Below, in pieces: positions 1 to 36,195 of a DNA stretch of 36,195 nt (positions are counted from its first letter, which is position 1; every line of letters begins with the position of its first letter). A model generated the notes under the pieces. It was not told the origin of the DNA and did no database searches. It was given only the letters and a program-made list of their open reading frames with translations. Both the position numbers and the translations under genes were made by a program. Source of the DNA: a virus. The stretch lies in the IMG/VR virus record IMGVR_UViG_3300021371_001011, positions 1-36,195 of that record. One strand, 5' to 3'.

Positions 1-816
1 TGCGACATCTTTGACGTTGAGGTTGTACTCTTCCGACCTACCACCGAGCGGCATAAGGTATACAGGGCATTCCACGCCGTTGTCACGATACGCTTGAACA
101 GCCCGAGTAACTTCATCGAAGTCATTATTACTAGCGACAACAAACTTGAAATAAATGTCGCTACCGTCAACAAGGCTATACGCATGAGCAACATCAGGCA
201 ATATAGCAGTTTCCCAAGGTTCTCCTGAAACGCTAAGTTTTGGGGAACAACTCCAAGTAACTTCAAATCTGTCTTGAGTATTGAGATAGTTGTAGAAATC
301 GTCGTGTAATTTTTGTGTAGTATTTGTTTCAAATGTAACATTCTTTAAATCTTTCATACGTGGATGCTCGAACAATTCAATGTACAATCGTTGCCACGCC
401 AACAACGGTTCACCGCCAGTCATAATTAAGTGTATGTCCTGGCCATTGTCCATAGTCCATTTGCCTTCTGGCGTTAAACTTAACAAGTGTTCCACTACTT
501 CATCTACAGTTGCAAGACGGTTAAAGTCTTTAAACTCGGGATAAATGCTTGCATATGTATCACAACCTGTGTGAATAATAGGCAAGTCTTCAAACTTTTC
601 TGTTGTTTCATGTACGCCAGAATCAAGTAACGCTTTTACTTCTGCATTGTATCGCTGACCATCAGCATGTTGTTGCCAACGGTCTCGCTTTTCATCTGTG
701 CCAAAGTTCATACAACGAAAGTTACAACCAAAAGTACGTAGGAACACACTTGGTACTCCTACGTATTTACCTTCTCCTTGAACACTGTAAAAAGCTTCAC
801 TATATCTAAGTTTCAT
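1..816 (-). CDS. queE: 7-carboxy-7-deazaguanine synthase QueE (3' end outside window)
   Basis: Radical SAM enzyme that converts 6-carboxytetrahydropterin to 7-carboxy-7-deazaguanine (CDG), the third step of 7-deazaguanine synthesis. I translated it by hand: it opens [20 protein letters not shown], matching the QueE start (F-x-S-x-Q-G-E-G), and has the SAM-binding motif TGGEPLL at residues 133-139. The [4Fe-4S] ligands appear to be C31 and C35 in GCNFRC and C85 in GCDTYAS. The usual CX3CX2C motif is therefore split by about 49 residues, although the C-D-T-Y-A context is otherwise typical. An AAGGA ribosome site precedes ATG at 816. The gene stays open to base 1 (272 codons seen). It overlaps the upstream gene by 11 bases and is the last visible member of the operon with folE, queD and the DpdA-like gene. 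Confidence 0.9.
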
Positions 817-1012
817 CTTCTTCCTTCTTTGTTACTTGCCATGCACCGCTTGGTAGTTCTTCCCAGAGTAATGTATCTCCTTCGTCCCAACCAACTTGAT
901 TAAGTGCTTCGGGCGGCAGTTCAATATATAGTTCTTTGTCTTCACCGTTTTCTTGTACAGTAACGACCCAATTATTATTATCTATTCTACGATATGGTTC
1001 ACTCTTTGTCAA
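806..1012 (-). CDS. Small AbrB-like conserved phage protein, TTG start
   Basis: A 68-residue protein with the pattern [11 protein letters not shown]...[17 protein letters not shown]...W, which resembles the swapped-hairpin AbrB/MazE-type fold and a small hypothetical protein common in marine T4-like phages. Only the resemblance is claimed; DNA binding is inferred. There is no in-frame ATG near the start. The most likely initiator is TTG at 1012, with GAGAGGAAAG about 10 bases upstream. It overlaps the acidic gene upstream by 14 bases and queE downstream by 11, consistent with translational coupling. The net charge is acidic, which is unusual for a DNA-binding protein, so a protein-protein role is equally possible. 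Confidence 0.65.
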
Positions 1013-1751
1013 GGTTTTCTTTCCTCTCTTTTAATTCGTCATCATAGTATTCCCATATTTCATTCCATTCTGGAGTGTTTTCTTGGGGATGTGGATCTTC
1101 CCAACGCTTGTTAAACCATGCTACACTAGCATAGTAACCTTTGCCTCGGGTGTCAGCCCAATCGTACTCTTGCTCAAGTTCTACTTTGTTATACCACAAA
1201 CGCTCAATCATTTCGCCATGATCTGTTTCCACAATACTGACAGTAATCAAGTCTTTATCAAACTCTTCATCTTCAGCTAGTTCGAGAGTCCAACCACCAA
1301 AGTCGCCTTTTTCTGAACTATAAAATACCAGTACAGGTACACTGTCATCTTCTTTGCCATCTGCTGGTTCTTCTTGTGTATAACATTCTCTACCATACAA
1401 CTGGTGTGGTTCTATGTCAATGCGTCCTTCCCAAGGGTAGTCCGGCTCACCATGTTCTCCTGCAGTCATTGGAAATGCCCAAAGCTCTGTACCGTTTGAC
1501 GTACTCTGATGATGAATGTCTTCAATATCATACCAACTGTTGTAGTAATCCATATCTTCAAGAATGTCAGGACTATCAGGATCAAAGCCTTCTTCTTCTC
1601 CTGCATCCTCACCTGATTCTAGTGCCATCAGATGATCAAGCAATTCATTTTCATCACGACCTTGCCAATAAGTAACAAACTCTGGTGTTATAGTACCAAT
1701 GGTCATTTCACCGCCGTAGTTACTTCCACGTAAAAAATATTTCTTAGTCAT
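999..1751 (-). CDS. Large acidic hypothetical protein
   Basis: A 250-residue protein starting MTKKYFLRGSNYGGEMTIG. I chose ATG at 1751 rather than the upstream in-frame Met at 1787 because GGAGG lies 9 bases before it and the overlap with the upstream gene falls to 8 bases. It is very rich in Asp and Glu, with acidic clusters around residues 45-70 and 120-180, and has many Trp and Tyr. No signal peptide, membrane segment or enzymatic motif is visible. I recall a similar GSNYGGE-type hypothetical in marine T4-like phages but no function. The acidity makes a DNA-mimic role conceivable; this is speculation. Confidence 0.7.
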   Translation of the reverse strand: MTKKYFLRGSNYGGEMTIGTITPEFVTYWQGRDENELLDHLMALESGEDAGEEEGFDPDSPDILEDMDYYNSWYDIEDIHHQSTSNGTELWAFPMTAGEHGEPDYPWEGRIDIEPHQLYGRECYTQEEPADGKEDDSVPVLVFYSSEKGDFGGWTLELAEDEEFDKDLITVSIVETDHGEMIERLWYNKVELEQEYDWADTRGKGYYASVAWFNKRWEDPHPQENTPEWNEIWEYYDDELKERKENLDKE

Positions 1752-1992
1752 CTTGTTCCGCCTCCCATTTAGCTTCTTCCCAATCATTAATTAAGTTACT
1801 AAATCCAATTTGCATAACACTATACTCATTATGGTTATCTCTAAACGCTTGAACTTCATCCATTTGATCTTCTGTTAATTCATCAATCTCATCAATATCA
1901 AAAAAATCTCTTACATAATCATAAACATTTTCAGTAATCTCACGTTCATAATTTTCTTCGTACTTGTGTATTTTATACCAGTCGAATGACAT
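1744..1992 (-). CDS. Small highly acidic hypothetical protein
   Basis: An 82-residue protein (MSFDWYKIHKYEENYERE...). ATG at 1992 is preferred over an in-frame Met at 2019 because AAGGAG lies just upstream. I count about 26 Asp/Glu against about 6 Lys/Arg. The middle section (FFDIDEIDELTEDQMDE) looks helical. It overlaps the next gene by 8 bases. No family is recognised. Together with its 250-residue neighbour it forms a pair of strongly acidic products inside the DNA-modification operon. Confidence 0.65.
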   Translation of the reverse strand: MSFDWYKIHKYEENYEREITENVYDYVRDFFDIDEIDELTEDQMDEVQAFRDNHNEYSVMQIGFSNLINDWEEAKWEAEQDD

Positions 1993-1993
1993 A

Positions 1994-2155
1994 TTAATTC
2001 TCCTTGGCCTTTTTGCCACGCTTACCTACTTTAAATGTGTACACAATATCATCTGGATCAGTTCGTGCATGAGGTTCGCATTCTGTTACTTTATTTTCTT
2101 TCAACCATTTTTCTATAGCTTCATCATCAGCTGCTGTTCTTTCTGCTCTACTCAT
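1994..2155 (-). CDS. Small charged hypothetical protein
   Basis: A 53-residue protein starting MSRAERTAADDEAIEKWLKE and ending in a basic tail (VGKRGKKAKEN). Its ATG overlaps the stop of the upstream gene as ATGA, and its stop lies directly before the next start, whose ribosome site (AAGGAG) is inside its last codons. This tight fit and the absence of another frame support it as real. It may be a helix followed by a short beta segment (DDIVYTFKV). No family is recognised. Confidence 0.55.
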   Translation of the reverse strand: MSRAERTAADDEAIEKWLKENKVTECEPHARTDPDDIVYTFKVGKRGKKAKEN

Positions 2156-2334
2156 AAATCTGACTCCTTTACACAGATAGTACGTTCATCCGACATGAAT
2201 GTTGCTTCTAACACTGCCTGTTCAATACTGCATTTCATTTGTGTTTCATATGTTTTATATTGTGTATATTTTAATTCGCAAATATCAGAATCTGAACTGC
2301 ACATAACTGCATTAACAACAAATAGTATCCACAT
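2152..2334 (-). CDS. Small putative exported cysteine-containing protein
   Basis: A 60-residue protein whose ATG overlaps the phosphoribosyltransferase stop as TAATG. It begins with a short hydrophobic stretch (MWILFVVNAVMC) followed by a polar body with cysteines near positions 12, 20, 36 and 55. This suggests an exported or membrane-anchored peptide, possibly disulfide-bonded. The sequence before C12 is not a good lipobox. The next gene starts inside its stop codon (ATGA). Function is unknown; small early envelope peptides of phages sometimes act in superinfection exclusion, but nothing here proves that. Confidence 0.5.
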   Translation of the reverse strand: MWILFVVNAVMCSSDSDICELKYTQYKTYETQMKCSIEQAVLEATFMSDERTICVKESDL

Positions 2335-2849
2335 TAGTATACTCCCACATTTTCCCAAGGATACACTAGCCATACATCCTCGTCTGCTTTGTTAATTTCA
2401 TGACAAGTGTATGCACAATGCTCTGTGAATTCACTGGCTAGGTTGTCTGTTAGTGTAGCAAAGCGAACATTGTTGTTCCATACATTTTGCCATTTGTCAT
2501 CATTGGGCAAACATCCTGCTTGCCAGTCTTTCATAATCCAGTTAAATGTAGCACCGGTATCGTTAATGTCATCTACAATAAGAATGTTCATTGGTTCTTT
2601 ATTGTAACCAAATGCATCTTCTGCCATCCAACAGTTGCTTTCACTTTCACTAGTATCATCACGTAAACTTACTTTGAGTGCTTCACAACGAATGCCTGTC
2701 ATGTTACTAATAATAGTAGCAGGTACATTCCCTCCACGAGTAAGTCCTACAATGTAATCAGGACGCCAATTGTCTGTATACATTTGATTTACAATGCTGA
2801 CACACATACGTTCAATGTCAGCCCAACTATAATAATGTTTCTTAATCAT
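2334..2849 (-). CDS. Phosphoribosyltransferase (Gpt/Hpt-like)
   Basis: A 171-residue type I phosphoribosyltransferase. The PRPP-binding loop is clear as ILIVDDINDTGATF (about residues 90-103), and the N-terminal PDYIVGLTRGGNVPA matches the strand and loop of xanthine/hypoxanthine-guanine phosphoribosyltransferases. These enzymes join a purine base to PRPP to give a nucleotide. It begins immediately after the folE stop (TAG ATG). Within a 7-deazaguanine operon it could salvage guanine or act on a deazapurine base, but the sequence does not show the substrate. Confidence 0.8.
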   Translation of the reverse strand: MIKKHYYSWADIERMCVSIVNQMYTDNWRPDYIVGLTRGGNVPATIISNMTGIRCEALKVSLRDDTSESESNCWMAEDAFGYNKEPMNILIVDDINDTGATFNWIMKDWQAGCLPNDDKWQNVWNNNVRFATLTDNLASEFTEHCAYTCHEINKADEDVWLVYPWENVGVY

Positions 2850-3542
2850 CTATCTACCCTGTGCAAATGACTGTTGCAATTTAATATTGTCCATAAACTC
2901 TTTCTTACAAGCTGGATCGTTATGGAAACTACCTTTGAGTACAGTTGTTTGTGTTAAACTACTGTTTGCCATAATGCCTCTATTCTCACAACAACCATGT
3001 GTTGCTTGGATATAAACACCGACGTCTGTACTACCAGTTGCTGACATAATTTCTCTAGCAATATCCATTGCTAGTTCTTCTTGTAGAGTGCCTCTACGTG
3101 CACACCATTGTGCAAGTCTTGTATACTTGCTGAGACCAATAAGTGTGTCTGCGGCGATAATACCTATATAGGCTACACCGCTTACTGGTTGGTGGTGGTG
3201 TGAACACATACTTTTAAGTTCACTACGTACAACTAACATGCCGTCGTAACGATCATTTGTATGGTTAGGAAATGCAGTTGCATTTGGCTTTGATTCATAA
3301 CGTCCAGCCATTAGCTCATTGTAATACATCTTGGCAAGACGTCTTGCTGTATCTATACTATTGGGATCAGTTTTTCGATCAATTACTAGTGCATCTAATA
3401 CACTTTCAAAGGCTACAGTTGCCTCATCAATTAACTGTTCCTTATCACCTTCTTGCAAAAAATCACTAATGTTGTCTCCTGCCCAATAACGTACACCAGC
3501 TTCATCTATTCTGGATTTAATAAGTTCGGAAGTCTTTGTCAT
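2850..3542 (-). CDS. folE: GTP cyclohydrolase I
   Basis: A 230-residue FolE that converts GTP to 7,8-dihydroneopterin triphosphate, the first step towards both folate and 7-deazaguanines. The family signatures are present: MCSHHHQPVSGVAYIGI (zinc Cys and His, substrate pocket), LSKYTRLAQWCARRGTLQEE and HGCCENRG (third zinc Cys). Its length is near that of bacterial FolE. Ribosome site AAAGGA lies in the last codons of the glycosyltransferase. With queD, queE and the DpdA-like gene in the same operon, a role in DNA base modification is more likely than folate supply. Confidence 0.92.
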   Translation of the reverse strand: MTKTSELIKSRIDEAGVRYWAGDNISDFLQEGDKEQLIDEATVAFESVLDALVIDRKTDPNSIDTARRLAKMYYNELMAGRYESKPNATAFPNHTNDRYDGMLVVRSELKSMCSHHHQPVSGVAYIGIIAADTLIGLSKYTRLAQWCARRGTLQEELAMDIAREIMSATGSTDVGVYIQATHGCCENRGIMANSSLTQTTVLKGSFHNDPACKKEFMDNIKLQQSFAQGR

Positions 3543-3545
3543 ATA

Positions 3546-4612
3546 CTATGTTCCTTTTAATATGTTGTCTATCATAACACTACTATTTAGATAATCTCTA
3601 ATAAGAATATTACGCTGTTTGGCCAATACGTCTTGGTATTTGTCAAACATGTTTAATTTTTCCTGTATAAAGCCCATTAGTTCTGCTTTGTGTTCACGAT
3701 ATGCATCTTCACTTTCAGTCCACTCACTTGATATTTGAACTCTGGCAAATACATCTCTGCATAACTGCAACGATCTGGCAAAATAGGAATTGCTCCTGTT
3801 AATACTGCCTCCATTACACTAATGCCTAAGTTTTCATGAAGGGCACAACTAAAGATAGCTTTGCATTTACCCATTGTAGCATAATATTCAGCTTTGTCAA
3901 GGTTCATTTTCTGTGTGATAATCATATCGTATTCAGTAGCTAAGTCTTCTGCAATTTCAGGTTGCTTATCTGCATTATAACGATGTGGCCACATAATAGC
4001 ATTTGTCTTTGGTGTGTCTTGATAATTTATTAGTCCATTAACAATAAGCTCATGAGGTTGTCCACTGCGTATTGCTTTATTATGATCGCCTTGTGGGATA
4101 TTTAAATTACGCAAAAACATGTCTTTATGAAAGTCAGTAGCGTAATAATTATAATCACTAGCATGATACCAACTCTTCTCAACATGATTAGGCCACTTTG
4201 GTTGCATTTTGTATCCCAATATATCACTAGGATCATATGCACCTGCATGCCAAATACTGTGTATTTCTACTGGAATTTCTAGCAAGTCACTCATATATTT
4301 GATAGGTGTAATAATAAAGTTCCAAGCATCAGTTATCAGAAACTTATCGCCTGCACGAACTTTACCGTTACTAAAGAGCTTACTTACTTCTGCTGTTTGT
4401 GTTGCTTTATAAACGTTAGTTGCACCAAAGTCAAGGAACGCACCTTCTGTTCTCACGTCAGGTTTAAAGTCTTCTCCATCAATAGTTACTACACGATAAT
4501 CCAAATTATGTTCAGATATCTGATTCTGTAATACTAGTGGAATATTATCATACCATTGCTTTGTATAACGTTGGTCAATAGGTTCAATTGGTATAATATA
4601 AATTGTATTCAT
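3546..4612 (-). CDS. Glycosyltransferase (GT4-like) with an apparent one-base frameshift
   Basis: The first 305 or so residues encode a glycosyltransferase starting MNTIYIIPIEPIDQRYTKQW, with the donor-binding motif ENLGISVMEAVLTGAIPILP (E-x7-E type). At about 3730 the frame breaks: ...EFKY is followed by an unrelated 17-residue tail and a stop at 3677. The other frame continues exactly as expected, SEWTESEDAYREHKAEL to a stop at 3546, four bases before folE. Adding one base (Y-CCA-S-E-W, a G on the plus strand near 3730) restores a single protein of about 355 residues. This is either a real mutation, a sequencing error or recoding. The downstream part has no convincing start of its own. The sugar and acceptor are unknown. 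Confidence 0.8.
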
Positions 4613-5370
4613 TAATCTCTTCTTTCAATATCATCTTCACTTAGTTCACTACCCATCCACACTTCAATTACTTTTGCTGTTGTGTTTCCGACATTTGTTG
4701 CTTTGTGCCAAGTATGTACTGGAATGTCAATACTTTGTCCTGATGTATATACTATACTTGATTTGTCGCCATTGTCAAACTCTAAATCCATACGTATCTT
4801 ACCTTCAACAACATGCCAGTGTTCACTGCGTATAAAGTGACGTTGATCACTAAGTGGAGTTTCAGTACCAAATGCCAGTTCTTTAACTGCCCAACCTGGT
4901 CCATTATGTAATACTGTGTAGCTACCCCAAGCTCGTTGTGTAGTAGGTTGGCTCCACTCTTTTAAAATCCAGCTACTTGAATTCTTTTTATCATCACCGC
5001 CAACACTAAATGCAAACGATACACGATCATTGTTTACTGACATTTCAGGAATATTATCTTTGCCTCTGTCTCCACCATTAGCAAATATAACATCACCAAG
5101 ATGCATTTCTAATACTTTTGTAATTGCATCACACGCTGTATTATCGTCATCATTAAATGCTATAACTCTATCTACACAGCCTAACTCTTTAATAATATCA
5201 TGACGATCTGTCCAAGACATGAAAGGCCTACCTTTTTTACGGGTAAGCCATTCATCACTATTAACTCCTACCCACAGCTCATCACCAAGTTTTTTTGCGG
5301 CTTTAAAGTACGCAATGTGTCCTTGGTGTATTGGATCGAATCCGCCTGTAACTAGAACTACTTTTTTCAT
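4612..5370 (-). CDS. Nucleotidyltransferase-cupin fusion protein
   Basis: A 252-residue two-domain protein. Residues 1-130 are a cytidylyltransferase-type nucleotidyltransferase with GGFDPIHQGH (HxGH catalytic motif) and a later FANGGDRG, resembling the HldE/RfaE adenylyltransferase or TagD group. Residues 145-245 form a cupin like the C-terminal part of type II mannose-6-phosphate isomerase/GDP-mannose pyrophosphorylase, with HFIRSEHWHVVEGK and DIPVHTWHKATN as the metal-binding His motifs. It would activate a sugar or polyol phosphate as a CDP or ADP derivative. Start ATG at 5370 overlaps the upstream stop and follows GGAGG. It sits directly before the glycosyltransferase, suggesting donor supply. 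Confidence 0.78.
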   Translation of the reverse strand: MKKVVLVTGGFDPIHQGHIAYFKAAKKLGDELWVGVNSDEWLTRKKGRPFMSWTDRHDIIKELGCVDRVIAFNDDDNTACDAITKVLEMHLGDVIFANGGDRGKDNIPEMSVNNDRVSFAFSVGGDDKKNSSSWILKEWSQPTTQRAWGSYTVLHNGPGWAVKELAFGTETPLSDQRHFIRSEHWHVVEGKIRMDLEFDNGDKSSIVYTSGQSIDIPVHTWHKATNVGNTTAKVIEVWMGSELSEDDIERRD

Positions 5371-6878
5371 TATGCCTCCATTGATTCTAAAAAGTCAATT
5401 GCTTCAGCTTCTTGTTCAGCTGACATTTCGTTTGACTCTTCTGAAACAGCATCTTCAACTTCAAACAAGTTGTTAAAACTGCCTGCACTTGACGTCTGTA
5501 ATTTTTGACCACTAAAGTTAGCCATCATTGACTCTGCTTCATTTAGCATTGTCATTGGTGTCTCACTACGGAATAGTTGATCAATAAATTGTGTCATGTA
5601 TACAATGTTACGTGGCACATAAGGACTAAACACTTCATCTTTACTAGTTGCTTTTAGTTTACGCCATTGTCTGTAGTCAGTAGTAACAGTTGCACTTACC
5701 ATATCAGTAAGTGCATTTGCACGTTGTACACTTTCAATGTGTTGATAAACATTGTGTGACATTAACAGCATATATGTAAAACTATCCCAACTTGTTTTGC
5801 CTTCTTTACCAATTTTATTAAGCATACCAGGCGCATAGTGACAAATATCACCAAGTGTCAAACGCTCTCCAATTGGACTACCAAACGGAAATGGTTGTTT
5901 ACTTCCACTTAGTGCTTTGTTGTCCATTGCTTTGTCCATTACATATCCAAAGCGATCATTTTTATGAACATGCTGTGTATACATTGTGCCATTTGCTGTT
6001 GCCAAAAATGGACTTGCACAGTCAAACATAACATTAATGTCTTCATTTACATGTTCACGCAATGCACGTTGGATTGCTGTATAAGCAGTTGCCCATTCAA
6101 GACGCCCAATACCCAAGTAGTGCAGTACGTCACGTTTACCACGCTCTAGTTGCTGATCATCACGCATCTTAATAAGTGTACGTAATACAATATTAATATC
6201 GTTCTTAGCACTACCACCAAAAGCAAATCCCTCAAGATCATGATGCTTCATAGTTTCATACCAGTGTTCAGCCTCAGCCCAATTACGGCCTTGCATAACA
6301 TTAAGATACTTTGTTTGGTATTTGCGGTTACGTTTAAACCATTCTACATTAAAGTCTGTAAACTCTAAACACTGATTAAAACTTGTAATGCCAGTACGTC
6401 CACTAAATGTAGGATCTGCTGCTAGTGTAGGAATATCCAGGATCATACTATAATCACCTGTGTGTTCCAACCAGTTTAGGATCTTTTGTCGTAGTGTATC
6501 GTCAGTTTTAAAGTTATTCCAATCACACTGGATAACACCTTTAATAATCTGGAACCCGCCACTATCACAAAGCATAAACGTTTTATCACGGTCACGTCCT
6601 TGGACCATTGCATCATCTTTGTTTGCTTTGTCTAGATTAAGTTGTGCATGTCCAGCACTGTATAAGCCCCACTTATAACTGTAGTAAGCATCTTGTTCAT
6701 TTAAGAAGTTCATGCCTTCCATACCAGTTTCAAAACCTACTGGCATTCGCTCAGGAACTACATGATTACTATCTGCACGTTGCTTTGCAATGAAGTTGTT
6801 ATAGAACGTGCTAATACTAGGCAAGAATATTGCGTAGTCTGCATTACGTTCTGTTAGATTTATACGAGTTGCTGTCAT
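5370..6878 (-). CDS. dpdA: DpdA-like DNA 7-deazaguanine transglycosylase
   Basis: A 502-residue member of the tRNA-guanine transglycosylase superfamily. The signature CDSGGFQ is at residues 104-110 and the nucleophile-type motif MFDCASPFLATANG near 285-297 (D286) matches MFDC-P-R-A-NG of bacterial Tgt; between them are MQGRN and FAFGGSAKN followed by LHYLGIGR. Phage DpdA enzymes exchange guanine in DNA for a 7-deazaguanine, protecting it from host restriction. The C-terminal Cys-Cys-Cys-His zinc site of tRNA enzymes is not visible, and the C-terminal 200 residues are unlike Tgt, which argues for a DNA rather than tRNA enzyme. I prefer ATG at 6878, just after the upstream stop, over the Met at 6905. 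The acidic Glu-rich tail (residues 470-502) is odd. Confidence 0.85.
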   Translation of the reverse strand: MTATRINLTERNADYAIFLPSISTFYNNFIAKQRADSNHVVPERMPVGFETGMEGMNFLNEQDAYYSYKWGLYSAGHAQLNLDKANKDDAMVQGRDRDKTFMLCDSGGFQIIKGVIQCDWNNFKTDDTLRQKILNWLEHTGDYSMILDIPTLAADPTFSGRTGITSFNQCLEFTDFNVEWFKRNRKYQTKYLNVMQGRNWAEAEHWYETMKHHDLEGFAFGGSAKNDINIVLRTLIKMRDDQQLERGKRDVLHYLGIGRLEWATAYTAIQRALREHVNEDINVMFDCASPFLATANGTMYTQHVHKNDRFGYVMDKAMDNKALSGSKQPFPFGSPIGERLTLGDICHYAPGMLNKIGKEGKTSWDSFTYMLLMSHNVYQHIESVQRANALTDMVSATVTTDYRQWRKLKATSKDEVFSPYVPRNIVYMTQFIDQLFRSETPMTMLNEAESMMANFSGQKLQTSSAGSFNNLFEVEDAVSEESNEMSAEQEAEAIDFLESMEA

Positions 6879-6879
6879 A

Positions 6880-7218
6880 TTATGCTGCTCGTTTCTGATA
6901 CACACCTACATGAATCTTTAGTTTTTTGTCACTGCGTTCTTGTGACATTTTAATACTTACATCATATGTAATGGCACTATCACGAATTGTGCTTGTAATA
7001 TTAAAGTCATTGATAAGACCTACATACTTGAGATCATTCAAGTAAGATGTAAACAAACGACGAACAATGCGTTCACTGCCTTCGTTTGTTGCTAAAATAC
7101 CATCATATGGTTCAATAATCTTAATAAGATCCCATTTGATGTCGTTAACGCTTACTCGCCCTTGGCGTAGTTCACGGATATTAGTACCTACATTATTCAT
7201 AGCTACACGTGGCTCCAT
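6880..7218 (-). CDS. Conserved hypothetical protein between queD and dpdA
   Basis: A protein of about 112 residues, lying between queD and the transglycosylase gene. The start is uncertain: ATG at 7218 has GAGG about 9 bases upstream, while ATG at 7200 would give only an 8-base overlap with queD but a distant ribosome site. The sequence (MNNVGTNIRELRQGRVSVND...) looks alpha/beta with a basic helix (SERIVRRLFTSYLNDLKYVG) and a C-terminal beta region (YDVSIKMSQ...KLKIHVGVYQKRAA). It has no recognisable motif. Position suggests a role in the same pathway, but the sequence does not show it. Confidence 0.65.
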   Translation of the reverse strand: MEPRVAMNNVGTNIRELRQGRVSVNDIKWDLIKIIEPYDGILATNEGSERIVRRLFTSYLNDLKYVGLINDFNITSTIRDSAITYDVSIKMSQERSDKKLKIHVGVYQKRAA

Positions 7219-7570
7219 TTTCCCCATCCTCACTTACTGTGATTGTCATTTTACGGTTGGGATATTTTTTGTTGATTGAGTCTGCAAGATCATCACAAAT
7301 CATCTCACAGGATTTAAAATCGAGTTGCAGAGTTCCGTCTGCATAGAGGCTTTCCAACCATCTCTTGAATTGGATAAATTCAACATCTCGATCGTCATGG
7401 AATACTTCAAGTTCTACCTTAAAGTGGAAAATATGTCGATGTATGTATCCTAAGAAACTTACATCTTGTTCATCACCAGTTGCCAAATTAGGATCATCTA
7501 GTGCTGCTGGATATTTGTGTAGACCTTCCTTGCGGAATGTTACCCAAATGTTAGTGCTTGATTTTTTCAT
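7193..7570 (-). CDS. queD: 6-carboxytetrahydropterin synthase-like protein QueD
   Basis: A 125-residue T-fold enzyme of the 6-pyruvoyltetrahydropterin synthase/QueD family, expected to turn dihydroneopterin triphosphate into 6-carboxytetrahydropterin. Visible landmarks are the N-terminal beta strand with EGLHKYPAA, the zinc-type HRHIFHFKVELEV (equivalent of HGH-F-), and the substrate-binding Glu in TVSEDGENGA. The catalytic Cys that usually precedes HGH in CxxxHGH is replaced (LGYIHRH), whereas a Cys occurs later in KSCEM. ATG at 7570 has GAGGAG 9 bases upstream and gives the start MKKSSTNIWVTFRKEG; a Met at 7642 would overlap the upstream small gene. Confidence 0.82.
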   Translation of the reverse strand: MKKSSTNIWVTFRKEGLHKYPAALDDPNLATGDEQDVSFLGYIHRHIFHFKVELEVFHDDRDVEFIQFKRWLESLYADGTLQLDFKSCEMICDDLADSINKKYPNRKMTITVSEDGENGATCSYE

Positions 7571-7619
7571 CTTAGCATTCTCCTCACGACTACGCCGAAG
7601 CATGTAGTCATAATAGCCT

Positions 7620-7799
7620 TCACGAGTCACTGTCAGTGTCAACCATACTGAGCTTTTTTTCTAGGCGTTGCATTGTTTGTAGCAACTCCCACAATTTCCA
7701 GTCTGCTGATTTAGCGAGTTCCATCATATTTTTACGGAAGGTTTCATCACTCATTTCAACTACTGTTGGCTCATCAATAACTCTAATTTTCTTAACCAT
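7620..7799 (-). CDS. Small hypothetical protein
   Basis: A 59-residue protein, MVKKIRVIDEPTVVEMSDET... ending DTDSDS. It starts 8 bases inside the preceding coiled-coil gene and ends 50 bases before queD. The middle (RKNMMELAKSADWKLWELLQTMQRLEKKL) is predicted helical and probably coiled-coil. Nothing in it identifies a function. Support comes from its fit between neighbours and an open frame with a plausible start; protein evidence is lacking. Confidence 0.55.
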   Translation of the reverse strand: MVKKIRVIDEPTVVEMSDETFRKNMMELAKSADWKLWELLQTMQRLEKKLSMVDTDSDS

Positions 7800-7980
7800 T
7801 ATTTTCTCCTAATTGGTTAGTTAGTTTAACAATTTCTTCTTTTATAAGAAGTTTTTGTTTTTTAAGTTGCGCAATACTAAGTTCTGTATTACTATGTTTA
7901 TACAACAATTTTATTTGTTTGTCAAGGTCTTTATGTTTGCTTTCCAAACTTTTTAACCGTTGTTCGATGTTTGGGGGCAT
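7792..7980 (-). CDS. Small coiled-coil protein (DUF465/YdcH-like)
   Basis: A 62-residue helical protein, MPPNIEQRLKSLESKHKDLD, continuing with heptad-like Leu/Ile and ending LGENNG. The pattern K-H-x-x-L-D-K-x-I-x-x-L and L-K-K-Q-K-L-x-I-K-E-E-I resembles DUF465 (YdcH) proteins. ATG at 7980 follows AGAGAAAGGG at good spacing; a TTG two codons earlier is unlikely. It overlaps the 3' end of the cytidylyltransferase by 50 bases, a long overlap for this genome. Function unknown. Confidence 0.6.
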   Translation of the reverse strand: MPPNIEQRLKSLESKHKDLDKQIKLLYKHSNTELSIAQLKKQKLLIKEEIVKLTNQLGENNG

Positions 7981-8386
7981 TTTCAACCCTTTCTCTTAAA
8001 TCACTTGTACTGAATCTATGATCTCTTCTATTGAAATGTAAGTCAATACCTCTTTTACGGCACGTTTCTTTGCCAGTGAAATCTTTTTCACGATATTCAT
8101 CTCCTAGTATACGTATGTCTATATTATACATATTTAGAATATCAATAAGGTCTTGTTCAGTTTGATATGTGATAATTTCATCAACATACTTAACTGCGCT
8201 TAATTGTAAATGTCTTTCAACTAAACTCTGTACTGGCTTATTCTTTTGGTCTGGCCTATCAATAGTTGGATCAGTTTGTAACCCAACTATTAAATAGTCA
8301 CAGTTTTCTTTAGCTTCACGTAACATAGCAATATGTCCTGCATGTAACAGATCAAATACACTACATGTAAACCCTACTTTCTTCAT
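7931..8386 (-). CDS. Cytidylyltransferase (TagD-like)
   Basis: A 151-residue nucleotidyltransferase of the glycerol-3-phosphate cytidylyltransferase family. It has the HxGH motif in TCSVFDLLHAGHIAML (residues 8-23), the family's GDEYREKDF region (about 95-103), and the C-terminal RFSTSDLRERV, equivalent to the R-x-S-S-T-x-x-R nucleotide-binding signature. It would make a CDP- or ADP-linked small molecule. It starts inside the clamp stop codon (TAATG). It is the second such enzyme in the operon; related single-domain enzymes occur in T4-like cyanophages. Confidence 0.82.
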   Translation of the reverse strand: MKKVGFTCSVFDLLHAGHIAMLREAKENCDYLIVGLQTDPTIDRPDQKNKPVQSLVERHLQLSAVKYVDEIITYQTEQDLIDILNMYNIDIRILGDEYREKDFTGKETCRKRGIDLHFNRRDHRFSTSDLRERVENAPKHRTTVKKFGKQT

Positions 8387-9105
8387 TAGCTTTGCGCCGG
8401 AAAGATGTACTCATAAACAGCCATACCGTTATCTACATCAATTTTAAGAGCACCTGCATCACTAAATCTCATAGTAATATCACCATTTAGATTAAGAACA
8501 CTTTGTACTTCTGCAACTGGATATTTCCAACTCTGTTTTAGTGAACCTTCAACACCAGCTTGGAATACAAAGTTTCCAGTATGTCCACTATCGTCACCAA
8601 AAAAGAACTTTAGTGAGTTGTCTTCAGTTTTTGCAATAAAGACATTCTCTTCGCTATTAGCTTGGGCTTGCATCTTAAAACGTGCAACACTTGCACCATT
8701 AGGATCAACTTCAACATCCCAATTTGCACCCTTAAATCTTACTTCTGGAATTCGTTGTGTAACGAGTTCTTTACTCATAAAGCGGAAATCATTTTTAAAG
8801 TCACCTGCATTGTTTACAAACGTCATACTAAACGGTACTTCTTCTCCATTACGCTCACGTTTTATAACACCGATACTTGCATTTTCTGCATACTCCTGAA
8901 TGTTAAGGATAATGTTTAGCTTATCCAAATTTGGTAAACCAATTACACCGCCCAGTTCACTTTGTGGTGTTTTGTATGTTGCTTTTACAATTACTTTATT
9001 GTCGTCATCTTTTGCTTCAACAACACTGCCATCAGTAACTTTTACTGCATCAATGTTGCCTATGTTTTTTGTATGCTTTACGATGTCGAGAAGATAATCT
9101 CTCAT
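8386..9105 (-). CDS. 45: DNA polymerase sliding clamp (T4 gp45-like)
   Basis: A 239-residue protein starting MRDYLLDIVKHTKNIGNIDA. Length, two repeated beta-rich halves with the pattern of T4 gp45, and position one gene from the polymerase support the trimeric processivity clamp. Ribosome site AAAAGGA precedes ATG at 9105. The clamp tethers polymerase and, in T4, activates late transcription with gp55 and gp33, which fits the T4-type late promoters in the second half of the window. No nuclease or nucleotide-binding motif is present, as expected. Sequence similarity within the gp45 family is low, so the call rests partly on context. Confidence 0.8.
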   Translation of the reverse strand: MRDYLLDIVKHTKNIGNIDAVKVTDGSVVEAKDDDNKVIVKATYKTPQSELGGVIGLPNLDKLNIILNIQEYAENASIGVIKRERNGEEVPFSMTFVNNAGDFKNDFRFMSKELVTQRIPEVRFKGANWDVEVDPNGASVARFKMQAQANSEENVFIAKTEDNSLKFFFGDDSGHTGNFVFQAGVEGSLKQSWKYPVAEVQSVLNLNGDITMRFSDAGALKIDVDNGMAVYEYIFPAQS

Positions 9106-9344
9106 ATATTTTTCCTTTTCTGTATAGTTATATTATAACTTCCTTGTGTGCGGTTGTTAAACCGAAAATCTCTGATGTGTTTATTTAGATGTAACCAAGT
9201 TTCTATTTCATTACGTATTAGTCCTTGACCACATATAATTTCACAACGTTTAATATTATTATAATAACATTCACTTACAAATCTGTCAACACTTTTCCAC
9301 GCTTCGTGGACATGTTTTCCGTGTAAATCTAAACTGCGCTTCAT
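9102..9344 (-). CDS. Smr-domain protein
   Basis: An 80-residue stand-alone Smr (small MutS-related) domain. It begins MKRSLDLHGKHVHEAW (the D-L-H-G motif) and contains CEIICGQGLIRNEI, equivalent to the H/T-G-x-G nuclease-loop motif, and a final GSYNITIQ strand. Smr domains of MutS2 and related proteins nick or bind nucleic acid. Its ATG overlaps the polymerase stop (ATGA) and its own stop overlaps the clamp start. The motif's His or Thr is a Cys here (ICGQG), so nuclease activity is uncertain. Confidence 0.8.
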   Translation of the reverse strand: MKRSLDLHGKHVHEAWKSVDRFVSECYYNNIKRCEIICGQGLIRNEIETWLHLNKHIRDFRFNNRTQGSYNITIQKRKNI

Positions 9345-12025
9345 CCAAAATCAAACAGACTCTCAAACGTAGTCTTGTCCTCTGCTTTGGATAAGTCAAT
9401 TGGCAGTACACCAAGTAAGTTTTCAATCTTTTTAGTGATAATTGATTCTTCCATTGTCTCAGTATCAAACGGTAGTTCTTTAAACCAGTCTGGCGGTGAA
9501 ACTAAGTCTGTTGGATAACCAATACTAGTAAAGCCCATTGGATTTGATTTTAGTTTGCACACAATGGTTTTCATACCATCAATAATGTCTATACTGTACT
9601 TGTCGCTGTTTATTTCTTTAAGACGATTATAATTAATTGCTGCTCTTACGTGTCCAGGCATGTTTGCTTTACCTTTGTAGACACCCTTTTTACTCCATTC
9701 CAAACTTGTGTAATGAGTTAGCTTGTTAACACGCTTTGGAGTACCAATCTCCCATGCTGGTTTCGATCTAAACTCTTTGCGGAATTCAATAATACGTTCA
9801 ATTACTTCTTCGTCTGTTGACCCAGTCAGTGTCATTAATAACAGTTCACTTAAAAAGTCTTGCATAAATGGAGGCGTATCACTACGCTTTAAATCCAAGC
9901 CCATAGCTTTAATCTTGCCTGGCTTATCGCCTTGGTCTTCACGATAACCTTCGTTATCATAAACTAGAATTGCATAACGTTTCTTCTTGATAAAGATACC
10001 ACTAGTTGCACACATTTCTCTAGCCGCTGCAATAATCTCACCTTGCTCACGGTTAAGTACATTGTGCGCTCGTGCCATGTAATCAGGAAAAGTTGTGTTT
10101 GCTTGTTCACAAACTGTGTCATATAGCTCACTGACTTTGTCTTTATTCCATTCAAACTCTCCGCTTTCAATCTTGTCTTTAAAAATAGGATAAGCACTAA
10201 AGTAGATACTATCAGTATCGCCATACACAATTGTATCGCCTACGTGATTGTATTCGCCTGTAAACAGTTCGTTTACACTTGCACCCATATGTCTAGCAAT
10301 AGTACGTCCTGTTAGTGTTGTTGATTGACCCATACGTGGATCGTTAAATCTCGATCCTGGATTCAATAACGCACCATATAAACTGTTCAAGTTAATCTTT
10401 TTAACTAGCTGTCGCTTATCCCAATATGTAAATTTTGCGTCATCAACACCTTTGCTCTCTTTTGCGTTCTTTTGCAGTACTTTACGTTCTGCATACCAAC
10501 GCTCTAGCAAGCCAGGAATAATACCCTTTGTGTCTTGTTTAATAATAGTAGCATTACTACTGATAACCCAAGGCTGACCGCTTTCAAAGATAATGCTGTA
10601 TATCTCTGCACCTGTTGCCATTAGTTCTTCGCCATTCTCGAAGTCAATCCACAGTTGTGTTTCAGTGTCTTTTGCCATTACAAGTTCATACTCAGGACAA
10701 GCAAACTTGCCTTCCCACGCTCTAGCCGCTTCCCATTTGTACTCTTGTAATAGTGGAACAGTTAGTGTATGTCTAACTTGTCCTACAATAGTTTCTGTAC
10801 TCAAGTTAAGACTACGTAGGATACTAGGATACAGACTGTTCAAGTCCATTGATCCAATCCATTCATGTCTACCCCTTACTGGAGTAGCAACATATGCGCC
10901 TGCCGCTTGTGTACTTTGTGGATAGTGCTTTTGTGTTTTGTCATGCTGTTTATCAGGAACAATAAGTCCTCTACGATGCGCTTCGTTCATAATAGCTTGA
11001 TCTGTTACGGCAACTGCGCCCATTGTTGTTTGTATCAACACTGTGTTATCATGTGCAATGACATTTGCTAAATCAATAAACTGTAGTTTTTGATCAAGTT
11101 TTACTAACAAGTCAACATCTTGACGGTTATATTTTATAAATGTATGGAAGTCGTTGTTGTATAACTGATCTAGTGTACCTTCATAATCTGTTTTACGTTC
11201 TCCTAGTTCATATTCGCCAATAGCATCTAAACTATAACTGTGCATTTCATGATACGTATACTTTTGATACAATGCCATATAGTCCAAATGTAAACGTCCA
11301 ATTGTGTCAAAAGTTTCTTGGGCTTTGCCATACTTCTCGAATTCACGGCGTTTAGGATACTGATCCCATAAACAAAACTTTTTAGTATACTCTTTACCAA
11401 CAACACGACTAATGCGGTTAACTATGTAAGGAATATCAAATCCCTCACTGTTCCAGCCGCTCATTACATCTGCATCATCAATTAGTTCTAGGAACGTAAT
11501 TAGTAACTCTTCTTCAGTATCCATTAACATGGTGTCTGGAAAGCGATCGCATATCTCTTGTGCATCTTCTTTGGTTAATGTATCAGGTTTGCATACCAAA
11601 CACACTGTTGTTTTTAACCAACTAAGATGTACTGCAACAGCCGTTACAGCATTAAACGGATCTTCTGGCGGAGCAAAGCCCAAGTCTTTGTTAAAGTCAA
11701 CCTCAATATCGAAAAATGCCAAGTGCAAGTCAGGCGTATCTTTGCCCAAGTAGTTATCTGCTAAACACTTAAATGTGCGATTGACATCACTTTCAAAAAG
11801 TTGTTGTCCGCCATACAGCTTCTTTTCCTTTTTAAAATTACGTCCATTAGTAGTCGCATATCTTGATAGCTTGTCGCCAAAAATACTATCATACTTTCCT
11901 TTTTGGTCTTTATAGTAAAAACTATAGTTCGCAGGATACTCACGAAAGACTCGCCGCCCCTTTGCATCCCGTTCAGCAACGTGAATGATATCTTTATTCT
12001 GATTAAAATATGCGTCTACATACAT
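9341..12025 (-). CDS. 43: DNA polymerase, family B (T4 gp43-like)
   Basis: An 894-residue polymerase, almost the same length as T4 gp43. Exonuclease motifs: LAFFDIEVDF (D106, E108), MSGWNSEGFDIPYI (near 188-201) and YNRQDVDLL (near 299-307). Polymerase motifs: SMDLNSLYPSILRS (A, D394), KKINLNSLYGALLNPGSRF (B, near 542-560) and YGDTDSIYFS (C, 601-610). All acidic catalytic residues are present, so replication and proofreading should be intact. The C-terminal tail FESLFDFG fits the clamp-binding peptide of T4-type polymerases. It is coupled to the reductase gene upstream (TAATG) and to the Smr gene downstream. Confidence 0.97.
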   Translation of the reverse strand: MYVDAYFNQNKDIIHVAERDAKGRRVFREYPANYSFYYKDQKGKYDSIFGDKLSRYATTNGRNFKKEKKLYGGQQLFESDVNRTFKCLADNYLGKDTPDLHLAFFDIEVDFNKDLGFAPPEDPFNAVTAVAVHLSWLKTTVCLVCKPDTLTKEDAQEICDRFPDTMLMDTEEELLITFLELIDDADVMSGWNSEGFDIPYIVNRISRVVGKEYTKKFCLWDQYPKRREFEKYGKAQETFDTIGRLHLDYMALYQKYTYHEMHSYSLDAIGEYELGERKTDYEGTLDQLYNNDFHTFIKYNRQDVDLLVKLDQKLQFIDLANVIAHDNTVLIQTTMGAVAVTDQAIMNEAHRRGLIVPDKQHDKTQKHYPQSTQAAGAYVATPVRGRHEWIGSMDLNSLYPSILRSLNLSTETIVGQVRHTLTVPLLQEYKWEAARAWEGKFACPEYELVMAKDTETQLWIDFENGEELMATGAEIYSIIFESGQPWVISSNATIIKQDTKGIIPGLLERWYAERKVLQKNAKESKGVDDAKFTYWDKRQLVKKINLNSLYGALLNPGSRFNDPRMGQSTTLTGRTIARHMGASVNELFTGEYNHVGDTIVYGDTDSIYFSAYPIFKDKIESGEFEWNKDKVSELYDTVCEQANTTFPDYMARAHNVLNREQGEIIAAAREMCATSGIFIKKKRYAILVYDNEGYREDQGDKPGKIKAMGLDLKRSDTPPFMQDFLSELLLMTLTGSTDEEVIERIIEFRKEFRSKPAWEIGTPKRVNKLTHYTSLEWSKKGVYKGKANMPGHVRAAINYNRLKEINSDKYSIDIIDGMKTIVCKLKSNPMGFTSIGYPTDLVSPPDWFKELPFDTETMEESIITKKIENLLGVLPIDLSKAEDKTTFESLFDFG

Positions 12026-12723
12026 TAGCTAACAAATGCTTTCTCTTGCACAAAGGTACCTTGTGTCTTTTTGTTGCCTTCACTGAATCCTAATGCAGTG
12101 AAGTGATCCTTAAGATCATTATTGAAGTCCATACTTCCACATAACATTATACGCTGATATTCAGGATTGTCAATCTGTACTGTGCCGTCTGCCATAAACT
12201 TTTGTATACGTCCGTGTAGTTCAGCAGGCTCTTGTGTAACTGTACTGATATATTCAACGGGCATCTCATTCAAGAAGTCTCGGTAACAGTCTTGTTCAGC
12301 ATGTAGCCTAGTAGTCCATGTTACTGTAATGTTCTCAAACAAGTCATATGTTTCTGGTTCACGCAACAAGCTGATAAACGGCGCCATGCCCGTACCACTA
12401 GCCATCATTACTAGATGTCCGCCTAGTTCTAAGTTGGCAAGTATCAGTGTACCTGTGGGCTTTTCACCTACACGAATAGTATCACCTACTTGTATATGTT
12501 GTAGTTTACTCGTAAGTGGCCCGTCTTGTACTTTGATACTGTAAAACTCCAAGTAGTCATCATATGGGCCACTGGTGATACTGTATGCTCTATTGGGTGC
12601 ATCATCCAAACCAATCATAACAAACTCTCCTGCAGTAAATCTATAACTGCGAGGTCGCTCTGTTCTAATTCTAAAAAGTTTGTCAGTATAATGTTGTACC
12701 TCAATAACTTCGAGGTCTAGCAT
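12025..12723 (-). CDS. Ferredoxin/flavodoxin-NADP+ reductase (Fpr-type)
   Basis: A 232-residue FAD- and NADP-binding reductase. FAD binding is shown by NRAYSITSGP (R-x-Y-S at 45-48), NADP binding by MASGTGMAPFISLL (108-121), with a later LCGSMDF and a C-terminal FVQEKAFVS like that of subclass I bacterial Fpr proteins. Its length is slightly below bacterial Fpr (about 250). It would pass electrons from NADPH to ferredoxin or flavodoxin. The gene lies between dsbA and polymerase with TAATG overlaps on both sides. A phage-borne reductase could feed the radical SAM enzymes encoded here or ribonucleotide reduction; that link is inferred. Confidence 0.88.
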   Translation of the reverse strand: MLDLEVIEVQHYTDKLFRIRTERPRSYRFTAGEFVMIGLDDAPNRAYSITSGPYDDYLEFYSIKVQDGPLTSKLQHIQVGDTIRVGEKPTGTLILANLELGGHLVMMASGTGMAPFISLLREPETYDLFENITVTWTTRLHAEQDCYRDFLNEMPVEYISTVTQEPAELHGRIQKFMADGTVQIDNPEYQRIMLCGSMDFNNDLKDHFTALGFSEGNKKTQGTFVQEKAFVS

Positions 12724-12980
12724 TAATGGTCCTTTCCGACTGCCTGTAGAACTTCTTCTAACTCGCTGAATCCTTCTGCTACCTTTTGGAACTCTTGTTT
12801 ATAAGCAATACGTATTGCTTTGTTAAGAGTTGCGGGTTTCATATCCAGCTCTTCTGCAATCGCTGATACAGTGTCCTTGAGTCCTCCTTTAAGTGTTTCC
12901 ACTTCTGAAGTTACTTGTACACCTTCATTAATAATTTGTTTAAGTTTTGTAATCTCACTATCACTAAATGCTCGTGACAT
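12723..12980 (-). CDS. dsbA: DsbA-like dsDNA-binding late transcription protein
   Basis: An 85-residue protein, MSRAFSDSEITKLKQIINEG, followed by a helical body (EVETLKGGLKDTVSAIAEEL...LNKAIRIAYKQEF). This matches my memory of T4 DsbA, a small double-stranded DNA-binding protein that stimulates late promoters. ATG at 12980 is chosen because AAGGAG sits 6 bases upstream; the Met two codons earlier overlaps that site. It is the first gene after the sigma70-like promoter at 13010-13038 and heads the replication operon. Its stop overlaps the reductase start. Confidence 0.75.
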   Translation of the reverse strand: MSRAFSDSEITKLKQIINEGVQVTSEVETLKGGLKDTVSAIAEELDMKPATLNKAIRIAYKQEFQKVAEGFSELEEVLQAVGKDH

Positions 12981-13009
12981 ATTCATCTCCTTTAGCTTGT
13001 TATCCTACT

Positions 13010-13038
13010 ACTATATGTTAGATTTGCTAGGTTGTCAA
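13010..13038 (-). promoter_or_regulatory. Sigma70-like promoter for the dsbA-polymerase-queE operon
   Basis: On the minus strand: TTGACA (13038-13033), a 17-base spacer, then TATAGT (13015-13010). The -35 is a perfect match and the -10 has one mismatch. It lies 30 bases before the dsbA start. The -35 overlaps the TGA stop of the DUF6356-like gene. It should be read by host RNA polymerase early in infection. Confidence 0.75.
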
Positions 13039-13235
13039 GTTTTTTTACGAGCGTTTAGAATATCGTTCATTACATTCGATGCTGTATTGGTAAAACATCT
13101 TGGCGCAACACTATGTATAATAAGTGCTGGCACCAAGAGTTGTAATTTAATGGCTGCTTTCAAGGCATGCCTCATATGTTGTATTCCAGTTTCGCCTACT
13201 TCATCCAAGTGGGCCTTACATTGTTTACTTAACAT
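13035..13235 (-). CDS. Small membrane protein (DUF6356-like)
   Basis: A 66-residue protein with the pattern HLDEVGETGIQHMRHALKAA, a hydrophobic stretch (IKLQLLVPALIIHSVAPRCF) and NTASNVMNDI. This matches my memory of the DUF6356 family of alphaproteobacteria and phages (H-x-E-x-G-E-x-Y-x-x-H, then a helix and F-x-x-T-A-S). One membrane helix is likely. It starts inside the preceding stop (TAATG) and is the last gene of the lysis-type cassette, so a holin-like or accessory envelope role is possible but unproven. Confidence 0.6.
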   Translation of the reverse strand: MLSKQCKAHLDEVGETGIQHMRHALKAAIKLQLLVPALIIHSVAPRCFTNTASNVMNDILNARKKT

Positions 13236-13510
13236 TACTTTTCCAATTCTTTCAATCTTGCTTCAATGGCATCTATCTTTGCTGTAATTTTAGGATATTT
13301 TTTACGCCATGCATCTTCAGGTTGCTCTAACCAAGTCCAGCCCCAACGGGCTACAAAATAATCCATAGTACGATCTACTTTAGCATAGAACCATAGACCT
13401 GCTCTTGTAGTACTCAGGTACGCTAAACAAACTGCACCTAATATACTGCCACCAATACTTGTATAAATCCATAATCGGTTGGTGGCCATGTCAGTTACTA
13501 TGTCCCACAT
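13235..13510 (-). CDS. Small membrane protein with C-terminal helix
   Basis: A 91-residue protein starting MWDIVTDMATNRLWIYTSIG. One membrane helix spans about residues 12-33 (LWIYTSIGGSILGAVCLAYL). The rest is soluble, with aromatic residues and a charged C-terminal helix (KITAKIDAIEARLKELEK) that could be a coiled coil. ATG at 13510 directly follows the stop of the upstream gene; an earlier Met at 13549 would overlap it by 38 bases. Located in the lysis cassette; a holin or antiholin role is inferred from topology and place only. Confidence 0.65.
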   Translation of the reverse strand: MWDIVTDMATNRLWIYTSIGGSILGAVCLAYLSTTRAGLWFYAKVDRTMDYFVARWGWTWLEQPEDAWRKKYPKITAKIDAIEARLKELEK

Positions 13511-13511
13511 A

Positions 13512-13670
13512 TTATTCTGATTTCCAAATAGTCCAAGCACCATAGGCAATCATACCCCATGCTGCTATTTTAGCTAGTGGACCCAGTAAAACTACTGATA
13601 GTCCGGCGATCATCAATATCACGCCATCCCAACTTGTTCTCTCTTTTAGTCTGCTCTTTAACCAACTCAT
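13512..13670 (-). CDS. Very small hydrophobic membrane protein
   Basis: A 52-residue protein, MSWLKSRLKERTSWDGVILM, then a nearly continuous hydrophobic stretch (IAGLSVVLLGPLAKIAAWGM) and a short charged end (WTIWKSE). It has one or two membrane helices. GGAGGAG sits 8 bases before ATG at 13670, one of the best ribosome sites in the window. The first 33 or so codons overlap another ORF in a different frame (13570-13764). Size and composition are those of a small holin-like protein. Confidence 0.65.
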   Translation of the reverse strand: MSWLKSRLKERTSWDGVILMIAGLSVVLLGPLAKIAAWGMIAYGAWTIWKSE

Positions 13671-13764
13671 CGTTATATCTCCTCCAATAGTTGTTGCGCT
13701 CATTAGTACTTGTAAGTTTTGCTTCATGCATTTTATATACTTCTATATAATGAGCTATATCCAT
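13570..13764 (-). CDS. Small charged protein overlapping a membrane protein gene
   Basis: A 64-residue soluble, highly charged protein, MDIAHYIEVYKMHEAKLTST..., rich in Arg, Glu, Asn and Tyr. Its ATG at 13764 is one base after the previous stop and has GGAG with proper spacing (GGAGAGTAAC). It overlaps the next gene by about 100 bases in another frame, which is exceptional here. Both starts have good ribosome sites, so both may be used. Alternatively only its first half matters and the rest is incidental. Confidence 0.5.
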   Translation of the reverse strand: MDIAHYIEVYKMHEAKLTSTNERNNYWRRYNDELVKEQTKRENKLGWRDIDDRRTISSFTGSTS

Positions 13765-13765
13765 G

Positions 13766-13963
13766 TTACTCTCCAAACATGCCTATTAAGTCTGGACCAA
13801 AACTACTTGCCGCCCAGCCAACTGCTAACATTGCTAATATACCTATAAGCAACCATTTCATTTTAAAATCGTCAACACTCATTTTGATAGCAACTAATTC
13901 GTTACCCAAAATGCGTAATTGTATTTCCATTTTTCCTTTATCATCAATTGGTTTTTCAGTCAT
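13766..13963 (-). CDS. Small C-terminally anchored membrane protein
   Basis: A 65-residue protein. The first 33 residues are charged and helical (MTEKPIDDKGKMEIQLRILG...), then one membrane helix (WLLIGILAMLAVGWAASSFG), and a short tail ending GMFGE. It starts within the stop codon of the endolysin (TGATG), so translation is coupled. N-in topology with a cytoplasmic helix is likely. A spanin or holin-like role is possible from context; no lipobox is seen. Confidence 0.7.
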   Translation of the reverse strand: MTEKPIDDKGKMEIQLRILGNELVAIKMSVDDFKMKWLLIGILAMLAVGWAASSFGPDLIGMFGE

Positions 13964-14814
13964 CAGTCTTCTCCAAACATCATTGCAAGACTAATTGGAC
14001 CCATAACACCATCTGGTGTAAGTTCGTTCTCTTCTTGCCATGCTTTAACATGTGCTTCTGTGCCTCTACCAAAGACACCATCTGCACCAATTTCTAATTC
14101 CTCTTGAACTGCACGTACTGTTGGTCCACGTGATCCTAACCGAATAGTTTCGTATACGACTTTAGCAGGTTCCCAATGTCCGCCTAGCACTTCCATTGCA
14201 TGTTCGTAATGCTTCTTGCGATCTTCCAATCCAATGTATCCACCGTTGATGCGTTTTGTAGCACCTTTAATGTCTCTAGAATCTGCATACTTATTAATAT
14301 CATTTGTATCCCAGAACCAACAAGCACTATCTAATGCACCTTTTTTAGTTCGTACATACTCTACTGCTTCTTCAGGTGTCATTTCTACTTCTTCTGCGAA
14401 TTTTGTATAATTGTATCTACCTGTAAGTTGTAGTATGCCACCGCCCCTAAATCTCCAGCCATCGCCTGAATCGGTGTCACCGTTGTCCATTCTATTTGCG
14501 TATATAACGTTCGCAATCTTGCGAGGCTTCCTGTGATAAGGTTCTGCATCTCTACCTGCTCTTTCAAAATACTTGCCAAAAATAGCATTTAATGCCTTGG
14601 CGCTATAGTTGAGGTTTTCACTCAACACTCTAAAGTTATTACTTTCATGTCCACACTGTGCGATAAACATGGCTACACGCTCTGCTGTATCTACTTCCCA
14701 TAACGGAAGTATTTCACACATTGCATCATACCAATCTTCAGCTTCGTCATTTCCACGAAGCATCTCGATCACCATATCTTCTGTGAATTCAAAATCAAAA
14801 TCTTCTACTGCCAT
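13963..14814 (-). CDS. GH19 endolysin with peptidoglycan-binding domain
   Basis: A 283-residue muralytic enzyme. The catalytic domain (about 10-205) is a chitinase/lysozyme GH19 fold with the catalytic Glu in AQCGHESNNFRVLSENLNYS (E57) and the substrate-site block WRFRGGGILQLTGRYNY. The C-terminal domain (about 222-280) is a PG_binding_1 repeat: LGSRGPTVRAVQEEL then GADGVFGRGTEAHVKAWQ. There is no signal peptide, so release through the inner membrane needs a holin, for which the small membrane proteins downstream are candidates. AAGGA precedes the start, and a late promoter lies about 30 bases upstream. Confidence 0.93.
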   Translation of the reverse strand: MAVEDFDFEFTEDMVIEMLRGNDEAEDWYDAMCEILPLWEVDTAERVAMFIAQCGHESNNFRVLSENLNYSAKALNAIFGKYFERAGRDAEPYHRKPRKIANVIYANRMDNGDTDSGDGWRFRGGGILQLTGRYNYTKFAEEVEMTPEEAVEYVRTKKGALDSACWFWDTNDINKYADSRDIKGATKRINGGYIGLEDRKKHYEHAMEVLGGHWEPAKVVYETIRLGSRGPTVRAVQEELEIGADGVFGRGTEAHVKAWQEENELTPDGVMGPISLAMMFGED

Positions 14815-14841
14815 TTTACAAATCCTTGTTTTATGTATGGG

Positions 14842-14849
14842 TATTTATT
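14842..14849 (-). promoter_or_regulatory. T4-type late promoter (AATAAATA) for the endolysin cassette
   Basis: Minus-strand AATAAATA, one mismatch from the T4 late -10 TATAAATA. It overlaps the TAA stop of the gene ending at 14845 and lies 28 bases before the endolysin start, giving a short leader with AAGGA. Confidence 0.6.
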
Positions 14850-15438
14850 TTACAAATGCACCAATGCGTCCATGAATGTCTGGATATTCACGATATGTAT
14901 ATCCTTCTGGTGGATTAGTATCTTGACCATCCCACACTGGAATAAACTCTTGTATATTGTTATTAAAATCTTCATTATGTCTAAAATGAATTTCTATAGC
15001 TTTACCACCTATATACTCTACATTTATCCATTTGTGATGTGCAAATGTTCTTAGTGAAAAAGGTAATGGCACCAAATCTTCTGTTTTGTGCCAAGAATCC
15101 CATTTAGTAAATGTATCGTTTGATTTAAATCCTTGTACACATAAATGTTGTACACCATAATAATAGTCAACACTAAGATGCTTGCCCTCAAACCATTCAC
15201 ACCAAAAATGTCCTACTGGAAGATGGTCTGTTTCTTTTTCAATATAAACTTTTTGTGCGCCCAACCCTAATCCTTGCATATTTACACATGGTCTTACAAT
15301 ATACCAGTCAGGTTTAGGAACTCTAAGTCCAACAGGTCCACAAATGTAATTTAATTTGCGTGATAATATAAGTTTGTCCATTGCCCAAAGCTCGTTTGGG
15401 TCAATAGTTTCCCATACTAAATCTTCTGGATGGGTCAT
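14845..15438 (-). CDS. Conserved hypothetical protein
   Basis: A 197-residue soluble protein starting MTHPEDLVWETIDPNELWAM. A motif-like block, DWYIVRPCVNMQGLGLGAQK, followed by GHFWCEWFEGKHLSVDYYYG, recalls conserved hypotheticals in T4-like cyanophages; the R-P-C-V-N...G-x-G pattern could bind a nucleotide, but I recognise no family with confidence. Trp and Tyr content is high. Its ATG overlaps the stop of the small Cys-rich gene (ATGA). Unknown function. Confidence 0.7.
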   Translation of the reverse strand: MTHPEDLVWETIDPNELWAMDKLILSRKLNYICGPVGLRVPKPDWYIVRPCVNMQGLGLGAQKVYIEKETDHLPVGHFWCEWFEGKHLSVDYYYGVQHLCVQGFKSNDTFTKWDSWHKTEDLVPLPFSLRTFAHHKWINVEYIGGKAIEIHFRHNEDFNNNIQEFIPVWDGQDTNPPEGYTYREYPDIHGRIGAFVK

Positions 15439-15608
15439 ACGAAGTTTTCACAACCGCTGTCTTGCCATGGCCATATTTTTGCTTCATATTCAGCTAAAGT
15501 TTTATCTTCACATTTACAATGTACGCATACGTCATTAACGCAATCAGGACAATTTAATTTGTCGCAATGACATTTATGTCCGCACGTTGTGCAAGTTCTT
15601 GTATACAC
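15435..15608 (-). CDS. Small cysteine-rich zinc-ribbon-like protein, GTG start
   Basis: A 57-residue protein, translated by hand: V(M)YTRTCTTCGHKCHCDKLN, then C-P-D-C, C-V-H-C-K-C and a plain C-terminal part ending GCENFV. Ten cysteines and three histidines, mostly as CxxC pairs, suggest one or two zinc-binding knuckles. No ATG is available; GTG at 15608 follows AAAGGG, which lies in the end of the preceding gene. Its stop is shared with the next start (ATGA). Function unknown. Confidence 0.6.
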   Translation of the reverse strand: MYTRTCTTCGHKCHCDKLNCPDCVNDVCVHCKCEDKTLAEYEAKIWPWQDSGCENFV

Positions 15609-15610
15609 TA

Positions 15611-16315
15611 TTATTTCCCTTTAGTGTTGCTAACGTTCTTAGCTTTTCCTCGTCTATACCAAGCACGTAAATCTTCGTTAATACTTTCGTAAACTTCGTC
15701 GTTTTTTGCAATGTCTGCAATATGACGTAACGCACTAGGAAGTTTCTTATTCATAATATCTATGATAAAATCTAACGGTTCTTGATATTCGTCTGGTATA
15801 TCATCTCCGTATTCCTCTGCAATAGTTTTCTGTAATCTTACAATCGCATAATCAATCTCATCTATAGTACTATATGCATCATTCACGCCAGATTTTATGT
15901 TTGGATATACTGGTGCCATGTCTGGCATTGCTTCATCTAGTTCTACAGATTCATCTTGACGTTTTGCTAGAACATTCTTTTCGATCCACTGCGCTGCATT
16001 AAAGTGCGTATCGTCAAACTCATCACTATTATATCCACGCTCAAAATCCAAGTTTTCAATTACTGATAGAAACTCTTTGATTGCTTTTGTACTATACTTA
16101 TCCCAATCTACTTTTGGCAGATTTGCATAGTCATAGTCAATACCAAGTGGCGGATCTTCGTCCATAATAGTTTGTGATGCATATGGATCTTCTTCATTTA
16201 TAGATTCTTTTTTAACACAGTTAGGCACTCGTTTGTCGAACATGGTTTTCATGCCCTTCTTTTCGTAGCCCTTCCAGCAACGTGTTCCTTCTGGTATAAT
16301 ATCTTCGATCTGCAT
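15611..16315 (-). CDS. Virion-associated protein with a C-W-K-G-Y N-terminal module
   Basis: A 234-residue acidic protein. Near its start is the module CWKGYEKKGMKTMFDKRVPN followed by C (residues 13-33), which I recognise as a repeated building block of marine T4-like phage proteins. The rest is helical (IDEIDYAIVRLQKTIAEEYG, then a helix ending with the basic DLRAWYRRGKAKNVSNTKGK). No enzyme motif is seen. AGGA precedes ATG at 16315. It belongs with the other proteins that carry similar short modules at 17.4-26.4 kb. Confidence 0.65.
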   Translation of the reverse strand: MQIEDIIPEGTRCWKGYEKKGMKTMFDKRVPNCVKKESINEEDPYASQTIMDEDPPLGIDYDYANLPKVDWDKYSTKAIKEFLSVIENLDFERGYNSDEFDDTHFNAAQWIEKNVLAKRQDESVELDEAMPDMAPVYPNIKSGVNDAYSTIDEIDYAIVRLQKTIAEEYGDDIPDEYQEPLDFIIDIMNKKLPSALRHIADIAKNDEVYESINEDLRAWYRRGKAKNVSNTKGK

Positions 16316-16319
16316 ATCG

Positions 16320-17192
16320 TTATCCTGGGTTATCTATTAATAATAAATTAAATGTACTACTAACTAATGAATTATTTACACTACTATAAGCACGTATTTC
16401 AATATCAGTTTTTTCTGTAAACTGCAATGGAATTTTGTAGTCTTTAGCATATGTTGTTGCACTAACAGTAATAATATCACGTGCGTTCCAAGAGCCATCG
16501 CCTATTGCATCTGGATCACGTGTCATAAGCATTGCAATTGCATCAGTGTTTTGTTTACCACATCCAACTGTCCATTGTGTTAGATATGCTGTCTTTGCTG
16601 CTGGTACAGTGTACAATGCCATAAATGTTTGTCCACGCCCGGCTGCGTTTGATCCTGTTCCGTCTACACCAATTTGTGCTAGTACAGTACTTGTATCACT
16701 AGACGTTATACTTACGGTACCTTCGTTGACACTACTGCTGCCTGCTGTAAGAACCTTCGCCCGAAACACTCTGATAAATGTTTCAGTGCCTGCTGAACCG
16801 CCCACTGTGAGCGTTTCTGTCACAACTGCGTATGCAGAATTCAGTCCCTGTATCTCTACCGTTCTAGCACCTGTGCCTGTGGAATTGTCTTTCGATGGTT
16901 GACTGCTGGTCACTGCCACAGTTTCTGGTGAAGCAACATACGAATATATGCCGCCGCCATCCCATATGGTTTCTTTGTTTGAATCCACATCCACATTCAT
17001 ACCAAACTTTTCAATATAGCCAGTACCGTCAACAGCACCGGCGCTGATGTTAATAGTCCAGTCATAACTACTACCAGTTGTACGCAAGAGTGGTTGTCCG
17101 GCTTGGTTATAATCCATAGCCTTATGAATATTTAAAATATTCGGTTCATCTGGATGAACGTAGTTGGTGCTATTTGGATTTTGTACGCCCAT
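16320..17192 (-). CDS. Virion structural protein
   Basis: A 290-residue beta-rich protein low in Lys and Cys and high in Thr, Ser, Gly and Ala. It carries the pattern KFGMNVDVDSNKETIWDGGG, then GTGARTVEIQGLNS and a C-terminal half with YTVPAAKTAYLTQW. I recall this arrangement from abundant structural proteins of marine phages. It starts one base after the preceding stop. Probably an outer capsid or fibre component; the exact part is unknown. Confidence 0.7.
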   Translation of the reverse strand: MGVQNPNSTNYVHPDEPNILNIHKAMDYNQAGQPLLRTTGSSYDWTINISAGAVDGTGYIEKFGMNVDVDSNKETIWDGGGIYSYVASPETVAVTSSQPSKDNSTGTGARTVEIQGLNSAYAVVTETLTVGGSAGTETFIRVFRAKVLTAGSSSVNEGTVSITSSDTSTVLAQIGVDGTGSNAAGRGQTFMALYTVPAAKTAYLTQWTVGCGKQNTDAIAMLMTRDPDAIGDGSWNARDIITVSATTYAKDYKIPLQFTEKTDIEIRAYSSVNNSLVSSTFNLLLIDNPG

Positions 17193-17432
17193 TTATGTAG
17201 CCCAAGGTCTACCTTGCTTTAGACCCCCTATATTTGAATTAACAACTACGTTGTTAGTATTGTTATCGCCTACTGCATAACGAGTAGGTAATTGTGTTGC
17301 ATCTGCTGTCACATCTGTATAACGTCCGGGTTCTATAACATTACGAGCCTCCCTATCTAATCCTGCTTGTAATAATTTCCCATCTTGGCGATCTCTTTTA
17401 AAAGGAAGTGTTGATATACCGTTTGCTGCCAT
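17193..17432 (-). CDS. Small conserved marine phage protein
   Basis: A 79-residue protein, MAANGISTLPFKRDRQDGKL, ending NIGGLKQGRPWAT. The start MAANGISTL and the end G-G-L-x-x-G-R-P-W match a small hypothetical often seen next to structural genes in marine phages. It is probably disordered in its Asn-rich middle part (VGDNNTNNVVVNSN). It begins two bases after the previous stop and ends directly before the structural gene, so the two are likely co-translated. Confidence 0.65.
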   Translation of the reverse strand: MAANGISTLPFKRDRQDGKLLQAGLDREARNVIEPGRYTDVTADATQLPTRYAVGDNNTNNVVVNSNIGGLKQGRPWAT

Positions 17433-17433
17433 A

Positions 17434-18819
17434 TTACTTCTTACTATTTCCCCAGTTCTTAGCGCCTTTCTTACGACACTGAACTAGTGCGCCACTTGCA
17501 ATAGCAGTTTGCTTGCTTTCTTTATCAGCAAAAATACTATCTTTACGGCGCTTCATTTTACCCATTGGTGCCGCTACACTAGCAATAGCACCTGCACTTG
17601 TTGTTTCATCAAACTGTTGTAATGCGTTATTACGGATCTTTTCCCAAATATTTTGACCTATTGCTTCTTCTAGTTCTGCTTCTTTTGTTTCTTCCTTGTG
17701 GCCCATAACTTTTTTGCCTAGATCAGTTAGTGTGCCATCTTTGTTGTACATTTTAGCAACCAGTTTTTTCTCTTCTGGACTCAGTGTCTCACTTACTGAT
17801 TCATCAAAGTCTGCACGGTTTAAAAAGTCTTGAATTACATTAGCATCTAATTTTAATAGTAGTTCAGCCATTACTTTTTCATAACCATGCTTTTCAATCA
17901 TATCATATACAGGTTGTGTATAATAACCACCAGCTTCTTTAACGTCATCACGTTCGTCTGAACTATGTCCTAAATGCTTGTGTACTAGTGTATCCAATGC
18001 TGTGTGAAAAGCATCTATTTGCTCATCACTCATCTCTTCTTTAACATCGTCACGTTCGTCTTTCATGCCACTATAATCTTTGTCATAGTTTTGAAATTCG
18101 TCATATGACATATACATATCAGTATCAGGATCGTAATAACTACCTTCTTTTGGATCGTAGTATACTACTTTACCACTTAATGTGCTAAATGGACCTTCTA
18201 ATCCTGAACGTGGTTGATACTTTTCTTTGTCCATTGGAGGAAGTATTTTATAACCTTCGTCCATACCAATGTTAATCATTTGTGTTGTATCTATTGTAGG
18301 TGCTTCAAAAATTGTAAGCATACGTACACGGTCTTCATCTTTTGTAGTAAGGTTTGGATACGCTTCCATTACACGCTTCCAAGTTTTAATTGTGCTAATA
18401 TCTTTAAGTTCACTTTCAGTTAAACTTCTCTTATTATAAAAAGTATTACTGTGGACTTCTGCTACACTTTCATCTAACTTTTTATTTTTTATTAACTTTT
18501 GTGTCATATTTGTTTCAGAAACTAATTTATAAGTATCAAGTACTGTCTTGTATTCAGTTTGCATACGCTTGTATTCTTCACGCATAATTTTAATTTCATT
18601 ATTGCGCTTGTTAGTTGGATATAAATTTACATACTCTTTGATAACATTTTGTAATTTTGTTTTTGATACTTCCCAATCAATAATACCATATGCATAACAT
18701 TCAAATATAGTGTACATGTTTGCTTTAACTTGGTCAAAGGGAGACCGTGTTGCTGTATAATGACTTCTGCTCTCTCTTGCTTCTGCTAGTATTAATTTTG
18801 CTGTTTCTATATATGACAT
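17434..18819 (-). CDS. Large helical virion-associated protein with C-terminal basic module
   Basis: A 461-residue protein. The N-terminal 115 residues are charged and helical; an acidic Tyr-rich section follows (YYDPKEGSYYDPDTDMYMSY). The octapeptide DERDDVKE occurs twice (about residues 255 and 288). The C-terminal end, SGALVQCRKKGAKNWGNSKK, is a module I recognise from other marine phage proteins, with one Cys and many Lys. GAGAG precedes the start. No enzymatic motif. Its neighbours and the shared tag suggest a head-internal or virion protein; this is inference. Confidence 0.65.
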   Translation of the reverse strand: MSYIETAKLILAEARESRSHYTATRSPFDQVKANMYTIFECYAYGIIDWEVSKTKLQNVIKEYVNLYPTNKRNNEIKIMREEYKRMQTEYKTVLDTYKLVSETNMTQKLIKNKKLDESVAEVHSNTFYNKRSLTESELKDISTIKTWKRVMEAYPNLTTKDEDRVRMLTIFEAPTIDTTQMINIGMDEGYKILPPMDKEKYQPRSGLEGPFSTLSGKVVYYDPKEGSYYDPDTDMYMSYDEFQNYDKDYSGMKDERDDVKEEMSDEQIDAFHTALDTLVHKHLGHSSDERDDVKEAGGYYTQPVYDMIEKHGYEKVMAELLLKLDANVIQDFLNRADFDESVSETLSPEEKKLVAKMYNKDGTLTDLGKKVMGHKEETKEAELEEAIGQNIWEKIRNNALQQFDETTSAGAIASVAAPMGKMKRRKDSIFADKESKQTAIASGALVQCRKKGAKNWGNSKK

Positions 18820-18832
18820 ATCATCTCTCTTT

Positions 18833-20362
18833 TTAATTAAACCGTTTCCAATTTAATGGATCTCTAATATTAATTGGCGTAAATCTCATCTGGTTCGCTG
18901 TTCCAAGATCAGCTTTATCGCCGCCTCCTATTGGCAGTCCAAACTTTTTGCCACGACCTGTCTTCTTGCCCTTATTCCTAGCTGCTCTAGTTGCGGCTGC
19001 GGCAGCTGCCGCTAAAGCTGGATCCACTGTTGCACTTGGTACAGCCGCTGGTTTCGGTATAGCTGGAGCAGTTGCTGGCTTCGGTGCAGCGCCTGGTTTA
19101 GCAGGTGGACTTAAAGTGCCAGGCGGTGCTGTATTAGGAGCAGGGTCAGCTCTTGTACCTGGTGGTACTGGCGCAGTTGTGCCACCTTTTACATCTGGGG
19201 CTGTTGGTTGAGGGACATCAATCGTTACATCTGGTGCCGTTGCTGGTGGAACATCAACTTTTACGTCTGGTGCCGTTGCTGGCGGAACATCAACTTTTAC
19301 GTCTGGGGCTGTTAGTTCCGGAGGTTGTGCAATACGTATAGGTGCGACTCCTGTAGAAGGAACAGTTATTTGATCACCTCGTGGGTCAGTTGCATCTGGG
19401 TTTACTGGTTGTGCTGGAGCAGAAGTTTGTGCACTAGGTGATTTTGCAGGTGCTGCTGGTGGAGTCGTGGTGATGTTTACTGGGTCTACTGCAAATTTTG
19501 CACCATCTCTTTGTAACTGTACCTGACCATTTGGTAAGTTTTTTACAAATGTTCCTGTTGCTCCGTCTGGATTTCTACGTGATGTATATGAAACTTCATC
19601 ACCTGCACTAAACGAAGGTGCTGCTGGAGCAGAAGTTTGTGCACTAGGTGATTTTAAAGCTGCTGGTGGTGTTCCTGGCTGTACTGGAGTGTCTCGCTGT
19701 GTAATAGTACCGTCAGGTGCTGTTGTAAACGTATTTGGTAACGTTGATGTATCATCTGGTTGTGTTAAGGTTGGACCGGTTGTAGAAATATCATTTCTAC
19801 TTAATGGATTTACATCAGAATCTGTATTTGCTTGGCCTGCTCCTGCATCTCTTTCTGCACCAGTCATTCCGTCATCACCTACAGCATCCTGTGCCTGTGC
19901 AATTGCTGCAATAGCATTATCAGATGCTTGTTTTTCTGCTCCTGCATCAGCCGCTGCTCTTGCGTCTGCTGCCCAACTTGCTACTAAATCGGCAGCCGCA
20001 TCCGCTTCACTATCAACTTGATTAATGATTGCTTGTGTAGATGCACTAATTTGCTGTTGTATTTCATCTGACTGTGTTGAAATAGCTTGACGAGTTTGAT
20101 TTTCAAAATCACTAGATAAACTTACTGGTGGTTCTGTTTCACCTTCATTATCCTTAAACCAATCCTGCATAGCAGTGTATGCAGCACCTGCACCACGCAT
20201 TGCACGATTGTATTTACTAGGGTTTTGTTGAATATCAACTACCAATGCACCTGCTCCAGCAAATCCTAATGCAAGTGCCATTACTTCCATTGCACCAATA
20301 CCAACTGGTACTGCTAATGCTGGTGCAGCTTCATGTAACTCGACAACCTCATTTAAACGCAT
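18833..20362 (-). CDS. Pro/Ala-rich repeat-containing virion-associated protein
   Basis: A 509-residue low-complexity protein starting MRLNEVVELHEAAPALAVPV; ATG at 20362 has GAGG upstream and follows the previous stop. A hydrophobic segment (VGIGAMEVMALALGFAGAGA) is near the N-terminus, then an Ala/Asp/Gln-rich helical part, a small SH3-like stretch (SFSAGDEVSYTSRRNPDGAT...), and a Pro/Thr/Ala region with twelve-residue repeats T-A-P-D-V-K-V-D-V-P-P-A. The tail is basic (RNKGKKTGRGKKFGLPIGGG) and then ends RDPLNWKRFN. It resembles a flexible linker or internal head protein. Confidence 0.65.
   Translation of the reverse strand: MRLNEVVELHEAAPALAVPVGIGAMEVMALALGFAGAGALVVDIQQNPSKYNRAMRGAGAAYTAMQDWFKDNEGETEPPVSLSSDFENQTRQAISTQSDEIQQQISASTQAIINQVDSEADAAADLVASWAADARAAADAGAEKQASDNAIAAIAQAQDAVGDDGMTGAERDAGAGQANTDSDVNPLSRNDISTTGPTLTQPDDTSTLPNTFTTAPDGTITQRDTPVQPGTPPAALKSPSAQTSAPAAPSFSAGDEVSYTSRRNPDGATGTFVKNLPNGQVQLQRDGAKFAVDPVNITTTPPAAPAKSPSAQTSAPAQPVNPDATDPRGDQITVPSTGVAPIRIAQPPELTAPDVKVDVPPATAPDVKVDVPPATAPDVTIDVPQPTAPDVKGGTTAPVPPGTRADPAPNTAPPGTLSPPAKPGAAPKPATAPAIPKPAAVPSATVDPALAAAAAAATRAARNKGKKTGRGKKFGLPIGGGDKADLGTANQMRFTPINIRDPLNWKRFN
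19190..19313 (-). repeat. Tandem 36-base coding repeats (T-A-P-D-V unit)
   Basis: About three and a half copies of a 36-base unit encoding T-A-P-D-V-K-V-D-V-P-P-A and variants (V-T-I-D-V-P-Q-P). Two units are almost identical at the DNA level, pointing to recent duplication by slippage or recombination. Confidence 0.8.
19412..19655 (-). repeat. Pair of exact 34-base direct repeats
   Basis: The same 34-base sequence occurs at 19412-19445 and 19622-19655, encoding K-S-P-S-A-Q-T-S-A-P-A in both places. The copies flank the SH3-like segment of the Pro/Ala-rich protein, so recombination between them would delete that segment in frame (210 bases). Confidence 0.85.
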
Positions 20363-20363
20363 G

Positions 20364-20828
20364 TTACATTCCCTCAGGTGACATATCAATTGGCATGTCG
20401 TCAACTACTTCGGGTTGTCCATCAGACATTTCAATATATTCCATGTAATGCTTTACTGTACTAATATAATCTGCCGCTTTGGTAATTTTGCTTTGAACCC
20501 AAGGCTCTAAGTTTTCGTTGTCTTGAATCATGCCGTGTAATTGAATAGCATACTTTGAAAGTTTATATAACTCGCTTTTTGCCATCCATCCATCATCGTC
20601 AGTATCATCTAGGACACCTTCCATAATTTCACTCATGTATACAACTGGCTCACGACCTTCTTTAAGTTCTTTAAGATGACGTTTCATATAACTTTTTGCT
20701 ACATCAACGTCTTCAAAGATTTTTACTTCTTTGTTATTAACATCACGAACTACATACCCCTCAGCTACTTTTGCCACTGATGGTTTAGCCTGTGATTGTT
20801 TGGCTGTTTGAATTTTTTCTAATCTCAT
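20364..20828 (-). CDS. Conserved virion-associated helical protein
   Basis: A 154-residue protein. The second half, DDDGWMAKSELYKLSKYAIQ, followed by LEPWVQSKITKAADYISTVK, is a module I recognise from many marine T4-like phage proteins, where it occurs alone or joined to others. The first half has a basic start and a V-R-D-V-N-N-K-E-V-K-I-F beta segment. GGAG precedes the start, with a late promoter 30 bases upstream. It probably belongs to the same virion-associated group. Confidence 0.65.
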   Translation of the reverse strand: MRLEKIQTAKQSQAKPSVAKVAEGYVVRDVNNKEVKIFEDVDVAKSYMKRHLKELKEGREPVVYMSEIMEGVLDDTDDDGWMAKSELYKLSKYAIQLHGMIQDNENLEPWVQSKITKAADYISTVKHYMEYIEMSDGQPEVVDDMPIDMSPEGM

Positions 20829-20856
20829 TGAGACTCTCCGGATTATCTATATATAC

Positions 20857-21747
20857 TTATTTATGGTGATGGAACTCTTTTTCAAACCTATGAAACTCAC
20901 TTCGAAAGTGATTAAAATCATTTACACTACCAATAGGATAATCGTATCTTATTACACTTGTATCAAAAGGACACGGCCAAACAACACCAAAACTTAACCA
21001 GTCTGTAGAACTATAGTGACTTAATTTTGTCCACATCCAATGTGCAACCAACGCCCGATCTCGATGAATAACATTAAGTTCATAAAAAAGTGGTCTATCT
21101 GGACCTGCAACTTTTAAACAATGTTCTTCCATATTTTTATAGAAATTATGTATGTTTCCGGGTTTTCCAATATGTGCAAAGTCTCCCATAAAACCACTGC
21201 CACTTGCCAAGTGCATCCAAGGTGAAAATAATTTGTTATGGAAATTTGTATTACGTCCAAGATTATGAAATGCTTGGATCCACAATCTTTCTTCCATTGG
21301 ATTGAAAACTGTATCAGTTCTTGTCCTAATTACAACATCATAATTGTTTGTCATGTCACCAAACAAATTAGAGGCTCTACTGGCAGCAATAAACTGCCCC
21401 CAAAAGTTTTTCCCCCACTCTGTAATTTTTGGTGTATTAAACAGAATATTGTCTTGTAAACTTTTTTGTACTAAGTCTGTTTTACATTGTTCAACGACTA
21501 AATTTTGTTCTTGTACTTTAGAAATAAAGTTTGTAATACTATCTTGGTAATTTTCAATATGATACTTAACTGGCCTGTATGCTTTTTCTACTTTTGCACC
21601 TAGTTCAGGATCTCCATTATCCCACAACCAAACATAGTAATCAACCTTAATTCCTTGCCAAAATTTTGGAAAAACTTTTGTGTTCATCCACCAGGCACCA
21701 TGCTCCATGTGTCGTGGTTGCCCTGTTATTATAACAGCTACTCGCAT
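20857..21747 (-). CDS. Putative glycosyltransferase-like protein
   Basis: A 296-residue protein starting MRVAVIITGQPRHMEHGAWW. The start G-Q-P-R and the internal block YDVVIRTRTDTVFNP fit a group of glycosyltransferase-like proteins (WavE-like) in which R-T-R-x-D is the nucleotide-sugar binding D-x-D region. Later come a Trp-rich section (VAHWMWTKLSHYSSTDWLSF) and a His-rich end (FHRFEKEFHHHK). It lies among virion genes, so it may glycosylate a structural protein or alter the host surface. GAGG precedes the start. Function assignment is moderate. Confidence 0.5.
   Translation of the reverse strand: MRVAVIITGQPRHMEHGAWWMNTKVFPKFWQGIKVDYYVWLWDNGDPELGAKVEKAYRPVKYHIENYQDSITNFISKVQEQNLVVEQCKTDLVQKSLQDNILFNTPKITEWGKNFWGQFIAASRASNLFGDMTNNYDVVIRTRTDTVFNPMEERLWIQAFHNLGRNTNFHNKLFSPWMHLASGSGFMGDFAHIGKPGNIHNFYKNMEEHCLKVAGPDRPLFYELNVIHRDRALVAHWMWTKLSHYSSTDWLSFGVVWPCPFDTSVIRYDYPIGSVNDFNHFRSEFHRFEKEFHHHK
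20858..20865 (-). promoter_or_regulatory. T4-type late promoter (CATAAATA)
   Basis: Minus-strand CATAAATA overlapping the TAA stop of the gene ending at 20857 and about 30 bases before the start at 20828. One mismatch from TATAAATA. Confidence 0.6.
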
Positions 21748-21756
21748 ATTATCCTC

Positions 21757-22389
21757 TTATGTTAATTGCAGCTCAGTATCGGGTGTATGAAAGTTTTTCT
21801 TGCGCATAACTGTTTTGGCGACTAAATCAAGCTCTTGATTTTTGTTGTCCCAATTTAATACAAAAGGCAAATTAACATCACTACGCATATCTTTAATAAC
21901 TGCTTCAGCGTCTGGACCCATTTGTGCAATCTTCTTACCATACTTATTATAAGTGTCTTTAAACAAAATTGCAAGCTCTTTTAATGTAATTGGTGTTTTA
22001 TTTCTTTCATCATTTACACGATCTAAAAAATGCCGTGTAAACTCAACGTCAATACCCAAATTAGCAAACATTTGATCTAGGTATGATTCTAGCTTGTCCA
22101 ACATTGGTTGTGTGATTTGATAATTATCTGCTTCAGTTACATTGTACTTGTCACGATACATCCGCTCTAGTTCTTTACCGTCAAAGCCAAAGGTACGCCC
22201 AATGTCAAATGCATAACTACCAATACTTTGTTTTGCACCTTTACTTTTAATTAACTTGTCCAATGCTGTTAGCATTGCAGTATAATAACGCTCACGCTGG
22301 GCGTCTTGTATACGCTGTTCCATTTCGTCTTTACTCATCGATTCTCCAAACTTTGGGAAGTCGATGTTTAGTAACTCTGATAATTTCAT
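21757..22389 (-). CDS. Conserved virion-associated protein with F-T-R-H-F-L-D-R-V-N-D module
   Basis: A 210-residue protein. Its C-terminal 95 residues start FTRHFLDRVNDERNKTPITL and end MRKKNFHTPDTELQLT, a module I know from many marine T4-like phage proteins. The N-terminal part is helical (EQRIQDAQRERYYTAMLTAL). Start ATG overlaps the previous stop (ATGA). The R-H-F-x-x-R and R-K-K-N-F pattern looks like a toxin-like RNase or phage-internal domain, but no function is established that I can name. Confidence 0.6.
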   Translation of the reverse strand: MKLSELLNIDFPKFGESMSKDEMEQRIQDAQRERYYTAMLTALDKLIKSKGAKQSIGSYAFDIGRTFGFDGKELERMYRDKYNVTEADNYQITQPMLDKLESYLDQMFANLGIDVEFTRHFLDRVNDERNKTPITLKELAILFKDTYNKYGKKIAQMGPDAEAVIKDMRSDVNLPFVLNWDNKNQELDLVAKTVMRKKNFHTPDTELQLT

Positions 22390-22604
22390 CTTAAATCATC
22401 CCTGTATTCTACTATGTAGTAATCCATTGGTTCTTTACTCAATAGTTCAAAGGTCTCGCCATGAACATTTACACCTACCAATTTTTTCATATTCTTCTTG
22501 TGGAATTTCACTACATGTATGCGGCGCTCAACGCCACGATGTTTTACTTCAAGTATATATTGTGGAAACATACTGCGCCACCACTTTCTAAAAAACATCT
22601 TCAT
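22386..22604 (-). CDS. Small basic conserved phage protein
   Basis: A 72-residue basic protein, MKMFFRKWWRSMFPQYILEV, with a likely beta-barrel-like pattern (RIHVVKFHKKNMKKLVGVNV, then FELLSKEPMDYYIVEY). I recall similar short proteins in T4-like cyanophages. The ATG overlaps the stop of the 728-residue gene (ATGA); a second Met two codons later is possible. The Trp/Arg-rich start could bind membrane or nucleic acid. Unknown function. Confidence 0.6.
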   Translation of the reverse strand: MKMFFRKWWRSMFPQYILEVKHRGVERRIHVVKFHKKNMKKLVGVNVHGETFELLSKEPMDYYIVEYRDDLR

Positions 22605-24787
22605 TTCTTTCTACCTGATTTCATATTAGCACACCAGTGATACATTTTGGCCTTCTCACCACTAGCGTTTTTTGCTTTTTTACGTAGCTCAGTAACACTA
22701 CCATCGCAACTAGCACCTGCACGTTTTACACGCCCGGGTCTACTTTTGCCTTTTACTTTACCGTCTTTAAAGTTTTCTACTGTTTCCTTTTTTCCAAAAA
22801 TTCTTTGCATAAATGTTTTTCTATCATTTTTGGGTTCATCAGGATTTGGATTGGTTAAAGAATACGCTACAAGGCCGGGTTTGACATTACCATTAACTTC
22901 AATGTCCCATTCAGACTTGTCGCCCCACATCGTTAAAAATCTTTTATAAAGTCTTGCTCTATTACCGTCTTCTTTATTTGCATAGAAAGTTATTTTTTTG
23001 GCACTAGTTTTGTCCAATTGCTTCCACCATTCTATCATAGCGGTTTGGACTGTTGCAAAAATTCTAAACTCATCACCTTGCCCAGTTCGACCCATATTCT
23101 TTTGAGATTGACCTCTTGCAAATTCTATTTCATAAATGCCATCTGGATCTTCACTAATATGAATGTCTAACGCACTACCATCTTCAACTTTTCCAATAGC
23201 ACTTGAGGCTCCTGTTGGCTTTAAATATTCCCATGTTATAGGGTAAGGGTTATCAAATGCTTCGTTGGTGGGTTGTACTTTTTCCTTGCCGTCTGCAAAG
23301 TTTTCTTGTACACTACTGGCTCCAAGCATATTTACAAAAGGAATAGCAACACTTTCGATCCAGCGTGATATATCACCGTATGTGGTTATTTTTGTTTTGA
23401 ACAAATCTTTTAAAATATCATTGACTTGATTTTCTGATGCCTTGCTGGAATATGACTTATCATATTCTTTTTTTAAACGTTTAATCTGATCTTTAATCTC
23501 AGGACTTGTTAGTTCTAATAAGAAAGATCTCAGATCTACAAGGTAATACTCATTAGTATCTACAATTATTTCGTTATCAAAGCCAGCAGGCGGCCAACCT
23601 TTTTTATAGGTAGCCACTGCTTTATCTACATCAAAGTTATCTGAAAATTTCATATTACTTCCGCCTGTTAGACGACCCAACCCCAAATCTTCGATTGCAG
23701 GACTGTAATATATTTCGTTGCTCAATGGGATAAAAATATTTTGTAGACCAAACACTTCATCTTCCTCAAGCGAAGATATGTTAATATTTGCATACCTTCC
23801 TGCTGCCATGGTTGCAAATGTTGGATTTTCAATACCAAGTTTTTGCAAGACTTCTGACTGTTGTTCATTTCTTCCAGTTTTTACATTTCTGCCAGCATTG
23901 TTAGTTACCTTTTTAATAACTTTAACAACAGGTTCTGCGTCATATACAAAACTTCTAAACATAATAGGACGATTGCCCATAGCGTCTGTTATTTTTTTAA
24001 CTTTTAACAATCTGTTCTTCATATGAAAGATATTTTCAGGAACACTAACATCATCAAAAAGATTTTTGCCTTTTGCTAACATTTGTTGCCACCAACTTTG
24101 TGGATCTGGTTGTTTTCTTCTTGCTATTTGAATGTTTGATTTTGGTTTTTCAGGTTGATTTTTATTTCCCCAATTAATCATTTGTCCTATTGTGCCTGGT
24201 TTGTTTGTAGAAGGAATAATATCCTCATTGAATGCTACATCAGCATGTTTCTTAGCACTCTTGCCGTCAGGATGTTTTGGATTAATACCAACAATTTCAC
24301 CATTGATTAAATCACTGATGTTACTGGCTTTGCCAATACGGTCAAGCAATTGATGCAGTTTATCATCGGCATCATAGTTACCACTTTCGTATCCGCCTTT
24401 GCCTCTTACTTCTGTACGCTTGCCTGTTTCTGTATCTGTAATGTGTAGTACATACATATCAGCATCACGTTCTAGTTGTAGTTTGTAGCCTTCTTGGATA
24501 CTTTCGCCTTTAGCCATGTTGGTTGCAGTTCCGTACTTGACGGCTTCCCAATCTTTTCCATAGCGTTTTTTAAACTCTGCATCTGGAAGATCGTCTGCAT
24601 AGTCGTCACGTTTTTTAATTTCTGCTTTTGTAAGCTCACGCTCGTCTATTGACTCTTTAAGATAAGGTAAACTAAACCACAGTTCAAACCATTCAGGAGT
24701 ACCAGGCGTTACGCCTTTTTCCTTTTCAATGTCATGTATACGCTTTGCAGTATAACTCATGTTTTCTGTAAGTTGGTCGATCTTCAT
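22601..24787 (-). CDS. Large multi-module virion-associated protein
   Basis: A 728-residue mosaic. In order: an N-terminal MKIDQLTENMSYTAKRIHDI; a module around 50-95 with LPDAEFKKRYGKDWEAVKYG; a module around 100-195 starting GYKLQLERDADMYVLHITDT and including GINPKHPDGKSAKKHADVAF; a central region (250-510) with DLGLGRLTGG and a helical section; a domain around 525-655 resembling a GNAT-like fold (FRIFATVQTAMIEWWKQLDK...KKITFYANKEDGNRARLYKR); and a C-terminal tag of about 50 residues with KSRPGRVKRAGASCDGSVTE and MYHWCANMKSGRKK. Three of these blocks are familiar from unrelated marine phage proteins. Probably packaged in the virion. Confidence 0.65.
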   Translation of the reverse strand: MKIDQLTENMSYTAKRIHDIEKEKGVTPGTPEWFELWFSLPYLKESIDERELTKAEIKKRDDYADDLPDAEFKKRYGKDWEAVKYGTATNMAKGESIQEGYKLQLERDADMYVLHITDTETGKRTEVRGKGGYESGNYDADDKLHQLLDRIGKASNISDLINGEIVGINPKHPDGKSAKKHADVAFNEDIIPSTNKPGTIGQMINWGNKNQPEKPKSNIQIARRKQPDPQSWWQQMLAKGKNLFDDVSVPENIFHMKNRLLKVKKITDAMGNRPIMFRSFVYDAEPVVKVIKKVTNNAGRNVKTGRNEQQSEVLQKLGIENPTFATMAAGRYANINISSLEEDEVFGLQNIFIPLSNEIYYSPAIEDLGLGRLTGGSNMKFSDNFDVDKAVATYKKGWPPAGFDNEIIVDTNEYYLVDLRSFLLELTSPEIKDQIKRLKKEYDKSYSSKASENQVNDILKDLFKTKITTYGDISRWIESVAIPFVNMLGASSVQENFADGKEKVQPTNEAFDNPYPITWEYLKPTGASSAIGKVEDGSALDIHISEDPDGIYEIEFARGQSQKNMGRTGQGDEFRIFATVQTAMIEWWKQLDKTSAKKITFYANKEDGNRARLYKRFLTMWGDKSEWDIEVNGNVKPGLVAYSLTNPNPDEPKNDRKTFMQRIFGKKETVENFKDGKVKGKSRPGRVKRAGASCDGSVTELRKKAKNASGEKAKMYHWCANMKSGRKK

Positions 24788-24981
24788 TTAGTTAATCCCA
24801 AATTAAATGCTTGATTAGGAGTAGCACCAGGAACACCAAGAGGCTTTGGTTTGCCATCTTTGTTCATTGGAAAAAACTTTTTAGATTGACGTTCTGTTTC
24901 GCCAGGCTTTACATCAACAGTTGTGTTATATGCAGTAATTTTACCCACACCTGCTTCTGATATAATTTGACTGATCTTCAT
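24784..24981 (-). CDS. Small conserved phage protein (D-V-K-P-G-E-T-E module)
   Basis: A 65-residue protein starting MKISQIISEAGVGKITAYNT. The part VDVKPGETERQSKKFFPMNK followed by DGKPKPL is a module I recognise as a stand-alone or joined unit in marine T4-like phages. It overlaps both neighbours by ATGA. Its N-terminus M-K-I-S-Q-I resembles those of the 127-, 360- and 728-residue proteins (M-K-I/F-x-Q), a possible shared virion signal. Confidence 0.6.
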   Translation of the reverse strand: MKISQIISEAGVGKITAYNTTVDVKPGETERQSKKFFPMNKDGKPKPLGVPGATPNQAFNLGLTK

Positions 24982-26060
24982 CTTGTCACCATTGTTAATA
25001 ATCTTAATACTGCCATTTGTTCTGCCCCAGTACTTTGTCTAGCACTGTTTAGTGACTCTACACCTCTTCGCATAAAATCTGCATCTTCAGGTGTCATATA
25101 TTGTTTGCTTTCAAACTCTTGTATGTTACCCATAATTTTATCTATATCAATTGGAAGCTCTTGTTGCTCTTCTGCTTCTTGTTGAATGTTTCTACTATTA
25201 GCACCGCCTTTACTACGTATTGCTTGTAAGTCATCTAGTGCCTTTACTAGCGCCGCCACTTTGGTAGGCAATACTTTGTTACTGTTGAGTGCATAATCAG
25301 CATTACGGAAGCCTTGTGCGCCGCTTTGCATTTGCTTTACCATTTGCGTTGTTTGGTCAATGATGTTTTTCATCAAACTATCAATATTCATAGTGCCGTA
25401 ACCTGGCACTGCTACTGTACTTTTGTTTGGTTCGTCTTTGTTGAAGTCAGTAAGTTCTTCATCCATAAACCCTCTGAGCTTCCTACTTAGGTTAGGATGT
25501 TTTAGTTTTCGCAGTGCCTTAGCTTCGATTTGTCGTACTCTCTCTGAACCAACACCCATTGCATCGCCAACTTGTTTTAATGTATGATCTTGTGTAAATG
25601 GTTTAAGTCCAAAACGGGCTCTTATTACCATTTCTTCACGTTTTTTAAGTGCACCAAGTGAATCTGCAACTGCTTTTTCTAATTGTTCTTTGTTTACGCC
25701 TGCTAACATATCTGGATCATAAGAATCATCAGGAAACTCTGAACGTTGTCCTTTTGCTGTGATGTCTTTTTTACTAACTGTATCACTGTTTGGAATACGA
25801 CTGCCGCCAGTAGTATAACGATATGTTTTGCTATCTGGATTATAACGGGACATTTTCTGAGCATCTTCGCCCATTACACGATCAGCAAGTTTAACACCTG
25901 CACGTTTTGCAATTTTTCTAATAGCGTTAATGCCTTTACCAGTCTTGTATGCCGCTTTAAGCATAGCCATCATTACTGGCGCCGCTAGTCCTGCAACTGC
26001 CGCCATTGCCGCAACATCAGCTAATGGTGGCATATCTTCGTTTATCTGATTAAATTTCAT
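24978..26060 (-). CDS. Virion-type protein containing a sigma70 region 4 domain
   Basis: A 360-residue protein starting MKFNQINEDMPPLADVAAMA. A hydrophobic Ala-rich stretch lies at 13-36. Residues 122-200 match sigma70 region 4: KREEMVIRARFGLKPFTQDH, then LKQVGDAMGVGSERVRQIEA (helix-turn-helix that binds the -35) and KALRKLKHPN. Regions 2 and 3 are absent, so it cannot act as a complete sigma factor. The remainder is helical, Gln-rich in part. ATG at 26060 follows the preceding stop. The position among virion-associated proteins suggests it may be injected with the DNA and redirect host RNA polymerase, or be a degraded sigma-derived structural protein. Confidence 0.75.
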   Translation of the reverse strand: MKFNQINEDMPPLADVAAMAAVAGLAAPVMMAMLKAAYKTGKGINAIRKIAKRAGVKLADRVMGEDAQKMSRYNPDSKTYRYTTGGSRIPNSDTVSKKDITAKGQRSEFPDDSYDPDMLAGVNKEQLEKAVADSLGALKKREEMVIRARFGLKPFTQDHTLKQVGDAMGVGSERVRQIEAKALRKLKHPNLSRKLRGFMDEELTDFNKDEPNKSTVAVPGYGTMNIDSLMKNIIDQTTQMVKQMQSGAQGFRNADYALNSNKVLPTKVAALVKALDDLQAIRSKGGANSRNIQQEAEEQQELPIDIDKIMGNIQEFESKQYMTPEDADFMRRGVESLNSARQSTGAEQMAVLRLLTMVTR

Positions 26061-26061
26061 A

Positions 26062-26445
26062 TCACCAAGCCCTACATGACCAGTAACGTGCCTTAGTCTT
26101 TGGCCCTGGGTTATCGCAATTGTGTCTAGCTCTAAAGCTCTTACGTGCTTTGGGATTGTTTTTGCGGATACGCATAGTAGGGCGTTTAGCACTAGTGCCG
26201 CCGTGTCCAAAGTTAACTTTTTTCACATTGCCTGTTTTAGGATCTTTAACATATACTTTAAACTTTTTAACATCGCCACGCATCGGCTTGTTTAATTTAA
26301 CTTTACGTCCTTGATATTCCGCTTCAAATAGATCGCTTTCGTCTATACTGTATGCTAGATATCCAAACTCTTCATGAAAGTCTTGTGTATCTTCTAGAGT
26401 AATTTCAGTCTGCTCGACTATTTGTGTAACTTCATTTATTTTCAT
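26062..26445 (-). CDS. Basic virion-associated protein with C-terminal R-H-N-C-D-N-P-G-P module
   Basis: A 127-residue protein. An acidic N-terminal half (residues 1-45, MKINEVTQIVEQTEITLEDT) precedes a very basic half: YQGRKVKLNKPMRGDVKKFK and a C-terminal SFRARHNCDNPGPKTKARYW followed by S-C-R-A-W. The last module is familiar from many marine phage proteins, with two Cys and an aromatic end. Strong Lys/Arg content fits DNA binding inside the head. It is preceded by an unusual hairpin that pairs with its own ribosome site and includes a late promoter. Confidence 0.7.
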   Translation of the reverse strand: MKINEVTQIVEQTEITLEDTQDFHEEFGYLAYSIDESDLFEAEYQGRKVKLNKPMRGDVKKFKVYVKDPKTGNVKKVNFGHGGTSAKRPTMRIRKNNPKARKSFRARHNCDNPGPKTKARYWSCRAW

Positions 26446-26450
26446 AAAAA

Positions 26451-26493
26451 CACCCTTGGTATAACTTTAATATAAAGTATTTATCCAAGGGTG
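26451..26493 (-). promoter_or_regulatory. Hairpin that pairs with the ribosome site of the next gene
   Basis: In the minus-strand transcript, CACCCUUGG (26493-26485) pairs perfectly with CCAAGGGUG (26459-26451), with an inner AU stem (ACTTTA/TAAAGT, 26464-26469 and 26473-26478). The 3' arm holds the likely ribosome site AAGG, followed by U5 and AUG at 26445. The late promoter is inside the hairpin, so its own transcript would lack the 5' arm. A stem followed by five T could also be a terminator. Confidence 0.65.
26478..26485 (-). promoter_or_regulatory. T4-type late promoter (GATAAATA) inside a hairpin
   Basis: Minus-strand GATAAATA, one mismatch from TATAAATA, with its first base in the 5' arm of the hairpin. 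Transcription would start about 6 bases downstream, in the loop, 25-30 bases before ATG at 26445. Confidence 0.65.
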
Positions 26494-26517
26494 CAAGTTT
26501 GTAATTAAACTTTAAAT

Positions 26518-26979
26518 TTATGCGTCTTCTGTGAAGTCGTCGTCATCCACGCCTGCTGTATCGTCGTCACCAGCTTCTTCAACTTGTGCCGCACCATCAG
26601 CAAGTGATGCTGTAAAGTTCCATGGCACTGACTTACCGTCATATGCGTTGGCGCCTGTTCCGCTAGGTGCTGCTAGTGTAGCTTTACGTCCAGCAATTTT
26701 ACTTACGCCGTATGTTTCGCCATCATCCATTTTGAATGAAATAGCCATTTCACCTGATGTTAGTGCTGTTGGCAATTTGCCCCATGCTAGTTTACAGATG
26801 TGAGTTGTATCGGCTGCACCGATTTCTGATACTACAAACTTCTTTGAAGCTTTTTGTTTTACAATAAAACCTTCTTTCACGCCGCCGCCTGAATTAAAGT
26901 TTACTTTGATTTCGCTACCTGCTGCTGTTGGTCCTGTGACAGCATCAGCAAAATAACGCTTGTTTAGTGGTCTTCCCAT
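26518..26979 (-). CDS. Small structural protein (decoration-like)
   Basis: A 153-residue protein starting MGRPLNKRYFADAVTGPTAA. ATG at 26979 follows AAGGAG; a Met 15 codons earlier is unlikely. The pattern GFIVKQKASKKFVVSEIG, then CKLAWGKLPTALTSGEMAIS and a Lys-containing GRKATLAAPSG is familiar from abundant marine phage structural proteins. The tail is extremely acidic (GDDDTAGVDDDDFTEDA). Beta-rich, no Trp until the C-terminal part. It may decorate the capsid; this is inferred. Confidence 0.7.
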   Translation of the reverse strand: MGRPLNKRYFADAVTGPTAAGSEIKVNFNSGGGVKEGFIVKQKASKKFVVSEIGAADTTHICKLAWGKLPTALTSGEMAISFKMDDGETYGVSKIAGRKATLAAPSGTGANAYDGKSVPWNFTASLADGAAQVEEAGDDDTAGVDDDDFTEDA

Positions 26980-27043
26980 TTGTTTTCTCCTTGACGTTCT
27001 AGGTCTACGAGGTTGGAGCCCCATAAGCTCTATTGAGCAGTAG

Positions 27044-27051
27044 TATTTATC
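27044..27051 (-). promoter_or_regulatory. T4-type late promoter (GATAAATA)
   Basis: Minus-strand GATAAATA two bases beyond the TAA stop of the lipoprotein gene and 65 bases before the structural gene start at 26979. The leader contains a short possible hairpin (GAGC/GCTC). Confidence 0.6.
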
Positions 27052-27052
27052 G

Positions 27053-27562
27053 TTACATCGTCCATTGGGGTAAACTTCCTGTTGGTTCGTCTTGTGTTGG
27101 ATATCTTCGTATACCTAAGGCACGACTTGGTTTAAAGTAATCATATCTTACTTCGTTGCGTTGATTACCTCCTAGTATTATCCAATGTCCTTTTTCTTCT
27201 GCTATAAAAAATCCAACATGCCCTTTCCATCCTTCATTGCCTCTTGGAAAGATTACAACATCTCCACGTTGAATATCTTCAGGGTTAACTGGCTCTCCCC
27301 AATTGAGAAAACTACGTGCCATAAGTGGAACATCGCTTACACTTTCACTACCTGGTATACCATCTATTTCTAATATAGCATTGACAAAGGCTGCACACCA
27401 TTCTGTACGCACAGGATCCACACCTATAAGATCTCGTAGCTCTTGACGGTCCTGTCGTTCTTGAAGTCCTATAAATGTCTGTGCTGATGCTGTTGGATCT
27501 AAATCACGAACCGTGCACCCACTGGATAACCATCCAGCCATTAAAATAACAATCACTCTCAT
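27053..27562 (-). CDS. Lipoprotein with a Cys-His amidase/peptidase fold (CHAP-like)
   Basis: A 169-residue protein with a signal peptide and lipobox: MRVIVILMAGWLSSGCTVRD, so Cys16 would be lipidated. The mature part has TEWCAAFVNAIL (catalytic Cys), RGDVVIFPRGNEGWKGHVGF (catalytic His in G-H-V-G-F) and WIILGGNQRNEV (final polar residue), the pattern of the CHAP/TIGR02594 group of peptidoglycan amidases or endopeptidases. No clear ribosome site precedes ATG at 27562. The lipid anchor would hold the enzyme at a membrane facing the peptidoglycan, unlike the soluble endolysin at 14 kb. Confidence 0.8.
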   Translation of the reverse strand: MRVIVILMAGWLSSGCTVRDLDPTASAQTFIGLQERQDRQELRDLIGVDPVRTEWCAAFVNAILEIDGIPGSESVSDVPLMARSFLNWGEPVNPEDIQRGDVVIFPRGNEGWKGHVGFFIAEEKGHWIILGGNQRNEVRYDYFKPSRALGIRRYPTQDEPTGSLPQWTM

Positions 27563-27570
27563 GAGTATAT

Positions 27571-28314
27571 TTAGTTGTCAATAAAGAAGTTTTCTATTTT
27601 AATATAAGGTGTTGATTCATCAATGTTACATAGTATCTTACTTGTAACAACATTAACTGAAATACCATTCTGTATTTGTTTTTCAAACTGTTGTAAGAAA
27701 GGATTATGCCTTGTGTGTACCCAAATTTTAACTGCACCATATTCGCTAGCACAAATATACCAACGTATCTGTTTGTGTGTATAGTTATATATATTTTTTA
27801 AAAGTAGTTTACGAGTATCGTAATTTGTTGGATCTTTAAGTTTGGTATGTATGTCGTTTGAAAAATAACTTACATAGTTGTCAAAAGGCACAGTGCCAAG
27901 TATACGGCTTGCTGCTTTTTCTAAACTTTCTTGAGTCCAACCTTCACTAAGTTGATCAATAGTAGTATCTACATTATACTGTAGCTCAAGCCAACGTGCT
28001 AATCCAATATAACGATTGATATCATTTGATCTTGGACAATCAGAATTGGTAACGTCTTCTTCTACGGACTTGTTCTCAATAAACCTTTGTAGTGTTTTGC
28101 GGAAACTAGACAACCCTTCTCCAGCTAGTTTGGCATTTATAAATAGTTCACGATAGTATTGCCATATTGTTTCAGCTCTGTGATCCGAAAGTTCATGGTT
28201 AGTTAATCTAAAAACATCATAGTTGCTTGTTTGGTTAGGTATACACGTAAACTTTCCTGCATATGATTTAAAAGTTTGTACAGTATCATCTAATTTTTCT
28301 GCATGATCTCTCAA
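27571..28314 (-). CDS. Hypothetical protein downstream of the UV endonuclease, TTG start
   Basis: A 247-residue soluble protein (L(M)RDHAEKLDDTVQTFKSYAG...). The start is TTG at 28314, sharing bases with the TGA stop of the endonuclease gene; AGGA lies 7 bases before it and no in-frame ATG is near. Helical in the middle (YIGLARWLELQYNVDTTIDQ), with a C-terminal beta region (GISVNVVTSKILC). No family is recognised. Sharing the sigma70-like promoter at 29405 with the repair gene suggests an early role. Confidence 0.65.
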   Translation of the reverse strand: MRDHAEKLDDTVQTFKSYAGKFTCIPNQTSNYDVFRLTNHELSDHRAETIWQYYRELFINAKLAGEGLSSFRKTLQRFIENKSVEEDVTNSDCPRSNDINRYIGLARWLELQYNVDTTIDQLSEGWTQESLEKAASRILGTVPFDNYVSYFSNDIHTKLKDPTNYDTRKLLLKNIYNYTHKQIRWYICASEYGAVKIWVHTRHNPFLQQFEKQIQNGISVNVVTSKILCNIDESTPYIKIENFFIDN

Positions 28315-29378
28315 GCGGCTTTCCTTTCAAATCCAGTAAACGGATCTTTATTTAAAAAGTGTCGTTGTAGTAGCGGTGCACTAGCAAGATTCTTCATCTT
28401 TGCTTCTACCATAATATCAGCCCATTTGTAGTGAGACAATGCCCAGTCGTTACAAGCATCATTCCACATGTAATCACTGTGTGCTCTTAGTTTTTGTTTT
28501 TTATATCCGGATTCAAGTAGTGAGTCCATGTCAGGTCGGGTAGTATGATCAAAGTCTTGTAGTAGATCTTCACGTGACACACTGTAATGCATCGCAGGAC
28601 GAACACCACGCCAACTATTAATAATACGTTTAATGCGATCGTCATCCGCTTCTATATATTCTCCTGTTTTAATCCAATGGTGGTGTATGTCCAATACAAG
28701 AGCAACATCTTTTTCTAACTCTAGCGTTGCATCGAGCCCCCAGGCGTTTTCTTCGTTTTCGATAGTAATACAGTTTCGTGCTTCTGTAGACAGTCTTGGA
28801 AGGACGGCTTTGATACCGGCTGGACCTTGTCTGCCTGAGATGTGGACGTTACATTTGAAGTCTTGCCACTTTTGACCGTAACCCATCCACCTGATGATAT
28901 CCGCATGGTATTCAAACTCCTCTATAGACCGTTCAACAACATCTGGATTATCGGAAGCAAGAACGGTAAACTGACCAGGGTGCATAGACAAGCGAACATC
29001 AAGCTCACGTGCAATTTCGCCAACACCTGAGTACGCTCGCTCGAGCCGTTCTTGGAGATCTCTATCCCGATAGAAATAAGCCCAGTCACCATGAGTATAA
29101 GCAGGTAACAAATTACTGCCGATACGTACCATACGTAGTTGTTGTGGTAAGCCTCCCACATATCTAATCAACCTTTCCAAGTTAGCAACATTATCAAACG
29201 CAATCTCATACAAGCGTTGCTCTGCTATATCACGAGTTTGTCTGTTAAGCCATGTAATAGTTGTGGATCTTTCAGTATACTGCGACTGAATCTCTTTAAG
29301 TATTTTAGGCTTTTGCGTTTGGTCCGGATGCATGTATTTACACGCAAACCCGATACGCTTTAAGTTTTGATTAAACAT
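28311..29378 (-). CDS. uvsE: UV-damage endonuclease (UvsE/UVDE)
   Basis: A 355-residue TIM-barrel repair nuclease that nicks DNA 5' of UV photoproducts. Start MFNQNLKRIGFACKYMH matches the family (R-I-G-F/Y-A), and the metal-binding motifs LSMHPGQFTVLASDN (H133), NVHISGRQG, TIENEENAW and LVLDIHHHWI are all present, with a C-terminal RAHSDYMWN. Length is near that of bacterial UvsE. The ribosome site GGAG precedes ATG, and a strong sigma70-like promoter lies 27 bases upstream. T4 uses an unrelated enzyme (DenV) for this task. Confidence 0.93.
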   Translation of the reverse strand: MFNQNLKRIGFACKYMHPDQTQKPKILKEIQSQYTERSTTITWLNRQTRDIAEQRLYEIAFDNVANLERLIRYVGGLPQQLRMVRIGSNLLPAYTHGDWAYFYRDRDLQERLERAYSGVGEIARELDVRLSMHPGQFTVLASDNPDVVERSIEEFEYHADIIRWMGYGQKWQDFKCNVHISGRQGPAGIKAVLPRLSTEARNCITIENEENAWGLDATLELEKDVALVLDIHHHWIKTGEYIEADDDRIKRIINSWRGVRPAMHYSVSREDLLQDFDHTTRPDMDSLLESGYKKQKLRAHSDYMWNDACNDWALSHYKWADIMVEAKMKNLASAPLLQRHFLNKDPFTGFERKAA

Positions 29379-29404
29379 ACGCTCTCCTAAATGATTACAC
29401 TATC

Positions 29405-29433
29405 AGTATAGATGTTTAAAGATACTTTGTCAA
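29405..29433 (-). promoter_or_regulatory. Sigma70-like promoter for uvsE
   Basis: Minus strand: TTGACA (29433-29428), 17-base spacer, TATACT (29410-29405). The -35 is perfect and the -10 has one mismatch. It overlaps the last codons and stop of the radical SAM gene. Suggests early expression of uvsE and the gene after it. Confidence 0.75.
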
Positions 29434-30567
29434 GTTAAAAATTTTATCTGATTGTTTTTGTTTTGCCATAGTCTGTAAAAAGTCATTAAGTTCCCGATCA
29501 GTATATGTTTTGGTACCTAATACAATTTCTAACTGATTAATCCAAGTTTGACATTCAGTATACCACTTATCTGAATAGAAAAGATCTTGATTTAAATAAA
29601 CTAGCTCTCTTAATATTGGTATAACTTCAATACGTTTACTATGCCCTGGGTGTAGTATACCATCATTTACCCAGTTACCAGTTATACACACTTTTTTGTT
29701 ATGCTTTCTAATAATCTCAAACGACCAATGCAAATAATCTACTATTCCTGTCATAGTAAACAAACTGACAGTTGGACATAATCCAATAGTGCTAACACGA
29801 TTATACGATAGATATCGTTCCATATTTGTTTGATATCTGTCCCAGTCTAACCCCCACCGAACAAGTTCGCTTTGAGTTTCAATCGCCTCGTTGCTAAAAA
29901 CTATGTACAATTCCCATTTATCTGGTAATCTGTCATATAGTTCTATAAACTTATCTAGTTGCGAATTGGTTGTATTACCGTTGGTCATCAGTGCTAGATA
30001 TATTTTGCGTTGGTTAAACCGCTGATCACTAGCTAATAAACTTAAAAAATAATAAAAGTTTTTGCTATATGTTAGTTCACCGCCCAGAAAGCTCAATGTA
30101 TATTCATAATCTAATGTAGATAGCCAGTCTAAGAATGCTGCATAATTTTCTTCACTGGGTCGTTGTACATGATGTTCTAGATTTTTTTCCTGTGCTATTT
30201 TGTGACTACTGCCTTCATCACAGTATATACAACTCATATCACATAAGTTGTCTAGCATTATCTCAATAACTTCTATATTCTCTGATACATCTGACGGGCT
30301 GCGCCAAGTATTACGATGATCACGATAACTTGTACCAGTTTTTTCACGACTGTCCCAACAATATTCGCATTGACTATTTTCTATACCATTTAATAAGTCA
30401 TTACGTCTTTGCTGTATTGCTATACTATTGTTAAAGAAATCTGAAGTAAGTTTATCTGGAAATAATTCATAAGTAGATTTGCAACAATGGCGTAATTTTT
30501 TTGTTCCAAATGCTATATTAACATCAGTCCACGCTTTACTACATAAAGTTTGATTTGTTTTTTGCAT
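29416..30567 (-). CDS. Twitch-type radical SAM protein
   Basis: A 383-residue protein (from ATG at 30567; an in-frame Met at 30591 is the alternative and neither has a strong ribosome site). The cluster motif is DNLCDMSCIYCDEGSS (C109, C113, C116), followed by a typical SAM-barrel LGGELTYSK and LMTNGNT. Upstream of it are C9, C28, C29 and CEYCWDSREKTG, the N-terminal pattern of the twitch-domain radical SAM proteins found in phages. Such enzymes usually modify peptides or attach groups to sugars or nucleotides; the substrate is unknown. It overlaps the RyR-domain gene by 29 bases, suggesting a linked role. Confidence 0.85.
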   Translation of the reverse strand: MQKTNQTLCSKAWTDVNIAFGTKKLRHCCKSTYELFPDKLTSDFFNNSIAIQQRRNDLLNGIENSQCEYCWDSREKTGTSYRDHRNTWRSPSDVSENIEVIEIMLDNLCDMSCIYCDEGSSHKIAQEKNLEHHVQRPSEENYAAFLDWLSTLDYEYTLSFLGGELTYSKNFYYFLSLLASDQRFNQRKIYLALMTNGNTTNSQLDKFIELYDRLPDKWELYIVFSNEAIETQSELVRWGLDWDRYQTNMERYLSYNRVSTIGLCPTVSLFTMTGIVDYLHWSFEIIRKHNKKVCITGNWVNDGILHPGHSKRIEVIPILRELVYLNQDLFYSDKWYTECQTWINQLEIVLGTKTYTDRELNDFLQTMAKQKQSDKIFNLTKYL

Positions 30568-31096
30568 AATAATCAAGTAGAGCTTGGTCATTTGCTGCTA
30601 CTCTACCACGATATGATTCAGGTAAATCGTCCCATGGTCGCATTGCTGGATGAGTTTTGTTTAGAGCATCTAAATTTAGACCAAAGCGATATCCCTTTTC
30701 CATCATTTCTTGTATCCAACGATTATGGTGTTGTCTAGACATTGCATCGTAAAGTGTTTGTCTAGCATCTTCTTCAATTTGAATATCATATTCAAATGGA
30801 TGACTAAAATCTGCATTAGCACGATATACATTACTAGTTTCTATTTCAAAATCGTGTTCGGTAACTCTCATATATCCTTCAACGATGCGCTCTGCTTCAT
30901 CTTCAGTCAAGTGTCTAACTAGTGGTAATATGTATACATATTCAGTACCTTGTAGACCAAGCATTAAGGTATTGGTATCGTCGTCACCCATAATTATATT
31001 ATCTGGTCCCAACATTTCTATAGTATAATACCATTTTTTCGCTTGTTCGCTAGTTAACGGTTGATTTGTTCGTTGAAGGATATAAAAGTCTTGCAT
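30539..31096 (-). CDS. RyR-domain protein
   Basis: A 185-residue protein. The N-terminal half (1-105) is of unknown fold, starting MQDFYILQRTNQPLTSEQAK. The C-terminal part (about 110-178) matches the RyR domain (PF02026): RWIQEMMEKGYRFGLNLDAL, then NKTHPAMRPWDDLPES, with the typical W, G-x-x-x-G-x-x-x-D, T-H-P and L-P landmarks. RyR domains of phages and bacteria are of largely unknown role, and some bind nucleotides in their animal versions. It overlaps the radical SAM gene by 29 bases. Confidence 0.75.
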   Translation of the reverse strand: MQDFYILQRTNQPLTSEQAKKWYYTIEMLGPDNIIMGDDDTNTLMLGLQGTEYVYILPLVRHLTEDEAERIVEGYMRVTEHDFEIETSNVYRANADFSHPFEYDIQIEEDARQTLYDAMSRQHHNRWIQEMMEKGYRFGLNLDALNKTHPAMRPWDDLPESYRGRVAANDQALLDYYAKNKSNFM

Positions 31097-31098
31097 GT

Positions 31099-31554
31099 TT
31101 ATCTACTCTTACCTGCTTTCGGTTTACCTGCATATGCTTGTCCACCAAAGAATGCGGCGACAATAGCTGCTACTGAAACAAAGTATGTTGCAGCCATATT
31201 ACCTAGTATGGTTCCTGCACTTTCTAAGTTCATTAGTACTGCTAATACAACAGCAAATGGATATAATAGCATGCCCATCAAGGCAAACCAAGCCATTTTA
31301 CGCTGTGCATCACGCATTGCATCTGCATCTTCAAATTCTTTACGCTTGAACTCGATATACATATCGTGTTCTTCTTTACTCACTTGACCGTCACCATTTG
31401 TGTCTGCTGGATGATATACACCAGTTGATACTGGAGCAGGTGCTGCCGCAGGTATTACTGGTGCAGTTGCTACTGCTGGTGTTGCTGCTGGTGCCGGGGT
31501 TGGCGCCGCTGCTGGTGCTGCCGATTTGAGTTGTTCAGGTTTTTTTCTTGGCAT
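31099..31554 (-). CDS. EF-hand membrane protein
   Basis: A 151-residue protein. N-terminal Pro/Ala-rich, probably disordered stretch (residues 10-48), then an EF-hand-type calcium loop DTNGDGQVSKEEHDMY (50-65), a charged helix (RKEFEDADAMRDAQRKMAWF) and two membrane helices (about 85-110 and 118-142). The basic end is AGKPKAGKSR. The D-x-N-x-D-G-x-V-S-x-x-E pattern and A-Q-R-K-M are familiar from marine phage proteins near structural genes. GAGG precedes the start. The role is unknown; calcium-sensing in the host membrane or virion is speculation. Confidence 0.75.
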   Translation of the reverse strand: MPRKKPEQLKSAAPAAAPTPAPAATPAVATAPVIPAAAPAPVSTGVYHPADTNGDGQVSKEEHDMYIEFKRKEFEDADAMRDAQRKMAWFALMGMLLYPFAVVLAVLMNLESAGTILGNMAATYFVSVAAIVAAFFGGQAYAGKPKAGKSR

Positions 31555-31582
31555 TTAAATTTCCTCTGTCTCTCTCATTATC

Positions 31583-31909
31583 TTAAAGTGTAAAGTCTGC
31601 TACGGTTGCACCTGTACAGTTATAGTTGTTTGTGCCAACTGTTGCACCTAGTGCTTGTAGTTCTGCTTCAAGTGTTGCTTGTGTCCAAGCATTGTTTTCA
31701 ATTGCTACACGAAACTCACCATCTAACTCTGTGCCCATGGCTAAAATTGTACCTTTACGAGCAATAAGTTCTACAATAGCTTCTACTGCTTCGCCTGGAT
31801 TAGTTTCTGTCGCCAATGACGCACCTGTATCGATAGTAAAGTATGATACTGGAGCACCCCATTCTTGTGTATTAAATTCGATTGTGTTTGTTGAATTTCT
31901 AGTTACCAT
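31583..31909 (-). CDS. Small conserved phage protein, probably virion-associated
   Basis: A 108-residue protein, MVTRNSTNTIEFNTQEWGAP, with a helical middle (AVEAIVELIARKGTILAMGT) and an end rich in Asn, Thr and Gly (GTNNYNCTGATVADFTL). A similar small protein is familiar from marine phage structural regions, without a known role. GAGGAG precedes the start and a perfect late promoter is 27 bases upstream, so it is late and well expressed. Confidence 0.7.
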   Translation of the reverse strand: MVTRNSTNTIEFNTQEWGAPVSYFTIDTGASLATETNPGEAVEAIVELIARKGTILAMGTELDGEFRVAIENNAWTQATLEAELQALGATVGTNNYNCTGATVADFTL

Positions 31910-31935
31910 ATTAATAACTCCTCTTTGTATATACG

Positions 31936-31943
31936 TATTTATA
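31936..31943 (-). promoter_or_regulatory. T4-type late promoter, exact TATAAATA
   Basis: Minus-strand TATAAATA placed directly after a terminator and 27 bases before ATG at 31909, leaving a short leader with GAGGAG. Full match to the T4 late -10. Confidence 0.75.
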
Positions 31944-31980
31944 CAAAAAAAGCCCCGCTACATGATAGCGAGGCTCCTTT
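31944..31980 (-). terminator. Rho-independent terminator
   Basis: A ten-pair stem with one mismatch, AGCCTCGCTA/TAGCGGGGCT around a five-base loop (31951-31975), followed on the minus strand by a run of seven T. It ends transcription of the 32005-32280 gene. The facing strand also has A and T runs, so it may work in both directions. The late promoter for the next gene begins one base after it. Confidence 0.8.
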
Positions 31981-32004
31981 TATTCTGCGTCTGTTTTACA
32001 AAAT

Positions 32005-32280
32005 TTAGTCTTCAAAAGTAACTACTGCACTTAGTGCTTGACCTTTTACTGTAGCTGCGTATGCTGATGCGTCTGGTCCACCTTGTACTGCCCAGTGCAT
32101 AACACCTGCGTTGTCAGCTGTTCCTGATACGCCTGCGATTGTGTGTCCGTCTGTTTCTAGAGCCAAACGAATTGCTGCTGCCGCTGCTGGGTTTGCTACT
32201 GCTGCGTCTGTTACTAGTACTACTGTTCTTGAACCTAAGCCGTTACCTGCTTTGGTTGTTGCTGTTGTTGTTAAAGCCAT
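32005..32280 (-). CDS. Small Ala/Thr-rich structural protein
   Basis: A 91-residue protein starting MALTTTATTKAGNGLGSRTV. It is rich in Ala, Thr, Val and Gly, with alternating strand and helix and few charges; the part AIRLALETDGHTIAGVSGTA may be a helix-strand unit. No Cys, no signal peptide. AGGAG precedes the start, with a late promoter upstream and a terminator downstream, so it is a single-gene late unit and likely abundant. No family recognised. Confidence 0.65.
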   Translation of the reverse strand: MALTTTATTKAGNGLGSRTVVLVTDAAVANPAAAAAIRLALETDGHTIAGVSGTADNAGVMHWAVQGGPDASAYAATVKGQALSAVVTFED

Positions 32281-32325
32281 TGCTTTTTCTCCTATATTAA
32301 GCTGCGGATACTACCCGCCTACATT

Positions 32326-32333
32326 TATTTATC
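32326..32333 (-). promoter_or_regulatory. T4-type late promoter (GATAAATA)
   Basis: Minus-strand GATAAATA four bases after the TAA stop of the fibre-like gene and 46 bases before ATG at 32280. Confidence 0.6.
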
Positions 32334-32336
32334 TGA

Positions 32337-34109
32337 TTAGAACGAAATACTAGTGGTTTTCACAAAGGCCACCCAACGAATATTCGTTGCCGCCTCTCCA
32401 GTAACTGATATTGCTAACGAACCACCAGTTGCGATTATATTAGCAATCCAAGTTTCTTCGCTCTCTGCTATGATTGTTTCTGTGACAGTATTGACTAGAC
32501 TAGAAACACCGCCAGTTTTATCAATAACACCTGTTATCTTATAACTACAATGCTTTGATCCTATACTATCTCTACCAACAATTGTTGCTTCAAATTGCAT
32601 TGTAGTATTGTCGTCAATTAATATACCGTTTACGCCAGGACTTGTTTCTAGTTGAGTTGGTGTTGTATCAGAAGTTTGTGTATATAATACAAACATCGTA
32701 TGGTCTACATTAGCACTGTTGTTGTTTCCAACTGACACTTTACCAGTTGTAAATATAGCACCAGTACCAGTAACACCTAATTGATTGCCATCCCAAGTTA
32801 GATTGGTGTCTTCAGCAATGTCACCATAACCATCACTTATTAATATTTTTCCATCAGTTAATGCACTGCTCTTGATATTAGCAAAACGTACATTAGCATC
32901 ACTAGTTGTTATAGCACCAGTTGTAGTACCGTCAAATGTGCCTGTACCTACTGTAAATTCGTTTTGATCTTCATCCCAACCAATAAACAAGTTGTCTTCT
33001 GGGCCACGGTTAATAACAATACCACTATCATTACTCATTGGCGGACCAGTATAGCCGTGGTTTAGCTCAATTAACTGGTCAGTAATAGTAGTATTAGTTG
33101 TGTTAACAGTTGTGGTTGTACCATTTACAGTAAAATCGCCAGTAACAGTTAAATTTGTATCAATTTGTGCACTGCCTTGTACTGTAATGTCTTGTGCAAA
33201 TGTTTGATTGGCATCAAATGTCTTTATTGCTGTAATAGTTTGCTCTGTGCCCAGTGTAACAAACTGGTCTGTTTGGTCATTAACATTAGCACCATCAAAG
33301 TGTATTGCACGATTGGTAGATAACTTCAAGAACATTGGTAATGCTCTTGTAACACCGCCAGTTGGTGGAGTTTGTGTTAGTTTTCCAGGATTGGCTGCAT
33401 CCCAGTAATAGTATAAGTTTCCACTACCATCATCTGGCAGTGTAATCTCAATAACGTCACCAGCTGGATTAATTCTAAATGCATCTGGTACTGGATTGTT
33501 GGGCTCCACAACAATACCACAAGCAACATCTGTTGCTGTCATTAGTTTCCATGAATTGGTTGTATCGTCATATGTAACAATATCACCAACTGCCAATCCA
33601 AGTGCACTACTACCTGCTTGTTCAATAGCTAATAGTTTGTCTTGACGTAAATAAGCAAACTTACTGATAATTTCTGTTGCAGTTGTTTTAATAAATCCAA
33701 CTACACTCTCACTATATTGTGAGTAAGGAAATAGTATTGGACGTCCTTCTTTAACTTCAAATACAATTCCCTCACTACTTGGGATGTAGCCTTGACTGTT
33801 ACCACTTGGGTCTTGTTGTTGGTTTGTTCTTAGTTCGTCCTCTACAACAATAGTAGCTGCTTCTGAAGATTGTGCACTGATACTAACAATTTTAAGTATC
33901 TTACCGCTACCGTTTGTACTTACGTAGTCGCCTACATTAAGATCAGTTAAGTTATAAAAATTACCTTCAGTAGCATCACTGTGTATTTGTGGATTAATTA
34001 ATGAAAGTGATGCATTATAACGATAGTTACGCCCATTAACATCGGCAGCTAAGATGCTACTTAAATTAAAACGTATCGGTAATAACTTGGCTGGTCTTAT
34101 TAAGCTCAT
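32337..34109 (-). CDS. Fibre-like virion structural protein
   Basis: A 590-residue Thr-, Asn- and Gly-rich beta protein. An N-terminal MSLIRPAKLLPIRFNLSSIL is followed by beta modules; at about 280-345 comes the fibre hinge pattern TLGTEQTITAIKTFDANQTF, then DITVQGSAQIDTNLTVTGDF with V-N-G-T-T-T-T-V-N-T and a G-I-V-I-N-R-G segment, as in marine phage tail or whisker-type fibres. The C-terminal 90 residues form a distinct beta unit. It follows the 311-residue protein with a one-base gap and overlaps no other gene. Probably part of a fibre or outer structure. Confidence 0.75.
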   Translation of the reverse strand: MSLIRPAKLLPIRFNLSSILAADVNGRNYRYNASLSLINPQIHSDATEGNFYNLTDLNVGDYVSTNGSGKILKIVSISAQSSEAATIVVEDELRTNQQQDPSGNSQGYIPSSEGIVFEVKEGRPILFPYSQYSESVVGFIKTTATEIISKFAYLRQDKLLAIEQAGSSALGLAVGDIVTYDDTTNSWKLMTATDVACGIVVEPNNPVPDAFRINPAGDVIEITLPDDGSGNLYYYWDAANPGKLTQTPPTGGVTRALPMFLKLSTNRAIHFDGANVNDQTDQFVTLGTEQTITAIKTFDANQTFAQDITVQGSAQIDTNLTVTGDFTVNGTTTTVNTTNTTITDQLIELNHGYTGPPMSNDSGIVINRGPEDNLFIGWDEDQNEFTVGTGTFDGTTTGAITTSDANVRFANIKSSALTDGKILISDGYGDIAEDTNLTWDGNQLGVTGTGAIFTTGKVSVGNNNSANVDHTMFVLYTQTSDTTPTQLETSPGVNGILIDDNTTMQFEATIVGRDSIGSKHCSYKITGVIDKTGGVSSLVNTVTETIIAESEETWIANIIATGGSLAISVTGEAATNIRWVAFVKTTSISF

Positions 34110-34110
34110 T

Positions 34111-35046
34111 TTAAAATATCACATTTACTTTTGCTGTACTACTTGCGTCGGCTCCTGCCACACTAGCGTTAATATCTAGTGTAAACGTTTCTGTTTCACT
34201 ACCAACTGGTATAGTAGCTTGGAAACCAGCGTTTGGAAAACGTAGTTGCCATCCTAGTGATGCATCTTTACCCCAATAGCTGACGTTTTTAACCATTTTG
34301 GATACATTGTGTACAATTGTTACTTTGTTACCAACAATAGTACTTGTCCAACCAGATGGTAAATCACTAGCTGATTGTAAGTTACCGTTACCATCAAATG
34401 CTACTGTAAATTGAAAACTTGAAGCAGTTTCAGCAGTAGTACCTGCGGCAATTGTAATTTCATTTGCATCACTTGTTATTGAAACATTAGTTCCTGCTAC
34501 TATACTTTTAAATTGTAAGTCTGCACCCGCTTTGCTTGCAAAGACACCATTACCAGAACCCAAGTTACTGGCTGTATTAATTTCGGCTGTGTTTTTAAAT
34601 TCTATTTCATTAGTATCTGTACTAAGTGATACTACTAAGTTTATGCTATCATCATGTGCTTTAAGTGACCGAAGCTGTATATCGTTTCCTACTTTAGCGG
34701 AAAATATACCTGTTCCTGTTCCTATATTGGCGCCGGTTGCAGCGGCCGCCGCTACGTCTAATGTTAAATCATTTCCATTATCAGTAACAGTAATACCTGC
34801 TCCTGCAATTATAGATTTAAAATTTAATGTGCCGCCCGTTAAGTCATCAAATATACCTTCTCCAGTGCCAACGTTTGCAGCACCAGTTATAAGTGTTAAC
34901 CCAAGACTTGTAAGGCTTTGATTTTCAAACTTCCCTGTAGTAGAATTGTATTGTAGCACATCTTCGTTTGCCACAGTTGTTTGGTCTATATCTACTAGAG
35001 GAATCAATAATGATCGTAATGTTGAGCTCTGTGCATATACTGGCAT
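34111..35046 (-). CDS. Fibre-like protein with three internal repeats
   Basis: A 311-residue protein starting MPVYAQSSTLRSLLIPLVDI. Three repeats of about 55-60 residues share N-V/I/L-G-T/S-G-x-G-I/V-F...L-x-F/L-K/R-S-I/L (near residues 58, 100 and 162), each followed by a strand pair such as AGTNVSITSDANEITIAAG. The C-terminal domain (about 210-311) has two Trp and ends in a beta pattern. Typical of trimeric fibres. It is led by an exact late promoter and co-directional with the 590-residue protein. Confidence 0.75.
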   Translation of the reverse strand: MPVYAQSSTLRSLLIPLVDIDQTTVANEDVLQYNSTTGKFENQSLTSLGLTLITGAANVGTGEGIFDDLTGGTLNFKSIIAGAGITVTDNGNDLTLDVAAAAATGANIGTGTGIFSAKVGNDIQLRSLKAHDDSINLVVSLSTDTNEIEFKNTAEINTASNLGSGNGVFASKAGADLQFKSIVAGTNVSITSDANEITIAAGTTAETASSFQFTVAFDGNGNLQSASDLPSGWTSTIVGNKVTIVHNVSKMVKNVSYWGKDASLGWQLRFPNAGFQATIPVGSETETFTLDINASVAGADASSTAKVNVIF

Positions 35047-35081
35047 TGATTATTCCTAAACTGTTAAATGTTATTATATAC

Positions 35082-35089
35082 TATTTATA
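35082..35089 (-). promoter_or_regulatory. T4-type late promoter, exact TATAAATA
   Basis: Minus-strand TATAAATA whose first bases include the TAA stop of the gene ending at 35085. It lies 36 bases before ATG at 35046; the ribosome site TAGGA is in the leader. Confidence 0.75.
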
Positions 35090-35498
35090 GGTTTAGGAGT
35101 ATCTTGTCTACAGTACCATGCAATGCAATGTCATAATTTGCTGGTGTTGGTGATAAAGCACTGCGGTCTACTCTAGCTCTTATCCAAAGTAAGTTAGCAC
35201 GGAATGTCCATGCTTCTGTTGTAGTGTCTCCAAGGTTATTTGATCCACTCGGTACACTAGTAACTGGATATTGTCTGTAACTTTGACCACTTGTCAAGTA
35301 AATTGGAAACCAATCACTTTCACTTGGCTCTGTTGCCAGACTTCCTTCTAAATGTATACGTCCTTGAAAGTTAGTTATAGTTGCACTAACGGTATGAAGA
35401 CCATCAGTTTGCCCATAATAACCGTCTGCTTTTACTTTATCACCAGTATAGCTTAAAACTGCCTGGCTTGGTAATATATTAATGCTAGTTGCGCTCAT
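35085..35498 (-). CDS. Small virion structural protein
   Basis: A 137-residue beta-rich protein, MSATSINILPSQAVLSYTGD, with FQGRIHLEGSLATEPSESDW then FPIYL, a pattern I recall from cyanophage and pelagiphage structural regions. C-terminal strands include LWIRARVDRSALSP and a final DKILLNL. No Cys. Its ATG overlaps the stop of the 54-residue gene (ATGA), so the two are co-translated. Confidence 0.7.
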   Translation of the reverse strand: MSATSINILPSQAVLSYTGDKVKADGYYGQTDGLHTVSATITNFQGRIHLEGSLATEPSESDWFPIYLTSGQSYRQYPVTSVPSGSNNLGDTTTEAWTFRANLLWIRARVDRSALSPTPANYDIALHGTVDKILLNL

Positions 35499-35659
35499 TC
35501 TTTTATAATTTCTACTACTTTACCTGCACCCGCTAATTCCTGGATGACTTGCTCAATACTATTTATTGTTTCTTCATCAAAAATTGGTTGAGCAGGTTGA
35601 TTATCACGTAGTAGTTCACTTACTTTGACAACAAAGTGTGTTTCATTTAAGTGTGCCAT
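35495..35659 (-). CDS. Small hypothetical protein
   Basis: A 54-residue protein, translated by hand: MAHLNETHFVVKVSELLRDN and an end of AGAGKVVEIIKE. AGGAG sits 7 bases before ATG at 35659 and a late promoter 23 bases upstream. Beta-helix-beta pattern with an acidic helix (FDEETINSIEQVIQELAG). Its stop overlaps the next start. Unknown function; proximity suggests a chaperone or small partner of the 137-residue structural protein. Confidence 0.6.
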   Translation of the reverse strand: MAHLNETHFVVKVSELLRDNQPAQPIFDEETINSIEQVIQELAGAGKVVEIIKE

Positions 35660-35681
35660 ATCAATACTCCTGTTATAGTAG

Positions 35682-35689
35682 TATTTATT
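35682..35689 (-). promoter_or_regulatory. T4-type late promoter (AATAAATA)
   Basis: Minus-strand AATAAATA containing the TAA stop of the gene ending at 35685 and 23 bases upstream of ATG at 35659. One mismatch from consensus. Confidence 0.6.
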
Positions 35690-36195
35690 CTAATTCGTGT
35701 TCTAGCATTACTTTTGTTGTATTTGAAATTATATTCTTGTACATTAGATGTAGTGTACAAAGGTCGTCATAGTTTTTGAGATAGATAGTACCAGTTCCAC
35801 TCCAGGGCATTCTGAAATGCGATTGATCTTTTCTGCCTTGCATTTTATAAAACTGTAACATATTATTCAGTTTGTAGCTGTCGTCCTCAAAACTATCCTG
35901 ACATAACTCAATCATACCAATCCATTGATCCATGTCACTACGTAGTAGATATGAACTTATTTTGTAGCGATACTTATCGTAAAACAACCGCTTACGTACA
36001 CTAACTGTTGGTTCAGTTTCCAATGTAGATTGATGCGTTTCATTTAATGGTCCATCAACATACTCAATTTCGTTATAGTACTTGTTGAATATACAAGTTA
36101 CACTTTCTAGATCAGACAAGTATACACTTAATCCATAGTCTACTCTTGTGCGATAATCAAAGTTGTTATTCTTTTTAAGCCAACGCTTAACACTA
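35685..36195 (-). CDS. Hypothetical protein, 5' end outside window
   Basis: The frame is open through the right edge, so the true start is beyond base 36195. The visible C-terminal 169 residues run from SVKRWLKKNNNFDYRTRVDY, through GLSVYLSDLESVTCIFNKYY, to the end TTKVMLEHELE. An internal TTG at 36119 is not needed as a start. It is charged and aromatic, with no recognised motif. The region (KYRYKISSYLLRSDMDQWIG) looks helical. Place among structural genes suggests a virion or assembly role, unproven. Confidence 0.6.
   Translation of the reverse strand, partial: SVKRWLKKNNNFDYRTRVDYGLSVYLSDLESVTCIFNKYYNEIEYVDGPLNETHQSTLETEPTVSVRKRLFYDKYRYKISSYLLRSDMDQWIGMIELCQDSFEDDSYKLNNMLQFYKMQGRKDQSHFRMPWSGTGTIYLKNYDDLCTLHLMYKNIISNTTKVMLEHELE

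Follow-up and report, generated by a model that had tools for sequence, protein, structure and literature searches.

The 127-aa gene at 26062-26445 on the minus strand is probably controlled by a hairpin which masks its ribosome site and is built around the gene's own late promoter. The gene lies in the window, i.e. the whole 36,195-nt stretch of viral DNA that was analysed. The pairing, the internal promoter motif, the position of the ribosome site and the covariation are each evident at the sequence level. On the minus strand the leader reads 5'-CACCCTTGGATAAATACTTTATATTAAAGTTATACCAAGGGTGTTTTTATG. According to sequence and fold its outer stem consists of a 5' arm CACCCTTGG (26493-26485), an anti-ribosome-site arm with compensatory changes in relatives, and a 3' arm CCAAGGGTG (26459-26451), which contains AAGG (26457-26454) 8 nt ahead of the ATG at 26445. 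The T4-type late promoter motif GATAAATA (26485-26478) is located in the loop, whereby its G doubles as the final base of the 5' arm. The loop also holds an inner stem ACTTTA-TAT-TAAAGT (26464-26478), predicted by folding and found as variants in relatives. TTTTT (26446-26450) leads from the stem to the ATG and is a possible terminator U-tract. All these elements are on the minus strand. The original prediction had described the fully pairing arms, the AAGG in the 3' arm and the promoter that begins within the 5' arm correctly and had overlooked the inner stem.

The outer arms are complementary at 9 of 9 positions with one extra G-U pair outside, and they form the longest-armed inverted repeat in the window (range 60 nt). 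The long leader RNA folds with -20.9 kcal/mol (z -5.3), and none of 200 shuffles is as good; RNA lacking everything before the loop has no better fold than shuffles. With bulges allowed, ~1% of random 60-mers of the window, a set that includes overlapping copies of the leader itself, pair equally well with the leader. This duplex pairing-energy null gave a weaker result than the perfect-stem tests. The evolutionary evidence, i.e. covariation of the arms and a promoter kept inside, is stronger than pairing energy alone. Our terminator scan permits loops of ≤8 only and hence misses the hairpin.

Read-through RNA would hold both arms and form a hairpin of ~20 kcal/mol with AAGG buried, leaving the 127-aa gene untranslated. 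RNA begun at the internal GATAAATA would be devoid of the 5' arm and its ribosome site would be open. The gene, first of its operon, would then be expressed from its private late promoter alone. Modelled folding agrees with the claim that RNA from the internal promoter frees the ribosome site: its pairing probability in the window is 1.00 in the long RNA vs 0.24 in the predicted late-start RNA. For the orthologous sites described below the modelled values are ~1 and 0.14-0.42, respectively. Translation of the gene is hence expected from its own late RNA and not from read-through RNA. From these models we infer translational silencing of read-through RNA in vivo.

Prediction of late promoters was reported as not possible in a study of pelagimyophages (PMC7029224); the present analysis supplies a late promoter motif for this uncultured marine phage group. 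We used 479 intergenic leaders from relatives and the window. Without prior input ATAAATAC is the top strand-biased 8-mer (39 sense vs 7 antisense). NATAAATA, also reported as late motif for cyanophage S-PM2 (PMC2984593), counts 86 sense vs 24 antisense and NCTAAATA 21 vs 7. Most late-promoter motifs on the minus strand of the window are located 19-61 nt ahead of an ORF start. Moreover, a homologue of the late sigma factor gp55 (phrog_234) is found in 4 of 9 related records (G002, G003, G005 and G008, E 3e-22 to 1e-24), among which G002 also carries the hairpin of L083/L084. The phrog_234 search did not find one in the fragment G001, and a search for the gp45 sliding clamp (phrog_223) gave no match in any record, controls included. 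Owing to the strand-biased leaders and the gp55 homologue, the motif of a T4-type late promoter has good support in this phage group. RNA starts about one helical turn downstream of T4 late promoters (PMC2988020), which puts the predicted start here at ~26472. Judged by its sequence, the candidate promoter GATAAATA would be active from this point.

Related viral contigs, gathered by the upstream gene (MGRPLNKR...) or by a match to the arm pattern, provide 11 further orthologous sites, 10 of them distinct from that of the window. These are L081/L247, where the hairpin is identical to the window's, L083/L084, L108/L119/L210, L241, L278, L208, L158/L178, L499, L439, L445 and L351. In L445 the script gave a different ORF as upstream neighbour, and orthology was taken from the leader and the downstream protein. 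The downstream proteins are of two types (81-127 aa and 186-268 aa), which share a C-terminal domain where complete. NATAAATA or CTAAATA is kept within the hairpin at these sites with the exception of L351, which exhibits a GTAAATA overlapping the arm. At all of them AAGG, GAGG or AGGA is found 7-8 nt from the ATG.

Compensating changes in both arms among relatives had been named as a check of the original prediction, and they are found. In L083 an outer A-U pair is changed to G-C and a G-C pair to A-U, in addition to one wobble. In L108 and L351 the arms are different ones that still pair 10/10, and most swapped arms fail to pair. The inner stem is present in relatives as AATACT/AGTATT or AATAGT/ACTATT. 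A C-G pair of it is turned into G-C in L499 and L439, and L445 shows a G-U. In the alignment A2, 98.6% of the cells are paired vs 37-52% when slid. Three pairs are changed on both sides there, and 1 of 500 shuffles attains the covariation score; as the aligned sequences are related, the shuffle tests are inflated and the figures are supportive rather than probabilities. Most orthologues share the outer arms, and the independent arm variants amount to only four. In L158 the hairpin is kept though the T-run is broken to TTATC.

The same layout occurs in front of other genes. Six related records plus the window (0.89 Mb), chosen regardless of the hairpin, were scanned for ribosome-site-bearing stems of ≥8 bp preceding ORF starts. 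TAAATA is found inside 6 of 22 such hairpins vs 2.2% per 30 nt as background. With gene starts as the unit, the odds ratio amounts to 12 (Fisher, p 2e-4), and the reverse-complement motif gives 0. Among the six, two are homologues of two others. The hits include the present site, the 311-aa gene of the window (35046) and its G001 homologue, a third G001 gene and one in G007. Applied to T4, an identical scan brings up gene 49 and I-TevII, in line with the claim that the layout is that of T4.

The second site of the window, derived from scan and fold, is TCCTAAAC-(TATAAATA, 35089-35082)-GTTTAGGA at 35054-35098 on the minus strand. Its ribosome site AGGA is located 7 nt ahead of the ATG at 35046. 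The arms are identical in L281/G001. By pairing energy this site is unexceptional, as ~10% of random windows are as good. A search for relatives of the 311-aa gene gave a single close locus, too few for a covariation test. The 5' arm overlaps the end of an upstream ORF, whose stop codon lies within the promoter; translational coupling is conceivable, with ribosomes that complete this ORF opening the stem. In the third G001 gene the hairpin scan finds the leader AATGTCCCTATC-gctaaatagtagca-GATAGGGGCATT; the third promoter-in-hairpin leader of G001 is located in L285 near 9057 (minus strand), with a 12-bp stem around GCTAAATA before MGTKQIISKNISADS. Contigs selected by pattern contribute more cases, among them L456, which shows TTCTCCTTGG-gtataaataactgaaacttatt-CCAAGGAGAA with no T-run. 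A DNA search with L456 among phage isolates gave no match.

The hairpin may also act in termination. A dual role, in which it terminates most of the incoming RNA and masks the escapees as a compact boundary of late units, overlaps with masking and does not exclude it; we give it a chance just short of even. It combines the masking evidence with the conserved U-tract, which is more conserved than masking alone requires: the spacer is T-rich (≥4 T of 5) in 10 of the 11 distinct ortholog leaders vs 3.9% of leaders in these genomes. T4 gene 49, a masking case (PMC3014915), likewise has GGGTTTATTATG after its stem. However, the U-tract, UUUUU in the window, is interrupted in half of the orthologues (TTCTT, TTATT, TTATC). 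Next to masking, the conserved U-tract at the 127-aa leader would probably add some transcription termination, at chances which we regard as about even.

That the hairpin is mainly an intrinsic terminator of the upstream 153-aa gene, with the late promoter in the loop to save space and the masking incidental, seems unlikely to us. Apart from the T-rich spacer, this explanation gains from what follows the 153-aa gene where it precedes other genes: a classical terminator and then NATAAATA in the L120 group and L137, or a terminator and then CTAAATA in the L112 group. The window itself has such a pair at ~31.95 kb, a tandem unit boundary (~31975-31936, minus strand) consisting of the classical terminator GCCTCGCTATCATGTAGCGGGGC with seven T and, immediately behind it, TATAAATA and a new gene. 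In these phages, however, classical terminators possess short loops and T-runs of up to 7. The spacer of L158 is only TTATC, and the start of the 127-aa gene is only five bases past the stem. Moreover, a terminator has no need of a fixed spacing from AAGG to ATG. The U-tract is also absent from the second window site (ATAATCA), the third G001 gene (TATATA), L456 (GAAGCACT) and T4 I-TevII (TGAAACG). Since the layout exists elsewhere without it, what all cases share is masking, to which termination would be added at the 127-aa leader. The terminator which the original prediction had offered as an alternative has an unusually conserved U-tract at this site in its favour, but it is not exclusive of masking and both may occur.

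Far less probable is an inverted repeat acting as DNA, i.e. as symmetric operator or as aid in melting of the late promoter, with an incidental RNA fold. The inner repeat AATACT/AGTATT does overlap the promoter, and its symmetry is kept through double changes. But for most NATAAATA promoters, including five others in the window, the scans reported no such repeat, the 3' arm always bears the ribosome site, and a G-U pair is tolerated in L445 and L083 as in RNA. A chance fold of AT-rich intergenic DNA, to which the share of equally well pairing random windows would speak, has a negligible probability and was rejected as contradicted by covariation, besides the perfect stem with its z value, the conservation and the recurrence before other genes.

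The masking hairpin is placed behind genes which carry late promoter motifs of their own. The transcript of the upstream 153-aa gene (MGRPLNKR..., 26518-26979, minus strand; a longer ORF, 26518-27024, is also possible) would enter the hairpin. A further GATAAATA at 27044-27051 (minus strand) is by its motif the candidate late promoter of this gene. From 27044 to the hairpin the terminator scan (loops ≤8) saw no classical terminator, and the 153-aa gene has no relative in the phage isolate collection. Late promoter motifs of the upstream genes are located at 27051, 31943, 32333, 35089 and 35567 and point the same way. Hence much of the RNA entering the hairpin is probably late as well. The best reading of this arrangement is a hairpin that would isolate the late operon from other late units rather than simply divide early from late; a block of early transcripts is possible. 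The masking layout proposed by analogy to T4 is supported, and the separation of early from late RNA is corrected, as the upstream genes also have late promoters. A more general version, by which one DNA element combining terminator, ribosome-site mask and late promoter is reused by uncultured marine T4-like phages at several late-unit boundaries for insulation and not for timing, so that late operons would obey their private promoters alone, is put forward tentatively, as we hold it to be somewhat more doubtful than not. If insulation between late units is true, the known purpose of the trick extends past timing.

T4 gene 49, whose upstream RNA is early, resembles the present case in that its late promoter AATAAATA adjoins or overlaps the 5' arm, that its stem ACCCTTATCT/AGGTAAGGGT masks AAGG and that a T-rich spacer precedes the ATG. 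It differs by a loop of 5 nt with the promoter overlapping the 5' arm, compared to the long structured loop here, and it is unrelated to the 127-aa gene. T4 I-TevII has TATAAATA in the loop region and GAGG in the 3' arm, but encodes an intron homing endonuclease and is devoid of a U-tract. Masking structures are reported for I-TevII and also for I-TevI and I-TevIII (PMC3014915). In T4 gene e the long early RNA hides the ribosome site, while the late RNA lacks the 5' strand (PMC3014915). This lysozyme case, compared here from its published description, differs in that it concerns a lysis gene and was shown experimentally. The tandem terminators with late promoter (L120, L112 and the window at 31.95 kb) likewise part two late units via a private NATAAATA or CTAAATA, but their hairpin is upstream of the promoter and the ribosome site outside.

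PMC3014915 reviews the same working principle for T4 e, soc, 49 and the intron endonucleases, and the layout was studied so far in this handful of T4 genes. Within the limits of the literature covered, no open report describes it in marine T4-like phages. Our sequence comparisons point to its use in uncultured marine T4 relatives with evolutionary conservation: in front of probable head proteins, several times in one genome and with covariation support.

The controlled protein (MKINEVTQ..., phrog_7595, unknown function) is basic as originally predicted (pI 9.8). The N-termini of the next operon proteins are similar (MKFNQINED, MKISQIISE, MKIDQLTEN, MKLSELLN) and presumably resemble the prohead-targeting signals of T4-like phages. 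The operon probably encodes head-internal proteins; the head-internal location which had been proposed is consistent with these N-termini by way of inference. On the minus strand NATAAATA does not recur before 20865, and the hairpin promoter may thus serve ~5.6 kb. Homologues of the 127-aa protein (L001-L080) are mostly uninformative, as it is only the C-terminal domain that occurs widely, behind a different leader. In the cultured relatives C48C1, HTVC008M, Aegir, immuto and Melnitz this domain has other neighbouring genes, and the gene that carries it is preceded by hardly any intergenic space or none.

A radical SAM protein (PF04055) is encoded amid structural genes at 29416-30591 of the window (minus strand). 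The second gene of the operon (26060-24978, minus strand) contains a sigma-70 region 4 domain (PF04545, E 4e-15), preceded by the prohead-signal-like N-terminus MKFNQINED. Its homologues in L208, L278, L241 and L445 have the C-terminal part in common with it, and their N-terminus is similar. As their matches stop short of the core of the sigma domain, the latter looks like an inserted cargo module, and the protein is possibly a packaged sigma-like factor.
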